Positions 1 to 61,479 of a stretch of DNA of 61,479 nucleotides are shown here, in pieces (the stretch's first letter is position 1; every line of letters begins with the position of its first letter). The DNA is from a virus. The stretch spans positions 1 to 61,479 of the IMG/VR virus record IMGVR_UViG_3300020175_000007. The stretch is one strand, 5' to 3'. The notes under the pieces are model-generated. The model had not been told where the DNA came from, did not search any database, and was given only the letters and a program-made list of their open reading frames with translations. Both the position numbers and the translations under genes were made by a program.

Positions 1-160
1 GTTCATTACCATCATTCCATTCATCAAAATCAAAAAAATTATCTTCATTAGTTCCATCTTCATCTTTCCATCGTTCATAATAAGTTTCAAAATCACCCTC
101 TATGTTTTCTTTTAATAGCCTACCTTCAGCTAAATATTTTCTTAAATCAAAGTTATCCAT
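1..160 (-). CDS. 5' part of a leader-bearing protein, truncated by the window edge
   Basis: Only the first 53 codons are present; the gene runs off the left edge. It opens with MDNFDLRKYLAEGRLLKEN, the same 19 residues that start the next gene upstream, and continues with a very acidic stretch rich in Asp, Glu, Trp and Tyr. The leader resembles the capsid-targeting sequence of T4 internal proteins (ending F-I-A-E-A), here ending Y-L-A-E-G, an [LI]-x-E prohead-protease-type site. The gene follows the 173-residue gene by about ten bases and is probably in the same operon. Function is unknown; capsid targeting is inference. Confidence 0.75.
   Translation of the reverse strand, partial: MDNFDLRKYLAEGRLLKENIEGDFETYYERWKDEDGTNEDNFFDFDEWNDGNE
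101..160 (-). repeat. Leader-encoding repeat, copy 1
   Basis: 60 bases nearly identical (about five differences) to 634-693; both encode the start of a leader-bearing protein. Confidence 0.8.
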
Positions 161-171
161 ATTATTTTTAT

Positions 172-693
172 TTAATCAAATCTTGTTCTTATGTCAGTTG
201 CTTCACCAGCTACTACTTTACCATTTTGTAAAAGAACAACTCCATTAGCTGAATCACCATCAGCTTCTGAATCGTTAATAAGTTTATTTAGTTCTTCATA
301 ATACATATCTAGATTATCTTCTATGTGCTTGTGAAAAACACTTTCCCAATTATCTCCAGCTGCATCTAATTCATCTTTAAGTCCAAATTTTCTTTCAAAG
401 TGTTCGATGTCCCAATAACCGGCAATGGTATCTTTTATATATTCTTCTTTACTATCAAAATTAGTATAATCAGGACCTTCATCATTCCAATATATCATTT
501 GGTACATTCCTGGTTTAAGGTCAATTATATATTCATCACTAAATTGTTCTTCCTCAGGTGAAGCATCATGTTCAGCTCTATTTCCTATATAAAGTTCTTT
601 ATAATCATCACGGCTGAGTATTGTAGCCATATCTATATTTTCTTTTAATAAGCGACCTTCAGCTAAATATTTTCTTAAATCGAAATTATCCAT
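172..693 (-). CDS. Acidic protein with capsid-targeting-like leader
   Basis: 173 residues, not recognised beyond the leader. Residues 1-20 (MDNFDLRKYLAEGRLLKENI) match the start of the following gene, and the underlying 60 bases are nearly identical, so the leader was duplicated as DNA. L-A-E-G at 10-13 and L-L-K-E at 15-18 fit the T4 gp21 cleavage rule [LI]-x-E. The rest is acidic with several aromatic residues (Y-W-N-D-E near 70, G-Y-W-D near 93). It ends one base before the next gene upstream begins its stop codon, so it belongs to the operon that starts near 3.83 kb. Likely an internal head protein; the role of the mature part is unknown. Confidence 0.75.
   Translation of the reverse strand: MDNFDLRKYLAEGRLLKENIDMATILSRDDYKELYIGNRAEHDASPEEEQFSDEYIIDLKPGMYQMIYWNDEGPDYTNFDSKEEYIKDTIAGYWDIEHFERKFGLKDELDAAGDNWESVFHKHIEDNLDMYYEELNKLINDSEADGDSANGVVLLQNGKVVAGEATDIRTRFD
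634..693 (-). repeat. Leader-encoding repeat, copy 2
   Basis: See the copy at 101-160; identity stops where the leader ends, so the leader moves as a unit. Confidence 0.8.
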
Positions 694-694
694 T

Positions 695-2059
695 TTAGTT
701 TATTTTTATCTTTAAATCGGTTATACCTTTATGTATTCTATGAATATCTCCTTCGTTAATAAATATACGATCTCCTTTTGATAGTAACAAAGGAAGTTTA
801 TTATCTAATTGTAATTTCCAACCTTCTCCTTCTAATACTTCTATTAAACGATCTTCTTTATCTGAATGCCATACTAAACTAGTAGGATCTACATCTTTTG
901 AAAATATTCTTATATTACCTTTATTTTCATATGGGTGGGTTGATTCATTTAATTCATCATCTGCCATTACTAAATCTTGACCATAAGTATACCATCCTCT
1001 ACCATCTTCATCAGCAATAAAATATCTATTACCTGATATTTGTGTTATTGTAAATACCTCACCTGGTGTTTCTTCGTAATCAGGTGTAAGCTTTACTCTA
1101 TCACCCATTTCAAAATTTTCATTTAATTGGCTTCTTAAAAGTGGTTTCCAATTATTCATTATTTGAGCTACTCCTTTTATAAATTCAGGATTTCTTAAAT
1201 CACCTTTAAATTTACCAAATAATGCTCTTAACTCTTCTTTAAATTGAGCTACTGATCCTGTTGGTTCAAATTTTTCGGAATCTGGATCCTCTGGGTTTCT
1301 ATTAAAACCACTATAACGGGTAACTTCATTTAATTTGAATCCTCTAATTTCATCATCTGTAAGTTCTCTACCTAAAGCTTTTTCAAATGCTTTAATCATT
1401 CCTACTTCAGTACTAGCTCCTCTTTTAAGTTGTTTAATAACTCTAATTAGTTCTTTTTTTGAAAAATCATAATTAACCATAGCTTCGTCTATAGACATAT
1501 TATCAATTTCATCACGAACCCATTCTTTTTCGTTTGAACCTAATTGATCATAATCCATTCCAAATTCCATATTTGCAACATCATCATATATGTCCATTTG
1601 TTCATTTACTGAAACAAACTGTTTACCTTTTTTACTACCTCTTACTTTTTTAGCTACAGTAGCTTTACGCTCTGCTTTAGTCATTGATTGAGCTTTTTTC
1701 TTAGGTAAACATCTTGTAGTAGCTTTATCTTTTTTCATTGTACCACAATCACCAGATATATTACCTGATGTATTAATTCTTACCCAATTTTCTTTTTTAA
1801 ACCAATCGCGTAAAGATTCAGCCATCTTGTCTACATTTAATTCTTTATATCCTGAACCATATGGAGCTGATTTTCCATCATGATTAGGGGCTGTATTTTC
1901 ATTTGCTTTTTTCTTACCACTCATTTGACCTTTACATACTTTTACAGCACGACCAGATAAATAAGCAGATGATTTTTCACCAGCAGCCATTCTACGTTTA
2001 CGGTAAGCTTCACCTTTTTTACAAAGTTTTTCTTTAACTAATTTTTTAATTTTATCCAT
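695..2059 (-). CDS. Multi-domain basic protein (DUF5872-like, SH3-like and cupin-like parts)
   Basis: 454 residues from ATG at 2059. A TTG nine bases upstream would make it longer, but the ATG overlaps the stop of the previous gene (TAATG), the usual arrangement here. Residues 1-150 are very basic and include L-R-D-W-F-K-K near 83 and two cysteines near 105 and 117, as I recall for the DUF5872 family. A middle helical part follows, then an SH3/KOW-like strand-rich part (about 315-370). The C-terminal part (about 375-454) has V-W-H-S-D and I-H-R-I-H-K-G and looks like a small cupin. L-N-E occurs near 243, 312 and 370, just at these boundaries. Probably a packaged polyprotein; the domain names are tentative. 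Confidence 0.7.
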   Translation of the reverse strand: MDKIKKLVKEKLCKKGEAYRKRRMAAGEKSSAYLSGRAVKVCKGQMSGKKKANENTAPNHDGKSAPYGSGYKELNVDKMAESLRDWFKKENWVRINTSGNISGDCGTMKKDKATTRCLPKKKAQSMTKAERKATVAKKVRGSKKGKQFVSVNEQMDIYDDVANMEFGMDYDQLGSNEKEWVRDEIDNMSIDEAMVNYDFSKKELIRVIKQLKRGASTEVGMIKAFEKALGRELTDDEIRGFKLNEVTRYSGFNRNPEDPDSEKFEPTGSVAQFKEELRALFGKFKGDLRNPEFIKGVAQIMNNWKPLLRSQLNENFEMGDRVKLTPDYEETPGEVFTITQISGNRYFIADEDGRGWYTYGQDLVMADDELNESTHPYENKGNIRIFSKDVDPTSLVWHSDKEDRLIEVLEGEGWKLQLDNKLPLLLSKGDRIFINEGDIHRIHKGITDLKIKIN

Positions 2060-3828
2060 TACCAAAATGTATTCATGTTAGCACCTAAACCTAATTGCGA
2101 AGCGTATCTAGGCAAATTACAAGACCAATATCCTGCGGTTGTTCTATCTTTTTTATTTTTACAATTATGTCTTTTGGCAAATGCATTACGGGCTTGTTTA
2201 TTTTTAATTTTAGCTCTTAAACCACCTGATCCGAATGATACTTTTTTAATTTTTTTAGTTTTAGGATCTCTTACATAAACATAATATGCTTTAGATCCTC
2301 CTCTTTTAGGTTTACCTAATGGTGGATCTTTCTTTTTATTTTTATTTTCGTATAATTGTTTTACTATTGTACCTGCTCCTTTTATTTTTTTAGGTACTAA
2401 TTTATACCCAAATTCAGATACATAAGCACTATTTTTAACTCCATCTTTACTTGCTTTAGGTCCTGGTCCTAATGTAGCGCCAGGTCCTTCTTGTATTGGT
2501 GTTAATATATAATCACCATCTTTATGTTTTTTTACTTTAACTACTTTTTTAAGTAATTGAACTAATTCTTTTTTATTATATCCAAACTTTTTAACAGCTT
2601 TAATTAAAGGTTTTAAACCTGCTGCCCCACCTTCATCTTTTAAAGTTTGTCTAATTGCATTTTCAGCTTCTTTTCTTTTAGTTATATCTTCTTTTAATTC
2701 AGGAGAAGCAAATCTATCTAATTGTGTTTGATCTATGTCAATATCAAAAGGTGTTTTTTTAGATAAAATAGATGATAAGTAATCTATACTTACATCTAAA
2801 TCTTCTATATCACTTTCTCTATCTTCACCATCTCCTTCTATACTAATAAGTGTATCTAATATTTTTTGTAATATTCTATTTGATTCTTCATCTTCTTTTA
2901 ATATAGCTAAATCTTCTCTAATAGCTGATTCATTCATATCATACTGGTTAATTTGTTTTTTAACTCTGTATAATTTGTCTTCTAATTTATTTAGCATACT
3001 ACCATATCTATCAGCTATTTCTCCTCCTTCTGGCTCAGCTTCTTGCTCCATGTCTCTATATAGTTGAGCAATTCTATCTTCTAAATCTTTTTGTTCATCT
3101 CTTAAATACATAACATCTTCAAAATCCAATCCACCTCTAGATGGTTCTGGTTGTTTATCTCTTGCTGCTCTAGCTTTCATTACAACAGGATCATTCATGT
3201 TAATTTCATTAATTCCTGCATCTACAAAATCATCTGATACTGCGAATAATTGAATTTTACCATTTTCCATGTCTGTGATTTCAATGTCTTCTATATCATA
3301 TCTTGATTTTAAATTATCAGCTATTTTATTCATTTTCTGCATTGCAGCTGCAGCACCTAATCTTCTAATTTGACCTGACATTGTTTCTTTACCTAATGCT
3401 ATTACTGCTCCTTCTGGTGTAGGATAATCAATAAATACTTTTAAAAAGTTAGGATTATTTTTATCTTTAATATATCTAGGTTCGGATATTTTATCTTCTA
3501 TATCTATTTGTTCTGATAACATAGGTAAATCTAATGGTACTGATTCGCCTTCATATATTCCAAATTCACCTAAATGTGTTTTAACTAATGCTTTATCTTC
3601 TTCACATAAGTTAATTACATTACGTGAATATAATTTTCTTGCTTCTTTAATTAAGGATAAATGAGCATCTGAGCCAATACGATAAACTGATTCAAATAAA
3701 GGAATTTCTTTATCTATATGATATTGTAAACCTTCAGATAATGAAGATTTTATTTTAGTTTTGCTTTCAGTTAAAAGTGGTCCTTTTATTTCTGTTTCGC
3801 AAGTATTACATCCACATTTTTGACACAT
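2059..3828 (-). CDS. Large protein of the putative packaged-protein operon
   Basis: 589 residues. The N-terminus carries a cysteine cluster (C2, C5, C7, C10) that could bind a metal. L-T-E at 19-21 and L-S-E-G at 30-33 fit [LI]-x-E processing. Residues 35-110 contain [12 protein letters not shown] and L-G-E-F-G-I-Y-E-G, a block I associate with marine T4-like phage proteins but cannot name. A long charged coiled-coil-like middle follows. After I-Q-E-G there is a basic C-terminal domain with R-H-N-C-K and G-Y-W-S-C-N-L-P-R. An ATATTTATAA-like motif (ATATGTATAA) lies 13 bases upstream of the start, so this is probably the first gene of a late operon running to the left edge. Confidence 0.7.
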
Positions 3829-3841
3829 AGTATTCTATTTA

Positions 3842-3851
3842 TTATACATAT
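3842..3851 (-). promoter_or_regulatory. Candidate late promoter motif (variant ATATGTATAA)
   Basis: Minus-strand reading ATATGTATAATAAA, 13 bases before the start at 3828. One mismatch to the ATATTTATAA consensus shared by about 13 other sites here. Confidence 0.5.
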
Positions 3852-5341
3852 TAATTTCCTATTTTAATATACGCTGAGCTCCATTCGTTTGAACTATAAG
3901 CATATCTTAATATATCTTGAACTAATTTATCTTTATCTTCTATATCATTAAATATATCAACTATTTGTAAACCAAAATTTCTTGAAATTAACCAATCTTT
4001 AGCTCCTATTGGACCTTTAGGTTTACCTTTCATTGCACCTGATTTTACTGTTTCTTTTGATTTATCATCTAACATTTGGTCTAACTCTCCAACCCCATTT
4101 ATTTTTTCTTTAGCATATTTGTTATATAACTCAATAAAATCTTCTTTATTAACATTTGCAGGATCTATAGGGTCTATATTATTTCCTTTTAAAATTGTAT
4201 TAATTGGACCTAAACCAGCTTTTCCTCCTCCTGCTTTAGTACCTTGTATTTCAGCTGCAAATCCTGGGGATCCAAATGTTCTAAGTTCAATTTTTGGTCC
4301 TGTGGTAAAGATATAAGTTGATTTTGTTGAAAGAGTAGCATCAGAATGACCTTCATAAGTATCTAAAGCAGCTTCCTTTCCTATTTGGTATTCTTTAGTT
4401 GGTGGATTTAAATCAGTTTTCTTTAATGATACTCCTATTAAAATTTTATCTACATATAATTGAAGTATTAAAGCATTTAAATCATATAATGATTTAGTTT
4501 GTGTTAAAATATCAACACTAGCTAAAGATGTCATCCAAATATCAGATGGGTTCCATTTATCCATACCAACTTTAGTTCCGGGAGATAATATATCTTTTTT
4601 TAACATTTCAGCTGCATGTTTATATAATTCTTTAACAAAACTAGATTGACGATGTTGAGTATAGCCTTTGTTTGAAAATTTACTTACTAAAGTATTAGCA
4701 GTACCCACAAAACTTTCTTTCCAAGATGGTTGATTTGCAATAAAATCTAACATTTTATCATCACTAACATCTACATCAATTTCATTAATAACTGATTTTA
4801 AATTTTCTTCTGTTAGATCTTCAACTGTTAATTTGCCTTTTTTATAAGCTAAAGCATTTACTAAAGATTGTGCAGATTCTTGAATTGCTGTATTTACTGC
4901 TCCTCCTCTAATTCCTCCACCTCCACCAAATTCTTTTGTTTTTGCTATAGAAGCAAAACTTAATCCATTAATATTACCACCATATAGTTTAGCTATCCCT
5001 TCAGCATCAAGTATGGCATTTTCTATATCTTTTGGATTATCTTTTGGTGTAAACTCTTTTCCTTTTATTACAATCTTATCTAAAACTACATCTTCTTCTG
5101 TTTTAGCATTTGTAAATGAATCTTTTGTAGTAAATTTTTTAGCAAATAATTCTACCCTATAAGGATATTTCATCATGGCATTTTTACCTAATGCACCTAC
5201 TTCTTTTAATTTAAATTTTTTTCCTAATACATCACTAATTAATGACTCTAGTAATAATGTATCTTTAGGATCATTTAAATCAGGGTATCCTTTTGGAAAT
5301 TTATATGAATATTTTTTAAAAAATTTATCGAATCCATCCAT
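3851..5341 (-). CDS. Conserved-looking phage protein with a D-x-W...S-L-K-K core
   Basis: 496 residues, start ATG overlapping the previous stop (TAATG). A notable core reads K-W-N-P-S-D-I-W-M near residue 265, followed about 35 residues later by I-G-V-S-L-K-K. This spacing of an acidic residue and S-L-K-K between hydrophobic strands recalls some PD-(D/E)XK nuclease folds, but I cannot confirm it. A glycine-rich stretch (E-F-G-G-G-G-G-I-R-G-G) lies near 140, and a second Gly-rich region near 370. It is the last gene of the run beginning at 7748. Function unknown; a nuclease-like role is a weak inference. Confidence 0.65.
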   Translation of the reverse strand: MDGFDKFFKKYSYKFPKGYPDLNDPKDTLLLESLISDVLGKKFKLKEVGALGKNAMMKYPYRVELFAKKFTTKDSFTNAKTEEDVVLDKIVIKGKEFTPKDNPKDIENAILDAEGIAKLYGGNINGLSFASIAKTKEFGGGGGIRGGAVNTAIQESAQSLVNALAYKKGKLTVEDLTEENLKSVINEIDVDVSDDKMLDFIANQPSWKESFVGTANTLVSKFSNKGYTQHRQSSFVKELYKHAAEMLKKDILSPGTKVGMDKWNPSDIWMTSLASVDILTQTKSLYDLNALILQLYVDKILIGVSLKKTDLNPPTKEYQIGKEAALDTYEGHSDATLSTKSTYIFTTGPKIELRTFGSPGFAAEIQGTKAGGGKAGLGPINTILKGNNIDPIDPANVNKEDFIELYNKYAKEKINGVGELDQMLDDKSKETVKSGAMKGKPKGPIGAKDWLISRNFGLQIVDIFNDIEDKDKLVQDILRYAYSSNEWSSAYIKIGN

Positions 5342-5796
5342 TATGCTTCTACGTCTACATCAACATCTACTTCGTCTTCGACTTCAGGTGTTGATTCGTT
5401 TTCACTTTCTTCTCCCTTAACATCTGCTCCACTATTTGTTCCATATTGAAGAATACGACCTATTGCTAATGCACAATTTTCTTCTTCATCTAAATTTAAT
5501 AGATAATATTTTTTACCTTCTACAGTAGCAATCCAACTTTTTTCAGTATACATTAAAAGGAAAGATTCCCCATTAAGTAATAAAATTCTAAATACTGTTG
5601 GTCTTGGAGAAACCCACTCTATATCTTCTAAAAAAGAATCAAATTCATGAGTTAATAAATCTACTATAACATCTTTAAGTAATGGAAACTTTGTTAACTC
5701 ATCATAAGCTACAGCAGCATCATTAGATACTGATTTTTCACTATATACTTTTTTTACAAGTACCTTTATTTTATCTCTTAGTTCTGTTGATGTCAT
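5341..5796 (-). CDS. Unknown 151-residue protein with acidic tail
   Basis: 151 residues. A helical N-terminal half is followed by strands around S-F-L-L-M-Y-T-E-K-S-W-I-A-T-V-E-G-K-K-Y and an acidic C-terminal tail with alternating V-D. It overlaps both neighbours by a few bases (TAATG at each junction), so it is translationally coupled within the 7748-3851 operon. Similar V-D/E tracts occur in the 252-residue protein of the same operon. No family recognised. Confidence 0.65.
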   Translation of the reverse strand: MTSTELRDKIKVLVKKVYSEKSVSNDAAVAYDELTKFPLLKDVIVDLLTHEFDSFLEDIEWVSPRPTVFRILLLNGESFLLMYTEKSWIATVEGKKYYLLNLDEEENCALAIGRILQYGTNSGADVKGEESENESTPEVEDEVDVDVDVEA

Positions 5797-6986
5797 TAGT
5801 CATTTTGTTTAGATAGAAATGAAGCTAAAGCCATTTGTTTAATTTTTTTTAAGGATTTACCTTTAAATTGTTTAGCATCTGATTTTTTAAAATCATCTAC
5901 ATGGTCTTCTACTGATGATTTTTTAGTAAGTTTTTCTCTAACTGCGGATTTTAATAAAGCTGATATTCCTGCTTGTGGTCTTTTTTTCAAACCTTTATCA
6001 TCGTTATCCATTTCTTTATTACCTTTTCTATCATACCCACCAACTTCATCTAAATAATTAACATCTTCTTTTTGTTTTAAAACAGTCATAATAGCAAATA
6101 TAGCATCTTGCTCTGAGTAGTCATATCTTTTAGCCATTGCTTTAATAAAAGCATTTACTTTTTGAGATACTTCTGGGTTAATTGCTTCATCTACTTTGCC
6201 TTTAGATAAATCTTTTGTTTTATCTTGTAGTATATTTGATTTAATTAAAAAATCAAGAACTTTAACATATGCATCTTGTTTTTTGCTATCTAATGTTCCT
6301 TGTTCTATTTGATTTCTAAGTGATTCTAGAGTATCTAAATCTTTTTGACCTAAACCATGACCTTCTTTTAAATCTTCTTTATCTTCTGATTTTACTAGAT
6401 CTCTTAAACTATTTAAGGCAACTCTCATTTTTGGGTTTTTTGAAAAATCCATAGTTTCTTTTTCTATCATTTGGTCATAAAAAGCAAGTATAGATTCAGC
6501 TGCTGTTTTAGCATCTTTAACTACACTATTATACTTAACCATTGTTGAAGCAGGTATTTCTACATTTTCTTCTGTTGGTGTTGGAACACCTGGTAGGAAA
6601 GTTGCTCTTCCAGATGGAGGAGTACTAGCTGCAGATTGTTCAATTTCGTCTTCTCCCCCTAAATATTTGTCTTCAGCACCATAATCAGCTCTACCTGAAA
6701 ATCCTGTGTCAACATCTATTTCTTGGCCACTTTCTGGTTCACCTAATGGGGTGGTATTAACAAATCCCTCTTTTTTAAGAAGGGATTGTTTAACTAATTC
6801 TCTGATTTTTTCTTTATTCATGCTTTCTACTTTATTTTTAGCTTGTTTAGTTGCTATACCATACATTACTTTTTCCGCATCCTTACCGTACTTTTTAACT
6901 AGTTTTCGTTTATTGGACATTAAACCTTTGATTGCTTCTTCTCGCTTTCCTAGTTCTCTTTCCGTAAGTTTACGTTCATTAAGCAT
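5796..6986 (-). CDS. Probable internal or head-associated protein
   Basis: 396 residues. The first 50 residues (M-L-N-E-R-K-L-T-E-R-E-L, then K-Y-G-K-D-A-E-K-V-M-Y-G-I-A-T-K) form a charged helical block that I know from several marine T4-like phage virion or unknown proteins. The middle is low in complexity and acidic, and the C-terminus is lysine-rich. L-N-E-R at 2-5 and L-T-E-R at 7-10 fit [LI]-x-E. It starts three bases after the leader-bearing 252-residue gene and is in the same operon. A role inside the head is inferred from the neighbours. Confidence 0.65.
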   Translation of the reverse strand: MLNERKLTERELGKREEAIKGLMSNKRKLVKKYGKDAEKVMYGIATKQAKNKVESMNKEKIRELVKQSLLKKEGFVNTTPLGEPESGQEIDVDTGFSGRADYGAEDKYLGGEDEIEQSAASTPPSGRATFLPGVPTPTEENVEIPASTMVKYNSVVKDAKTAAESILAFYDQMIEKETMDFSKNPKMRVALNSLRDLVKSEDKEDLKEGHGLGQKDLDTLESLRNQIEQGTLDSKKQDAYVKVLDFLIKSNILQDKTKDLSKGKVDEAINPEVSQKVNAFIKAMAKRYDYSEQDAIFAIMTVLKQKEDVNYLDEVGGYDRKGNKEMDNDDKGLKKRPQAGISALLKSAVREKLTKKSSVEDHVDDFKKSDAKQFKGKSLKKIKQMALASFLSKQND

Positions 6987-6989
6987 GTA

Positions 6990-7748
6990 CTAATCTGTTC
7001 TATTGCCAACTACATATTCTCTAGTGAAAAATGTAATTGTATTTCCTATCTGATCTGCTAATTTGTCATTACCTAATTGACTTGCAGCATCCATAGCAGC
7101 TTTTAAAGAATCTTGTACTACTTCTTCTTCTGGTGATAAACCAACATCTATTGTTGCTTTAACTCCTGGTCTTTTAATTTCGATGTCATCAGCTTCAGCA
7201 TCTACTTCTACTTTATCTTCAACATCAATATCAACATCAACATCTTCTTCAGCTTCTGATAGTGTAGAAAGGATATTTTCTCTAATTTTAGCTTTAAGTT
7301 CAGATACTTTCATTTTTTTAAGTGCATTTTCAACGTCATCTTTAGCGTCATCAAATCCATCTTTATATCCTTCTTGTTCAGCATCAGTACGAGCATCTTC
7401 TGACATAGATTTTACGTCATCTTCTTCATATTTTTTACCATACATTTCATCAACAGTATCTTCTTCCATGTTTAAATCAACATTTTCTTTATTGATTTTA
7501 TTTTTACCAGGTCCTTTTGCTTTACCTTTTGCTTCAGCATCACGCTTACCAAATTTTCCATAAGAATCCTCTCTACGATCTTTCATAGATTGTTTTTTGT
7601 CTTTTTCAGCACCTTTACGCATGCCTAAAGATTCGTCTTCTCTATCGTCGTATCCTTGTTTTTTAGCTTCAGATATGATGTTAACCTTTTCAGCTTCATC
7701 ATTAATTCTGTTACTTTTTAAGTATTTTTTGTAATCAAAGTTGTCCAT
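6990..7748 (-). CDS. Leader-bearing, highly charged protein, putative internal head protein
   Basis: 252 residues. It begins M-D-N-F-D-Y-K-K-Y-L, a diverged copy of the leader at 160 and 693, and has I-I-S-E-A near 25 as a possible [LI]-x-E-A cleavage point. The body is extremely charged (K/D/E/G), with a V-D-V-D-I-D-V-E tract near 170. The C-terminal 60 residues (V-V-Q-D-S-L-K-A-A-M-D-A-A-S-Q-L-G through F-F-T-R-E-Y-V) look like a small folded helical domain. A candidate late motif lies 15 bases upstream of the ATG. First gene of the 7748-3851 operon. A scaffold or internal-protein role fits but is inference. Confidence 0.7.
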   Translation of the reverse strand: MDNFDYKKYLKSNRINDEAEKVNIISEAKKQGYDDREDESLGMRKGAEKDKKQSMKDRREDSYGKFGKRDAEAKGKAKGPGKNKINKENVDLNMEEDTVDEMYGKKYEEDDVKSMSEDARTDAEQEGYKDGFDDAKDDVENALKKMKVSELKAKIRENILSTLSEAEEDVDVDIDVEDKVEVDAEADDIEIKRPGVKATIDVGLSPEEEVVQDSLKAAMDAASQLGNDKLADQIGNTITFFTREYVVGNRTD

Positions 7749-7763
7749 TATGTATATTTTTAT

Positions 7764-7773
7764 TTATAAATAT
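7764..7773 (-). promoter_or_regulatory. Candidate late promoter motif ATATTTATAA
   Basis: Exact 10-base motif, 15 bases before the start at 7748, in the gap after the Asn-rich gene. Confidence 0.55.
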
Positions 7774-8087
7774 TAATTTTTTCTGTTAGAATTGCCCCCT
7801 CTAGAAGTACTCTTGACTCTAATGGTATTGCTTGAGGGCCTTACTGAAGAATTATTATAATTCACTGATGGTCTATTATAATTATTACTAGGTCTAGAAT
7901 TATTATTTCTAATAATAGGTTTATTATTATTAGGTTTTACTATAATATTATTACTATTATTGTTACTATTCCATGTAGGTTTATTTGTATTAACTACTGG
8001 TTTAGTTATAATTACCGGTTTTGTATTAACTCTTGGTTTAGTTGATGCTATCATTGAAGCTTGTCCTATTTTATCTTTTATAGACAT
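7773..8087 (-). CDS. Asn/Ser/Pro-rich low-complexity protein
   Basis: 104 residues. After M-S-I-K-D-K-I-G-Q the protein is dominated by Asn, Pro, Ser, Arg and Val, with repeats such as K-P-V-V-N-T-N-K-P and N-N-N-S-R-P-S-N-N-Y-N-R-P, ending in a basic S-R-G-G-N-S-N-R-K-N tail. Flavobacterial lipoproteins often have a Tyr/Trp-rich half followed by an Asn/Arg/Ser-rich half. This gene and the one just upstream look like those two halves in different frames, separated by four bases, with a TCTAATAGA direct repeat at the junction. It may be a separate gene, a split gene or a frameshift product. No function known. Confidence 0.55.
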   Translation of the reverse strand: MSIKDKIGQASMIASTKPRVNTKPVIITKPVVNTNKPTWNSNNNSNNIIVKPNNNKPIIRNNNSRPSNNYNRPSVNYNNSSVRPSSNTIRVKSTSRGGNSNRKN

Positions 8088-8091
8088 TCTA

Positions 8092-8460
8092 TTAGACTCT
8101 ATTAGAGGGCATCCAAGGTCTCATATACCAGTCCCAATGATTCCATGGTCTGTTAAAATATGAATAATAAGGATTATAATATGAATAATGATTACCATAA
8201 TAAAAATCAAAATCCATCCATAATGGTCTTGACCCCCAATATCCATAATTATGACCCCAATAAAATCTTGGTCTTAAAGGTCTAAAATCTAATGTAATTG
8301 TATTAAAATCTAAACTTGTAAATACATTTACTGAATCACCTTTAATTTCATCTAAATAAACTACATCAGTTTCACAACATTTGTCTACAGGTGCTAATTG
8401 GTAAGTACCACAACTATATAATAATATTATTACTAAAAAATATTTTATAAATTTTACCAT
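8092..8460 (-). CDS. Small Tyr/Trp-rich lipoprotein
   Basis: 122 residues. The N-terminus K-F-I-K-Y-F-L-V-I-I-L-L-Y-S-C is a type II signal peptide with lipobox L-Y-S-C (Cys17). The mature part holds C-C-E-T-D, then a region dense in Tyr, Trp, Phe, Asn and Arg (W-G-H-N-Y-G-Y-W-G-S-R), as in many small Bacteroidota lipoproteins. It would be anchored in a host membrane. It follows the 175-residue lipoprotein by nine bases, so the two are probably expressed together. A change of the infected cell surface, for instance superinfection exclusion, is possible but not shown. Confidence 0.65.
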   Translation of the reverse strand: MVKFIKYFLVIILLYSCGTYQLAPVDKCCETDVVYLDEIKGDSVNVFTSLDFNTITLDFRPLRPRFYWGHNYGYWGSRPLWMDFDFYYGNHYSYYNPYYSYFNRPWNHWDWYMRPWMPSNRV

Positions 8461-8469
8461 CTTGTTTTT

Positions 8470-8997
8470 TTACTTTGCTTTTACAGTTAATGTTACAGTG
8501 TTATTAATACCACCTTTTTTAGGTGATGGATCTTGTGCCCATTCACACACATATAACCAATTATCAAATTGGCTTGATGGATGACTTGCTGTAGGATTAC
8601 CATGATTACATTCATTATCACATACTACATGAGCCATTCCTGACCAGTATTGATAATTCATTTGGAATATTCCAGTTGTAGGATTTGGTTGATCGATGTC
8701 TGCTGGAGGGTACATTTTAATTGTAATTGTATTAGCGTCTACCATATTGGATTCTAATTTAACTTTTGCTCCATTAGGAATTGGTGTGTCACAAGCTCCA
8801 GTCATACACCAAGTTTGTGCACCAACTAGATCATGGCCTGTGTTATTAATAACAGTTAAAGACATATCAGCAGGTGCTACTTTTACAGCTGGAGGATCAG
8901 TTATTGTTCCTGCTAAAGCTGGGTCTACATTTTTATTGTTACCACATCCTATAAATAAGAATGTTGAAATTAATAGTAGTAATATTTTGTTTTTCAT
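8470..8997 (-). CDS. Secreted lipoprotein, 175 residues
   Basis: The signal peptide K-I-L-L-L-L-I-S-T-F-L-F-I-G-C puts the lipidated Cys at 18. The mature part contains four further cysteines (Q-T-W-C-M-T-G-A-C near 65 and V-V-C-D-N-E-C near 127) and one near 151, suiting an extracytoplasmic disulphide fold of mostly beta strands. No family recognised. It sits among late structural genes with a second lipoprotein downstream, like a moron (an extra host-interaction cassette). The function, perhaps surface exclusion, is speculative. Confidence 0.65.
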   Translation of the reverse strand: MKNKILLLLISTFLFIGCGNNKNVDPALAGTITDPPAVKVAPADMSLTVINNTGHDLVGAQTWCMTGACDTPIPNGAKVKLESNMVDANTITIKMYPPADIDQPNPTTGIFQMNYQYWSGMAHVVCDNECNHGNPTASHPSSQFDNWLYVCEWAQDPSPKKGGINNTVTLTVKAK

Positions 8998-9004
8998 TTT
9001 TAAG

Positions 9005-9033
9005 TTTATTTATTGATTAATTTATTTATTGAT
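9005..9033. repeat. Tandem 13-base direct repeat, TTTATTTATTGAT
   Basis: Two exact copies at 9005-9017 and 9021-9033, just upstream of the lipoprotein start at 8997 and running into the 3' end of the next gene. It may be a promoter-proximal element for the lipoprotein pair, which lacks the ATATTTATAA motif; the very low GC makes chance possible. Confidence 0.4.
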
Positions 9034-9412
9034 CTATATCCATTGAATCATTATGATTTAATTCAATTCCTATATTATCAAATACAGGTACTAAATCTGC
9101 ATAGTAGGAAGAATCATAACCTTTTCCCCCAAAAGTAGAATCTACTTGAATTCCCAATTTATTAGCTACATAACGGATATCGTCATCATCAAATCTTCTT
9201 TCTCCCCTATAATCTTTTTCATCTTTAATAGTTAATTCATCACCACTTTCATCATATACTTGAATTTTATATAATCTACCAAAATCAGTATAAGTAAAAT
9301 CTATTTTAGAGATTAAAGGAATAATACCATCTATTTGAGATTGTATTTCATCACGAACCTCTTCCATCAGTTGGTTATATTTCCAAGAGTGTAAATTAAA
9401 ATTGTCTTTCAT
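9026..9412 (-). CDS. Acidic 128-residue protein with leader-like start
   Basis: It begins M-K-D-N-F-N-L-H-S-W-K-Y-N-Q-L-M-E-E, which keeps the D-N-F-x-L core of the putative capsid-targeting leader and an L-M-E site at 15-17. The remainder is acidic, with Y-R-G-E-R-R-F-D-D-D-D-I-R-Y-V and G-K-G-Y-D-S-S-Y-Y. No family recognised. An exact ATATTTATAA motif stands 12 bases before the ATG. It is probably expressed late, and packaging in the head is possible by analogy with the other leader proteins. Confidence 0.65.
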   Translation of the reverse strand: MKDNFNLHSWKYNQLMEEVRDEIQSQIDGIIPLISKIDFTYTDFGRLYKIQVYDESGDELTIKDEKDYRGERRFDDDDIRYVANKLGIQVDSTFGGKGYDSSYYADLVPVFDNIGIELNHNDSMDIDQ

Positions 9413-9424
9413 TGTCTTACTTTA

Positions 9425-9434
9425 TTATAAATAT
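9425..9434 (-). promoter_or_regulatory. Candidate late promoter motif ATATTTATAA
   Basis: Exact motif followed by TAAAG, 12 bases before the start at 9412. Confidence 0.6.
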
Positions 9435-9443
9435 ATGATTTTC

Positions 9444-10007
9444 TTATGTCTTTAATCCTTCTAAGTAGTCTATTACAGATTTTACATGCTCATCAACTTT
9501 ATCTTGATCTACTTTTCCTACCCATTTTTCAACATCTCCTTGTTCTGTAACAAAAGTATCATTTTCTTTTACTTTTTCTTTAATCCAAATTTTAAAATCT
9601 TTTATTTTATTATCGATTTCATTATTTTTTATTTTTCTAGTATATTCATCATAATCGCCCTTTATCATCATTTTGGTTTCCATATCAGTAACACAATCAT
9701 GGCATTTTTTATGGATTTGATAAAATGCTTTATGATTAGAATGATTCATTATTCTATTACATTCTGGGCATAATAAAGGCATTACGTGTGCTTTTTTAGC
9801 AGAATCTAACTTAGTTATATTTTGTTTTATACCTTTTTTAATAGTCCATTTACGACCATCTTCTTCCCAAATATCTCCCTCTTCATGAAATTCAGCTGCT
9901 TTTTTGTAACCTACTCCTATAGTTGTTTTATTACCATATTTACCTGTTACTAAATTTCTAAGACGTTCAACATCTTTTCTTTTAAATTCTTTTTTTAATT
10001 TTGTCAT
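9444..10007 (-). CDS. Zinc-finger protein of T4-like marine phages, unknown role
   Basis: 187 residues. N-terminal G-K-Y-G-N-K-T-T-I-G-V-G-Y-K-K and H-E-E-G-D-I-W-E-E-D-G-R-K-W-T-I-K are followed by a four-cysteine site, C-P-E-C near 80 and C-H-D-C near 102, with histidines between them. The C-terminal third is a charged helix. I remember this layout from many marine T4-like phages, always unnamed. The start overlaps the stop of the 701-residue enzyme (ATGA), so it is the third gene of the operon beginning at 12894. Nucleic acid binding is plausible from the zinc site only. Confidence 0.7.
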   Translation of the reverse strand: MTKLKKEFKRKDVERLRNLVTGKYGNKTTIGVGYKKAAEFHEEGDIWEEDGRKWTIKKGIKQNITKLDSAKKAHVMPLLCPECNRIMNHSNHKAFYQIHKKCHDCVTDMETKMMIKGDYDEYTRKIKNNEIDNKIKDFKIWIKEKVKENDTFVTEQGDVEKWVGKVDQDKVDEHVKSVIDYLEGLKT

Positions 10008-12109
10008 AAACCTAATTTTTTAAGTTGTCTAATAGTATCAGCAGTGGATGTATGTAATATACCAACTCCTCCTCGGGAAACCCACTGATCTATGTTAGAC
10101 TTTCTATCATCAATTAATATGTGATTAGGAGCTGCGTATTTTTGTTTATCTGCTGAGTAAGCCAATGTTAATTTTACACCAGGCATATTATTTCTAACCC
10201 ATAATCTTTTACCTAATCTTGAAGATTCTGATCTTGATGGTGAAGATAATAATTCAACATCATAATCCTTAATATAATTCCAATATTGTTCTCCATCAGA
10301 CATATAAGGCATTCCTACCCAAAATCCTACTCCTTTGCTATCAATTAATTCCCAAAACTTATTAATTCCAAACTTTTTTTCATAATCTCTAGGTGCTATA
10401 CCATCTGATGCCTTTTTAAATGATTCATCAAAATCTGTTATTACACCATCCATATCCGAAAATATTTTATATTCCATATCATCTTCTCTTAACGTTGCTA
10501 ATTCACGAGCATAAGCATTTAAACCAAAGGGATCTTTAACTTTTGGTTGATCTTCATCTAAAAAGCTAGCTTCAGCATTTTCTGCTTCAGGAGCATTTAT
10601 TTCATATTCTTCATTTAAACTATCAGTCCAATTTCTAAATGTCATTGTACCCCTTAAATTAGCTTCTTGTTCTAATTTGTCTAAATGGTCATCTTCTGTT
10701 GTATTTGTACTAGATATATTGCCTAATCTATCCTCTAAATATTGAATATGATGAATCATTTCATGTGCAAATGAACGTACTATATCTTTAGGATGTCGCC
10801 CCTCAGTATATAACACAATAAGTTGTTCATCTGGGCTATAATACGCTGTTTTACCGAAAAAATCGCGTGCATTTTCACTATCACCATCAACAAATCTTAC
10901 TTTAGGTAAAGGTTTAATATTCATGCCTTTATCTAACATATGTTTAGTTAACTGAACTATTTTCTTTTTAAAGTTTATATCTTTAGAATATGAAGCATTT
11001 TCATTTAAACGTTTCCAACCAGGAGAGTATTTAGGAGTATTATCATGATCACATTTATGACAAATATATAAATCATCACCACCATCTTTAATTTTCCAAG
11101 ACCAATCACAATTATCACATTCAATTTTATCACCTATAATTGCTTCATTTAATGGTTTACCTATTTCATATGGTATATCTTTTTCTTTTAAAGCATCTTC
11201 ATATTCTTCATCTGGTTCAGGTAATACTACTTTGATTATATATTTAGATAAATTTATAATATCTGTATCAATTACCTCTTCCATTTCATCATATTGACTT
11301 ATCTCTTCATAATCAGGGTTATCTGAGGTGTCTTTAAATGGTCTAATTTTATATTTAGTACGTAATTTATCTTTATCAAGAATAAAATAGGGTTGATCTC
11401 CTAACCATTCTGCAGCATATGAGTCTAAACTACGAGTTAAACTTATGGGACCCCTTAATATGTTATCATCTAAAACATCTGATAGGTATTGGGTAAAATG
11501 GTATAAAACACCAAATTGTGGACCTTCATTTAAATTTTCATTTAAATTATTAGTTATTATATTATATACTTCTACTGCTTCTTTATCTGATATTACAGAT
11601 GGTAATAATGGTGTAAGTTTTTCAATTGAAATATTTGCAGCATTTCTTGCTGCTGTACCTGAAGCCCCTGTTGTTGTAACAGTAACTGCTAAAGCAATAT
11701 TTGGATAATTATTTATAGCTTTAGTTCTAGAAGCTATATCACCAAAATCTTCTTCATCACCTTCTCTAGCTCCTATTATCCATAAAACATTAGTTTCAGG
11801 ATTATTTTTAGCATAGTTATAAACTGCTTTTATAGGGGGAGTTGATGTTGGTATTAATTCAACTTTTAATGGTAAATAATTTGCATAAATTTCCCATACA
11901 AGTAAAGATTGAGCTTGAGTTATACCACCTCTTTCTTTTTTACCTATATAAATTAATAATTCATCTATATCTGGGTGTTCTTCTAATGCTTGTTTTATAA
12001 CTTGAAAGTGGCCTTTAGTTGGGGGTTTAAATCCTCCAGCATATATAGCTACAGTTTTTTCTTCATCTTCAGGCAATAAACCTTTAAGTATTTCGTCTAC
12101 TAATTTCAT
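10004..12109 (-). CDS. Five-domain enzyme: nucleotidyltransferase, ART-like, zinc ribbon, zincin, HAD phosphatase
   Basis: 701 residues. (1) Residues 18-175: NMN/cytidylyl-transferase fold, with G-G-F-K-P-P-T-K-G-H at 25-34 and the second motif S-G-T-A-A-R near 150-155. (2) 201-296: L-Y-H-F-T ... S-L-T-R-S, tentatively ADP-ribosyltransferase-like. (3) 326-362: zinc ribbon, C331, C334, C350, C353. (4) 372-495: metallopeptidase-like, H449-E-M-I-H453. (5) 545-701: HAD / 5'-nucleotidase type, D552-M-D-G. L-N-E lies at 189-191 and 193-195, 320-322, 368-370 and 498-500, and L-R-E at 540-542: each linker has an [LI]-x-E site. This suggests processing by a prohead protease and packaging, as known for T4 Alt. 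It overlaps the kinase gene upstream by one base. Domains 1, 3, 4 and 5 are clear; domain 2 and processing are inferred. Confidence 0.8.
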   Translation of the reverse strand: MKLVDEILKGLLPEDEEKTVAIYAGGFKPPTKGHFQVIKQALEEHPDIDELLIYIGKKERGGITQAQSLLVWEIYANYLPLKVELIPTSTPPIKAVYNYAKNNPETNVLWIIGAREGDEEDFGDIASRTKAINNYPNIALAVTVTTTGASGTAARNAANISIEKLTPLLPSVISDKEAVEVYNIITNNLNENLNEGPQFGVLYHFTQYLSDVLDDNILRGPISLTRSLDSYAAEWLGDQPYFILDKDKLRTKYKIRPFKDTSDNPDYEEISQYDEMEEVIDTDIINLSKYIIKVVLPEPDEEYEDALKEKDIPYEIGKPLNEAIIGDKIECDNCDWSWKIKDGGDDLYICHKCDHDNTPKYSPGWKRLNENASYSKDINFKKKIVQLTKHMLDKGMNIKPLPKVRFVDGDSENARDFFGKTAYYSPDEQLIVLYTEGRHPKDIVRSFAHEMIHHIQYLEDRLGNISSTNTTEDDHLDKLEQEANLRGTMTFRNWTDSLNEEYEINAPEAENAEASFLDEDQPKVKDPFGLNAYARELATLREDDMEYKIFSDMDGVITDFDESFKKASDGIAPRDYEKKFGINKFWELIDSKGVGFWVGMPYMSDGEQYWNYIKDYDVELLSSPSRSESSRLGKRLWVRNNMPGVKLTLAYSADKQKYAAPNHILIDDRKSNIDQWVSRGGVGILHTSTADTIRQLKKLGL

Positions 12110-12894
12110 TAAATTAAAAATTGTCTAAGTTTTCCTTGTGCTTCTTCTTTAGAAACTGAATTATCAATTATATTTGCTACTGCTTCATCTGAAAGTAAAG
12201 CTGTAATTTCTTTATTTGCCTTTTCTTTTTGTTTAGCTGAATATGCTGCTCTAGCTGGTGATTTAGGTTTAGTATCTTTAGGTGAATAAGGTTTTAAATA
12301 TTTATCTACTATTGCATCTAATGATCCTAATTTTTCATCTTCTAAAGTATTAGAAACAGAAACAAAATTTTCACCAAAAGCATTTTTATATTCATCATAA
12401 TTTTTAGTTACACTACCCCAAGTACGTAATACAATAGCAGGTGCTAAACTTCTATCTTCACCATCCGATTTTTCAAACCTATCTTGGTTTTGTTTTAATG
12501 AACGTTCTAAATCAGTATAAACATAAAGCATAAATACTTCATATCCTGCTTCTTCTAATTCATCTTTTAATTTCATTGTTTGTTTAGATGATGAAGCTGT
12601 TCCATCTAATATAAATGATTCTTTACCTTCAATTGTAGTAGCTATATCACCTTTAAATTGTTTATTAGCATCGGCCATTGCTTTAGCTTGTTTACTTCTT
12701 TCTTCAGGTGTTGCATTTTTTAAATCTAATGAAACATTTGCTTGTTTAAGCATATCAATGTAGATATTATCAATATTCATTATTTTTAAACCTCCTAAAT
12801 TTAAACCTTTTAAGACATATCCTTTACCTGCACCTGGTGCTCCTGCTAGTATAATAGCTTTAGGGCTACCCTTTATTTCGTTAATTAATTCCAT
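12109..12894 (-). CDS. P-loop kinase, zeta-toxin / adenylate-kinase-like
   Basis: 261 residues. The Walker A motif is G-A-P-G-A-G-K-G at 18-25 after a strand (A-I-I-L-A). F-I-L-D-G-T-A and the Asp/Arg pairs in the following helices (T-D-L-E-R-S, Q-D-R-F-E) fit zeta-type or small-molecule kinases, common as unnamed proteins in T4-like phages. The last 55 residues (K-P-K-S-P-A-R-A-A-Y and on) look like a separate helical tail. A candidate late motif lies 16 bases upstream. It heads an operon with the five-domain enzyme and the zinc-finger protein. The substrate is unknown. Confidence 0.75.
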   Translation of the reverse strand: MELINEIKGSPKAIILAGAPGAGKGYVLKGLNLGGLKIMNIDNIYIDMLKQANVSLDLKNATPEERSKQAKAMADANKQFKGDIATTIEGKESFILDGTASSSKQTMKLKDELEEAGYEVFMLYVYTDLERSLKQNQDRFEKSDGEDRSLAPAIVLRTWGSVTKNYDEYKNAFGENFVSVSNTLEDEKLGSLDAIVDKYLKPYSPKDTKPKSPARAAYSAKQKEKANKEITALLSDEAVANIIDNSVSKEEAQGKLRQFLI

Positions 12895-12910
12895 ATTATA
12901 ATATTATATG

Positions 12911-12920
12911 TTATAAATAT
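12911..12920 (-). promoter_or_regulatory. Candidate late promoter motif ATATTTATAA
   Basis: Exact motif, 16 bases before the kinase start at 12894. Confidence 0.55.
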
Positions 12921-12926
12921 GAATGT

Positions 12927-13061
12927 TTATATCATATTCATATACTGTAAAAATTCCAACTCTTCTTTAGTTACAGTCATAACATCTTTTTGCATAATTT
13001 CTTGTGCACGGTTATATTCTTGTTCTGCTGCATATAGTTCTTCTGAGTTCATTACATCCAT
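12927..13061 (-). CDS. Small helical protein, 44 residues
   Basis: Starts with ATG at 13061 (M-D-V-M-N-S-E-E-L-Y-A-A-E-Q-E-Y); a second in-frame ATG is at 13052. It ends with TAA at 12927. The start overlaps the end of the 52-residue gene upstream, as is usual between coupled genes here. The product is a charged helix without Cys, and no family is recognised. It fills part of an otherwise unexplained gap of about 320 bases. Confidence 0.5.
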   Translation of the reverse strand: MDVMNSEELYAAEQEYNRAQEIMQKDVMTVTKEELEFLQYMNMI

Positions 13062-13210
13062 TCTAATTTTGTTTTTAATTGATTTAATTTTTCTTTAGCT
13101 CTATTAATTTTAAGAATATTTTCTTCTTGATCATACATTAGTGGTTCTTCTAAATCCTCTAAAGTTTCCATTATTAAAGTATAAATTTGTTCTTTTAATT
13201 CTTTATCCAT
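13052..13210 (-). CDS. Small helical protein, 52 residues
   Basis: M-D-K-E-L-K-E-Q-I-Y-T-L-I-M-E-T-L-E through L-N-Q-L-K-T-K-L-E-W-M. Two amphipathic helices are likely. It begins two bases beyond the stop of the 92-residue gene and its end overlaps the next small gene, so all three probably share the host-like promoter near 13.55 kb. No function known. Confidence 0.5.
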   Translation of the reverse strand: MDKELKEQIYTLIMETLEDLEEPLMYDQEENILKINRAKEKLNQLKTKLEWM

Positions 13211-13211
13211 A

Positions 13212-13490
13212 TTATTTTATTATTGTAATTAATTTATAATTAATTTTACCTATTGATTTCTTACCTAACATATCATATGTGTATAATGTAACACAGGTAG
13301 GACCCCATTTAGTAACATTCATACCACTAATTGAAAGGAATTCATCTACATTAATTGAATCAGCTTTTTTACTTACTTTAAATATTTTTGGATTCTTTCC
13401 ATACTCACCATTCTCATTTGTACCATAAGAAGTAATACCTTTAACTGTAAATCTTACATCACCTTTTTGTAATTGCTCTCTAATATTCAT
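13212..13490 (-). CDS. Unknown 92-residue protein under a host-like promoter
   Basis: Basic protein of predicted beta strands (V-R-F-T-V-K-G-I-T-S-Y-G, P-T-C-V-T-L-Y-T-Y-D). Not recognised. It has a strong Bacteroidota-type promoter and a 43-base leader containing inverted repeats that are also found upstream of the DUF932-like gene at 58.8 kb, so both genes may be controlled together. It is the first of three small genes before the kinase operon. An early-gene role is likely from the promoter class. Confidence 0.6.
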   Translation of the reverse strand: MNIREQLQKGDVRFTVKGITSYGTNENGEYGKNPKIFKVSKKADSINVDEFLSISGMNVTKWGPTCVTLYTYDMLGKKSIGKINYKLITIIK

Positions 13491-13513
13491 ATAACCTTTA
13501 TTTTTTGTTTTCC

Positions 13514-13542
13514 GGCGTTTTGCCTTATTTACATGGTAAATA
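13514..13542 (-). promoter_or_regulatory. Inverted-repeat leader/operator element, copy 1
   Basis: On the minus strand a perfect 7-3-7 inverted repeat (TATTTAC / GTAAATA, centre CAT) overlaps the -7 element and the expected start of transcription. A second small repeat, GGC-AAAAC-GCC, follows. The copy at 58.83-58.86 kb keeps the arms but changes both loops (GGG, AATAAA). It may be an operator for a repressor or a 5' RNA structure. Confidence 0.6.
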
Positions 13543-13567
13543 TACGAACCCTCCTTCAGGTAACCAA
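13537..13567 (-). promoter_or_regulatory. Host-type (Bacteroidota) promoter
   Basis: TTGG at 13567-13564, a spacer of exactly 19 bases, then TATATTTA at 13544-13537, preceded by TTCG. This matches the Bacteroidota pattern TTTG-N19-TAnnTTTG. Expected start of transcription near 13533. Confidence 0.7.
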
Positions 13568-13583
13568 ATTTTTACGCGGAGAT

Positions 13584-14351
13584 TTATAATCCAAATCTTG
13601 ATTTTTGTGCGTTAAAATTTTGTGTTACTTCTGCTGCTGTTAGGGCTTTATTATATATATATAAATTCCCCAAATCACCCTTGAAACTTTGTACATATTG
13701 ATAGGTATTAGTTCCTGTAGAACGTCCAAATGTGTTAGGTATAAAATACTCAGAATCTCCACCAGTTCCATTTGACATATAGCCAGTATAAAATAATTCA
13801 CTATCCCTATACCATCTGACAGGGTGGTTGGTTTCATTATTAGCAAATACTAAGGTCAAATTAAACCATTCATCTAAAGTATGTCCCCCATCTGCATTGT
13901 TACCACCACCTCCAAAACTATAACCATTTTGTGTTGTAGCCTCTGTTCTCCAATAACCACCATTATTTATGTTTGATGATCTGTATTCTAAATGATTTAT
14001 TGTTGTACCACCAACAAATATACCATGGCCATTTGCTTGATTACCAGTAAATCTCATCCATACAGAATAAGTAACACCATTTGGTTTAGTTGATGCAAGT
14101 GTAGTAGTAGCAGTGTTATTTAAAGTAATATGTTCACCAACAGGAGATGAAGTTCTTGCACCATTACCAGCAAATGACATATAACCGTTGTTGTTCCATG
14201 TGACCTCGTCTTCCCCAGCCCCCATGTTACTATTATAGCCATTCTCACTTAAATCAAACCAAGTAGTTCCTGTACCTGGGTATGATCTTTTAGAGGCAGC
14301 ATCCATTGCAAGTACTAATTGATCTGTTACTATGTGTGGTCCTGTATACAT
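13584..14351 (-). CDS. LamG / concanavalin-like tail protein
   Basis: 255 residues. It starts M-Y-T-G-P-H-I-V-T-D-Q-L-V-L-A-M-D-A-A and S-Y-P-G-T-G-T-T-W-F-D-L-S, the opening typical of phage LamG-domain tail proteins, and ends in R-F-G-L. A jelly-roll sugar-binding fold is expected (W-M-R-F-T-G, W-F-N-L-T-L-V, S-F-K-G-D-L-G-N-L-Y-I-Y-N). It is a paralogue of the next two LamG genes upstream (14351-15121 and 15656-16381). Likely a receptor-binding or decorating lectin of the tail. The start overlaps the neighbouring stop. Confidence 0.8.
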   Translation of the reverse strand: MYTGPHIVTDQLVLAMDAASKRSYPGTGTTWFDLSENGYNSNMGAGEDEVTWNNNGYMSFAGNGARTSSPVGEHITLNNTATTTLASTKPNGVTYSVWMRFTGNQANGHGIFVGGTTINHLEYRSSNINNGGYWRTEATTQNGYSFGGGGNNADGGHTLDEWFNLTLVFANNETNHPVRWYRDSELFYTGYMSNGTGGDSEYFIPNTFGRSTGTNTYQYVQSFKGDLGNLYIYNKALTAAEVTQNFNAQKSRFGL

Positions 14352-15121
14352 TATAGTCCGAATCTGTTTTTTAGTGCATTATAGTTTTGTTGTAATTCTG
14401 TTGGTGATAGAACTCTATTATAAATTTTAGTTAAACTTCTATCTCCATAATGATACCACCCATACAAAGTTCCAATAGTTGCTCCACTCCCATCATATAA
14501 AGAATTTGTTAAAGAAGAAATGTCACCTGTATCTTGAAGTATTCCATTTATATGATTTCTTATTTCTCCATTATCTCTATCCCAAATAATTTGTCTACAC
14601 TGCCATTTATTTAATATTGATAAATTTGTATCTACAGTTAAATAATCATTAACTTCATATCCAGTACCTCCACCATCAGATGCCCCAACTCTTAATGTAC
14701 CCATACCCATAGAATTACCATGATTCCAATCAAAACCTACAGCACCTGTTCCATAAGCTGGGGATGAAAAAACTGAACCTGCTGGGGTTTGAGGATAATC
14801 TAATCCCTTTATATTTATCCATTCTTCTATAGTCCATCCTCCACTAGTAACATTTACTATAGCAGCTAAATCTGTTGAAGCATTATAAGTAAAAGCTAAT
14901 TTATAAGTTCCACCTAAATACCCACTATCATAAGTACTAGTAAAAACTGATGTAGAACCACTTATTCCTGCTTCAGCTATAGTACCATTTGTTTGAGTAA
15001 TAGTTGTATTACTACCTATTAAATCATTAATAGAAGTACCTGATCCCGGGTATGATTTAGGATTAGCAGGATCCCAACATAAAGCTAATCCATCTGTTAT
15101 TACGTGTGGTCCTGCATACAT
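14351..15121 (-). CDS. LamG / concanavalin-like tail protein, paralogue 2
   Basis: 256 residues, starting M-Y-A-G-P-H-V-I-T-D-G-L-A-L-C-W-D-P-A-N and ending N-R-F-G-L. It has the same plan as its neighbour downstream, including G-W-T-I-E-E-W-I and the late strand T-K-I-Y-N-R-V-L-S. The sequences have diverged strongly between conserved strands, as expected for proteins that meet changing receptors. One-base overlaps on both sides (CATTA junctions) tie it to the operon starting at 16381. Confidence 0.8.
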   Translation of the reverse strand: MYAGPHVITDGLALCWDPANPKSYPGSGTSINDLIGSNTTITQTNGTIAEAGISGSTSVFTSTYDSGYLGGTYKLAFTYNASTDLAAIVNVTSGGWTIEEWINIKGLDYPQTPAGSVFSSPAYGTGAVGFDWNHGNSMGMGTLRVGASDGGGTGYEVNDYLTVDTNLSILNKWQCRQIIWDRDNGEIRNHINGILQDTGDISSLTNSLYDGSGATIGTLYGWYHYGDRSLTKIYNRVLSPTELQQNYNALKNRFGL

Positions 15122-15648
15122 TATGTAGTCGCTGGGTTATATAACATCCATAATTCAACTAATTGTACTGCTATTCCGGGACCTGGAAAATGGTTTGTTT
15201 CACTCCATTGATTACCTGCTATAGCAAAATACCAATTACTTTGTGGTGATAAAGTACCATCTAAAAATGAACTACCTGAATTATCATATCTTTCTAATCC
15301 TCCCCATCCAACTCCTGAATATTCGATGTCTATAGCAACATAACCATCCACACCCCCACTACCATCTGAATCTACAGGGTTTGAGGTTTGTGACCATATA
15401 TTAGTTATACTATCATTAGGATAATCTAATTTTAAAGTAAATTTATCATTTCTTAAAAACCTACCCCAAGAAGATAAAATAGAGTACTTATTACTATTAG
15501 TATCGCTAGTATTAGATTGGTAAGCTTCCTCCCAACCATTAGCACTTGAAAAAAAATCTCCAGTAGATGTATCATTACGAAAAATTTTTACCCATTCTCC
15601 ATACGAATCAGTTACTCTTTCTAATATTGGTCCTCCAAATGTTCCCAT
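15121..15648 (-). CDS. Small tail-associated beta protein
   Basis: 175 residues, M-G-T-F-G-G-P-I-L-E-R-V-T-D. Rich in Trp, Gly, Ser and Asn, without the LamG opening or the R-F-G-L ending, so not a simple paralogue of its neighbours. S-S-W-G-R-F-L-R-N-D and G-G-L-E-R-Y-D-N-S-G-S-S-F suggest a carbohydrate-binding beta sandwich. Its place between LamG genes points to the same structure, perhaps an alternative receptor-binding part. No family recognised with certainty. Confidence 0.6.
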   Translation of the reverse strand: MGTFGGPILERVTDSYGEWVKIFRNDTSTGDFFSSANGWEEAYQSNTSDTNSNKYSILSSWGRFLRNDKFTLKLDYPNDSITNIWSQTSNPVDSDGSGGVDGYVAIDIEYSGVGWGGLERYDNSGSSFLDGTLSPQSNWYFAIAGNQWSETNHFPGPGIAVQLVELWMLYNPATT

Positions 15649-15655
15649 TATAATC

Positions 15656-16381
15656 TTAAGCTTTAATATCTAATCCAAATCTAGTTTTTAGTCCATCATA
15701 ATTTTGCTTTACTTCACCAGCAGTTAAAACTCTATTATAAACAGCAAAAGGTCCAAAATCACCATCCCAAGATACTGTATTTCCTTGGTCGTCATCTGGA
15801 GATCTCATTATTATAATATAATTAAAATTTACATCTGTGACTAAAGCAGCTGAAGTATTACTAGCAACTGAATATCCATTGTTATACATTACATAATCAG
15901 CGTCTCCACCTGATTCTGTTCCAGATTTAGTAATAACAATGTTATACCAATTACCTGTTTGTGAAATACCACCAGATACTAAATTATTACTAGATCCAGC
16001 CGTTGGTCTAAAATTTAAATCAGGTACACTATCTAAAGTTAATCTTAAATGACCATTACCAACATTCATTAAATCCCACATTCTACTTTCATTAGCTGTA
16101 GAAGTATCTCTTAATCCCCAAGCTGATACAGACCATTCTGTAGTTGCCCAATCAATATTACCCGCTGTTCTTAAAAAACGAAAATTACCACCATCGCCAG
16201 TTGATGTTATAATTTTAGGATCTCCCTCTATAGTCATTTCTGTTGGAGTAAAGGTTTGATCACTATAATTACCCATTAAATCCGCCATATTTATCCCACC
16301 TTCATTAGATTTAATATTTGCAGGATCTGCATATAAAATTAATCCATCTAATATAATATTTGGTCCTCTAAAAAATCCCAT
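15656..16381 (-). CDS. LamG / concanavalin-like tail protein, paralogue 3
   Basis: 241 residues, M-G-F-F-R-G-P-N-I-I-L-D-G-L-I-L-Y-A-D-P-A-N, ending T-R-F-G-L-D-I-K-A. Strands W-S-V-S-A-W-G-L and F-G-P-F-A-V-Y-N-R-V-L fit a LamG jelly roll. First gene of the four-gene lectin operon, with an exact ATATTTATAATAAAA motif 12 bases before the ATG, supporting late expression. Probably a tail receptor-binding lectin. Confidence 0.8.
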   Translation of the reverse strand: MGFFRGPNIILDGLILYADPANIKSNEGGINMADLMGNYSDQTFTPTEMTIEGDPKIITSTGDGGNFRFLRTAGNIDWATTEWSVSAWGLRDTSTANESRMWDLMNVGNGHLRLTLDSVPDLNFRPTAGSSNNLVSGGISQTGNWYNIVITKSGTESGGDADYVMYNNGYSVASNTSAALVTDVNFNYIIIMRSPDDDQGNTVSWDGDFGPFAVYNRVLTAGEVKQNYDGLKTRFGLDIKA

Positions 16382-16393
16382 TTATACGTTTTA

Positions 16394-16403
16394 TTATAAA
16401 TAT
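16394..16403 (-). promoter_or_regulatory. Candidate late promoter motif ATATTTATAA
   Basis: Exact motif followed by TAAAA, 12 bases before the start at 16381; it overlaps the stop of the nuclease gene. Confidence 0.6.
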
Positions 16404-17170
16404 TAGGAGGATCTTTTTACTGTAGTTTTAAATGAAGTTGTTGCAGGTTTATGTTTTGGATTTTCAATATCAAATATACTTTTTACTGATTTATAAATAT
16501 CTATATTTTCTTCTTGTGTTCTTGGTGATTCATATACTTCCCAATTTTTACCTTTTAAACGCTTACCAGAATTATCTACACCTCTAGATTTTGATTTTAA
16601 CCATAATACACCTACTCTATCAGCTGTTTTACCAAAACATTCTTTGTAACATTGAGCGTATGCTGCTCCTTGTAAATCATAAGTAGTTTGTAAATGATTT
16701 GATGTTTTAAAATCTAAAACCCATAATTCATCATCTATTTCACAAATTAAATCACAAGTACCAGCTACTTTAAGTTCTTCACTAAATAAATGTACTTCTG
16801 TTTCAATTAAGGTAGGGTTATGTGTTTCCCAAAAATCAACAAATCTTAAAAACATTTGCCAAACTAAAGGATCCATTTTAGGATAACCCTCTTTATTAAG
16901 ATAAGTTAATTCTGTACCTGTAAAGTATTCTTCAATCATTTCATGTACTTTAGTACCTTCTTCACTTGCTTTTTTAACAATCCAGTCAGCTGAATGGCCT
17001 ACTTTTTTAAGCCAATCCTGAAAGTATTTACCTTTTGGGTAACAGTTTAAAACATAAGTAATAGAGGGATAAAATTCACCATTACGTCTGTAGTACCTTG
17101 AATCAGGTAAAGTAATTTGTTTGTGGTCATCAGAAATTTCTAAAATTCTGTTATACGATTTTTTTATCAT
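16403..17170 (-). CDS. PD-(D/E)XK exonuclease (RecB/Cas4-like)
   Basis: 255 residues. The nuclease core is visible: G-T-K-V-H76-E-M-I-E80, G-T-C-D140-L, V-L-D153-F-K155-T-S and the Q-G-A-A-Y-A motif at 167-172, as in the PDDEXK_1 / RecB family. No cysteine cluster of Cas4 type is evident. It overlaps the primase stop (ATGA), so the two are translated together and probably act in replication or recombination, for example end processing. It lies under the host-like promoter at 18.1 kb. Confidence 0.85.
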   Translation of the reverse strand: MIKKSYNRILEISDDHKQITLPDSRYYRRNGEFYPSITYVLNCYPKGKYFQDWLKKVGHSADWIVKKASEEGTKVHEMIEEYFTGTELTYLNKEGYPKMDPLVWQMFLRFVDFWETHNPTLIETEVHLFSEELKVAGTCDLICEIDDELWVLDFKTSNHLQTTYDLQGAAYAQCYKECFGKTADRVGVLWLKSKSRGVDNSGKRLKGKNWEVYESPRTQEENIDIYKSVKSIFDIENPKHKPATTSFKTTVKRSS

Positions 17171-18102
17171 AAAGATAGTTTTTTCTCCATTAAATTATAA
17201 TAGGTTAATGAAGGAGTATTTTGGATTAATTTGGTGAAATTAAGGAAACCCATTTCACTTGGATCCTTATCTTGCATGTCTACAAGATAGACTTCTTTAC
17301 CTTCTGCTAATAATAATTCACAAAAACGTAAAGCTTGTTTTATTGCATCCCTATCTAACGCAATATATATTTTATTTACTTGAGTAGTAATTAATTTTTT
17401 CATTAAATTACTCTGAATGTTTTTACCTAATAAAGGTATTGCATTTCTTTTTATAGCTATAGCATCAAATACCCCTTCACATAAAATAACTGGTAGGCTC
17501 CAATTAATAAAATGTTCATTAGGTATTATATCTCTTGATACTTGTGGGTTTTTATATTTTATAAATGCTTCTTTTTCAAAAGAACGTGCAATAAAATAAT
17601 TTAACATACCATCTTTATCATAAGTCGGTATAATTATCATATTTTTATATATTCCTTCTTCACAATAACCAATATTATATTTTATAAAATCCGTGGAAGT
17701 AATACCTCGCTTTTTTAAGTACGCTATAGCGTGTTTTTTTATTATACTATTGTTATTTTGTTGATCTAGACATATATATTCTGTTGGTAATTTAATTACA
17801 TCAGCTGATTTTATGTTATATTTTACATTAGATGAAGTATCTTTTACTAATGATTTAGCTTCTGCTATTTTATTAGGAGGTGCTTTTGTTTGATATAATA
17901 AAGGCATAATTGATTTACCTTTTTTATCACATACCCAACAATGCCAAGGATTTAAACCTTCTTTATTTTCAGTAAAATTAATTTCTAATTTAGGTTTATG
18001 ATGATTACAATAAGGACAATTATATGCTAAATTACCCCTAGCAGTTTTTTTACCTGTACCCAATATAGAGTTTACTAATGTAACTAATAGTTGATTAATC
18101 AT
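17167..18102 (-). CDS. DNA primase with zinc-binding and Toprim domains
   Basis: 311 residues from ATG at 18102. An upstream in-frame TTG at 18111 overlaps the promoter -7 element and is unlikely as a start. The zinc site is C29-P-Y-C32 and C55-W-V-C58; the Toprim core has L-C-E209-G-V-F-D and A-L-D250-R-D252. This is the CHC2-Toprim arrangement of phage primases (T4 gp61 / T7 gp4 type) that make RNA primers for lagging-strand synthesis. No helicase domain is fused. Only five bases separate the promoter element from the ATG, so the mRNA may be nearly leaderless. The PD-(D/E)XK nuclease gene follows with an ATGA overlap. Confidence 0.85.
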   Translation of the reverse strand: MINQLLVTLVNSILGTGKKTARGNLAYNCPYCNHHKPKLEINFTENKEGLNPWHCWVCDKKGKSIMPLLYQTKAPPNKIAEAKSLVKDTSSNVKYNIKSADVIKLPTEYICLDQQNNNSIIKKHAIAYLKKRGITSTDFIKYNIGYCEEGIYKNMIIIPTYDKDGMLNYFIARSFEKEAFIKYKNPQVSRDIIPNEHFINWSLPVILCEGVFDAIAIKRNAIPLLGKNIQSNLMKKLITTQVNKIYIALDRDAIKQALRFCELLLAEGKEVYLVDMQDKDPSEMGFLNFTKLIQNTPSLTYYNLMEKKLSL

Positions 18103-18107
18103 GGGTA

Positions 18108-18138
18108 TCAATATATGAAATTATTTGCTGGTATCCAA
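18108..18138 (-). promoter_or_regulatory. Host-type (Bacteroidota) promoter for the primase
   Basis: TTGG at 18138-18135, 19 bases, TATATTGA at 18115-18108. The expected start of transcription lies about two bases before the ATG at 18102. Confidence 0.65.
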
Positions 18139-18639
18139 ATTATTTAAATCGTTTGGATCTATAAAATCTTTTCTATAAAATTTACCTAAAATATTATCAT
18201 TAATATGAGTACTATACTTATTTTCTAATACCTCATTTCTAAATAAATATTTGGTTTCATAATATGTAAGTAATTTTTTATTAGGAACAAATTGTAATAT
18301 ATGTTTCTCCCAATTTTCACCGGCATTATCTTCTTTAGATAAAGCAAGAATTTCTTTTTGTGAACCAAAATAATCTTTCCAATCAGATTCAGTTATTACC
18401 TTTTGTTTAATAGGAACTCTACCTCTTAATCCCTTTTTAGCTCTTTCTTCTCGTAAAGCTTCTAAAGCCTTTTTACCTAATCGTTTATTTCTTTCAAAGA
18501 AAAGGACTTTTTTTCCAATGTATCTTACGTCTGTTGGTTTATATACTACTTCATATATAAATCCGTAAGTACCTTCTGGCATATCCTTTATTGATGTTAT
18601 AACCCTTCCCTGGTAAGTCCAGGTAGCGGTTGTTGGCAT
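18121..18639 (-). CDS. GIY-YIG family endonuclease (Seg-like)
   Basis: 172 residues from the ATG at 18639; an ATG three codons upstream (18648) would leave only three bases to the regulatory motif, whereas 18639 gives the recurrent 12. Visible motifs are Y-G-F-I-Y-E-V, R-Y-I-G-K-K, the conserved Glu in Y-Y-E-T-K-Y-L and N-D-N-I-L-G-K-F-Y near the end. This layout fits phage GIY-YIG nucleases annotated as Seg-like homing endonucleases. A free-standing homing nuclease is one possibility; a host-DNA or recombination role is another. Confidence 0.75.
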   Translation of the reverse strand: MPTTATWTYQGRVITSIKDMPEGTYGFIYEVVYKPTDVRYIGKKVLFFERNKRLGKKALEALREERAKKGLRGRVPIKQKVITESDWKDYFGSQKEILALSKEDNAGENWEKHILQFVPNKKLLTYYETKYLFRNEVLENKYSTHINDNILGKFYRKDFIDPNDLNNLDTSK

Positions 18640-18651
18640 ATATCCCATTTA

Positions 18652-18661
18652 TTATAAGTAT
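18652..18661 (-). promoter_or_regulatory. Candidate late promoter motif (variant ATACTTATAA)
   Basis: One mismatch to ATATTTATAA, followed by TAAAT; 12 bases before the preferred start at 18639. Confidence 0.45.
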
Positions 18662-19569
18662 TAAAGGTTTGAACTAGATAACCCAACAAAATAACTTTTT
18701 TGAAGGGAGTCAATTATTTTATTTATATCAAATATTTCTTCTAAGTTATTATATGCGCAAGAATGTACATCTTGCGATAAAGATATTGGCATAACATTAC
18801 AACTATCATAATTTGGAGGATTTGTAAATTTATTTGCTAAAATATTATCATGTAGATTATAACCAAAAACTTCAGGTTTAGTAGTTATCCAACAAACTGT
18901 TGATTTTAGGTTTAAAGCTTTAGCTAAATGTTGTGAGAATGAATCTATTAATAATCTTTTATCTGACATTTGTAATAATATAGCTATACTTCTCCAAGGT
19001 GATTCTATTGGAATACACCCTTCATAATTTATTTGGTTTGGAGATTTTATATGTAAACATTTATGAGTTTGACCCATATGATTTAATACTTCATTTACAA
19101 CACATTCTGGTAAGTCTCTAGTCCAAGAATAAGGATATAGTTGAGTTATAGATCCTCCATTAGGATGAATAACAAATATAGGTTGATTAAATTTATAGTA
19201 TTTTTTACAATCATCTATTTCTGCTTTTGAAAGAAATATTTCAGGTTGTTCATTATCATATTTTAAATCTAATAAATCACACCACATTTTAATTAAATGA
19301 ATTGGTTGTTGTGTTATAAAATCAGAAGTATCATATGGATCTAAAGTAAAATATTTACATTTTTGATCTTTTATAAACTTTGAATAAAAAACATTTGCTT
19401 CATTTAAATGAAAAGATTTATATACATCAGGATTATTATTAAAAACATCAGGACTACCTGATGATACTATAATATTTGAGTTTTTATATTTTTTCTTAAG
19501 AGCTTTTACTACAGCAGTTGATAAAATAACTTTGCCTAAACCACCACTAATATTAAATATTATATTCAT
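18661..19569 (-). CDS. Glycosyltransferase family 9-like protein
   Basis: 302 residues. N-terminal I-F-N-I-S-G-G-L-G-K-V-I-L-S-T-A-V-V matches the Gly-rich start of GT9 (heptosyltransferase) enzymes, and I-H-P-N-G-G-S near 165 and the late L-L-I-D-S-F-S-Q-H-L-A-K-A-L motif (near 217-231) match the donor-binding half. It follows the 2-oxoglutarate oxygenase by one base. In this setting, directly after the Ser/Thr-rich fibres, it might glycosylate fibre or cell-surface sugars. Acceptor and donor are unknown. Confidence 0.75.
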   Translation of the reverse strand: MNIIFNISGGLGKVILSTAVVKALKKKYKNSNIIVSSGSPDVFNNNPDVYKSFHLNEANVFYSKFIKDQKCKYFTLDPYDTSDFITQQPIHLIKMWCDLLDLKYDNEQPEIFLSKAEIDDCKKYYKFNQPIFVIHPNGGSITQLYPYSWTRDLPECVVNEVLNHMGQTHKCLHIKSPNQINYEGCIPIESPWRSIAILLQMSDKRLLIDSFSQHLAKALNLKSTVCWITTKPEVFGYNLHDNILANKFTNPPNYDSCNVMPISLSQDVHSCAYNNLEEIFDINKIIDSLQKSYFVGLSSSNL

Positions 19570-19570
19570 A

Positions 19571-20176
19571 TTATCTAAATTGATTACCTCCTACCCATAA
19601 AACTAAAGATTTTCTTACACCTTTAGTTACAGGTGTTACTCTATGACTTAAATAAGATGGAAAAACAAATACTGATCCTTTAGTTTTAGGTGCTGATATA
19701 GATAAATCATCTCCTGAATGGTTGAGTTCTAAAATTCCACCTTCATAATCATTAGGATCTGATAGTTGAACTGTTAAAGATATTTTACGTAATGAATAAT
19801 GATCATTCCCAATATCTAAATGCCAATCATAATGGCCTTTATCCTCTGCATGATATTCAGTATATTGTATTTGTTCTATAATAGAACCTAATTCAAAACC
19901 CCATAAACTTTGGTTAGATGTTTCTATTAATTTAGAAAGTTTATCATATAATTGCATAAAGGGAGGTCGTTGAGGAATCCATTTTACTCTAGATGTTCTA
20001 GTTTCTTCATCACTTATAACTTCACCTTCAGTAAATATACTAGCTTCAGAATATTCAATTTTTTCTAAATCTTTTAATATACCATCAATTTCATAATTAT
20101 TAAAACCATCATTAATAAATTGTGGGGTAGTAGCTTTATTTCCTTGTTTTAAAAAAGTTAAACTATAGTCTATCAT
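19571..20176 (-). CDS. 2-oxoglutarate/Fe(II) dioxygenase (prolyl 4-hydroxylase-like)
   Basis: 201 residues. The iron triad is H119-L-D121 and H178, with the 2-oxoglutarate-binding Arg at 188 (G-V-R-K-S-L-V-L-W), in the jelly-roll order of the PKHD / P4Hc family. Related enzymes are common in marine T4-like phages. It has its own host-type promoter and a leader of about 19 bases, and is co-transcribed with the GT9 gene. The nearby collagen-like fibres have almost no proline in their triplets, so proline hydroxylation there is unlikely; another residue or substrate must be considered. Confidence 0.85.
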   Translation of the reverse strand: MIDYSLTFLKQGNKATTPQFINDGFNNYEIDGILKDLEKIEYSEASIFTEGEVISDEETRTSRVKWIPQRPPFMQLYDKLSKLIETSNQSLWGFELGSIIEQIQYTEYHAEDKGHYDWHLDIGNDHYSLRKISLTVQLSDPNDYEGGILELNHSGDDLSISAPKTKGSVFVFPSYLSHRVTPVTKGVRKSLVLWVGGNQFR

Positions 20177-20198
20177 ATATTTAGTTTTGATTGTAGTT

Positions 20199-20229
20199 CT
20201 AATATACGAACCGTTTTTTAATTATCCAA
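20199..20229 (-). promoter_or_regulatory. Host-type (Bacteroidota) promoter
   Basis: TTGG at 20229-20226, 19 bases ending in GGTTCG, TATATTAG at 20206-20199; reads towards the oxygenase gene. Confidence 0.7.
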
Positions 20230-20233
20230 ATTA

Positions 20234-20881
20234 TTATATAAATGTTTTTTGAGGTATCCAATATACACTTCCAGTGTGTAATTCTTTATAATATTTTTGA
20301 GTTGGTACTTCTATTGGGTAATATAAAGTATCTGGTATTTCGTGGTTATAGGGATTTCCATTTAATGGTGCTTTTTCTGTTGTTATAGTTGATTCTTCTA
20401 CACCATTATACCAACTAAGAACTGTTCCTTTTTTAGTTAATGTTCCATCTTGTATACAATCCTTCCAATATCTAAATTTATCATCACCATAAGTATCAAA
20501 AAATATACCATCATATTTTTCAAATAAACCTTCTTCTTTAGCTTCATACCAACTTTGACTTATAATTTTTACATTAGGTTTATCTTTAGACCAATCTATT
20601 AATTTACCAATAATTTGGGGGTGATTTTCAACTATAGTGTGTGAATTAATACTTGAGGATTGGACATAATCTGCAAAAATACCCATACCAAAACCTATTT
20701 CTAATATATCACCTCCATTTTTAGTAACAACCTTAGCATGTTCTTCCATTATGGGATGTTCAAAATTGTGCATTACTACATGAGCATTTTCACTATGAGC
20801 AAAAACATCTAGCATAATAATAGCATTCTCAGTCTCGTATAATATTTCTTCAGTAAATTTTACTCTTTTTAATTCTGACAT
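20234..20881 (-). CDS. Class I SAM methyltransferase, guanidinoacetate/arginine-methyltransferase-like
   Basis: 215 residues. SAM motif I is I-L-E-I-G-F-G-M-G at 59-67, followed by an acidic residue after the next strand (H-T-I-V-E85), and later G-I-F-F-D-T-Y-G-D at 125-133. G-F-G-M and F-D-T-Y are features I associate with guanidinoacetate N-methyltransferase and RMT2-type arginine methyltransferases rather than DNA methylases. N-terminal H-N-F-E-H-P-I-M-E near 38 also fits that family. It lies between the Cys-rich tail-tip gene and the oxygenase. Target unknown; modification of a guanidino group on a phage or host molecule is a guess. Confidence 0.7.
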   Translation of the reverse strand: MSELKRVKFTEEILYETENAIIMLDVFAHSENAHVVMHNFEHPIMEEHAKVVTKNGGDILEIGFGMGIFADYVQSSSINSHTIVENHPQIIGKLIDWSKDKPNVKIISQSWYEAKEEGLFEKYDGIFFDTYGDDKFRYWKDCIQDGTLTKKGTVLSWYNGVEESTITTEKAPLNGNPYNHEIPDTLYYPIEVPTQKYYKELHTGSVYWIPQKTFI

Positions 20882-20900
20882 ATAACATTTTTTTAAAATT

Positions 20901-21644
20901 TTAAGCTCCTACTCCCCTAAATTGAAAGTGAAAATAACAAGTAGCATTTGATGGAGGAGCACCATAACCACTATTAATAATACCACTTGAAAAGGCATTA
21001 AAACCTCCTGATCTACTAGCTTGTCCAATTGAAGCATTACCCATAGCTGTTGGGAAAGGACCAGAAGGTAAACCTTCTGTAAAACATCCTGTATCAAAAT
21101 CTGAACTATCAACTGTAGTACCTGTATAGCAGGTTCTAACAGTTGCTCTTGCATAACAATTAGTTCCATTAAATGAAGTAGGTACTCCACTGTAAACACT
21201 ACCTGCATAACCAGTTGAACCTATTGTTTGTGTACCAGTTGCATTACATTTAGTTTGATTAGATGTATTTTGTAAACAAGTCATAAAAAATGCATTTTGG
21301 GAATATAAACTTGCTGGGAAATCTGTTAAGATTGATTGTCCTTTTAATGAAATACAATATGTTGTTGCTGGGGGTTCATAATCTTGATCATAAGTACGCA
21401 TAGAAAACATACTAAAATTGAAACAAGCTGCAGCTATAGCAGCTATTCCAGCATATCCTGGGCTATCTGTATTTAAAGCTGGAAGTGAATTACCATTACC
21501 ACCAACAGTTCCTGCATAATATTGACCTCTAAGACTAGCAGGTGCAATAAAAGCTGTTGGTGAATAAGTATTACTATAGGAACAATTCAGCCTTTCGTTA
21601 TTTACATATTTTAATAGTAATTGTCCTGATGCTGGTACTGCCAT
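20901..21644 (-). CDS. Cysteine-rich tail-tip or adhesin-like protein
   Basis: 247 residues, rich in Gly, Ala, Ser, Thr and Tyr, with about nine cysteines (N-C-S-Y, A-A-C-F, T-Y-C-I, M-T-C-L, K-C-N, N-C-Y, T-C-Y, G-C-F, T-C-Y-F). It starts M-A-V-P-A-S-G-Q-L-L-L-K-Y and ends H-F-Q-F-R-G-V-G-A. Three bases separate it from the giant fibre gene upstream, so it is co-expressed and probably sits at the fibre tip or tail. Family not recognised. The even spread of cysteines suggests disulphides or metal sites, unusual for a phage tail protein. Confidence 0.6.
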   Translation of the reverse strand: MAVPASGQLLLKYVNNERLNCSYSNTYSPTAFIAPASLRGQYYAGTVGGNGNSLPALNTDSPGYAGIAAIAAACFNFSMFSMRTYDQDYEPPATTYCISLKGQSILTDFPASLYSQNAFFMTCLQNTSNQTKCNATGTQTIGSTGYAGSVYSGVPTSFNGTNCYARATVRTCYTGTTVDSSDFDTGCFTEGLPSGPFPTAMGNASIGQASRSGGFNAFSSGIINSGYGAPPSNATCYFHFQFRGVGA

Positions 21645-21647
21645 AAC

Positions 21648-24600
21648 TTATTTAATTTTATTTTCCAGTTCTTTTACTTTATCATTTAGTTCTTTAACTG
21701 CTTCAATTAATACTGCTACTAATCTATCATATTTAACGGCTTTATATCCATTTTCTCTATTATCAACTATTTCTGGAAATATTGCTTCTACTTCTTGAGC
21801 TATAATACCTACATCATGTCCTTCATTAGCATGTATTTCTTTATTTTTATTAGCTTCAAATTCTTTCCAATCAAATGTAACACCATTTAACATACTTACT
21901 TTTTCTAAAGCATTTGGTATATTTACTATATTAGTTTTTAATCTTCTATCTGATGAATAGAAGGCTATTACATCATTTGTAGCTCTAATTAATCCAGTAG
22001 TAGTTGTAGCTGTAGTACCACCAACAATTAAACCACCACCACTAAAGAACATATAACCTTCATCAAGTCCCATTAATCCATTTCCACCAAATCCATTAAC
22101 TCTAAAACCAGTATCATCATCATCAATATTATATACTAAGTTTCCACCAGATGGTCCTATACTAAATGGAAGATCTGCATAATTTAATTTAGTACCACTA
22201 AATAATAAATTTGCTTCAGCATTTAAAGTAACACCACTTACTGATGTCATTACCCTATTACTACCAGCATTAGTTATTGTTGCAGTACCACTTGTTCCAC
22301 TTGAACCTGATGAACCTGAAGATCCTGATGTTCCTGAAGAACCTGATGTACCCGCAATTGTTATACCTGATGTACCTGATGAACCACTTGTTCCATCAGA
22401 ACCTGGATCACCTTGTTGACCACTTGTACCTGAAGATCCTGATGTTCCTGAATTACCAGATGATCCTGAAGTTCCTGAATTACCAGATGATCCTGATGTA
22501 CCACTTGAACCTGATGAACCTGATGAACCACTTGATCCAGAAGAACCTGAATTACCTGAAGTTCCTGATGAACCTGATGTACCACTGTTTCCACTTGAAC
22601 CTGATGTTCCTGAAGATCCACTAGATCCTGAAGAACCTGAGTTACCTGATGTTCCTGAAGTACCATTAGCACCTGATGAACCACTTGTTCCATCTGATCC
22701 TGAAGATCCTGAAGATCCTGATGAACCTGAATTACCACTAGTTCCTGATGAACCACTTGTACCAGATGAACCTGAAGTACCTGATGATCCACTTGAGCCA
22801 GAATTACCTGATGTACCTGAGCTTCCACTTGTTCCTGAAGAACCTGATGTTCCAGATGAACCAGATGAACCACTAGATCCACTTGAACCACTTGATCCTG
22901 ATGAACCTGATGTACCCGAGGATCCACTTGTTCCTGCATCACCTGTTACTACAAAGGCACAAGTTACATCTTCTCCATCTGAAAATGGTGAAGCTGCTGA
23001 ATATGCACTATTTGTTACTGATAATGTCCACCAACCTGTATTATCTTCTGTATTTGTTATAGCAAATAATAAGAATTGTGTTGCATCTGTTCTATTAGCT
23101 ATTCTAATATGTCCTTTAACAGCTGATGTTGCTGAATCAATTGTTGATAAAAATGACTGTATAGAAGTACCATCATCATCAGTTATATCTATATAAACAT
23201 TTGTAGAATTTCTTTGTGTTGCGTTATTTAATCTTACTTGTCCTGTTCCTGGATCTGTAGCTGATGTGCTTGTATCGAATGTATAATCAAAAGTAGCACC
23301 ACCAAACGAACCATCTGCTCCACTTGAACCTGAAGATCCACTTGAACCACTTGAACCTGATGAACCACTTGATCCTGATGATCCTGATGATCCTGATGAA
23401 CCACTTGAACCACTAGAACCTGATGAACCACTTGATCCTGATGTTCCTGAAGAACCTGAAGTACCTGAAGATCCACTTGATCCAGAATTACCTGATGTAC
23501 CTGATGAACCACTAGATCCTGAATTACCACTTGTTCCTGATGATCCACTTGTACCACTTGTTCCTGAAGAACCTGAAGTACCTGAAGATCCACTTGAACC
23601 TGAATTACCACTTGTTCCTGATGAACCTGTAGCTCCTGATGAACCTGAAGTACCACTAGATCCACTTGTTCCACTTGATCCTGATGAACCACTTGATCCA
23701 CTTGAACCTGAATCACCAATTCCACCTGAAGTTCCTGATGAACCACTTGTACCATCTGAACCTGATGATCCTGATGAACCTGAGTTACCTGATGTTCCAG
23801 ATGTTCCCGATGTTCCTGAAGAACCTGATGTTCCTGAAGAACCACTTGAACCTGAATTACCTGTAGCTCCTGATGAACCTGAAGTACCATCTGAACCACT
23901 TGATCCTGACGAACCACTAGAACCTGATGAGCCACTTGTTCCTGATGAACCAGATGTTCCTGAAGATCCACTAGATCCACTTGAACCACTTGATCCTGAA
24001 GATCCTGATGATCCAGAAGAACCTGATGAACCACTAGATCCACTTGAACCTGAAGTACCACTTGAAGCTGCTGCTTCTTTTGTACCTACTCTACCATCTG
24101 TATCTACAACTAATACTGTGTTGTCTGATATACCTGGTAGTGCTGTTAATTCCATATGTGCAAATGAAGCTGTAGTAGTTGATGTACCTTCTAATCTACC
24201 ATCTACACTAACTAAACCTGAACCACTAACAGATAATATTGGAACACCTGATATGTCAGATGCTGCAAATACTGTTCCTGTTAAATCATCTGTTACTGAA
24301 AATAATTGCCCTTGACTTCCTTGAACGTCAAAAACTGTTTTAGTTGGATCAGCTGCTGCTGAACCTGATACTGTTAATTTTGTTGAAGCTGAAAATATTA
24401 AATTAGGATTTGCTGTTAATTCACCTGATACTCCTGTAGCAGTTGTTACTCTATAAATTACATTATTTGCAATTGTAGCTACACCACTTGTTCCTGATGA
24501 ACCCGAAGATCCACTTGTTCCTGATGTACCTGATGAACCACTTGTACCTGAAGATCCACTTGATCCTGATGAACCTGAAGATCCACTTGAACCTGATGTT

Positions 24601-27600
24601 CCTGATGAACCACTAGTTCCTGATGAACCACTACTTCCAGATGAACCATCTGTTCCTGCTGTACCTGTTGTACCTGAAGTACCTGATGATCCACTAGTTC
24701 CACTTGAACCTGAAGTTCCTGAAGAACCACTTGATCCTGAATTACCACTTGTTCCTGATGAACCTGTAGCTCCTGATGAACCTGAAGTACCATCTGAACC
24801 TGATGAACCTGAAGAACCACTAGAACCTGATGTTCCTGAGCTACCACTAGTTCCGCTTGATCCTGAAGATCCATTTGAACCTGAAGAACCTGATGAACCA
24901 GATGATCCGCTTGTTCCACTTGAACCTGATGTTCCTGAATCACCTGTTACTACAAAGGCACAAGTTACATCTTCTCCATCTGTAAATGGTGTTGCTGTTG
25001 AAAAAGCTTCATTACTTAATTCTAATGTCCACCATCCTGTATTATCTTCTAAGTCACTAATAGCAAATAATAAGAATTGTGTTGCATCTGTTCTATTAGC
25101 TATTCTTATGTGACCCTTAACTGCTGATGTTGATGAATCTACCGTTTCTAAGAACGATTGTATAGAAGTACCATTATCATCCGTTATGTCTATGTACCCT
25201 GCTGTTGAATTTCTTTGTACTGCTTGGTTTAATCTTACTTGTCCTGTTCCTGGATCTGTAGCTGATGTGCTTGTGTCAAAAGTATAATCAAATGTAGCAC
25301 CACCAAATGAACCATCTGCTCCTGATGAACCTGAAGATCCACTTGAACCACTTGATCCACTAGTACCACTTGAACCACTTGATCCTGATGAACCACTTGA
25401 TCCTGATGAACCTGAAGAACCAGAAGTACCTGATGAACCACTAGATCCACTTGTACCATCTGAACCACTAGATCCACTTGATCCTGAAGATCCTGAATTA
25501 CCTGATGTTCCTGAAGATCCTGAGGATCCTGAAGTACCATCTGTTCCACTTGTTCCTGATGAACCTGAAGTTCCTGAACTTCCACTTGAACCTGATGAAC
25601 CTGAATTCCCTGATGTACCTGAACTACCACTTGTACCTGAAGAACCTGATGTTCCAGATGAACCATCTGAACCTGATGTTCCTGAAGCACCTGAAGATCC
25701 TGAAGTTCCATCAGTACCATTTGAACCTGATGTACCAGAAGTACCTGATGATCCACTTGTTCCTGATGAACCTGATGTTCCTGAAGATCCTGAAGAACCA
25801 TTTGAACCACTTGTACCTGATGAACCTGAAGATCCATCTGCTCCTGAATATGAAATAGAAACTAATAATGTATCTTCATCTGTAAATGGTGTTGTTGCAG
25901 ATGCTCCTATTTGAGTAACAGCAGCTGTTGTAAATGTACCACTATCAGTAGTATTTCCTACTAAAAATTGTATAAATTTTGTATTATCGTATAATTTTGA
26001 TATTGCTAAAACATCTCCTGATTCGAAAGTTGCTCTAGTATTTCCATCTGAATCTATCTCAGATATTTTTATTTGAGTTGCTGATGCTTGAGTATTATTA
26101 TTCATTACTATACCACCACTACTTGGGTCGGAATAGTTTATATTATATGTAAATGGATAAGTTAATCCACCATAGTTACCTGAGTTACCACTTGATCCTG
26201 AAGTACCACTAGAACCACTTGATCCACTAGATCCTGAAGATCCTGATGAACCAGAAGATCCAGATGAACCACTAGTTCCTGAAGAACCATCTGTTCCTGC
26301 TGTACCTGAAGTACCTGAAGTACCTGAAGAACCTGAAGTACCATCTGTTCCTGTTGTTCCTGAACTTCCAGATGTTCCATCTGAACCTGAAGATCCTGAA
26401 GATCCTGATGAACCACTAGTTCCTGAAGAACCTGATGTACCATCTGATCCACTTGTACCTGAAGATCCACTTGAACCTGAACTACCACTTGTTCCATCTG
26501 AACCTGATGAACCACTACTTCCTGAAGTACCACTAGAACCACTTGATCCTGATGAACCACTTGATCCTGAAGAACCTGAAGTACCTGAAGTTCCTCCAAT
26601 TACAAATCCTATAAAAATATCATCTCCATCTGCAAAAGGATCAGTACCACTTATTGATAAAACTGAACCTGGGATTCTAGCATATGTTGCAGCTGTTGTA
26701 ACTGGTCCAGTACATTGAAATGTTAAAAACAGTTCGTCAATTTTTTCTCTAATTGTTAAAATAGTATTTTCTGTAACACTATTTATAGGAAAAGTATTAC
26801 CCTCTGCATCTGTATTATTAATCCATATTTGAGTTGCATCACCCTGTGTAGCATCATCTAACCTAATTACTCCTGTTCCTGGATTACCTGTTATTTCTGT
26901 TGAAAAATCATATAAATAGGTGTTAGGTGCTATAATAGTTTGTCCTGAACTTCCACTTGTTCCTGATGAGCCACTTGTTCCACTTGATCCTGATGAACCT
27001 GAAGATCCACTTGAGCCACTTGTTCCATCTGATCCTGATGTTCCTGAATCACCTGAAGTTCCTGATGAACCACTAGTTCCTGAAGAACCACTAGTACCAC
27101 TTGAACCACTAGATCCACTTGTACCATCTGAACCTGATGATCCTGAACTACCTGAAGTTCCATCTGAACCACTTGTACCTGTATCTCCACTTGTTCCTGA
27201 AGAACCTGAAGTACCTGAACTACCACTTGAACCACTTGTTCCATCTGATCCTGAAGATCCTGATGAACCACTTGATCCAGATGAACCTGAAGTACCTGAA
27301 TCACCAGTTACTACAAAAGCACAAGTTACATCCTCTAAGTTTGTAAATGGTGATCCCGTTGAAAATGCTTGCCCTGCTATATCAATTACCCACCAATCTC
27401 CTTGATCTTCTAAATCTGATATTGAGAATAATAAAAATTGTGTTGCATCCGTTCTATTAGCTATTCTTATGTGACCTTTAATAGCTGAGGTAGAACTGTC
27501 TATTGTTTGTAAAAAGGATTGAATGTCAGTTCCATCATCATCCGTTCCACTAATATAAGCTGCTGTTGAATTTTTTTGATTTGTTGAATTATTTAATGCT

Positions 27601-28370
27601 ACTTTACCTGTTCCTGGATCTGCAGATGTTGTTGATGAATTGAATGTATAATCAAATGTAGCACCACCGAATGAACCATCTGCTCCTGAAGAACCTGATG
27701 AACCACTTGAACCTGATGTACCGCTAGTTCCATTTGTACCACTAGTTCCTGATGAACCACTTGTTCCTGAAGTTCCTGAAGAACCACTTGTTCCTGAAGA
27801 ACCTGATGAACCTGAAGTACCATCTGAACCTGAAGATCCTGAACTACCTGAAGTACCGTCTGTACCACTTGAACCATCTGTTCCTGCTGTACCTGAAGTA
27901 CCTGATGTACCTGAAGAACCTGAAGTTCCTGAAGATCCACTTGAACCAGAAGTCCCATCTGAACCACTTGAACCATCTGTTCCTGCAGTACCTGAAGTAC
28001 CTGATGAACCTGATGTTCCTGAAGAACCACTTGAACCACTTGATCCTGAAGTACCATCTGAACCACTTGAACCATCTGTTCCTGCTGTACCTGAAGTACC
28101 TGAAGATCCAGAAGTTCCAGATGAACCACTTGTTCCATCTGAACCTGAACTACCACTTGAACCTGATGTTCCTGAGGAAGACGCTGCTTCTCTTGTACCT
28201 ACAACACCATCAGTACTAATTACTAATATTGTATCTTCACTAGGTTTACTTGGAAGTCCTGCTTCTGATAATATTAATGGGTTTGATCCGGTGATTGCTA
28301 AAGATCCTGTGATTTCAGAATCTTCTAAGGATTGATATCCTTTTCTAGTTACAAATTTATTATATGCCAT
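21648..28370 (-). CDS. Giant collagen-like tail fibre with C-terminal S74 chaperone
   Basis: 2240 residues. After a 65-residue N-terminal part, long runs of G-[ST]-[SDA] triplets (G-T-S, G-S-S, G-S-D) alternate with globular modules. Three copies of one ~110-residue module begin G-S-F-G-G-A-T-F-D-Y-T-F; two diverged modules and one longer insert are also present. The C-terminal ~102 residues are an S74 intramolecular chaperone (S-S-D-R-R-L-K near 2140, later G-I-I-A-Q-E-V-E), which trimerises fibres and then cuts itself off. The phrase V-G-T-[RK]-E-A-A-[SA]-S-S-G-T-S-G occurs at the N-terminus and again inside, as if two fibres had fused. A late motif lies upstream. Confidence 0.85.
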   Translation of the reverse strand: MAYNKFVTRKGYQSLEDSEITGSLAITGSNPLILSEAGLPSKPSEDTILVISTDGVVGTREAASSSGTSGSSGSSGSDGTSGSSGTSGSSGTSGTAGTDGSSGSDGTSGSSGSSGSSGTSGSSGTSGTAGTDGSSGSDGTSGSSGSSGTSGSSGTSGTSGTAGTDGSSGTDGTSGSSGSSGSDGTSGSSGSSGTSGSSGTSGTSGSSGTSGTNGTSGTSGSSGSSGSSGADGSFGGATFDYTFNSSTTSADPGTGKVALNNSTNQKNSTAAYISGTDDDGTDIQSFLQTIDSSTSAIKGHIRIANRTDATQFLLFSISDLEDQGDWWVIDIAGQAFSTGSPFTNLEDVTCAFVVTGDSGTSGSSGSSGSSGSSGSDGTSGSSGSSGTSGSSGTSGDTGTSGSDGTSGSSGSSGSDGTSGSSGSSGTSGSSGTSGSSGTSGDSGTSGSDGTSGSSGSSGSSGSSGTSGSSGTSGSSGQTIIAPNTYLYDFSTEITGNPGTGVIRLDDATQGDATQIWINNTDAEGNTFPINSVTENTILTIREKIDELFLTFQCTGPVTTAATYARIPGSVLSISGTDPFADGDDIFIGFVIGGTSGTSGSSGSSGSSGSSGSSGTSGSSGSSGSDGTSGSSGSSGSSGTSGSDGTSGSSGTSGSSGSSGSSGSDGTSGSSGTTGTDGTSGSSGTSGTSGTAGTDGSSGTSGSSGSSGSSGSSGSSGSSGSSGTSGSSGNSGNYGGLTYPFTYNINYSDPSSGGIVMNNNTQASATQIKISEIDSDGNTRATFESGDVLAISKLYDNTKFIQFLVGNTTDSGTFTTAAVTQIGASATTPFTDEDTLLVSISYSGADGSSGSSGTSGSNGSSGSSGTSGSSGTSGSSGTSGTSGSNGTDGTSGSSGASGTSGSDGSSGTSGSSGTSGSSGTSGNSGSSGSSGSSGTSGSSGTSGTDGTSGSSGSSGTSGNSGSSGSSGSSGSDGTSGSSGSSGTSGSSGSSGSSGSSGSSGSSGTSGSSGSSGSSGSSGADGSFGGATFDYTFDTSTSATDPGTGQVRLNQAVQRNSTAGYIDITDDNGTSIQSFLETVDSSTSAVKGHIRIANRTDATQFLLFAISDLEDNTGWWTLELSNEAFSTATPFTDGEDVTCAFVVTGDSGTSGSSGTSGSSGSSGSSGSNGSSGSSGTSGSSGTSGSSGSSGSSGSDGTSGSSGATGSSGTSGNSGSSGSSGTSGSSGTSGSSGTSGTTGTAGTDGSSGSSGSSGTSGSSGTSGSSGSSGSSGSSGSSGTSGSSGTSGTSGSSGSSGTSGVATIANNVIYRVTTATGVSGELTANPNLIFSASTKLTVSGSAAADPTKTVFDVQGSQGQLFSVTDDLTGTVFAASDISGVPILSVSGSGLVSVDGRLEGTSTTTASFAHMELTALPGISDNTVLVVDTDGRVGTKEAAASSGTSGSSGSSGSSGSSGSSGSSGSSGSSGSSGSSGTSGSSGTSGSSGSSGSSGSSGSDGTSGSSGATGNSGSSGSSGTSGSSGTSGTSGTSGNSGSSGSSGSDGTSGSSGTSGGIGDSGSSGSSGSSGSSGTSGSSGTSGSSGATGSSGTSGNSGSSGSSGTSGSSGTSGTSGSSGTSGNSGSSGSSGTSGNSGSSGSSGTSGSSGTSGSSGSSGSSGSSGSSGSSGSSGSSGSSGSSGSSGSSGSSGADGSFGGATFDYTFDTSTSATDPGTGQVRLNNATQRNSTNVYIDITDDDGTSIQSFLSTIDSATSAVKGHIRIANRTDATQFLLFAITNTEDNTGWWTLSVTNSAYSAASPFSDGEDVTCAFVVTGDAGTSGSSGTSGSSGSSGSSGSSGSSGSSGTSGSSGTSGSSGTSGNSGSSGSSGTSGSSGTSGSSGTSGNSGSSGSSGSSGSDGTSGSSGANGTSGTSGNSGSSGSSGSSGTSGSSGNSGTSGSSGTSGNSGSSGSSGSSGSSGSSGTSGSSGNSGTSGSSGNSGTSGSSGTSGQQGDPGSDGTSGSSGTSGITIAGTSGSSGTSGSSGSSGSSGTSGTATITNAGSNRVMTSVSGVTLNAEANLLFSGTKLNYADLPFSIGPSGGNLVYNIDDDDTGFRVNGFGGNGLMGLDEGYMFFSGGGLIVGGTTATTTTGLIRATNDVIAFYSSDRRLKTNIVNIPNALEKVSMLNGVTFDWKEFEANKNKEIHANEGHDVGIIAQEVEAIFPEIVDNRENGYKAVKYDRLVAVLIEAVKELNDKVKELENKIK
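22939..23323 (-). repeat. Globular fibre module, copy A3
   Basis: Encodes the ~110-residue module from G-S-F-G-G-A-T-F-D-Y-T-F to V-V-T-G-D-A-G; very similar to copies A1, A2, B1 and B2. Confidence 0.75.
24948..25321 (-). repeat. Globular fibre module, copy A2
   Basis: Same module within the 2240-residue fibre; its start (D-T-S-T-S-A-T-D-P-G-T-G-Q-V-R-L-N) is shared with copy A3, suggesting recent duplication or gene conversion. Confidence 0.75.
27300..27684 (-). repeat. Globular fibre module, copy A1
   Basis: First module of the 2240-residue fibre (N-S-S-T-T-S-A-D-P-G-T-G-K-V), flanked on both sides by G-x-S triplets. Confidence 0.75.
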
Positions 28371-28404
28371 AGTCTTTTCCTCTTTTCAATATCCAAAAGG
28401 TCGA

Positions 28405-28414
28405 TTATAAATAT
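28405..28414 (-). promoter_or_regulatory. Candidate late promoter motif ATATTTATAA
   Basis: Exact motif, 34 bases before the start at 28370; the leader holds a rare Shine-Dalgarno-like AGAGGAAAA. Confidence 0.5.
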
Positions 28415-28431
28415 ATAAAAAAGTTGTGTTG

Positions 28432-31400
28432 TTACAGTAGTCTTAAATGACCTTTAACTCTCCAATTGTTTGTAGGAACGGATACTTGAATACTACAGTT
28501 ATTACCACTATCTACAGTACTAAATACTACACCACTAGTATCTCCAATTGATACTGTAGAAACATCTGTAAAAGTAGTTTCACCTGATACACCTGGATCT
28601 CTATTAGTTATTAAAGTAATAGTACCTGCTCTTAAATTACTTCCACCTGGATAAGCACCTGTATTATCTGTTACAGCATAATCTAAAAATGCAGCCATAT
28701 ATTTTGTTCTATCAAAAGTTGCTACTGTTTCATCTCCTGGATCAGCATCTGTATTTTCAACATAACTCATACTACCTGAGAAATTACCTGCTGAAGCTCC
28801 TGCTGTGAAATCAATTGCCCCATTTATAGATAAAGCATTTGTAGGATCTGTACCTTTAATGTTTAATCCTACTTCATCAAATGTATATCTATCATTTTGT
28901 GAAGTATCAACTCCTATTATTACTCTTTTTAAAGCATGACTACCTTCAATGTATACTTCTTGACTATTACCACCACCTAAAGCTGCCCATGTTACCATAT
29001 TACCATTTGGCAACTGCATATTTCCATTTACAGTAAAATCTTCTTCTAAAGTTGTTCCTGCGGTTTGTATTCCTACTTGTTCTGAATTATTAATTAGAAT
29101 TGCTAAATCATTATGTGTAGTTGATTGTCCTACACCAAATGTATCACCAGTACCAAAGTAAGATAATGTACCTCCTACTCCATTCGGATCTATCATTCTT
29201 AATTTTACATTGGAAGTATAACTTTCTATTTTAACTTGTACATTTTCACTACCACTTACGTGTAAATTAGCTTCTGGGTATCTTGTTCCAATTCCTACAC
29301 TACCATTTCCTTCTGAAAATGATCCAGCATGTAATAATACATTTGAACCTGACATTACTTCAAATGCTCTATTTAAAAATGTTAATTCAGCTGAACTTGA
29401 TACTACTGATGTACCAGTTGAAAATAATATATCCCCAGCTACATTTCTTGTTATAGTAGCTACACCACTTGTTCCTGATGAACCTGATGTACCTGAAGAT
29501 CCACTTGTTCCAGATGAACCTGAAGTACCATCTGAACCTGATGATCCTGAACTGCCTGATGAACCTGATGTTCCATCTGAACCACTAGATCCTGAACTAC
29601 CTGAAGTACCATCAGAACCTGAACTACCACTTGAACCTGAAGTTCCATCTGTTCCTGTTGTACCTGAAGTACCTGAAGATCCTGATGTGCCATCTGAACC
29701 TGAAGTACCTGATGAACCACTTGATCCTGAAGTACCTGATGAACCACTAGAACCACTTGTTCCATCTGATCCTGAAGAACCTGATGAACCACTTGATCCT
29801 GATGTACCATCTGTACCTGCAGTACCTGTTGTTCCTGAAGTTCCTGAAGATCCGCTTGTTCCATCTGAACCTGAAGAACCACTTGATCCACTTGATCCAC
29901 TAGTTCCACTTGAACCACTTGTTCCTGCATCACCTGTTACTACAAATGCTAACGTTACATCTTCTGCATTTGAGAATGGCGAAGCAGCTGAAGATGCTTG
30001 ATTAGCAATATCTATTGTCCACCAACCTGTATTATCTGTTAGGTCTGAAATTGAAAATAGTATAAATTGAGTTGCATCTGTTCTATTTGCTATTCTAACA
30101 TGACCTTTTACAGCTGAGGTCGAACTGTCTATTGTTTCTAGGAATGATTGTATACTAGTTCCATCATCATCTGTAATATCAACATACATTTCAGTTGATG
30201 TATTTTGAGGAGTAGCATTTAATCTAACTTTTCCAGTTCCTGGATCTGCTCCTACAGTTGAATCTTCAAAAGTATAATCGAAAGTAGCACCACCAAATGA
30301 ACCATCTGCTCCTGATGAACCCGAAGATCCACTTGAACCACTTGATCCTGAAGTTCCTGAACTACCTGAAGAACCACTTGTTCCATCTGATCCTGAAGAT
30401 CCTGATGAACCTGAAGATCCTGATGAACCACTTGTACCATCTGAACCTGAACTACCACTTGAACCTGATGTTCCATCTGATCCACTTGTTCCACTTGAAC
30501 CTGATGAACCACTTGATCCACTTGTTCCTGAAGAACCAGAACTTCCTGAAGTACCATCTGTACCACTTGACCCACTTGAACCAGATGAACCTGAAGTTCC
30601 ATCTGTTCCTGAAGTACCATCTGCTCCTGAAGAACCTGATGTACCATCTGATCCTGAAGATCCACTTGAACCTGAAGATCCTGAAGATCCGCTTGTTCCT
30701 GAACTTCCACTTGAACCAGATGAACCTGAAGTTCCATCTGTTCCTGAAGTACCATCTGTACCACTTGATCCTGAAGATCCTGATGAACCACTTGTACCAT
30801 CTGATCCTGAAGAACCTGATGAACCACTAGTTCCTGATGAACCTGAAGTACCTGATGTACCAGATGAACCTGAAGTACCACTTGTTCCATCTGTTCCTGT
30901 TGTTCCTGATGAACCTGAACTTCCGGATGTTCCATCTGTACCTGAAGTTCCTGAAGATCCACTTGTTCCATCTGAACCACTTGTTCCTGATGTACCTGAA
31001 GTACCTGATGAACCTGAAGTACCTGAAGATCCACTAGATCCTGAAGTACCATCTGATCCTGAGCTACCACTTGAACCTGAAGATCCGCTTGAACCTGAAG
31101 TTCCACTTGAACCACTTGAACCACTAGTTCCATCTGATCCACTTGAACCTGATGAACCACTAGATCCTGAAGATCCACTTGTTCCATCTGAACCACTAGA
31201 TCCTGAAGATCCACTTGAGCCACTTGTTCCATCTGTTCCTGTAGTTCCTGATGAACCACTGGTTCCATCTGAACCACTTGTTCCACTAGAACCTGATGTA
31301 CCTGAAGTACCTGATGTACCACTAGTTCCACTTGTTCCTGAAGAACCTGAAGTACCACTTGTTCCTGAAGTTCCTGATGTTCCTGATGAACCTGAAGATC

Positions 31401-34317
31401 CACTTGTACCATCATCTCCTCTATCACCTGTAGTAACAAAAGCAACTACAATATCTTCTGCATTTGAAAATGGTGAAGCCTCTGAAAATGATTGATCATT
31501 TATATCTATTGTCCACCAACCTGTATTATCTGTTAAATCAGATATACTAAATAATATAAATTGGGTTGCGTCTGCTCTATTTGAAATTCTTACGTGTCCT
31601 TTAACTGCTGATGTAGACGCGTCTATTGATTCTAAAAATCCTTGTATTGTTACTCCATTATCATCTAAAATGTCAATATACATTTCAGTTGATGTGTTTT
31701 GAGGAGTATCATTTAATCTAATTAATCCTGTTCCTGGATCTGCTCCTACAGTTGAATCTGAGAATGTGTAGTCAAATGCTGCACCTCCAAATGAACCATC
31801 TGCTCCCGAAGAACCTGATGTACCATCTGAACCACTAGTTCCACTTGATCCTGATGTACCACTTGTTCCTGATGTACCTGAACTACCGCTTGTACCAGAA
31901 GTTCCTGATGAACCTGAAGTACCTGATGTACCATCAGTTCCTGTTGTTCCTGAAGATCCTGATGAACCTGATGTACCATCTGTTCCTGAAGAACCTGAAC
32001 TACCTGAAGTACCATCGGTACCACTTGAACCTGATGATCCACTTGTACCATCTGATCCTGAAGAACCTGATGAACCACTTGTTCCATCTGATCCTGAACT
32101 TCCACTTGAACCTGAAGATCCTGATGAACCACTTGATCCTGATGAACCTGAAGTACCATCTGTTCCTGTTGTTCCTGAACTACCAGATGTTCCATCTGAA
32201 CCTGAAGTTCCTGAAGAACCTGATGTTCCACTTGAACCACTAGATCCACTTGTACCATCTGAACCACTAGATCCTGAAGATCCACTTGAACCTGAAGTAC
32301 CATCGGATCCTGTTGTTCCTGAACTTCCTGAAGTACCACTTGAACCACTTGTTCCTGAAGAACCTGATGTACCACTAGATCCACTAGTTCCATCTGCTCC
32401 TGAACTACCACTTGTACCATCATTTCCTGATGTTCCAGATGAACCTGAACTACCTGAGGTACCTGAGCTTCCTGATGAACCTGAAGTTCCATCTGTACCT
32501 GTTGTACCTGAAGATCCTGAGGTTCCATCTGTACCTGTTGTACCTGAAGATCCTGAAGTACCATCTGAACCTGATGTACCTGATGATCCAGAGGTTCCAC
32601 TTGAACCTGATGTACCATTAGTTCCATATGATAATTGAAGTACTATTCTTTCTTCATTTGCAAAAGCATTAGTAAATCCTACTGAAGTAACTGTAAATAT
32701 TGTTATTTCTCCACTATCACCTGTATCATTAGATATATTAGTTACTTGTGCATTAAATGAAGCTGAATTTGCTGTTTCTTGGTTTATTACTAAATTAGAG
32801 ATGTTAGCATTAGATAATCTTGTTGATTGATCTAAATTATTATAATCTAATTGTGATACAGCTATTGTTGTAACTGATCCATAAGTTCCACTATTAAACC
32901 TAATTTCTTTTTCTAATGTAGCATTTGTACTAGTATTAGTACTAAAACCATAAGTTATACCTTGATTTACTTGACCACTTGATCCTGAACTACCTGATGT
33001 TCCATCTGTTCCTGTTGTTCCTGATGAGCCACTTGAACCTGAAGTACCATCTGTACCTGATGTTCCAGAAGTTCCTGATGAACCCGAAGTACCTGATGTA
33101 CCTGATAGTCCTGAAGATCCACTTGTACCAGTAGTACCACTTGAACCTGAAGTTCCTGAACTTCCACTTGTACCTGAAGATCCTGAAGATCCTGATGTTC
33201 CTGAAGAACCATCTCCACCTGCTGAACCTGCTAAGTTAACAGTCCAAGAAGAATATGTTCCTGAACCTATTGTTTCAGTTGGAGCTCCAAATTGCATTAC
33301 ACCTGAATCGGTATCATATGAAGTTATTTGGGATGTTTGATAATTACTAACATTATGAACAATAAGAACACTTTGTCCTATAGTATATGCTAAATTAATT
33401 CCTACTGTTATTGTACCTGAATTTCCTAAAGTAAAGCTTGTGGTAGAAGTAGTAGCATATGTATCTGATCGTCCTGAAGATCCACTTGTACCTGAAGTAC
33501 CACCTGTACCTTGTGCACCTGATGATCCTGAAGTACCATCTGTACCTGAAGTTCCACTTGAACCTGAAGTTCCTGTTGTACCTGATGAACCACTTGAACC
33601 TGCTGTTCCTGAAGTACCACTAGTACCTGAAGAACCATCTCCACCTGCTGCTCCATCTAAATTAACAGACCATGAAGTATAAGTACCTGATCCTGTTGTT
33701 GATGTAGGAGCTGCAAAAGTTATACTTCCAGTTCCTGTATCATATCCTGTAACTAAACTTATTTGGAAATTGCTTACATCATAAACAATTTTAATTCTTT
33801 GACCTACTGTATATGCTAAACCAGTTCCTACTACTAATGATCCTGCATCTCCTAATACATGAGATGTTGTTGAAGTTGTTGCATATTTATCTCCATCTGC
33901 TCCTGTTGTACCACTTGTACCTGAAGTACCACTTGCACCTGAAGATCCACTTGTTCCATCTGTACCTGAAGTTCCTGAAGATCCACTAGTTCCATCTGTA
34001 CCTGAAGTACCACTTGATCCTGATGTTCCATCTTGACCACTACCTGGAAATGAACCTGTATAAAATAATTTACCTGTTGAAGTATCTGTTAAAACTACTT
34101 TAAAACCTGCATCTGAAGTTTCTGTTAAAGCAGGCATATCTACCTCACCATCAAAAGCAGTTGAACCAGTTACTATAAGAGAACCTGAAATTGTTATTTC
34201 ATATGCTTCTTGTCCTGTTAAAGCAGCTACTGATTGAGATACGTGCCATGATTCAATAGTATACCCCTGATCTATCTGATCACTTCCTGATGTAAATATT
34301 TGTTTTAAATTCTTCAC
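28432..34317 (-). CDS. Second giant collagen-like tail fibre
   Basis: 1961 residues from a GTG start (34315-34317); a stop precedes it in frame, so no earlier start exists. The N-terminal part (S-Q-S-V-A-A-L-T-G-Q-E-A-Y-E-I-T-I-S-G-S-L) resembles the 135-residue gene upstream. Then come G-[ST]-[SDA] triplets with inserted modules: two ~85-residue modules (Y-A-T-T-S-T-T-S), one unique ~130-residue module, and two G-S-F-G-G-A-x-F-D-Y-T-F modules shared with the other fibre. The C-terminal ~320 residues are beta-rich (L-H-V-S-G-S-E-N, V-G-I-G-T) without an S74 domain. Probably a trimeric fibre shaft. Confidence 0.85.
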   Translation of the reverse strand: MKNLKQIFTSGSDQIDQGYTIESWHVSQSVAALTGQEAYEITISGSLIVTGSTAFDGEVDMPALTETSDAGFKVVLTDTSTGKLFYTGSFPGSGQDGTSGSSGTSGTDGTSGSSGTSGTDGTSGSSGASGTSGTSGTTGADGDKYATTSTTSHVLGDAGSLVVGTGLAYTVGQRIKIVYDVSNFQISLVTGYDTGTGSITFAAPTSTTGSGTYTSWSVNLDGAAGGDGSSGTSGTSGTAGSSGSSGTTGTSGSSGTSGTDGTSGSSGAQGTGGTSGTSGSSGRSDTYATTSTTSFTLGNSGTITVGINLAYTIGQSVLIVHNVSNYQTSQITSYDTDSGVMQFGAPTETIGSGTYSSWTVNLAGSAGGDGSSGTSGSSGSSGTSGSSGTSGSSGTTGTSGSSGLSGTSGTSGSSGTSGTSGTDGTSGSSGSSGTTGTDGTSGSSGSSGQVNQGITYGFSTNTSTNATLEKEIRFNSGTYGSVTTIAVSQLDYNNLDQSTRLSNANISNLVINQETANSASFNAQVTNISNDTGDSGEITIFTVTSVGFTNAFANEERIVLQLSYGTNGTSGSSGTSGSSGTSGSDGTSGSSGTTGTDGTSGSSGTTGTDGTSGSSGSSGTSGSSGSSGTSGNDGTSGSSGADGTSGSSGTSGSSGTSGSSGTSGSSGTTGSDGTSGSSGSSGSSGSDGTSGSSGSSGTSGSSGTSGSDGTSGSSGTTGTDGTSGSSGSSGSSGSSGSSGSSGSDGTSGSSGSSGSDGTSGSSGSSGTDGTSGSSGSSGTDGTSGSSGSSGTTGTDGTSGTSGSSGTSGTSGSSGTSGTSGTSGSSGTSGSDGTSGSSGADGSFGGAAFDYTFSDSTVGADPGTGLIRLNDTPQNTSTEMYIDILDDNGVTIQGFLESIDASTSAVKGHVRISNRADATQFILFSISDLTDNTGWWTIDINDQSFSEASPFSNAEDIVVAFVTTGDRGDDGTSGSSGSSGTSGTSGTSGTSGSSGTSGTSGTSGTSGTSGSSGTSGSDGTSGSSGTTGTDGTSGSSGSSGSSGSDGTSGSSGSSGSSGSSGSDGTSGSSGSSGTSGSSGSSGSSGSSGSDGTSGSSGSSGTSGSSGTSGTSGTSGSDGTSGSSGTSGTDGTSGSSGSSGTTGTDGTSGTSGSSGTSGTSGSSGTSGSSGSSGSDGTSGSSGSSGSSGTDGTSGTDGTSGSSGSSGSSGTSGSSGSSGSSGSSGSDGTSGSSGADGTSGTDGTSGSSGSSGSSGTDGTSGSSGSSGTSGSSGSSGSSGTSGSDGTSGSSGSSGSDGTSGSSGSSGSSGSSGSDGTSGSSGSSGTSGSSGSSGSSGSSGADGSFGGATFDYTFEDSTVGADPGTGKVRLNATPQNTSTEMYVDITDDDGTSIQSFLETIDSSTSAVKGHVRIANRTDATQFILFSISDLTDNTGWWTIDIANQASSAASPFSNAEDVTLAFVVTGDAGTSGSSGTSGSSGSSGSSGSDGTSGSSGTSGTTGTAGTDGTSGSSGSSGSSGSDGTSGSSGSSGTSGSSGSSGTSGSDGTSGSSGTSGTTGTDGTSGSSGSSGSDGTSGSSGSSGSDGTSGSSGSSGSSGSDGTSGSSGTSGSSGTSGSSGTSGVATITRNVAGDILFSTGTSVVSSSAELTFLNRAFEVMSGSNVLLHAGSFSEGNGSVGIGTRYPEANLHVSGSENVQVKIESYTSNVKLRMIDPNGVGGTLSYFGTGDTFGVGQSTTHNDLAILINNSEQVGIQTAGTTLEEDFTVNGNMQLPNGNMVTWAALGGGNSQEVYIEGSHALKRVIIGVDTSQNDRYTFDEVGLNIKGTDPTNALSINGAIDFTAGASAGNFSGSMSYVENTDADPGDETVATFDRTKYMAAFLDYAVTDNTGAYPGGSNLRAGTITLITNRDPGVSGETTFTDVSTVSIGDTSGVVFSTVDSGNNCSIQVSVPTNNWRVKGHLRLL
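29932..30312 (-). repeat. Globular fibre module, copy B2
   Basis: G-S-F-G-G-A-T-F-D-Y-T-F-E-D-S-T-V-G-A-D module in the 1961-residue fibre, homologous to the A copies. Confidence 0.75.
31428..31806 (-). repeat. Globular fibre module, copy B1
   Basis: G-S-F-G-G-A-A-F-D-Y-T-F-S-D-S-T-V-G-A-D module; closest to B2, so the pair arose within this gene. Confidence 0.75.
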
Positions 34318-34330
34318 AGATTTTTCTTTA

Positions 34331-34738
34331 TTATACGAATGCTATTTCTTTAAATTCAGTTCCATTATGAAAATATAACTTACAAGCTGTGGCACTACCA
34401 CTAGCCATTAATTGTCCCACCACTCCTGATGGGGTTGTTTCGTTTCGTGTTAATGTAACGTTACCTACATTTAATCCTGCAGATCCTGTTACATAAGTAT
34501 ATCCTGTTGATGGTTGATTTACTAATACATTAGTAAAATTTCCATCAGGTAAATTAATAAATTTAAAACCAGTAGAACCTACACCAGTAATTGATACTGC
34601 ACCTGTTACTGATAAAGAACCTGAAATATCAACTTGATATGCTTCAGTTGCTGTAAAAGCATCTATAGATTGAGTCACATTAGCCGCGTAAATAGGTTCA
34701 TTAAATGCAATTCCTGTATTTGATAATGTTTTGGGCAT
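34331..34738 (-). CDS. Short tail-fibre-like protein
   Basis: 135 residues. A-A-N-V-T-Q-S-I-D-A-F-T-A-T-E-A-Y-Q-V-D-I-S-G-S-L-S-V-T-G matches the N-terminal attachment-type segment of the 1961-residue fibre, and the end (L-Y-F-H-N-G-T-E-F-K-E-I-A-F-V) resembles ends of other phage fibre proteins. An exact late motif is 12 bases before the ATG. It may be a small fibre that shares the socket of the giant fibre, or a trimmed paralogue. Confidence 0.65.
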   Translation of the reverse strand: MPKTLSNTGIAFNEPIYAANVTQSIDAFTATEAYQVDISGSLSVTGAVSITGVGSTGFKFINLPDGNFTNVLVNQPSTGYTYVTGSAGLNVGNVTLTRNETTPSGVVGQLMASGSATACKLYFHNGTEFKEIAFV

Positions 34739-34750
34739 AGTGATTATTTG

Positions 34751-34760
34751 TTATAAATAT
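34751..34760 (-). promoter_or_regulatory. Candidate late promoter motif ATATTTATAA
   Basis: Exact motif followed by CAAAT, 12 bases before the start at 34738. Confidence 0.6.
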
Positions 34761-34762
34761 TG

Positions 34763-35683
34763 CTACCTATCTATATTTACTAAAATTGTTGTATCTGTTG
34801 TTCTAGAAGAAGGTAAAGGTTGAGCTAATTTACCTACTGCTAATAATTCATATTGTTCGTTATACATTCCTACTGTTGTTATATATGGTTCAAAAAATGA
34901 TGATGTTGCATAATCATATAAGGTATTACCGGTACTACCTGAAATTACACTATTATTTAAAGAATAATTAAATTCTTCTTCTGTTATAGTACATTTATAT
35001 TGTGTTTCTAATATTTCAAATGAACTTGAAAATGAACAAGTAACATTAGAACTTGAATACATTGTTTCTAAACTTTGGGATTCAAATTCTTGTTGTGTTA
35101 ATATCGCTATACCATGTTGGTATATAATATTACCAACATTAACACTTGCTGATAATAGATTACCATTACCATCATCTGTAATTTCGGCATTTACTGCTCC
35201 ACCAATATTATTAAATTCTAATATAAAAGATTCTGGTTGTATAAAATCACCATATAATTTAGATGGAATTGACCATGTTAAAATATGTTCATCTGATGAT
35301 GTTGGAAAAGATCTAGATTGTGTTAAAGTAGTATTTAAATAATTATAATATCTACCTCTTGAACTATTTGGTCCTACTAATACATCTCCTGAAGGATTCG
35401 AACCTAATATTACACTAGCTGTAGTAATACTATCACCATAACTTGAAGATATATAATTTGAATAATATAATTCTTTTGCTGAATTGTAAACTGATGATTG
35501 TGATAAAGGAGTAATATAACCTGTTCCTCCTGATCCTGTTATATTTACATTAGTTCCATAAAACCTATCAATTCCAACATTAGAGGCTGTTAGCTCAGAA
35601 TCTCCTTGAAAAGAAAAATTTTTATTTACCTCCAGTGGAGATATTAATATATCTTGTGCATTGAATTGTTTGAAAGCCGCCAT
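34763..35683 (-). CDS. Virion structural protein, paralogue of its upstream neighbour
   Basis: 306 residues. It opens M-A-A-F-K-Q-F-N-A-Q-D-I-L-I-S-P and ends with E-E-F-N-Y-S-L-N-N, S-G-S-T-G-N, T-T-V-G-M-Y-N and L-L-A-V-G-K-L. The 349-residue protein upstream has the same blocks in the same order. I know such pairs from marine T4-like phages as unnamed structural proteins. A tail or baseplate location is inferred from its place between fibres and the 2837-residue protein. Confidence 0.7.
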   Translation of the reverse strand: MAAFKQFNAQDILISPLEVNKNFSFQGDSELTASNVGIDRFYGTNVNITGSGGTGYITPLSQSSVYNSAKELYYSNYISSSYGDSITTASVILGSNPSGDVLVGPNSSRGRYYNYLNTTLTQSRSFPTSSDEHILTWSIPSKLYGDFIQPESFILEFNNIGGAVNAEITDDGNGNLLSASVNVGNIIYQHGIAILTQQEFESQSLETMYSSSNVTCSFSSSFEILETQYKCTITEEEFNYSLNNSVISGSTGNTLYDYATSSFFEPYITTVGMYNEQYELLAVGKLAQPLPSSRTTDTTILVNIDR

Positions 35684-35689
35684 TCATTT

Positions 35690-36739
35690 TTAAAAATCTA
35701 ATTTAACTCTTACTAAAGCTTCTTTTGTAAAATCTTTTAATATTGGTCTTGATAATTTAGCAACTGCTAATAAATCATTTCCATCGTTGTATAAACCAAT
35801 TGTTGTAGGATATACTTGTGGGTTATTAATAAAATAATTAAAAATTACTTCACCAGTTGAACCTGATATAAATGAAGGATTTTCTGAGTAATTAAATTCT
35901 GAATTTCTTGCTCTAATAAATACAAAATCTGATGTTATTGTTTCTTGACAATTCATTTGGAATCGAGCACTACCTGAAATAGCTTCGGATAATTTAGCTG
36001 GGTTATCTTGATCTGAATTATCTGCTAATCCTGTAGTTAAACTAATACCCATATTATCTGCTAAATCTAAAGCTGATCCATTTAATAATAAAGTAGCTGT
36101 ATCTGGGAAAAATAAACCATATGATCCTGATTCTCTAGTATAACCACTATTATTACTATTTGTACCTGATGTTTTATTATAAGCTATACCTCCAGAACCA
36201 CTAATAATTTGATAATAAGGTTGTACACCAAAATATGATGGTGTTGTTACCATACCAGAATTATCAGTTAATTGTAAATTTGTTAATGTACCCGCTGCTG
36301 TTGAACTACCACTTAAAAATAAATTTAAACTTCCTGGTAATAAACTTTCTTTATATCTTGATCTTTCAATACTTACAGCATAAAAATAAGTACTTTCAAC
36401 TCCTCCAAAGTTAAATTCAGCATTTTCATCTTCTAACATTAATGATCTATATTGACCATATATTGTTCTACTTGGAGAATAACCTGCAACATCTGAATTA
36501 TATAATACTGTTCCTCTTCCTGTTGAATCACCAAATGCTACATTAAATTGTGTAACAGCACCATCTAAATTTGAAGCTGTATTATACACATTTAAATAAT
36601 ATTTACCTGAAACGGAAGCCGCTTGAGTAGAAGATGTAAAAAATTGTTCTAAAGTATAGGCGTTATTGGACCAAACAGTTTGTGATACTGCTTGAGCACT
36701 TGTTAAAAAATCTTCTGGGTCTAGTCTTTTAAAGCTCAT
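35690..36739 (-). CDS. Virion structural protein, paralogue of its downstream neighbour
   Basis: 349 residues, M-S-F-K-R-L-D-P-E-D-F-L-T-S. The C-terminal blocks E-F-N-Y-S-E-N-P-S-F-I-S-G-S-T-G-E, T-T-I-G-L-Y-N and L-L-A-V-A-K-L-S-R-P line up with the 306-residue protein six bases downstream, so a tandem duplication is likely. The middle is variable and Ser/Gly-rich. Probably part of the tail or baseplate; no T4 counterpart recognised. Confidence 0.7.
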   Translation of the reverse strand: MSFKRLDPEDFLTSAQAVSQTVWSNNAYTLEQFFTSSTQAASVSGKYYLNVYNTASNLDGAVTQFNVAFGDSTGRGTVLYNSDVAGYSPSRTIYGQYRSLMLEDENAEFNFGGVESTYFYAVSIERSRYKESLLPGSLNLFLSGSSTAAGTLTNLQLTDNSGMVTTPSYFGVQPYYQIISGSGGIAYNKTSGTNSNNSGYTRESGSYGLFFPDTATLLLNGSALDLADNMGISLTTGLADNSDQDNPAKLSEAISGSARFQMNCQETITSDFVFIRARNSEFNYSENPSFISGSTGEVIFNYFINNPQVYPTTIGLYNDGNDLLAVAKLSRPILKDFTKEALVRVKLDF

Positions 36740-36750
36740 TTATTTTGTTT

Positions 36751-37419
36751 TTATGTAGTTGCTACTTTAGTTATTGTTACAGGTACTGTTGCTCTAGCAC
36801 CACTATCTAATCCTATTACTGTTAAAGTAGTTAATAATGTTGAATTACTACCAAATAATGTATTAATTGTAGTAGCTCTTAAATTAATTTGTGTACCAAT
36901 TACTGTTGATGAAACGTTGGTTCCTAATGTTGTTGTTGAAGTTGAATTTTGAGCTGTTGCTGCAGCTGAACTAATTCCTACTCCTTCATAAGTTGCCATT
37001 GTTCTTACATCTGCAATAGTTGCTACATATCCACTTGTTTCAAATATTTGGTCATTACCTAAATAATTTAATGTTTGAGGAGTAACTGCTAATTGAGCAC
37101 CTTGTTGTAAAGTAATTGCTGAAAAACCTAAATCTAGTATAGGCATTTTAGCTGTTCCTCTTGGTAAAGTTACCAATTTATATTTCATTATTTGTTGTTC
37201 TAAAGGAAATGCTTCTAATAAAGGCATTCCATCTATGGCTTGACCATAGTAAGCAGAACCTGAAGGATGATTTACATTATATAATGTGTAATCAATTTCA
37301 TCATCTCCTAAAGCAAATTGTGTGATTCTGAATGAACCATCGTTTTTAGCTAATGTTTCTCTACCTTTTTTAGTAAGAATAGCATCAACTGTAATTATGT
37401 TATTATTTAAGTATCCCAT
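36751..37419 (-). CDS. Conserved marine T4-like phage structural protein
   Basis: 222 residues. The N-terminal half (I-L-T-K-K-G-R-E-T-L-A-K-N-D-G-S-F-R-I-T and A-L-G-D-D-E-I-D-Y-T-L-Y-N-V-N-H-P-S-G-S) is a pattern I recognise from many uncultured marine phage genomes. The C-terminal half is Ser/Thr-rich and beta-like. Two ATATTTATA motifs precede it. Probably a tail-completion or fibre-attachment protein made in many copies; exact role unknown. Confidence 0.7.
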   Translation of the reverse strand: MGYLNNNIITVDAILTKKGRETLAKNDGSFRITQFALGDDEIDYTLYNVNHPSGSAYYGQAIDGMPLLEAFPLEQQIMKYKLVTLPRGTAKMPILDLGFSAITLQQGAQLAVTPQTLNYLGNDQIFETSGYVATIADVRTMATYEGVGISSAAATAQNSTSTTTLGTNVSSTVIGTQINLRATTINTLFGSNSTLLTTLTVIGLDSGARATVPVTITKVATT

Positions 37420-37430
37420 GTTGTGTTTTT

Positions 37431-37440
37431 ATATAAATAT
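37431..37440 (-). promoter_or_regulatory. Candidate late promoter motif (ATATTTATAT), proximal
   Basis: Eleven bases before the start at 37419, with a second copy upstream at 37452-37461. Confidence 0.5.
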
Positions 37441-37451
37441 TGTTATATATG

Positions 37452-37461
37452 TTATAAATAT
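37452..37461 (-). promoter_or_regulatory. Candidate late promoter motif ATATTTATAA, distal
   Basis: Exact motif 32 bases before the start at 37419; part of a doubled arrangement. Confidence 0.5.
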
Positions 37462-37485
37462 GATAAAAGTAAATATTCTTATCAT
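37460..37485 (-). terminator. Weak hairpin after the 2837-residue gene
   Basis: ATGATAA and TTATCAT form a 7-base-pair stem with a 12-base loop just after the stop at 37488. No T-run follows, so it is at best a weak or RNA-stabilising structure. Confidence 0.3.
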
Positions 37486-37487
37486 TA

Positions 37488-40400
37488 TTAAGTTAAAATT
37501 TTCTTTTCTAGTAAATCATCAAATATCTTATCTGGACTTCCATTTAATTCTGGTATTAAAAACTCAGGTCTTAAAATTCCAGGAGCTGATGATTTTTCTA
37601 CTTCTAATACAGATCCTGTTCTTATTACACCATAAGGTTTTTGTTGATCCAATATAACAAGATTTCTTGAATTCTCAAACCTTCTTATTAAGAAAAAGTC
37701 TACATTTGTAGAAGGTGGTACAATACCATCTAACTCTAATCTTAACATTGCTTTTTTCGAACCATTACCTTGGGTTCCTACCATATCAAATGTTTCAACA
37801 ATACTTTTTGGTTGTGGTGTTGGTCCTACAATTCTATATGATAATGATTCATCATTTTCAAATCTAATTTCATCTCCTATTCTAATATCAAAATCTACAG
37901 GAATTGGAGGGAATGTAATAAAATCTGGTTCTTGGTTAAATGGAAAATTAGCATTAGGTCCTTGTTCATAATCTAAATCTCCAGCTGCAAAATTATTATT
38001 GTAAGCATCATTTAATATTGATGATGACATTAACAATACACTACCACTACCAAATGGTTCTGCTGTTGGTGGAATATAAGGTACTCCATTTTGTTGTGTT
38101 CTACCTGATCCTGATAAGAAGAAATAAGTTGAAGGTGCTCTATTAAATCCTTGGGCTGCTGCTGTTTTTAAACCTCTTACTTCTAATCTTTGTTGTACTA
38201 AATCTGAAGTTATTCCTTGGCCTGGGATATTAGGCATAAATCCTCTTTGCCATCTACCATTACTTGTCCAATAATCTTGACTTGTTTGATTAAAATTATT
38301 AATATACCCACCCATTTGCCATCTATAAAAGTAACCTGATTCTAATGTTTCATTACTTCTTACACTTATTGTCCATTGGTATCTTCTATCACCACCAACT
38401 CCATCATTACCACCACCCGTTGTACTATCTGGATCTCCTACCCAATCATCCTCATCACCACCAGCATTTAAAATAGAATCTCTTAAATAATCTCCTATAA
38501 ATTCTAGATTAAATATATTTGCTCTTACTCCATTAGGAGATGGTTGTGACCATGATTTAGCATTAGGAGTGTTGAGGGCACTAACATTTAAATATTGAGC
38601 GTTATCTAAACTTGCAGCTATATTTTTCTGTATTTTTAGTTCTACATTTTCAATTATTATTTTTAACCTTGTTGCAAATGAATTAACTCCAAAATCTTCA
38701 GCATTATCTCCTCTCATTAAACACATTTGAAAATGTCCTAATGTATTTCCATTTCCAATACGACTACCAAAACTTGCTCCAGATGATCTAAAAGGTAATC
38801 CTGTTGTGTAAAATGTAAAAGTTGTATAAATAGTGTATTCATCACTTAAGGCTTGTCCTTGAGCTAAAGTTGATGGGTTATTTGGGTAACCTGGTGTATT
38901 TGCATCAAATAAACTTTGACCCCCTAATGCTGGGTTTTTACCTAAGAAAAACATCGATCCTGTAACTGATGTTGGACTATAACTAGATGTTGCTATTTGT
39001 CCTATACTAGTTATATTTGTTGGGGATATAAATACTGGAACTCCTCCAGTTGAATAATCTCCACCTTCACTAATAGGAACACCACCATATGATTGGTTTG
39101 ATGTTTTAGCAGGTAAATAAGCAGAACTTGATAAAAATCTAGTTCCTGCAGCTCCTACACCTGAAGCATTACCAATTGGAAATGATACTTCAGAAGATGC
39201 TATAAAGGCATAATCTGAATAATTAGATAAATCACCTGAAGTTAATATTCCTGATCCTGTAAATGGAATTTCATTAACATAACCATTACTACTTGTTTGG
39301 CTATAAATAACTGGTATTGGATTTACACCTGATCTATATACACCCGCATATGATTCTAATCTTGCTAATTCTGGTGCTAATTCTCCCGTTCTATTTTGTG
39401 GTTTTCTTACAGCAGCTGAAACATTAGTTGCTACTGTTTGGATAGTTTCTGTTTCTGAAGGAAGGAATCCATCTCTATCTTTAAAAGTACCAATTAAATT
39501 ATAATAACTTGCTGCTGATAAACCTGGATCAAACAATTGTCCTTCACTATCAATTAAATATTTTATATAATAACTAGTTTTGTTATTTACTACTGGATAT
39601 GGATCTAGAATATCTGTAAAGAATCCTATATAAGCATTTGTATGGTTAATTGTTGGTACTTGACCCAAACCATCATTTGCAATTGTATCACTTGGAGTAT
39701 AATAATTTATTCTTGCTGAATCTAATCTACTTCCTAAATATCTAGGTATTGTATTAGCTTTAGATGAATAAAATGAATCTGGAATGGCTGCTCTAGAAGC
39801 TGAGAATACTACTAATTCATTGAAATTAACAGGTGTCATTATATTTGTTGAATAATCAACAGCCATTACTACTGAATTTAATCTATCATTTTGATAATTA
39901 TTTAATAAAGGTTGACAATCAAATGCTCTAGAAAAATCTGTTAAATCTGAAAATATTGTTGGAACAGGTCCTGGGTCATCTAATGTTGAGCTTGTAATAC
40001 TCATACTATATTCAGTAACTATTAAACTACTTGATATATTATATCCTGTATGGTCTCCATTATCAACTGCTAAAGATAATGATAATCTATCATTAACATC
40101 AATAGCTACTCCTGTACCTGTAGGGTCAGTATAATTTATAGATTTTGATAAGAAAATTTCTGCTCCGGTTGTTCCAAAAGTATCAGAATACCATTCATTA
40201 GTATGAATTAATGAACCTGGTGTTGCTTGTGAAGAACTTTTAAAATATAGTTTTAATGAAGCTGTTGTCCATGTTGGGCCTCCTCCTGTACCTGCTCCTG
40301 CACCATATGTACTTGTACCATATATTCCTGATCCATACACAGTTGCGTCAAATGCTGATCCTGAAAATGAACTTAAAGTTGCTGATGCTGTTAATGAAAG

Positions 40401-43400
40401 ATTATTTGATGGAACTGATTCAAAAGTATATGTACCCGCTTCACTTGCAGATAATGATGATGAATATTGAATATAAATATCTTTTATTTTAGTAGTAAAA
40501 TCAGCAAAAGGCGTAACTCCTGAAACAAATTTTTGTGTTATTGTTGGGGTTATTGAAAAAGTATTTCCTGTAAATATTAAACCAAATTCTATTGCTGCTT
40601 GAACTGAAAAACATCTACCACGTACTGTTGGGTCAGTATCAGCAGGTATTTGTATTGAAACTTGATCTTGATTTGTATTAACATAAGTTAAAGTAATTAA
40701 ACTTGTTTCATTTGCATGGATACAATAATTATAAGATACATAATCTCCATATTCAGTTTTTAAACCAAATGCTGAGTATCCTACTGCTAAACCTGAAGGG
40801 TTAGTTGTTGTGTCAAAAGTACTAGAAGTATATTGATAACTTCCAGGTGAAAGTTGAACTTGAACACATCCAGGATTTACTAATGTACCACGTGGTTGAT
40901 TTAATGACGCAACAGGAGTACCATCAGATTGGGATATTGAAAATGTAGCTCCATCTGCTGGTGGAAAAGTTAATTTATTATATTGTGTAAGCAGCCAAGC
41001 TTGTACTTCTCTTACACTACTATATACTTCAAATGTTCCTGATACAGGTGTTGTAGGATCTAATAAAACTGCAGGACTTCCTGAATAAGCATTTCCAATT
41101 ATATTTAATTGTGAACCATCTGTAGATGAAGGATTTCCTAATCCTGTCCAACCTACCTCTTGTCTATCTGTTGGAAGATATTCTGCATAAGGTATAGAAG
41201 GTGTTCCAGATCCTGTTTCTGTTAAAATATACATTTTAAATGGTCTATGCATATATCTATTATACCTAAATAAATTACTTGGGTTTAATGGTGTACCATC
41301 ACCTGTTCCTACTGGAGCATCTCCTCTATAAACATATAAAGCATTATCATTAGCAACTGGTATATTTAAACCTAAAGTAACAAATGGAAATTGAGCAGAA
41401 TACCCTGGGTTATTTACATTATAAATTCCATAACCCCCATTACCTTCTTCTACTAATTCAGCTACTCGAAAATCGTTTGCTACAGGAGAAATTGCTGCAT
41501 TTTTAACAGAATCTAATTTATCTGAACCTGATACATAAATAGCATTTTCAGAATTTACATAATAATATCTAACCATTGATTCAGAAGTTGGTGCATTTGC
41601 ACCTGAAACGAATGACATTATTAATTCTACATTTCCTGGTAAGGATCCTGTGTCAGCATTTAATGTAGATAATTCTCTAAATGCTGATGCTGATATTGTT
41701 TGATATGATGCAGATGAATTCATAAACCATGGTACTACAGATTGAGTATATGGTATAAATTGTCCTCGACTAGATCTGATAACTTGATCGTCATAATCTT
41801 GTTCACGAGCACCAGTGTTAAATTGTTGTAGATTATCACTTAGTAAACCATTACCATTATTAAATACTCCTGTTTGTTCAAAATATCCAGCGTCATACCA
41901 TCCTCTAAAAAATTGTTCTGTTGGGAAATTGGAAGCAGTACCTGGAAAGAATCCTTGAGGTACTGATGCTGTTTCATTATTTGCTAATAATATATCACCT
42001 GATACTAATCCTGGTTCATTTTCTGTTCCTTGTGCTGCTTCCCAAACATAATCAGCACTTGCTGAGAATTGTGGGTTTGCAAATAATGAATCATAAGAAG
42101 TAACTGCTGTAGAAGATGGTAATTGGAATATATCCATTAATGCAAAACCTAATAAATTATTTATTGATGCATCTTCTATGTAAAAAGTTTGAGGACCATT
42201 TGGTAATAAATTTCCTGCTGCATCACTAGCTCCACTTAATACAAAAGTTACAAATTCACATTGTGATAAGAATTCATTTAAAGTATTTCCATTAGCGGAT
42301 GTTAAATTAATCTTAATATATTTAACTTTATTTCCATCATTCCATAACCATGCTCTACCTAATCCAGGAACGGTATTATTACTTAAAAATGTACCTTCAT
42401 CCATTTGATTACCTATTAATCCTGTTGAATCAAAATATTGAACAAAATATAAGAAATCTTCTGGCATTTCAATACCAAAATAAGCACTACAAATTTCATT
42501 TAATTCTACTGGTATACTAGATCCACTAAATTCACCATTATAAAATTCACGTTGATCATCTCTTGGATAATTAATAGATCCAGTTTTTGTTGGGTATGTA
42601 TCGAACCAACTTTGTGTCATACCAAACTCATTATTTGGTCCTAGGCCTTGTGAACCTGATAGGTAAAGTGTATCACTATTAAATATTTCAAATGAACCAC
42701 CTGTTCCTCCTTTATAAGTATAAATTGCTGAGCCACTCGGAGTACTATATTGAGGATAACCTAAAGAACCTGTACTATAATTTCTTGCTTGTGGTTTTAT
42801 AGAACCTGAATGGTCTTCAAATGAAGATGACATTTGAGGTTGTCTATATTTATTTCTTTCTAAGATATGTTGTTTTATTACTACTCCTGATGTTAAAGTA
42901 GTATGAGCAGGAACAATATCTTTAATCATTTTAAATAATGAATTATCAAAAAATTTAATTAATCTGATAAAATCATTTACATCATAACTTGTAATATATT
43001 TTTCAAAATAAGCTTCACTTAATGAAACTAAATCTGGGTATTTATTGTTATAAAGTGATTGTGATATTTGTCTTGGATCTCCTATATAATTTCCAATATT
43101 AAAATTACCTAATTGTCCTGTTATATCATCATCAATTTGGTTTTGTGGTGAAAATGCTACTTCTAAATAATCTGGGTTAGCTGTATAACTTTGAGTTGCA
43201 AATGAAGATTGAGCAATTGATTCTGCTGCGGATAATACATTACCTTCTGGTATTATATCAGTACTTAATCTTATTTTTTCAGTACTTCTACTTCTTATAC
43301 CTGAAGCTATTTGGTCAAAATATATTTCTTCTTTATTAACAACCCATTCTGGTAGGTTAGTTCCAAATGATCCTGTACTACCAAGATTAGAAAAACTTGA

Positions 43401-46001
43401 CGTTATAGACCATGAACCTGATACTTTAGGGTGAACAGATGCTACATTTTCTACAGATGCTGTTTGTAATAAAGTACCAAAACCTACTCTAAAGGCTAAG
43501 TGGTCAGGTGTAGTATCAAATTGATTACCTAAATATGAATATGGGTTAAGTGTAAAATCTCTAAAAGCACTTTGACTTAAATTTGTATTGTAATATCTTA
43601 ATTCTTGAAGTGCTCCTGAAAAAGGAGTTATTGTTTTATTTGCTAAATTAACATTATTAGTTGGTAAAAAGTAAATATTATTACTAGCATACCAATTAGC
43701 AGTATCGCCACTTATTGATACTGATCCTGAAAATCCAACATCATCAAGTAAAGAATTAGCTGCTGATAATTCATATACACCCCCTGAGTCTATTTGGTTT
43801 AATTGAACTGACCACCAACCCCCATCAAAGAAGGGCATTGTAATTGTTGCTTTATTAGAGGCGTTAACTATGCCATTAGGGAAAAAACTTAATTCTCCAT
43901 AACTTTGTGATACACTAGCTACAGCACCTGAATATGATCCACTATTAACTAAAGTTTGGTCATATTCTAAAATCATACCTAAGGTATAATCAGGGGCAGC
44001 ATAATTACCATCTGCTACAAATAATGATTGTGTATAAGCTCCAGATCCTGTTGGTATACCATCTGTTTTAAATCTAAATTGTATTGAATTAGGCTTATCT
44101 TGATTAGAATTCCAATTAGTATTAAGATCAAATGATGATGAAAAAGTTGCTGTGTTTCCTTTTAAAGCATAATTAAATTGGTTTTGAGAATAATCCCAAT
44201 CTTCTTCATTTATTCTATCTTGACCACCAAATTCAGTTACTCTTAAAATAGTATCTGGGATACCATATGATGTTATTAAAGCTTTTATACCAGCTACTGT
44301 ACCTTTAGTTTTTAATATATAAGGTATATTATGGTAAATACGTTTATATACCCCCTTGTTTACATTGTCTAAGGGTACTATGTCATTCGATGCTGATATG
44401 CGTGTATCCACGTATTCAGACCCAGTAGGTACGCCTAAAACACTATCAATTGACCCCGTAATATTAGCAATTGGAAAATTACTACCTGATGGTGTTAATC
44501 CTAAAAAGGCTAAGTATAAATCATCAGTATTAAAGTTATTTGCATATAATTTTAAACCAAAATCTCTAACAGCATCAGCTACCATATCTTTAGATATACC
44601 ATAATCTAATCTGTTATCACCATCAAATCTAGTAGTTATATTTTTTGTATATTCCCAAACATTATCATAATGTTGACCAACCATGTCTATGAATAGTTCA
44701 TATCCTTCATTTAAAGCATCTTCTTTTAAATAATCAGGAATAGTATTATATAAATAATCTTGATTATTTTGATCAAATTTCCATGCTGTAAGTGATTGAC
44801 CACCATAATATGATGAAGTGTCATTTGAACTTCCTAACCAATTTAAAACTTCAGTACTTCCAGTTCCAAATAAAGTATATGGTGGTGCGGTATTGTTTTT
44901 AGGGTATGAGTAAGTAGAACCACTATTAAAATATAAAAATGATTCATACCCATCAAAATTTTGTATAATATCATCTATAGTATTATTTAAAGCAGCATTA
45001 CTACCACTGTAAAAAGGACTATTTAAAGTATCTCCTGTTACACCATCATTTATTTGGTTTGAAGCAGATTGAATTAATCCTACTTTATAATAAAAATTGT
45101 TTAATCTTGTTTCTGCTGATGAAAAATGTACAAAATTATTATAATCTTCAAAATCAATACTTATATTAATTTCTTTTTTCTTTAGTAAATTTTGAACTTG
45201 GTTAAATGAACTAGTTAAATTACTACTTATTAAATTTGAATATGAAAAATTTTGTGTATTACCTCCTGTTTCACCTTTTACTTGTAAACTATAATTTGGA
45301 CCTGATATATATTCAAAATCATCAGGGGTAAATTCTTGTACGGGGAATATGACTTCATATGCTTGTGGTGCTGAAAGTGATTCTACTATCCAACATTGTG
45401 ATTTTGTATCTAAAACAGCAGGTAAAGCTTCATATAATTTAACTAATACAGTAGGTTCTGTTGGGTCCCCATTGTCTACTTTAATATTATTAGCTATAAC
45501 AATATCTTCACCACCAAAATTTAAGTAAAAATCAACAAAGTAAGTTGAAGCATTTCTATATTGTTCAAATTCATTTACTGAACTTACTAAAGGAGAAGAT
45601 AATATATCATTACTTGCTAATCTTATTTCAGTTCTATCTGAATTTATTTCTTTTATATAATATCTATTATTTTGGTTTGATCTACATCTATTTCTATAAA
45701 ATTCATAATTTACATAATAAGTACCTTCAAAAAATCCTAAATTATTTAATTCCTTTTCAGGCATTAAATTAACATTTCCTTCAGTAACGGAATATGTGGT
45801 TGATATGGCAGATGTTGATGTATCAGCAGGGAATATCATTACTTGGTTAGCATCATATACACTGTATTCAATATAATCTGTTGATGATGAGAAGTTTGTA
45901 TCTAATTCAAATGATGCTATTAAAGAACTATCATTTGTACTATACTCCTGCATTTGAAATGTGCCTGGATTTACCTGTCTTATTTTAGTTTCTTCTGCCA
46001 T
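37488..46001 (-). CDS. 2837-residue tail/baseplate structural protein
   Basis: By far the longest single gene. It begins with M-A-E-E-T-K-I-R-Q-V-N-P-G-T-F-Q-M-Q-E-Y. Around residues 340-600 it contains N-F-D-G-Y-E-S-F-L-Y-F, M-V-G-Q-H-Y-D-N-V-W-E-Y, D-Y-G-I-S-K-D-M-V-A-D-A-V and I-T-S-Y-G-I-P-D-T-I-L-R, blocks I recognise from giant structural proteins of marine T4-like phages. The remainder is beta-rich, Ser/Thr/Gly/Asn-rich and nearly free of Cys. It starts one base from the S74 protein in the tail operon. Probably a baseplate-attached long fibre or peripheral baseplate protein; no enzymatic motif seen. Confidence 0.8.
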   Translation of the reverse strand: MAEETKIRQVNPGTFQMQEYSTNDSSLIASFELDTNFSSSTDYIEYSVYDANQVMIFPADTSTSAISTTYSVTEGNVNLMPEKELNNLGFFEGTYYVNYEFYRNRCRSNQNNRYYIKEINSDRTEIRLASNDILSSPLVSSVNEFEQYRNASTYFVDFYLNFGGEDIVIANNIKVDNGDPTEPTVLVKLYEALPAVLDTKSQCWIVESLSAPQAYEVIFPVQEFTPDDFEYISGPNYSLQVKGETGGNTQNFSYSNLISSNLTSSFNQVQNLLKKKEINISIDFEDYNNFVHFSSAETRLNNFYYKVGLIQSASNQINDGVTGDTLNSPFYSGSNAALNNTIDDIIQNFDGYESFLYFNSGSTYSYPKNNTAPPYTLFGTGSTEVLNWLGSSNDTSSYYGGQSLTAWKFDQNNQDYLYNTIPDYLKEDALNEGYELFIDMVGQHYDNVWEYTKNITTRFDGDNRLDYGISKDMVADAVRDFGLKLYANNFNTDDLYLAFLGLTPSGSNFPIANITGSIDSVLGVPTGSEYVDTRISASNDIVPLDNVNKGVYKRIYHNIPYILKTKGTVAGIKALITSYGIPDTILRVTEFGGQDRINEEDWDYSQNQFNYALKGNTATFSSSFDLNTNWNSNQDKPNSIQFRFKTDGIPTGSGAYTQSLFVADGNYAAPDYTLGMILEYDQTLVNSGSYSGAVASVSQSYGELSFFPNGIVNASNKATITMPFFDGGWWSVQLNQIDSGGVYELSAANSLLDDVGFSGSVSISGDTANWYASNNIYFLPTNNVNLANKTITPFSGALQELRYYNTNLSQSAFRDFTLNPYSYLGNQFDTTPDHLAFRVGFGTLLQTASVENVASVHPKVSGSWSITSSFSNLGSTGSFGTNLPEWVVNKEEIYFDQIASGIRSRSTEKIRLSTDIIPEGNVLSAAESIAQSSFATQSYTANPDYLEVAFSPQNQIDDDITGQLGNFNIGNYIGDPRQISQSLYNNKYPDLVSLSEAYFEKYITSYDVNDFIRLIKFFDNSLFKMIKDIVPAHTTLTSGVVIKQHILERNKYRQPQMSSSFEDHSGSIKPQARNYSTGSLGYPQYSTPSGSAIYTYKGGTGGSFEIFNSDTLYLSGSQGLGPNNEFGMTQSWFDTYPTKTGSINYPRDDQREFYNGEFSGSSIPVELNEICSAYFGIEMPEDFLYFVQYFDSTGLIGNQMDEGTFLSNNTVPGLGRAWLWNDGNKVKYIKINLTSANGNTLNEFLSQCEFVTFVLSGASDAAGNLLPNGPQTFYIEDASINNLLGFALMDIFQLPSSTAVTSYDSLFANPQFSASADYVWEAAQGTENEPGLVSGDILLANNETASVPQGFFPGTASNFPTEQFFRGWYDAGYFEQTGVFNNGNGLLSDNLQQFNTGAREQDYDDQVIRSSRGQFIPYTQSVVPWFMNSSASYQTISASAFRELSTLNADTGSLPGNVELIMSFVSGANAPTSESMVRYYYVNSENAIYVSGSDKLDSVKNAAISPVANDFRVAELVEEGNGGYGIYNVNNPGYSAQFPFVTLGLNIPVANDNALYVYRGDAPVGTGDGTPLNPSNLFRYNRYMHRPFKMYILTETGSGTPSIPYAEYLPTDRQEVGWTGLGNPSSTDGSQLNIIGNAYSGSPAVLLDPTTPVSGTFEVYSSVREVQAWLLTQYNKLTFPPADGATFSISQSDGTPVASLNQPRGTLVNPGCVQVQLSPGSYQYTSSTFDTTTNPSGLAVGYSAFGLKTEYGDYVSYNYCIHANETSLITLTYVNTNQDQVSIQIPADTDPTVRGRCFSVQAAIEFGLIFTGNTFSITPTITQKFVSGVTPFADFTTKIKDIYIQYSSSLSASEAGTYTFESVPSNNLSLTASATLSSFSGSAFDATVYGSGIYGTSTYGAGAGTGGGPTWTTASLKLYFKSSSQATPGSLIHTNEWYSDTFGTTGAEIFLSKSINYTDPTGTGVAIDVNDRLSLSLAVDNGDHTGYNISSSLIVTEYSMSITSSTLDDPGPVPTIFSDLTDFSRAFDCQPLLNNYQNDRLNSVVMAVDYSTNIMTPVNFNELVVFSASRAAIPDSFYSSKANTIPRYLGSRLDSARINYYTPSDTIANDGLGQVPTINHTNAYIGFFTDILDPYPVVNNKTSYYIKYLIDSEGQLFDPGLSAASYYNLIGTFKDRDGFLPSETETIQTVATNVSAAVRKPQNRTGELAPELARLESYAGVYRSGVNPIPVIYSQTSSNGYVNEIPFTGSGILTSGDLSNYSDYAFIASSEVSFPIGNASGVGAAGTRFLSSSAYLPAKTSNQSYGGVPISEGGDYSTGGVPVFISPTNITSIGQIATSSYSPTSVTGSMFFLGKNPALGGQSLFDANTPGYPNNPSTLAQGQALSDEYTIYTTFTFYTTGLPFRSSGASFGSRIGNGNTLGHFQMCLMRGDNAEDFGVNSFATRLKIIIENVELKIQKNIAASLDNAQYLNVSALNTPNAKSWSQPSPNGVRANIFNLEFIGDYLRDSILNAGGDEDDWVGDPDSTTGGGNDGVGGDRRYQWTISVRSNETLESGYFYRWQMGGYINNFNQTSQDYWTSNGRWQRGFMPNIPGQGITSDLVQQRLEVRGLKTAAAQGFNRAPSTYFFLSGSGRTQQNGVPYIPPTAEPFGSGSVLLMSSSILNDAYNNNFAAGDLDYEQGPNANFPFNQEPDFITFPPIPVDFDIRIGDEIRFENDESLSYRIVGPTPQPKSIVETFDMVGTQGNGSKKAMLRLELDGIVPPSTNVDFFLIRRFENSRNLVILDQQKPYGVIRTGSVLEVEKSSAPGILRPEFLIPELNGSPDKIFDDLLEKKILT

Positions 46002-46819
46002 TAATTTGTTTTTGTTAACTTTTTAAATATAACATCTGTTTTAGAATAATCTACCATTAAATACCCATCTGGGTGTTTTATAGCAGCATTAGGTACTTCT
46101 TGTGCCATTACACCTTCAAATAAACCATGTCCATATTTTTCAGGTTGTTTAAAATTAAAGGTGTAGATATTAATGCCAGATTTTGATACTCCTGTTTTTC
46201 TAATATTTATTTTTAATCTTCTATCTGATGCAAAAGAAGAACCAACCCCACCACTTTGTTGAGTTGATGTTGATGTTGAACCCCCAACAGTAGCTCCTCC
46301 ACCACCAACACCAATACCTCCACCACTTAATGGGTTAGGTCTTGTATTTACATTATTTGGATTTAAAGGTTGAGCAGTACTAGTTCCAGTTCCTGCATTT
46401 TGTGCTTGTGGGACAATAGAATAAGTATCACTTCCTTGTGCTATAGCATCTTTTTCTTCTTGGCTTAAATTTAATTTTTCACCTGTTATAGCTTCAATAT
46501 TTATTTGTTGTTGTTCTAATAATTGTTCTCTTAATGTAGTAATTTCTTGTTGTAAAGCTTCTATTTCTTCTTCATTAGCATCAAAATCTATATATTCACC
46601 ACTAGTTCTAGCTAAATATTCATGTGAATTTATATCTCCTTCTGCTGGGATAGCATAGAATAGATCATTATACATTTCAAAAAATTTAGTTACATTATCT
46701 TCAGTTAATATATCTTGTGATATAGAAGTAACTCCTAAATCAGTAAAAGTAGTATTAATAACAGAGGGATACTCTATTTTACTAAATACATTTTTTCTTA
46801 AATCTAATTTTTGTGCCAT
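46001..46819 (-). CDS. Short fibre protein with S74 self-cleaving chaperone domain
   Basis: 272 residues: an N-terminal domain (1-80), a coiled coil at about 82-110 (E-E-I-E-A-L-Q-Q-E-I-T-T-L-R-E-Q-L-L-E-Q), a Gly/Ser-rich linker (140-195) and an S74 domain from S198-D-R-R-L-K203 with G-V-M-A-Q-E-V-P. S74 domains trimerise and then cleave at this Ser-Lys site. Here the domain is short and the coiled coil would form the trimer. Tightly coupled to both neighbours by one-base overlaps. Likely a short tail fibre or connector. Confidence 0.8.
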   Translation of the reverse strand: MAQKLDLRKNVFSKIEYPSVINTTFTDLGVTSISQDILTEDNVTKFFEMYNDLFYAIPAEGDINSHEYLARTSGEYIDFDANEEEIEALQQEITTLREQLLEQQQINIEAITGEKLNLSQEEKDAIAQGSDTYSIVPQAQNAGTGTSTAQPLNPNNVNTRPNPLSGGGIGVGGGGATVGGSTSTSTQQSGGVGSSFASDRRLKINIRKTGVSKSGINIYTFNFKQPEKYGHGLFEGVMAQEVPNAAIKHPDGYLMVDYSKTDVIFKKLTKTN

Positions 46820-48021
46820 TATCCGTTAATTACTTTAAAGTAATAATCATCATTTTTTACTATTGTACTTCCACTAATTGTTGTTTGTATCAATATCTGA
46901 TAGTATCTTTCGGGTTCCAAACCATTCATATAAACATCAAAATAATTACTATTAGCATCACAACTTATTTTAGTAAATTCCTTATCGAAATCTACAACAA
47001 ATTCATTGGTATCCAAATCTTTTATAGCATAAAGTGAACTACTATTTAAATAATGATTAATTGTGTCTATAGAACGAGTTAAATATACTCTTGCAGGGAA
47101 TTCAGGTCTTACATTTAACCTAAATCTATTTATACTTTCACTATAAAATACTCCAGGATTTGAATCTAAAGATATAAATACATCTGTTGTAGCTATTTCT
47201 GGTAGACTACCAGTTTCAAATTTTTGATCATCCCATTTTATTTCTAAACATGGAGGATATATTGTATTAGTATCTACTGAATATGATTTATAATCAGGTT
47301 GTACTGATAGATCATTATTAAATTCAATATCAGGATTATTTGATCCATCTGGGTCAGGACTATCAAGACTTGACCATTTTAATATAAATCCTTCATTTGT
47401 TATATCAACCATACCTACTGGGCCTGATACTCCCTTAGAACTAGTATACCACATTTTTACTATATCGGTAACATTTAAGTCTATATCTTTTGAAGTTCTA
47501 ACATTAAAGGTTTGTTCTGCATACATTTCTAATGTTGGATCTCCTGAACTATAAAACCAAGTACCCCCTCCAGGTATTGTAGAATATGAAGCTGTAGAAT
47601 ATGTATTAAATACTCCTTGCTCACCCCAATTACCACCAGCAGAACCTGATGCTAATCTATTATACCAACAACAACCATTTTTGGTTTGTGGATTATTTAA
47701 AAATTGTCCCGTACCATTATTCCATGATTGTGATACTGGGTAACACTGTATAACACTAGGCATAGTTACTCCACTAGCATCTGCTATAAAAACTTTTAAA
47801 CTACTTGAAAAATTCATACTACCTGTAAGTATGTAATTATCAATTACTGTATCTATATCACTTTGATCAAATTGAATTAAAGGTCTTGATACATTTGCTG
47901 ATTCACTAGTAGGTGGGTTTAAGTTACTTATTTCTATTATAGAATCTAATCCTGTATTCAAACCAGGATAAGCTGAATATAATGTTGTATCTTGTAAGGG
48001 GAAAATTTTATATATTGCCAT
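46819..48021 (-). CDS. Tail/baseplate structural protein with DNRLRE-like beta domains
   Basis: 400 residues, M-A-I-Y-K-I-F-P-L-Q-D-T-T-L-Y-S-A-Y-P-G-L-N-T-G-L-D, an opening of the kind found in DNRLRE-type beta domains (short D-T-T-L-Y strand and repeat loops). The middle holds S-Q-S-W-N-N-G-T-G-Q-F and W-F-Y-S-S-G-D-P; the end is an Ig-like block (E-P-E-R-Y-Y-Q-I-L-I-Q-T-T). Between gp6-type and S74 genes, so probably attached to the baseplate edge. No T4 homologue assigned. Confidence 0.7.
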   Translation of the reverse strand: MAIYKIFPLQDTTLYSAYPGLNTGLDSIIEISNLNPPTSESANVSRPLIQFDQSDIDTVIDNYILTGSMNFSSSLKVFIADASGVTMPSVIQCYPVSQSWNNGTGQFLNNPQTKNGCCWYNRLASGSAGGNWGEQGVFNTYSTASYSTIPGGGTWFYSSGDPTLEMYAEQTFNVRTSKDIDLNVTDIVKMWYTSSKGVSGPVGMVDITNEGFILKWSSLDSPDPDGSNNPDIEFNNDLSVQPDYKSYSVDTNTIYPPCLEIKWDDQKFETGSLPEIATTDVFISLDSNPGVFYSESINRFRLNVRPEFPARVYLTRSIDTINHYLNSSSLYAIKDLDTNEFVVDFDKEFTKISCDANSNYFDVYMNGLEPERYYQILIQTTISGSTIVKNDDYYFKVING

Positions 48022-48024
48022 GGT

Positions 48025-48438
48025 TTAATTTGAGTTTGTATTAGCGTCTGGTCTAGGGTCTAAAACACTTTCTCCATTCATTACTTGTAAATATGTTCTT
48101 TGAGGAGTATAAGCTTGTATTTGTTTTGTAACTAAAGTTCCATCATCATTTTTTAAAGGAACTCCTCCAGCCGATAAAGGATTGTCAGAATTATCTCCCT
48201 TTACAGCATAAAAACCATCACTACCATCACCGGTTCTATTAGGCCCTCCTAATACTCTTGCATCTTCTAGATCTAAATTTGTTTGTCTAAATGATCTTTT
48301 TACTGGGCTATCAGGATTAGGTATACTTTCATTAGATAAATTTGTATCAAATGTTTGGGCATTTTGTCTTGGATCTTCTGGTCCTAATCCAGTCATTCCT
48401 GCATCGTATATATTTTTTATTCCTCTAGGTCTTGCCAT
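48025..48438 (-). CDS. Small baseplate-region protein
   Basis: 137 residues, basic at the start (M-A-R-P-R-G-I-K-N-I-Y-D-A-G), otherwise Asn/Asp/Pro/Gly-rich and probably extended. Q-A-Y-T-P-Q-R-T-Y-L-Q-V-M-N-G-E is the only well-ordered-looking part. It lies four bases after gp6 and may be an extended linker in the baseplate. No family recognised. Confidence 0.6.
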   Translation of the reverse strand: MARPRGIKNIYDAGMTGLGPEDPRQNAQTFDTNLSNESIPNPDSPVKRSFRQTNLDLEDARVLGGPNRTGDGSDGFYAVKGDNSDNPLSAGGVPLKNDDGTLVTKQIQAYTPQRTYLQVMNGESVLDPRPDANTNSN

Positions 48439-48442
48439 AATA

Positions 48443-50299
48443 TTATATATTTACTACTCTACCTGTTATATCAGTAGTTGGGTATTTAACTTCAAATATA
48501 CTAGGATCAAGTGATGGATATACTGTTCCATTTTGTGTTGCTCCTACTACATCATATCCATATTTTGAATATCCTGAAGTTGTTCCTGCTACATTAGTTA
48601 TTAATACTTTTTTTACTGTTTGTACTCCTGGTACTTGGTTTAAAATTAATTCTAAATTTTTAATTATAATTGGTTGATTAATTTGCCAATCATTTATATT
48701 AAAAAATTGTTGTACATTTTGATTACATTGAGTTAATACTTCATTACTATTATAATTAGGTAATGTTATTATTTCAAAATCAACCTTTATATTAATTACA
48801 TAAGCATCTTTTATTTCAAGTGAATCACCTATAACTCTATATTGGTTAAGATATGTTTTTAAATTATTTTTTACACCTGTAGACGCTGTTGTTAAATAAC
48901 CATTAATATCAGTACTTAAAACATACATACATAAAGTTGCTGTTGAACTAGATCCTGCTTTTGGTTTAGAAGTATAAGCTTTAGATACTACCCCAAATTT
49001 AGGAGGCATACTTAACGCTCTAATTAAATAATCATCAGCAGTAACATTTCTTAACTGTGTTGAAAAACTACTTAAAGTATTTTGTCTTATTTCTTCTGCT
49101 GAATCCCCATTATTACCTCCACTTGCTGCCTGTATATTATTTGATTGAATTGAATTAAATATATACTGAGCTGTTACAGAATTTAAATTTTGTTTAAAAA
49201 ATCTTACACCTGTTGTACTAATATTTGTTAAACTATTAGCTACTACATTTGAAAATACACCACCACCAGATAAATATCTTACTGTTAGAGTAGTATTTGA
49301 AGGGGCTTGTCCATAAGTATTTGTAAATATAAAATTAGTAGGACTAAAAGCAGTAGTTAGCTTATCTTCTTCAAAAGGTAAACCTAATCCTACATTCATA
49401 GGGTTTGGAACTATTTCTTCATCTACATTTTCATTATTACCAGACCCAAATTGTAATTGTAAAGATCCAGAATTTATAAATCTGGTAGTAAATCTATTTT
49501 GTACTGATCTTAGTTTTAATATATAAGGGGCATCATCTTCAACTAAATTTTGAGGATCATTAGCATCAGTATTTCTAATACTATCATATACCATATCTTG
49601 TCCTAAGTAATCTACTTCATAATATTCATTTTGATTACTATCAAAAACATCTACTATATTTGCTATATTAGCTGCATTTATATTTACAGTAGGAAAAGGT
49701 GCATAATCACCAAAGGTAAAAGTTGTTGTTTGTATAGCACCTGATACTGCTTTTACTTTTTTACTAATTAAATAATAAGTTGGTTCTGTTCCTGATATTT
49801 GAGCCACAGTAACATTAGTAGGTGATACTGAACTTGAAAAAGTCATATCAACTATATCTTGTGTTACAAAAGTAATACTTTGATTATCTGTTGATGCTAT
49901 ACTTAAATTTTGTGGAAATAATAAAGCATAATCCCAATCTGGTACAAAGGCACTAGCTGATGCTACTGCTGGTAATAATTGGTAAATTGTTATATCTGTA
50001 TTTGCTAAACCTGTTACTTTAGGTTTGTATGAATACATATAAGCTAATTCATATAAATTTTGTGTTTGTCTAGAATATTGTATAAAATTTTCTTGTACTT
50101 GGTTATCTACATAAAAACTTAGTACATCACCCACATAAGCTGCTTGTTCCATAAACATCATTCCTGGGGATGATGGTGAAAAATCAGTATATGATTGAGG
50201 GAAATATGTTTGAGAATAATTAATTAATTGATTTCTAAAATCAGAAAAATCTTTATTCAGATAATTTATATCTCGTTTTTTGAATGTTTGATATGCCAT
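48443..50299 (-). CDS. 6: Baseplate wedge protein, gp6-type
   Basis: 618 residues. It starts M-A-Y-Q-T-F-K-K-R-D-I-N-Y-L-N-K-D-F-S-D-F, then F-S-P-S-S-P-G-M-M-F-M-E-Q-A-A-Y-V-G-D-V-L-S-F-Y-V-D-N-Q, the opening of T4 gp6 / phage baseplate J-like proteins. The central V-T-A-D-D-Y-L-I-R-A-L-S-M-P-P-K-F-G strand-helix near 420 is also typical. In T4, gp6 forms the inner ring that holds the wedges together. It follows the gp25-type gene with overlapping ends, the usual order. Confidence 0.9.
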   Translation of the reverse strand: MAYQTFKKRDINYLNKDFSDFRNQLINYSQTYFPQSYTDFSPSSPGMMFMEQAAYVGDVLSFYVDNQVQENFIQYSRQTQNLYELAYMYSYKPKVTGLANTDITIYQLLPAVASASAFVPDWDYALLFPQNLSIASTDNQSITFVTQDIVDMTFSSSVSPTNVTVAQISGTEPTYYLISKKVKAVSGAIQTTTFTFGDYAPFPTVNINAANIANIVDVFDSNQNEYYEVDYLGQDMVYDSIRNTDANDPQNLVEDDAPYILKLRSVQNRFTTRFINSGSLQLQFGSGNNENVDEEIVPNPMNVGLGLPFEEDKLTTAFSPTNFIFTNTYGQAPSNTTLTVRYLSGGGVFSNVVANSLTNISTTGVRFFKQNLNSVTAQYIFNSIQSNNIQAASGGNNGDSAEEIRQNTLSSFSTQLRNVTADDYLIRALSMPPKFGVVSKAYTSKPKAGSSSTATLCMYVLSTDINGYLTTASTGVKNNLKTYLNQYRVIGDSLEIKDAYVINIKVDFEIITLPNYNSNEVLTQCNQNVQQFFNINDWQINQPIIIKNLELILNQVPGVQTVKKVLITNVAGTTSGYSKYGYDVVGATQNGTVYPSLDPSIFEVKYPTTDITGRVVNI

Positions 50300-50706
50300 T
50301 AGTTAAATGTAAATTCTAGACCATCGCCTATGTTAGTATTATTGATCGAATATTTAATCTTTACAGTTATAGAATTAAAATCTTCTTGTGCTTCTATAAC
50401 TATAGACTCTACAGTAACATTTGGAAATTGTAGGGAAAATTTACGTTGTAAATCTTCTCTTAAATTATCAAAAGTATCATTTTCAATCTGTTCAAAAATA
50501 AATAATCTTAAACCACCACCAAAGGTTGGGTTACCTGGTCTTTCTCCTGGGTTTGTTAAAAAATAGTTTGTTATGTTATTTCTAACTGCTGCCCTAGTTT
50601 CATAATTAGGATCAAAAACTCTTGGTAATGCCAAAGGTAAATTAACCCCAACAGCCGTTGAAGGGCTGAGATCAGAAATTGGTATTTGTATTGCTCCAAA
50701 TGGCAT
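50299..50706 (-). CDS. 25: Baseplate wedge protein, gp25 / GPW family
   Basis: 135 residues, the normal length. N-Y-E-T-R-A-A-V-R-N-N-I-T-N-Y-F-L-T-N-P-G-E-R and F-G-G-G-L-R-L-F-I-F-E-Q contain the G-E-R and loop features of the gp25 family, which starts sheath assembly at the baseplate. The C-terminal strand pairs (I-T-V-K-I-K-Y-S-I) fit as well. Directly upstream of gp6 with an overlapping stop and start. Confidence 0.92.
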   Translation of the reverse strand: MPFGAIQIPISDLSPSTAVGVNLPLALPRVFDPNYETRAAVRNNITNYFLTNPGERPGNPTFGGGLRLFIFEQIENDTFDNLREDLQRKFSLQFPNVTVESIVIEAQEDFNSITVKIKYSINNTNIGDGLEFTFN

Positions 50707-50720
50707 ATATTAACTTTTAT

Positions 50721-51071
50721 TTATTTTACATTCATTAACCCCATTATTTGGTCCATTCCTACTTCTCCTTGAGGTAATTGACTATTTGGGGATGCAGTAT
50801 CTGTAGATGTTACTCTTAAAGGTTGTGATATATTATTACTATTAAATGAAGCAGCAGTTTCACCTAAAATATTTGCATATGAATCTCTCATTTCTTTAGG
50901 GGATTTAGTTGGTGCTACATTAGGTTGTCTAATAGGTGCAGAAAATGTTTGATTTTCACTAACTACTTGTCTATTACCTTTAACAGCTTCTAATAAGATT
51001 TCTCTCATTTCTTCTTGAATTGCTTCTTTTACTGCTGTTTTTACTATAGTTTTTAATTCGTTTAATTTCAT
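50721..51071 (-). CDS. Small protein preceding the wedge genes, unknown
   Basis: 116 residues. An amphipathic helix (M-K-L-N-E-L-K-T-I-V-K-T-A-V-K-E-A-I-Q-E) is followed by a flexible Asn/Ser/Pro tail ending M-D-Q-I-M-G-L-M-N-V-K. The helical start contains L-N-E and L-L-E-A sites of [LI]-x-E type. A late motif lies 16 bases upstream, so it heads the gp25-gp6 operon. Possibly a baseplate assembly factor or an internal protein. Confidence 0.6.
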   Translation of the reverse strand: MKLNELKTIVKTAVKEAIQEEMREILLEAVKGNRQVVSENQTFSAPIRQPNVAPTKSPKEMRDSYANILGETAASFNSNNISQPLRVTSTDTASPNSQLPQGEVGMDQIMGLMNVK

Positions 51072-51087
51072 TATATTACTGTATTTG

Positions 51088-51097
51088 TTATAAATAT
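51088..51097 (-). promoter_or_regulatory. Candidate late promoter motif ATATTTATAA
   Basis: Exact motif, followed by CAAAT, 16 bases before the start at 51071. Confidence 0.55.
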
Positions 51098-51126
51098 GGG
51101 ACCTAAAAGGGGTATATATATTTGTA

Positions 51127-52773
51127 TTAAAATGCTTTTAAGTCGTTTTGTTGTATGTAAAATTTTAATTCGTTTATTAATATTTGATCATTAGCACTAA
51201 AGGATTTTTCACCTTCTAACATAATTATACCTTGCTTATTTTTAGCTACTGCGTATCTACGTTTTAAAGATCCTACTGGGTTTTTTCTATCTGTTTGTAC
51301 TTCTAAAATAAACCCATTTACTAAATATGGAGGTCCTGGGTTACCATCATTTTCTTCTTCTTCTAAAGATGCTAATAAAGCATTATCTAATTCAGTTTGT
51401 GGTATAGAAGAATAATTAATAACATTTCCACTTTCATCTACAAGGGTACCACCACTTTCTTCTGCACATTTTCCTATTAATTCATCTAATAAATCAAGTA
51501 ATCTAATTGCTTGTTTTAAAATTTCTCTTAAAATAATTAATGCTGCTAATATACCTATAGTTATTTGAGTAAATTGTCCTATTTTTTTAGAAATTTTATC
51601 AAGTATATCTTGAATTTTATTTATTACTGATAAAGGAATACCAAAACCTGGTGGGAAAGAAACTGGGATTGGTAATAATTTTAATACTCTTATCACAATC
51701 CTAAATGCAGATAATAAACCAGCTGCTATACCTACAAATTTAACTGCTCTGTCAATAATTTTATATATATTATTTAATTGTCTAACTAATTTATTTTTTA
51801 ACTTTATCATTTGTAAAAGCCTAGGATTAGGAACACACTTAGCATCAGCTAACATATCCTTCCCTTCTGCTAATCCTTCTTGAATTTTAGACATTCCAAA
51901 TTCATACAACATAGCTAATAATAAAGGTATTATTTTATCCCCTATTTTTTTAACCATTTGCATTATTTTCTTAATTAGAAAAGCTTTTGGATCTTTAGGA
52001 ACTTGATTTTTAATTTGTTTAACTTGTTTAGTACCTACCGACCCATATTTTTGTTTTTCTTTTTTAAGATCTTGTAGTCTAGGTTTTAATAAAACTATAG
52101 GAATATTTTGTAAAGGTGTATTATTACCAGCTAAACATTTTACTTCTTTTCTAGAATATTTATCAAGATGGTAAGATACTTCACCCACTTTATAATTTAA
52201 TGATAATTTAGATCCTGGTATTACTTCATTAGTTTCACCATTTATAGGTAATATTATATCAATAGTATACTTACCCTCTACATCAGTGTATATTTTTCTT
52301 TCAACTCCCTCAGGTGTTGGAATTTTAACTCCTTGATCATCAGTAGTAAAAGCATAATCATAATATTTTACTTCAACTTTTTCTAATGGAACTTCAGTTT
52401 CTTTTTCTCCAACTCTACCAGTTATAGTATATTTAATTTCATTTATAGTTGGGGGTTGAGGTCCTGTTACTTCAATAACAACACTAGGATCAAAAACATT
52501 ATTTCCCCATAATTCATTATTATCATATATAGATTTAAAACCTTGTACGCCTCCAAAAAATTCTGGGGATGTTTGTAATTTTAATTTTATATTATCCTCA
52601 CTATTTGTTAGAACTATATTAAATACTTCATTTACAGTACCCAAAGTTATTTCTTCATAAAATATTTCACCTTCAGGAGTTAATAATTGTCCTTTTGATT
52701 TTAATGCTGAAGTAAATTGGTATTTCCATCCATTAATTAAAACATAAACTGTATCTTCCCCAAATCTTCCCAT
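51127..52773 (-). CDS. Baseplate-region protein with Ig-like part and long hydrophobic helices
   Basis: 548 residues. N-terminal half beta-rich, with a carboxypeptidase-regulatory-like or Ig-like strand set (T-D-V-E-G-K-Y-T-I-D-I-I-L-P near 170). Residues about 265-440 are basic and hydrophobic helices (I-I-P-L-L-L-A-M-L-Y-E-F-G, V-G-I-A-A-G-L-L-S-A-F-R-I-V-I, I-T-I-G-I-L-A-A-L-I-I-L-R-E-I-L) that could insert into membranes. A small C-terminal beta domain follows. It lies between the hub-like gene and gp25. A role in membrane penetration during DNA entry is conceivable; not a known family to me. Confidence 0.65.
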   Translation of the reverse strand: MGRFGEDTVYVLINGWKYQFTSALKSKGQLLTPEGEIFYEEITLGTVNEVFNIVLTNSEDNIKLKLQTSPEFFGGVQGFKSIYDNNELWGNNVFDPSVVIEVTGPQPPTINEIKYTITGRVGEKETEVPLEKVEVKYYDYAFTTDDQGVKIPTPEGVERKIYTDVEGKYTIDIILPINGETNEVIPGSKLSLNYKVGEVSYHLDKYSRKEVKCLAGNNTPLQNIPIVLLKPRLQDLKKEKQKYGSVGTKQVKQIKNQVPKDPKAFLIKKIMQMVKKIGDKIIPLLLAMLYEFGMSKIQEGLAEGKDMLADAKCVPNPRLLQMIKLKNKLVRQLNNIYKIIDRAVKFVGIAAGLLSAFRIVIRVLKLLPIPVSFPPGFGIPLSVINKIQDILDKISKKIGQFTQITIGILAALIILREILKQAIRLLDLLDELIGKCAEESGGTLVDESGNVINYSSIPQTELDNALLASLEEEENDGNPGPPYLVNGFILEVQTDRKNPVGSLKRRYAVAKNKQGIIMLEGEKSFSANDQILINELKFYIQQNDLKAF

Positions 52774-54089
52774 TATATTGTTCTAGTTATTTGTGAAAGT
52801 AAAGGATTTGTAGTTGGATCTTGTAACATTTTCTTTAAATCTTTAATATTAGCAGCGGCATTAGTAGCTATAGGAACTATTACAGGATCAGGAGCAGATA
52901 CTCCTTCATCCCATACTCTTGCAGTTGTTAAAGCTTCTGTTATATTTTCTAATTGCTGTACTAAGATTTCAAATTGTTCCATAAAAGAAGTTCCTTTTAT
53001 TACAGCTTCAGTTGCATTTTTACTACCTAAATTTACTTTATTAGATGAAAAAGTAATCGCTTTTTTGCTATCCACCCCTATTTCATTTTCAGATGATAAG
53101 GAAATATCTTTAATACTACTTAATAAAATACTATCAATAGAAGAATTAAATACTAATCTACCTGATGATAAAATAATTTGATTTTTATTATATTCTCGAG
53201 GTAGTGTTGGTGGAGTTTTTAATGAATCATAAATTTCACTAGAATTTAGAATAGGAATTGTTTGTGTTGATGTTAAATATATTGATGATGGATCTTCATT
53301 TACATTTTCAATTAAAGGAATCCATCCTGCACTTCCACTTGTTGGTTGACCATTTCTTAAAATAGTTATAGGTGAACCTAAAGGGGAAATTGACCCAGAT
53401 CTTGACCAATTATTTTGATAAAGTGGTGATCCTTGTGATTGGACTGTACTTCCTAATCTTATACTATTACCAAATCTACCTTCAGTTATAATGTCCCCAA
53501 CAAAAGGTAATAAAGGTCTAACATTTGCTCCATTATCTATAAAAACTCCACCACTAGGATTATTTCCATTTAATGAAACTGTACTATTAGTACTATCTAC
53601 TTTTGAAACATTAGATCCATCTTCTATAGATTCATATGTGATATCACTTTCTTCATTATTATTAGGTATATTTACTTTAGGAAGTGCATTTTGGTGAGGA
53701 TGATTCCAAATACTCACAGGATTTAAATAATAATAAGATGTAGAATATGTATTTCCCCCAGTAGAAAGTTTTTTGGGTAATAAAAATAATACTACTATTT
53801 CATTTACTAAAGGATAATTCTTATTTGATGCTATTAAAGGAATTGCTGTGGATGATTGTGGGGTATCTGCATTTAATTTGTCTACAAATTCAAAATCTAT
53901 AGTACCTAAACCATTCCAACTACCATAAGTAGCAAATTTAGGGTGTTTGTTATCTAAAACAATATCAGTTACTCTAGCAAAAATAACCCTTTCAGATAAA
54001 CTTGATATTTCATTTGATAAATTTCCTGAAACATCAACTGGATTATTAATTTCATTTAATCCTGCAAATCCTCTTTTAAATGTCCCCAT
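52773..54089 (-). CDS. Probable baseplate hub / spike protein, gp5-like
   Basis: 438 residues. The N-terminal part (L-S-E-R-V-I-F-A-R-V-T-D-I-V-L-D and Y-P-L-V-N-E-I-V-V-L-F-L-L-P) fits an OB-fold like that of gp5, and residues 300-370 form strand repeats (S-S-I-K-D-I-S-L-S-S, I-T-F-S-S-N-K-V-N-L-G) of a beta-helix spike. No lysozyme domain is visible, so it is shorter than T4 gp5. Genome position near gp25 and gp6 agrees. The assignment rests on pattern and place, not on a diagnostic motif. Confidence 0.6.
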   Translation of the reverse strand: MGTFKRGFAGLNEINNPVDVSGNLSNEISSLSERVIFARVTDIVLDNKHPKFATYGSWNGLGTIDFEFVDKLNADTPQSSTAIPLIASNKNYPLVNEIVVLFLLPKKLSTGGNTYSTSYYYLNPVSIWNHPHQNALPKVNIPNNNEESDITYESIEDGSNVSKVDSTNSTVSLNGNNPSGGVFIDNGANVRPLLPFVGDIITEGRFGNSIRLGSTVQSQGSPLYQNNWSRSGSISPLGSPITILRNGQPTSGSAGWIPLIENVNEDPSSIYLTSTQTIPILNSSEIYDSLKTPPTLPREYNKNQIILSSGRLVFNSSIDSILLSSIKDISLSSENEIGVDSKKAITFSSNKVNLGSKNATEAVIKGTSFMEQFEILVQQLENITEALTTARVWDEGVSAPDPVIVPIATNAAANIKDLKKMLQDPTTNPLLSQITRTI

Positions 54090-54432
54090 TTTTTTCTTCG
54101 TAATTGGTATTTAACTTATCTAACTCAGCCATTAATTCTGATTTTTCTTCCTCGGTAATACCTAATGAATCCTCATTATTACTATTACTAACTACACGCT
54201 GCACTATAGTTGCCATTTTAATTAATTGTTCATCGTTTCTAACGCCAATTTCCATATAATCCTTTATTAGTGGTACTATAAGAGTAGCATCCCCAATATC
54301 AGAAATTAATGGTTTTAATTCAGAAATTAATCCTGTAATTTGTTTTTCTTTTTTCTTTTGGTTATCATATATCTCACTTAATATATCTGAGAATTTTTTC
54401 TTACCAAATATAAGGTTATCTAATTTACTCAT
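54076..54432 (-). CDS. Small protein next to the sigma factor, unknown
   Basis: 118 residues, helical and acidic (F-S-D-I-L-S-E-I-Y-D-N-Q-K-K-K-E-K-Q-I and A-T-L-I-V-P-L-I-K-D-Y-M-E-I-G-V-R-N-D-E). It overlaps the hub gene by 14 bases. A late-type motif with one mismatch is nine bases upstream. Size and location next to the gp55-like gene recall the T4 late co-activator gp33 (112 residues), but I see no sequence evidence for that, and a tail assembly role is equally possible. Confidence 0.6.
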   Translation of the reverse strand: MSKLDNLIFGKKKFSDILSEIYDNQKKKEKQITGLISELKPLISDIGDATLIVPLIKDYMEIGVRNDEQLIKMATIVQRVVSNSNNEDSLGITEEEKSELMAELDKLNTNYEEKNGDI

Positions 54433-54441
54433 AATGTTTTA

Positions 54442-54451
54442 TGATAAATAT
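54442..54451 (-). promoter_or_regulatory. Candidate late promoter motif (ATATTTATCA)
   Basis: One mismatch to the consensus, nine bases before the start at 54432. Confidence 0.4.
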
Positions 54452-54466
54452 TAATGAAAAAAGGAT

Positions 54467-55171
54467 TTAGAATTTAACCCAACCATTTTCTAAATAAAAT
54501 ACATATTTACTTTTAAATATATTATGTAGTTTATCTGCTATTTTAGTTATTTTTGGGGTCTTTACATCTACCATCTCTCTGATGTAAATATAAAGTGCTT
54601 TTTTATTAAATACTTCTATTGTTTCTCTTTTTCTAAATAATTCTAATATAGCATCTGCTATTTGAGCATCATTTTTTTTAGGAAATAATTCATATATATT
54701 TTCACTAGTATGAGCAACAAACAAATCTATGTATTTACTTAAATCATCTTGCAACTTACCTGAATCCATATCGTAAGTATATCCTGAACCATCCTTAGTT
54801 AAGTTATCAACAGGTACTTTCTTTATTTTTTTATTATAATTTTTAGTATTATATAATATTAACCATCTTTTAACAATAGTACCAAAATAAGAATAGGCTT
54901 TAGCTCCTTTTGTGGGGTCAAATAAATGTATTTTTGATAATAAAAAGGTTATTATTTCATGTTGTAAATGCTCTAAATTACTTACTTCTGTATGGTAAAA
55001 TTTAAAGGTATGAATAATATTTTCTGTTAATTTAAAAAACGCATAATGAATTTCGTTTTGATAAATTGTGGATCTTAATTTAAAATCTTCTGTATTGTTG
55101 TAGAGTACTATAGCATTCTCCGTATCTTGAGTAAAATAATTTTTACTCTTCTTTCTTCTTTTTTTTGCCAT
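54467..55171 (-). CDS. 55: Late-transcription sigma factor, T4 gp55-like
   Basis: 234 residues. L-F-D-P-T-K-G-A-K-A-Y-S-Y-F-G-T-I-V-K-R-W at 83-103 is the sigma region 2 signature (F-D-P-x-K-G ... Y) that binds RNA polymerase and melts the promoter. The N-terminus is very basic. There is no clear region 4, as in gp55, which reads only the -10-like element. In T4, gp55 directs host polymerase to late promoters; here it likely reads the ATATTTATAA motif. It lies in the block driven by the host-type promoter at 56.5 kb, consistent with being made before late genes. Confidence 0.85.
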   Translation of the reverse strand: MAKKRRKKSKNYFTQDTENAIVLYNNTEDFKLRSTIYQNEIHYAFFKLTENIIHTFKFYHTEVSNLEHLQHEIITFLLSKIHLFDPTKGAKAYSYFGTIVKRWLILYNTKNYNKKIKKVPVDNLTKDGSGYTYDMDSGKLQDDLSKYIDLFVAHTSENIYELFPKKNDAQIADAILELFRKRETIEVFNKKALYIYIREMVDVKTPKITKIADKLHNIFKSKYVFYLENGWVKF

Positions 55172-55452
55172 TAGCTGTTTTTGAATTCTGATATTCCATT
55201 TTGTAGTACCTTTATTTGTTCAAAAAACCAACCAATTTCATCATCACTTTTAAACATTCCCTTCATGTCTATTTCATTAAGGCGTTTATCTGATGCTTCT
55301 AATTGTTTACTAAATTCTGTTATGTATTTGTCATATTTAACAATAATATCTTCTGATTTTTCAACCTTACGTAATAGATTAAACGTTGTATACCCTAAAA
55401 CTAAAGTTAATAGGGATAATATTGAAATTATTATTATTGCTATTGTTGTCAT
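55171..55452 (-). CDS. Single-span membrane protein with coiled coil
   Basis: 93 residues. Residues 3-27 form one membrane helix (I-A-I-I-I-I-S-I-L-S-L-L-T-L-V-L-G-Y), followed by a charged coiled-coil part (K-V-E-K-S-E-D-I-I-V-K-Y-D). It starts two bases before the HD gene's stop region and overlaps the sigma gene by one base. The plan resembles the 139-residue protein encoded at 60.5-60.9 kb. Role unknown; perhaps membrane-anchored replication or lysis control. Confidence 0.65.
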   Translation of the reverse strand: MTTIAIIIISILSLLTLVLGYTTFNLLRKVEKSEDIIVKYDKYITEFSKQLEASDKRLNEIDMKGMFKSDDEIGWFFEQIKVLQNGISEFKNS

Positions 55453-55453
55453 A

Positions 55454-56230
55454 TTATAAATTGTCTAACATATTTTTTAACCCTGCGCTTTTTATTGTAT
55501 TTAAAGCTTTTGACTTTGGGTTAGATTTTTTATTTGACGACAATGTATAATTCTTTTTTGGCTTATCCAAGCTATTTTGTGTAAATTTTGGAAGCCATTC
55601 TATTTCAAACTCAATTCGTGCAGCCATCATATCAGCTTGATGTAAAATATATGGTAAAGATGTACGAGGTTTTTGTTCTGGCATGTAAGTTTTTAAATAT
55701 TTTACATTTGCATCATCATATAAACCATCATGTGTTTGAATTGCTACCATTTCATTAAATGTATATGTAATACCATGCTCTTGAAGTAAAAATAATCCTC
55801 TATCTGGTACTGAGGCGAATGATAATTTTTTGTTAAACATATAATCTTCACCTAACTTATCTCTTCTCCATTGATCCGTTTGAGGTATATATGATTCATG
55901 TTCTGAATCGCCCATTTTACCTAAATCATGATTAATAGCAGAAAATACTAATTCTTCTTGAGTAAATGTAGTCATATCACAACCAAATCCTTTCCATACA
56001 TCAGACATTGATAATGCTGCCTTAACTACTCGGTTAACATGATCAACATATCCACCTGGAAATGCTGAATGGTATTCTTTTTTATGTGATGCCGGCATTA
56101 GGATAATACGGTCTTCAAATTTTTTATAGAAGTCTAGTAATTTTTGTTTACGATCACCCGTAATATACTGTTCAATATTATTATTAAACTCAATCCAATT
56201 TGATTGTAATTGTTCTGCTGTCAATTTCAT
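55454..56230 (-). CDS. HD-domain metal-dependent phosphohydrolase
   Basis: 258 residues. The HD motif is I-N-H101-D102-L-G-K, with further ligands H64 (Y-V-D-H-V-N-R-V) and D200 (L-H-Q-A-D-M-M-A-A-R). Such proteins are common in T4-like marine phages and may hydrolyse nucleotides or cyclic nucleotides. The S-H-K-K-E-Y-H-S-A-F-P-G-G block before the first His is typical of this phage group. It belongs to the 56.4-54.4 kb early block, just upstream of the sigma gene. Confidence 0.8.
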   Translation of the reverse strand: MKLTAEQLQSNWIEFNNNIEQYITGDRKQKLLDFYKKFEDRIILMPASHKKEYHSAFPGGYVDHVNRVVKAALSMSDVWKGFGCDMTTFTQEELVFSAINHDLGKMGDSEHESYIPQTDQWRRDKLGEDYMFNKKLSFASVPDRGLFLLQEHGITYTFNEMVAIQTHDGLYDDANVKYLKTYMPEQKPRTSLPYILHQADMMAARIEFEIEWLPKFTQNSLDKPKKNYTLSSNKKSNPKSKALNTIKSAGLKNMLDNL

Positions 56231-56243
56231 AACCTTTTAATTT

Positions 56244-56420
56244 TTATTGTTCGTTATCTATATAAGTTTCTATTTCTTTTACAAGTTCCTTACCTTTTTC
56301 TGTATTTTTGAAAAAATCCTCGTGTGAGTGATTCATCTTTACACACATTTCTAGTACTGTAAATTTGTCTTCGATTTGTTCTAATTTTTTAAGGATTAAT
56401 TCCTTATTTCTGAGTGCCAT
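56244..56420 (-). CDS. Small helical protein, 58 residues
   Basis: M-A-L-R-N-K-E-L-I-L-K-K-L-E-Q-I-E-D-K-F-T-V-L through I-D-N-E-Q. It is the first gene after the host-type promoter at 56.51-56.54 kb, with an expected 85-base leader, and lies 13 bases before the HD gene. Charged, probably a helical pair; no family known. The correct codon pattern and position in the operon make it likely real. Confidence 0.6.
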   Translation of the reverse strand: MALRNKELILKKLEQIEDKFTVLEMCVKMNHSHEDFFKNTEKGKELVKEIETYIDNEQ

Positions 56421-56508
56421 ATTAAATTATTTATTATTAATGTTTATTATTTTTCTATCCCCTGGGTGCCTTTGTTTCAATTCCCTATTTTTTACTAAAC
56501 CTGTACAT

Positions 56509-56540
56509 CTAAGGTACATAAGATATTTCGGGTATCCAAG
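56509..56540 (-). promoter_or_regulatory. Host-type (Bacteroidota) promoter for the HD-sigma block
   Basis: CTTGG at 56540-56536, 19 bases, TACCTTAG at 56516-56509. Its upstream half, CTTGGATACCCGA, is nearly the same as in the 58.87 kb promoter. It overlaps the 3' end of the gene upstream. Confidence 0.6.
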
Positions 56541-56951
56541 TTATTTTGCAATTTTCTCTTGAAGCTTGTGAATGTGTGCACATCTTTCATATTCTTCGGT
56601 AGAAATGAAGTAATTTAAAAGTGTATTTAGTGACTTTTTTAGTAATTTTATGTTAAATGAATTTATAACTTTTATATGTTTTGGATCTTTAGGATCTATT
56701 TTAGATAAATAACTATATGCTCTATTATATACCGTAAATTCAGAAGCTTCTTTAGTAGACTCTACATCATAATCAGGATTTTCAGATTTTAGGAATTTTT
56801 CAAGTTTTCGATGAAATATATAATGATTTTGAATTAATTTTACACACATACCTATTTTAGTATAGGGGTCATCCATATTTAAAGTAAAAGTAGGCTTTAC
56901 CTCCTCTTCCTTTTTACTAAATAATCCAAATATTTTGTCTTTATCTATCAT
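56541..56951 (-). CDS. Unknown 136-residue protein, UVR-motif-like end
   Basis: Helical and basic. The C-terminus, S-T-E-E-Y-E-R-C-A-H-I-H-K-L-Q-E-K-I, is like the short UVR motif (E-F-E-x-A-A-x-L-R-D) of UvrB/UvrC and related proteins that mediates protein contacts. The start overlaps the thermonuclease stop (ATGA). A link to DNA processing with its nuclease neighbours is possible but not shown. Confidence 0.6.
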   Translation of the reverse strand: MIDKDKIFGLFSKKEEEVKPTFTLNMDDPYTKIGMCVKLIQNHYIFHRKLEKFLKSENPDYDVESTKEASEFTVYNRAYSYLSKIDPKDPKHIKVINSFNIKLLKKSLNTLLNYFISTEEYERCAHIHKLQEKIAK

Positions 56952-57292
56952 CTTTTACCACCATGGTATGCTACAGCATGACCTTCATTAATCATTAAAT
57001 CATTAACATTTTGATCACCCAAAAATATGTTACCTAAACATCTACCATATTTACCTACACCCTGAGAATGTAATATAAAATTATTTTGATGTTTATCCAA
57101 AAGATTCTTCAAAAATGATTTAGCAGCTAAACCTTTAGCTTTTTCTTCTAAATCTCTTGTTCTAGATTCTGGGGCATTCATGCCGACTAATCTAATTCTA
57201 ATTTTTTTCCAGGTATCAAAACCTAAATCAATAGTAGCATCAATAGTATCACCATCTACTACTTTAACACACTTAGCATTGTAAATATACAT
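56948..57292 (-). CDS. Thermonuclease (staphylococcal nuclease) family protein
   Basis: 114 residues, close to a minimal SNase domain. V-V-D-G-D15-T, I-R-I-R34-L-V-G-M-N-A-P-E42-S and G-K-Y-G-R84-C-L-G match the calcium-binding and catalytic D, R, E, R positions. It cleaves DNA or RNA to nucleotides; here possibly host DNA breakdown. No signal peptide, so it is cytoplasmic or packaged. An exact ATATTTATAA motif is 12 bases upstream, although the gene lies inside an early-type block. Confidence 0.85.
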   Translation of the reverse strand: MYIYNAKCVKVVDGDTIDATIDLGFDTWKKIRIRLVGMNAPESRTRDLEEKAKGLAAKSFLKNLLDKHQNNFILHSQGVGKYGRCLGNIFLGDQNVNDLMINEGHAVAYHGGKR

Positions 57293-57304
57293 AATCTATT
57301 TTGA

Positions 57305-57314
57305 TTATAAATAT
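57305..57314 (-). promoter_or_regulatory. Candidate late promoter motif ATATTTATAA
   Basis: Exact motif, 12 bases before the start at 57292; touches the stop of the gene upstream. Confidence 0.6.
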
Positions 57315-57508
57315 TACTCTTTATCTAATTCCGCAAGTTCCTTTTCAATGTCCTTTTTCATTTCTTGGAGTTTAGCATATTCTACCTTAACATCCTGAGC
57401 TTCTTCATTATCAGGGTGAAACCTCCAATAGTCTTCTATTATAGTAATAGTAGCCATTAAGTCATTTACTAATTCAGATTTTTTATTATCTAATTCTTCT
57501 TTATTCAT
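57314..57508 (-). CDS. Small coiled-coil protein, 64 residues
   Basis: M-N-K-E-E-L-D-N-K-K-S-E-L-V-N-D-L-M-A-T and E-Y-A-K-L-Q-E-M-K-K-D-I-E-K-E-L-A-E-L-D-K-E. Two helices, the second a clear coiled coil. It lies 15 bases after the GIY-YIG gene in the block driven by the 58.86 kb promoter. No function known. Confidence 0.6.
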   Translation of the reverse strand: MNKEELDNKKSELVNDLMATITIIEDYWRFHPDNEEAQDVKVEYAKLQEMKKDIEKELAELDKE

Positions 57509-57523
57509 TTTATTTAATTTTAA

Positions 57524-57994
57524 TTATTTATAATTTTTACCTATGTCTTTTACTGTTTTTTTCACTTCTTCTAACTCAATTTGAAAAAATTCCCTTTGGT
57601 TATTAACGCGATACTTTTTTAATGCATGATGTACTTCGCCCTCTAATAGTTCGCCGTTAAAACAACGGTATGCCCATGCTACTTCATATGGAAGTGGCAC
57701 ACCTGTTGCATTAGAAATTTGTTTAGCTCGCTCATCTGGTGTAAGTTTTGTATATCCTATTTTTAATAATCCTGGGGTAGCTTCATTTTTTAAAACATAA
57801 ACCCATTGATCTCCTTTACCACGATTTGAAAATAAATTAAGTTTTTTTGCTGTATAATAAGTTACATCTTCCCAACCCTTTCTTTTAAGGGAGGGAGTTA
57901 ATGTAAAATATTCTGCCGCTTCTACGGTCTTATTAGAATGATTGTCTTTAAGAGCAATATATTCTTTTGCTTGTTCTAATGTTATTCTTTCCAT
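57524..57994 (-). CDS. T5orf172-type GIY-YIG nuclease domain protein
   Basis: 156 residues. N-terminal ~60 residues, then the nuclease-like domain: W-V-Y-V-L-K (64-69) in place of G-I-Y, L-L-K-I-G-Y-T (76-82) in place of Y-I-G, R89, E118/E120 and N-Q-R-E-F-F. This is the pattern of the T5orf172 / MUG113 branch of the GIY-YIG family. It could cut DNA in recombination or host degradation. It starts two bases after the DUF932-like gene's end. Confidence 0.8.
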   Translation of the reverse strand: MERITLEQAKEYIALKDNHSNKTVEAAEYFTLTPSLKRKGWEDVTYYTAKKLNLFSNRGKGDQWVYVLKNEATPGLLKIGYTKLTPDERAKQISNATGVPLPYEVAWAYRCFNGELLEGEVHHALKKYRVNNQREFFQIELEEVKKTVKDIGKNYK

Positions 57995-57995
57995 A

Positions 57996-58805
57996 TTATG
58001 CTACTAATTCTAAAGCTTTACTAAACATCTTTTTATTTACATCCATATCTTGCTTAAAGTTTTTAATAACTCTAGCTTGACGTTTTTTTCCACCTTTAGT
58101 AATATATTCAAAATTTCCTTCTATGATATTCTCTTGAATTCTATTAAATACTTCCCATAATCCATTACCTTCATCTTTTTTACGTTGAATATTTAATACT
58201 TCTCCAATAGCTTCATCTGGGTATGTATTTTCTGTTCCATCAACTCTAATATTTAATAAATCTTTTGCTAAATTAAACATTTGTTCTTCTTCTAATTCAA
58301 CAGCTTTCATTTTATTCATTGAATCAACAGTTAAAGGTAATTTTTCAACCATATCTTTAATAAGATCCTGTAAATCCTCAAATGTATAACCCATATGACG
58401 CATTTTAATATCTTCAAACTCTGTATCTGCAATTACTAATCCATTTTCACAAATCATTCTAAATAATCCCGCTGTAAATTGAAAAGCATTTTTACCATCA
58501 TGAGAATTTGTCATTAATATTTGAGGAAAAACTGTATCCCCATCATCACCATTAATAACTACATCATTATTTCTAAAAACAATCATATGTTTTTGAACAC
58601 CTTGTGTACTTTTAGTTCTTGCTTTAACTTCTTTAGCATCAACTGGTTTCCAACCTAATAATTCCATATCATCAATTACCTTTTCTGTTGGAATGTGTGT
58701 ATATTTATCTGAAACTTCACTTGAAGGTGTCATTGTGAAAATACTTGGAGCGATTTCACTTAACTCTTTTTTATTTAAAAATTTACTTGATTCTAAATTT
58801 AACAT
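57996..58805 (-). CDS. DUF932-like phage/plasmid protein
   Basis: 269 residues. Typical layout: N-terminal Y-T-H-I-P-T-E-K-V-I-D-D-M-E-L-L-G-W-K-P-V, then H-M-I-V-F-R-N, F-P-Q-I-L-M-T-N-S-H-D-G-K-N-A-F-Q-F and G-L-F-R-M-I-C-E-N-G-L-V-I. These match phage and plasmid DUF932 proteins (YfjQ/YafZ relatives), whose function is unknown. It is driven by a strong host-type promoter with a structured leader shared with the 13.2 kb gene, suggesting early high-level expression. Confidence 0.8.
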   Translation of the reverse strand: MLNLESSKFLNKKELSEIAPSIFTMTPSSEVSDKYTHIPTEKVIDDMELLGWKPVDAKEVKARTKSTQGVQKHMIVFRNNDVVINGDDGDTVFPQILMTNSHDGKNAFQFTAGLFRMICENGLVIADTEFEDIKMRHMGYTFEDLQDLIKDMVEKLPLTVDSMNKMKAVELEEEQMFNLAKDLLNIRVDGTENTYPDEAIGEVLNIQRKKDEGNGLWEVFNRIQENIIEGNFEYITKGGKKRQARVIKNFKQDMDVNKKMFSKALELVA

Positions 58806-58833
58806 AACCTTTATTGTTTTAATTTTGTTTTCC

Positions 58834-58863
58834 GGCTTTATTGCCTTATTTACCCCGTAAATA
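58834..58863 (-). promoter_or_regulatory. Inverted-repeat leader/operator element, copy 2
   Basis: Minus strand: 7-3-7 inverted repeat TATTTAC-GGG-GTAAATA overlapping the -7 element, then GGC-AATAAA-GCC. Arms match the 13.5 kb copy while loops differ, which favours a conserved structure or operator. Confidence 0.6.
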
Positions 58864-58888
58864 TACGAAAGGTATCTCGGGTATCCAA
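58858..58888 (-). promoter_or_regulatory. Host-type (Bacteroidota) promoter
   Basis: TTGG at 58888-58885, 19 bases ending TTTCG, TATATTTA at 58865-58858. Expected start of transcription about 49 bases before the ATG at 58805. Confidence 0.7.
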
Positions 58889-58913
58889 GCTACCTGCGCA
58901 TTACCTTTAATTA

Positions 58914-59279
58914 CTATGTAAGCTCTAGCGAAATACCACCAGTACTTCTCATTCTTGATGTAGCTGAAGCTACAGTAACGGTTGGAGTAAATTTATATAT
59001 AGTATTAGATCCTGATTTATTTGTACATACTACAGATGAAACATAAGAAGATGTAATTAAACCACCTGTTGGTATAAGAGTTAAATCAGCATAGGCACCA
59101 ATGGCATTAGTAGGTTTACCGCTATATGAATTATTATCAGTAATAGTTTGCATTGTAAAATAACCAGAACCACTTAAAGTTAATGGTACAGTTAATTCAA
59201 AGGTATATTGTACTCCTGCTGTAAGTGTAGGGTTATATATTCCTTCTCCTGATAATTGATCTGCTGTATATGTTGCCAT
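58914..59279 (-). CDS. Small beta-rich virion protein, probable decoration or tail protein
   Basis: 121 residues, all beta by appearance: A-T-Y-T-A-D-Q-L-S-G-E-G at the start and Y-K-F-T-P-T-V-T-V-A at the end, Ser/Thr/Gly-rich, one Cys. It has an exact late motif 12 bases upstream and is preceded by a terminator, so it forms its own late unit. Head decoration is a guess; no family recognised. Confidence 0.6.
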   Translation of the reverse strand: MATYTADQLSGEGIYNPTLTAGVQYTFELTVPLTLSGSGYFTMQTITDNNSYSGKPTNAIGAYADLTLIPTGGLITSSYVSSVVCTNKSGSNTIYKFTPTVTVASATSRMRSTGGISLELT

Positions 59280-59291
59280 AATATAATTTTA

Positions 59292-59301
59292 TTATAAATA
59301 T
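59292..59301 (-). promoter_or_regulatory. Candidate late promoter motif ATATTTATAA
   Basis: Exact motif followed by TAAAA, 12 bases before the start at 59279 and immediately after the terminator's T-run. Confidence 0.65.
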
Positions 59302-59331
59302 GAAAAAAAGAGGATAAACTAATGTTTATCC
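59302..59331 (-). terminator. Strong intrinsic terminator
   Basis: Minus strand: GGATAAAC-ATTA-GTTTATCC, a perfect 8-base-pair stem with a 4-base loop, followed by TCTTTTTTTC. It lies 26 bases after the stop of the 206-residue gene. Confidence 0.85.
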
Positions 59332-59357
59332 CCTTAATAATTTAATGTAATTTACTA

Positions 59358-59978
59358 TTATGCAATAATTAACTCGTAATTTACGTGGTAATTTACATAT
59401 CCAAATACAATACAACTACTACCACCAATTGCTGCTCCACTAACTGGTGCATCAAAGTGAACTGTACGTGCTGTTGCAGAATAAAGTTCTGCTGCATCTA
59501 CTGGTAAAAGTATGTTTCCAGTTGAAACTACTTTAGTAGATAAACAAGCGTCTGCTACTCTTCCAGCAGCAACCGAATTTCCTGAAGCTGCCATTATTCC
59601 TCCTGCTAAATCACCTAATCCATCAGCAGAACCAAAAGCTGCATTAACAACACATCCTGTTGCTCCTGTTAGTGCTGTTTGGAATACCATTCCAAAATTA
59701 GTTATTGTTGCGTGAGCAGGAATTGAAATTGTTCCTTTGTTACTACTAATTCCACCTGCTGGTGTTATAGTAATAAGTGCTGTTTCTGATGCCCCTACTA
59801 TTCCAGAACCTTCGATAACGTAAGTTCCTTTTAATGTTTGCTGTCTTGTTAGGTCTTCTAACATAAGTGTACTATCCATCAAATCCACCGCATTAAATCT
59901 TCCTTGATCCCAAGGAGCATTACCGAGTGCATTGTTTTGGATAAAATCCTTTAATCGTGTGTAAGATTTTAATGCCAT
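59358..59978 (-). CDS. Ala/Gly-rich virion protein, probably abundant
   Basis: 206 residues. N-terminal helix (S-Y-T-R-L-K-D-F-I-Q-N-N-A-L-G-N-A-P-W-D-Q-G-R-F-N-A), then a small-residue-rich beta region (I-T-I-T-P-A-G-G-I-S-S-N-K-G-T-I, A-A-F-G-S-A-D-G-L-G-D-L-A-G-G). First gene of the leftward set, isolated by its own terminator, which is common for highly expressed structural genes. It could be a head decoration or surface protein; the fold and role are not recognised. A TTTATATTAAAA stretch lies about 30 bases upstream. Confidence 0.65.
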   Translation of the reverse strand: MALKSYTRLKDFIQNNALGNAPWDQGRFNAVDLMDSTLMLEDLTRQQTLKGTYVIEGSGIVGASETALITITPAGGISSNKGTISIPAHATITNFGMVFQTALTGATGCVVNAAFGSADGLGDLAGGIMAASGNSVAAGRVADACLSTKVVSTGNILLPVDAAELYSATARTVHFDAPVSGAAIGGSSCIVFGYVNYHVNYELIIA

Positions 59979-60178
59979 TTTTTTTAATATTTTATTTAAT
60001 TAATTAATTTTAATATAAACAGCACCTTGCTATTTACATTGATTGATATATCATTTATACATATGGGAAAAAGCTCGAAAGACCTTCTCTCTTCACAATA
60101 TTGCATAAGTCTATACGTATATATACAACATGTTAAAAATAATTTGGAGTCCACAATAAGGATTCGTATATTAGATGT
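59979..60178. other. Divergent intergenic control region
   Basis: 200 AT-rich bases between the leftward 59978 gene and the rightward thioredoxin gene. The right half has a clear rightward host-type promoter. For the leftward side I see only AT tracts (AATTAATTAATTAAA) and a TTTATATTAAAA sequence, not a consensus motif. No RNA gene is visible. Confidence 0.6.
60144..60174 (+). promoter_or_regulatory. Host-type (Bacteroidota) promoter for the thioredoxin operon
   Basis: TTGG at 60144-60147, 19 bases ending GATTCG, TATATTAG at 60167-60174; only four bases before the ATG at 60179, so a leaderless mRNA is likely. Confidence 0.7.
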
Positions 60179-60496
60179 ATGACAGAAGCAAAACCTCTAG
60201 GGCTTATTACATTAATTAGTGATCATTTATCACATTATATAAGTACACCTAAATTATTAGTAGTATATGGTACATCATGGTGTAAAGCTTGTGAAAAAAT
60301 TAAACCACAATTAAAAGAATTAGGTAACGACATTAATGTGGTTATTGTTGATACAGAAAAACATTTAAAATCAAATAGATTTTACCCATCAAAAATAAAA
60401 TCATATCCAACTCTAGCATATTATGAAAATGGATATTATATAGATGATATTAAAGGTTTAACAAATATAAAACAAGAAATTAACGAATTAAATTAA
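60179..60496 (+). CDS. Thioredoxin-like protein
   Basis: 105 residues. Active site W-C35-K-A-C38 after the strand L-L-V-V-Y-G-T-S, and the cis-proline S-Y-P77-T-L. This is the full small thioredoxin fold with an N-terminal helix, as found in many T4-like phages, where it may reduce ribonucleotide reductase or act in assembly. It starts the only rightward operon and has a host-type promoter almost touching its ATG. Confidence 0.85.
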   Translation: MTEAKPLGLITLISDHLSHYISTPKLLVVYGTSWCKACEKIKPQLKELGNDINVVIVDTEKHLKSNRFYPSKIKSYPTLAYYENGYYIDDIKGLTNIKQEINELN

Positions 60497-60498
60497 TT

Positions 60499-60918
60499 AT
60501 GGAAATATTTTTATTTATACTATCATTTATTACTGGCGGAATTGTCTTCACCACAATATACATCACCACTCTCACCTCTAAATTAAATAAGAGGGTTACA
60601 CTTATGGATGAAACAATGGAAAAGGGCTATAATCTGATAGATTTTGAAATTGAAAAGCTAGAATTAGATGCTAAGGATGTAAAATCAAATGTAAAAAGTA
60701 TTCAAATAAAACTGGCTGAGGATGGATATGCAAAGATATCTGAAATTAATAAAGATATACTAGTTATAAAAGATCAAATGAAAACTATAAGCGAGGGAGT
60801 AAGTCTAGACAAAGCAACATATAATGGGGAGATAAGGAGGTTAAATGGTATGATTCAGAATACAAAGAAGATGATTAATACGGTGAGGGATGATCCTAAT
60901 ACATTAAGTAGATACTAA
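60499..60918 (+). CDS. Membrane-anchored coiled-coil protein
   Basis: 139 residues. One N-terminal membrane helix (I-F-L-F-I-L-S-F-I-T-G-G-I-V-F-T-T-I-Y-I) followed by about 110 residues of charged helix (E-K-L-E-L-D-A-K-D-V-K-S-N-V-K-S-I). It begins two bases after the thioredoxin stop. No family recognised; architecture is similar to the 93-residue protein at 55.2-55.5 kb. Confidence 0.7.
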   Translation: MEIFLFILSFITGGIVFTTIYITTLTSKLNKRVTLMDETMEKGYNLIDFEIEKLELDAKDVKSNVKSIQIKLAEDGYAKISEINKDILVIKDQMKTISEGVSLDKATYNGEIRRLNGMIQNTKKMINTVRDDPNTLSRY

Positions 60919-60924
60919 AGAAAT

Positions 60925-61098
60925 ATGAAGAAATATATAATTGAATATAAAAATATAGATGGTACGGTGGGTGAGGTTGAAATATCAACTGATGATATAA
61001 CCAAAACACTTGAACAATACGCAAGGAATAGGTCAATCCTAGAATATACAAGAGTAGAGGTTATTGATAAACCTAAAACTCGTATGTTTCATAATTAA
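60925..61098 (+). CDS. Small protein, 57 residues
   Basis: M-K-K-Y-I-I-E-Y-K-N-I-D-G-T-V-G-E-V-E-I-S-T-D-D through K-P-K-T-R-M-F-H-N. A beta-alpha-beta-like pattern. It follows the coiled-coil gene by six bases and ends the rightward operon. Its stop overlaps the stop of the leftward mini-gene in a TTAA. Function unknown. Confidence 0.65.
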   Translation: MKKYIIEYKNIDGTVGEVEISTDDITKTLEQYARNRSILEYTRVEVIDKPKTRMFHN

Positions 61099-61184
61099 AG
61101 TTGTGCTAAACCAAAAACAACTACCATTATAGTAAAATATAATAGTGCTACTGCTGGTTCTTTGTTTTCTTTTTCCATGGTCAT
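61095..61184 (-). CDS. Tiny membrane protein, 29 residues
   Basis: M-T-M-E-K-E-N-K-E-P-A-V-A-L-L-Y-F-T-I-M-V-V-V-F-G-L-A-Q-L: a charged start and one membrane helix, with the second Met as an alternative start (61178). Such tiny membrane proteins are frequent in marine T4-like phages. It converges on the 57-residue gene with interleaved stop codons. No clear promoter was found. Short length limits confidence. Confidence 0.5.
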   Translation of the reverse strand: MTMEKENKEPAVALLYFTIMVVVFGLAQL

Positions 61185-61479
61185 AGATACATAACCATAC
61201 TATATTATATGCCAATTTAATATTACTGAATTATTAAGTGGTCTATATCAATATATATCTTATCGATAGCAAAAATTTTATTAAAAGAAAAAATCACACA
61301 CCGGGCATTTTTATCCATAATGGGTTAAAATATAAGTATATACAATCGATGGGGTAGGTCCGTTTTCGAGTTATAAATGGCGCTACACCCTTATTTTAAT
61401 ATATACACGCTATATGGACACCAACGCGTGTGGGTATTATGCGATATATATGCGTACGGTATATGGTAGGTAGGTAGTA
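61185..61479. other. Right-end non-coding stretch with unusual composition
   Basis: 295 bases without a convincing gene. The left part is AT-rich. From about 61310 it is richer in C-p-G and short palindromes (ATCGAT, ACGCGT, GCGTACG) and in alternating purine-pyrimidine tracts, and it ends in GGTAGGTAGGTAGT. A leftward TTGG is followed by TATATTAA at 17 rather than 19 bases. No tRNA cloverleaf could be folded by eye. It may be a control region, an origin or a contig end. Confidence 0.4.

Follow-up and report, generated by a model that had tools for sequence, protein, structure and literature searches.

Candidate prohead-protease sites at the module boundaries of a phage cassette polyprotein

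The window analyzed here is the whole 61,479-nucleotide stretch of viral DNA deposited as IMG/VR record IMGVR_UViG_3300020175_000007. It contains a minus-strand gene for a protein of 701 amino acids, in which successive modules are separated by linkers that carry the tripeptide LNE or LRE. The 5′ end of this gene overlaps the stop of a zeta-toxin-type kinase gene, and the gene also overlaps the start of the next one (9444–10007). The features of the locus are listed below, with the evidence in parentheses.

12109–12894, minus strand: zeta-toxin-type kinase with leader MELINE (Zeta_toxin, E = 3.2e-18)
10004–12109, minus strand: cassette polyprotein gene (ATG start, 701 amino acids; 54 related loci in IMG/VR)
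12068–12109, minus strand: N-terminal leader, residues 1–14, MKLVDEILKGLLPE, resembling the T4 capsid-targeting sequence (ends in LPE, residues 12–14)
11540–12061, minus strand: module 1, residues 17–190, HIGH-type (PPAT/NadD-like) nucleotidyltransferase (fold and motifs)
11525–11545, minus strand: doubled site LNENLNE, residues 189–195, LNE at 189–191 and 193–195 (sequence)
11153–11524, minus strand: module 2, residues 196–319, "ART-like" by pattern (preceded by a site beside many neighbors)
11144–11152, minus strand: LNE, residues 320–322 (sequence)
11009–11143, minus strand: module 3, residues 323–367, zinc ribbon (CxxC/CxxC motif)
11000–11008, minus strand: LNE, residues 368–370 (sequence)
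10619–10999, minus strand: module 4, residues 371–497, zincin (HExxH and downstream Glu)
10610–10618, minus strand: LNE, residues 498–500 (sequence)
10484–10492, minus strand: LRE, residues 540–542 (sequence)
10007–10483, minus strand: module 5, residues 543–701, HAD of the 5′(3′)-deoxyribonucleotidase type (profile and fold)

All five linkers contain LNE or LRE, at exactly the residues given by the first-pass annotation, which had left the strand unstated; the LPE at the leader end (12–14) is additional to the sites it listed. LNE occurs four times in the flank zones of this protein, where 0.2 occurrences are expected from shuffling, and [LI]xE is present in five of the five flank zones (2.1 expected). 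The [LI]xE motif is short and is also present within the folded modules, as LEE (42), IDE (48), LPE (297), and LKE (307); a further copy, LDE (517), lies in the long last linker (499–544).

The chain had been annotated as five domains, which fared differently. The nucleotidyltransferase and the HAD were upheld by structure comparison. Residues 17–190 match the PPAT structure 6b7b (Z score 16.5, rmsd 2.6, 152 aligned residues) and contain the motifs GGFKPPTKGH and ASGTAAR, in which TKGH and SGTAAR correspond to the (H/T)xGH and S-x-T-x-x-R-like patterns. The predicted fold confirms that module 1 belongs to the HIGH-superfamily nucleotidyltransferases, of a PPAT- or NadD-like type. Module 5 matches phrog_2643 (E = 1.7e-21) and resembles the deoxyribonucleotidases 3bwv (Z score 15.0) and 4yih (Z score 14.6). 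The zinc ribbon and the zincin were recovered by their motifs, together with weak Pfam matches in relatives (M91 and DUF6782). The AHEMIHH segment and the downstream Glu of the zincin are invariant in the alignment of relatives (A5), and this module is also backed by a mostly confident region of the full-length model. That model, with a mean pLDDT of 65, was built on A5; two alignments of module fragments (A3 and A4), misaligned by MAFFT, were left out of folding. It is mostly confident at about residues 17–187, 378–498, and 545–701, and of low confidence in the leader and the last linker (499–544). BLAST matches around module 3 stop at residues 320 and 359 in shuffled relatives. The ART-like annotation of module 2 was not confirmed: an AF2 model made with 14 relatives (pLDDT 65) gave nothing usable in a Foldseek search of the PDB, and profile searches of the PDB and Pfam gave no usable match. 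An H…S-T…E pattern noted by eye is its sole ART-like trait, and the model is of low confidence. The low confidence of module 2 in the full-length model is uninformative because this module has no homologues in A5.

A scan of IMG/VR yielded 54 related loci, and module 2 alone yielded 19. As described with five module profiles, the order of the modules is permuted (NT-ZIN-ZnR-HAD, NT-ZnR-ZIN-HAD, NT-ZIN-ART-ZnR-HAD, NT-ART, and others), other modules are inserted in some relatives, and in many cases the HAD is encoded by its own ORF immediately downstream. Irrespective of the neighbor, [LIVM]xE stands at most module edges. Junctions were counted in 42 multi-module relatives, nonredundant at 80%, with composition-preserving shuffles as the expectation. 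In this comparison of homologues, a check that the annotation had suggested, [LI]xE was kept in 138 of 177 module flank zones (61 expected) and [LIVM]xE was present in 158 (81 expected); the relatives are not independent and the significance of these counts is overstated, and since the proteins share descent, the unrelated neighbors at the edges and the flat controls make a stronger argument than the z-scores. The control motifs LxD, LxK, LxN, and LxQ occurred in the flanks at expectation. [LI]NE was found 64 times in the flanks (7.2 expected) and not once in the 14,741 module-core residues of the same 42 proteins, and LNE was found 65 times across all relatives of at least 300 amino acids (14.9 expected). 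Across the full set, which also takes in single-module proteins, the module cores hold fewer [LI]xE than expected (122 against 181) and are enriched in [LI]xD. The Glu and the hydrophobic residue of the site are kept, and the middle residue drifts among Asn, Thr, Lys, Ser, Glu, Gln, and Asp.

Individual modules show the same behavior. Module 2, which has many different neighbors, is preceded by LNE, INE, ISE, VNE, or MNE followed by GP. The C terminus of the zincin reads NWTD[ST] and then LNE, LTE, or VNE when another module comes next; when the zincin ends its ORF (L007, L008, L023, and L024), SIKN or NLKN is found instead. In L002 and L035, SIKN or GLKN stands at the zincin C terminus with an MAE site further on; these six loci look like one clade. 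Some junctions of homologues have no site, for example the zinc ribbon-to-zincin junction of L007, L008, L023, and L024, and junctions in the L043 group that read TLEK or TNE. The expectation that homologues keep the sites at the boundaries is borne out at most edges and fails at some.

The leaders follow the same pattern. Aligned leaders of the relatives' polyproteins terminate in LPE, LLE, LNE, or ILE. Leaderless polyproteins also occur (L004, L005, L007, L008, L021, L023, L024, and the L042–L051 group); in L004, L005, and L021, the upstream kinase has a long leader of the MDNFDL/MKDFDY type and the polyprotein is leaderless. All 16 separate HADs of this group begin with a leader that terminates in [LIVM]xE. 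HAD relatives from six unrelated phages have no leader and start 6–10 residues before the catalytic Asp, and the HAD relative from one further unrelated phage, phiM5, is part of a longer fusion. In all 42 listed copies of the upstream kinase, some of them from overlapping records, the P-loop is preceded by a leader with [LIVM]xE at its end. Its leaders are of two exchangeable types, MISLVQLLKE and MDNFDLxKYxxE followed by GRLLKE. Many unrelated proteins encoded in this cluster share the second type, for example the following.

172–693, minus strand: small protein, leader MDNFDLRKYLAE followed by GRLLKE (same leader on many unrelated bodies)

A near-invariant form, MDNFDLxKYLAE followed by GRL, was seen on unrelated bodies at 2–160 and 172–693 of the window (minus strand), and elsewhere in L071 (16575–18015), L016, L021, L026, and L073. 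This sharing of a leader among unrelated bodies resembles the behavior of the T4 capsid-targeting sequence (PMC9026906, PMC5694885).

Three further genes of the head-side cluster are mosaics, as judged from their matches.

695–2059, minus strand: second cassette polyprotein, 454 amino acids from its ATG, three LNE
2059–3828, minus strand: third mosaic protein, 589 amino acids, fifteen [LI]xE
5796–6986, minus strand: fourth mosaic protein, 396 amino acids (750 in its relative from the related genome G002)

Parts of these proteins turn up again inside other genes or as ORFs in their own right, and [LIVM]xE lies close to the borders; a Pfam search of the other LNE-rich proteins of the window gave no family over the cut-off. 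Over all proteins of the fetched loci, [LIVM]xE is found at 343 of 764 starts of mosaic BLAST matches (174 at random positions) and at 367 of 909 ends (207 at random positions). At these boundaries, LxD, LxK, and LxN stay at the random level, and E.[LI] shows a moderate excess. In the head-side cluster of the window, [LIVM]xE occurs at 30 of 63 mosaic boundaries against 17 expected; the signal in the tail half is weak (6 of 34 against 3.4). For an out-of-sample test, the piece of 695–2059 that begins WVRINTSGN was scanned in IMG/VR. Among the best 80 of its 452 relatives, [LIVM]xE lies upstream of this WVR cassette in 55 of 58 distinct contexts (26.7 expected), either as the leader of separate proteins (MTQERIQEVIQE before Ser) or internally in polyproteins (DKMAE before Ser). 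In the same 80, VNE or VKE lies downstream of most internal copies that have a further module, and no such downstream site was found in the separate copies listed. Numbers are given for WVR only, as the list for a second cassette (FSK) has spurious partial matches. Other genes of the window include one for an Asn-rich low-complexity protein of 104 amino acids among the head-side genes (7773–8087, minus strand). Adjacent related proteins of about 250 amino acids (13584–15121 and 15656–16381, minus strand), with starts MYTGPHIVTD, MYAGPHVITD, and MGFFRGPNII, are by eye probably lectin-like adhesion proteins. A thioredoxin-like ORF (WCKACEKIKP; 60179–60496, plus strand) lies at the right end, where the gene direction reverses.

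The T4 prohead protease gp21 cuts after L/I-x-E, is processed at its own C terminus, and has a candidate site near its N terminus (PMC9026906). Eight related genomes or contigs proved to encode an S77 (T4-type) prohead protease, and gp23 was found in several of the related genomes. In the alignment of the eight proteases, an invariant Glu of the C-terminal tail lies within LNE, LQE, VKE, or MHE, and all eight also have [LIVM]xE near the N terminus. The gp23 N termini of related phages contain LLE or LFE, with VSE, VAE, or VVE near the likely maturation site. Genes for the protease and gp23 were not found in the window or in its near twin L003, both of which are fragments. In G002, the S77 protease and gp23 genes are located downstream of the polyprotein gene. 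The window is collinear with that genome as far as the left edge of the window, so the protease gene of this phage is expected beyond that edge. The core of the annotated idea, a polyprotein with a putative gp21-type site at each boundary, passed the homologue test with strong statistics and is backed by the out-of-sample test and the proteases of the related genomes. The annotated reading as a whole, with its suggestion that the enzymes may act on NAD or nucleotides, is partly supported.

Here, we propose that the 701-residue protein is quite probably a precursor of the prohead interior that is cut at every linker by the S77 protease, its enzymes being packed and delivered. The N-terminal leader, which resembles a capsid-targeting sequence, would direct the polyprotein to the core of the prohead in this marine T4-like phage; a location in the head is suggested by the gene neighborhood and the leader. 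The gp21-type S77 protease would then cut after [L/I/V/M]-x-E at the leader end and in every linker. The PPAT/NadD-type nucleotidyltransferase, the "ART-like" domain, the zinc ribbon, the zincin, and the deoxyribonucleotidase-type HAD would be released as separate mature proteins, which would be packed with the DNA and reach the host early in infection. Cleavage, packaging, injection, and targets are what we infer from the sites and the mosaic around them. Those modules that can be identified fold as enzymes and keep their motifs intact, and two of them belong to nucleotide chemistry, which makes their delivery to the host at infection likely. Since each module takes its cut sites along, a cassette could be reshuffled, transferred to another gene, or expressed as an ORF of its own behind its own leader. 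With somewhat less confidence, we favor a more general view, in which the head-maturation protease would serve as a polyprotein-processing system and the head-side genes would encode interchangeable payload cassettes, bounded by [LIVM]xE, swapped by recombination, and cut for delivery. The swaps would take a cassette from one gene to another, from a polyprotein to an ORF of its own or back, and from one leader to another.

Separate proteins that hold no zincin have leaders terminating in the [LIVM]xE motif, which also stands at edges in polyproteins without a zincin match (e.g. L080, L082, and L084), lies near both ends of the prohead proteases themselves, and fits the published gp21 specificity (PMC9026906). 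It is hence improbable that the linkers are cut, in packaging or after delivery, by the embedded zincin instead of the prohead protease, even though most of these polyproteins have a zincin module and zincins were given this role in polyvalent proteins by Iyer et al. in 2017 (PMC5512222). Fusion of leader-bearing proteins would leave [LIVM]xE just upstream of fused and separate HADs alike, as is observed, and the sites could then be uncut relics or docking elements in a chain that works whole. Such relics should decay, yet it is the middle residue that varies, and the Glu and the hydrophobic residue persist. Sites also occur downstream of modules that have none when last or separate (SIKN versus SLNE in the zincin; the WVR cassette), and [LI]xE is depleted inside the modules; we give this explanation little credence. 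Finally, gp21 cuts the T4 core proteins into multiple fragments that are mostly removed (PMC9026906), but the conservation of folded, motif-intact enzymes (nucleotidyltransferase, DxD HAD, and HExxH zincin) and the depletion of [LI]xE within them fit a disposable scaffold poorly, and a prohead core protein chopped and discarded like T4 gp22, gp67, and gp68 is very improbable.

The proposed precursor cut by the prohead protease has counterparts in known systems. T4 internal proteins have a common targeting leader, and Alt is cut at both ends (PMC9026906). As in T4 IPI, IPII, IPIII, and Alt, a short leader ending in [LI]xE is found here on unrelated bodies, and the related genomes encode the S77 protease and gp23 as T4 does. 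In contrast to the T4 internal proteins, one chain here holds several enzymes, each linker has a site, and cassettes move from gene to gene. The first-pass annotation knew of no described phage polyprotein of this kind, which has to be narrowed. Polyvalent proteins are multi-enzyme phage chains, probably packaged in the head, with ARTs and zincins, and were likened to RNA-virus polyproteins (Iyer et al. 2017, PMC5512222). As in the proteins described there, disparate enzyme domains, a zincin included, share one polypeptide with mosaic architectures; the genes lie near head genes, and polyvalent proteins are predicted to be injected. The processor proposed in that account is the zincin, whereas the motif at the boundaries here suggests processing by the prohead protease, even in chains without a zincin. 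The available parts of PMC5512222 report no prohead-protease sites between domains. The head ejection proteins of phiKZ and SPN3US are likewise processed by an S77-type protease (gp175 and gp245, respectively) that cuts after x-x-E. Within the available parts of PMC9026906 and PMC5694885, the sites described in these ejected head proteins remove propeptides, and there is no mention of a multi-enzyme chain that has a site at every boundary between domains. A literature search, with subscription papers outside its scope, found no account of multi-enzyme polyproteins cut by a prohead protease.

A cultured relative is available in the Flavobacterium phage immuto, whose QQO92100.1 (annotated as NadR-like) has nucleotidyltransferase and zincin modules with LAE, LPE, and MAE sites and whose genome also encodes an S77 protease and gp23. 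It differs in its length of 907 amino acids and in its HAD, a separate ORF with its own leader. By eye, the immuto homologue (L002, 19137–21860) begins with an extra pol-beta nucleotidyltransferase-like domain, followed by LAE before Ala and then the HIGH-type nucleotidyltransferase.

If the proposal is true, several enzymes would be freed from one chain by a head protease, and the gp21 processing of T4 internal proteins and the polyvalent proteins would merge into one modular delivery system. What is new relative to the former is the multi-cargo chain, and relative to the latter, the head protease as the implied processor. The rule offered, that cassettes end at [LIVM]xE and that separate copies have a leader with the same end, would help to find and delimit probably injected proteins of abundant phages, in which one cassette alone has 452 IMG/VR relatives. 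How polyvalent proteins are processed would thereby become directly testable in a cultured phage.
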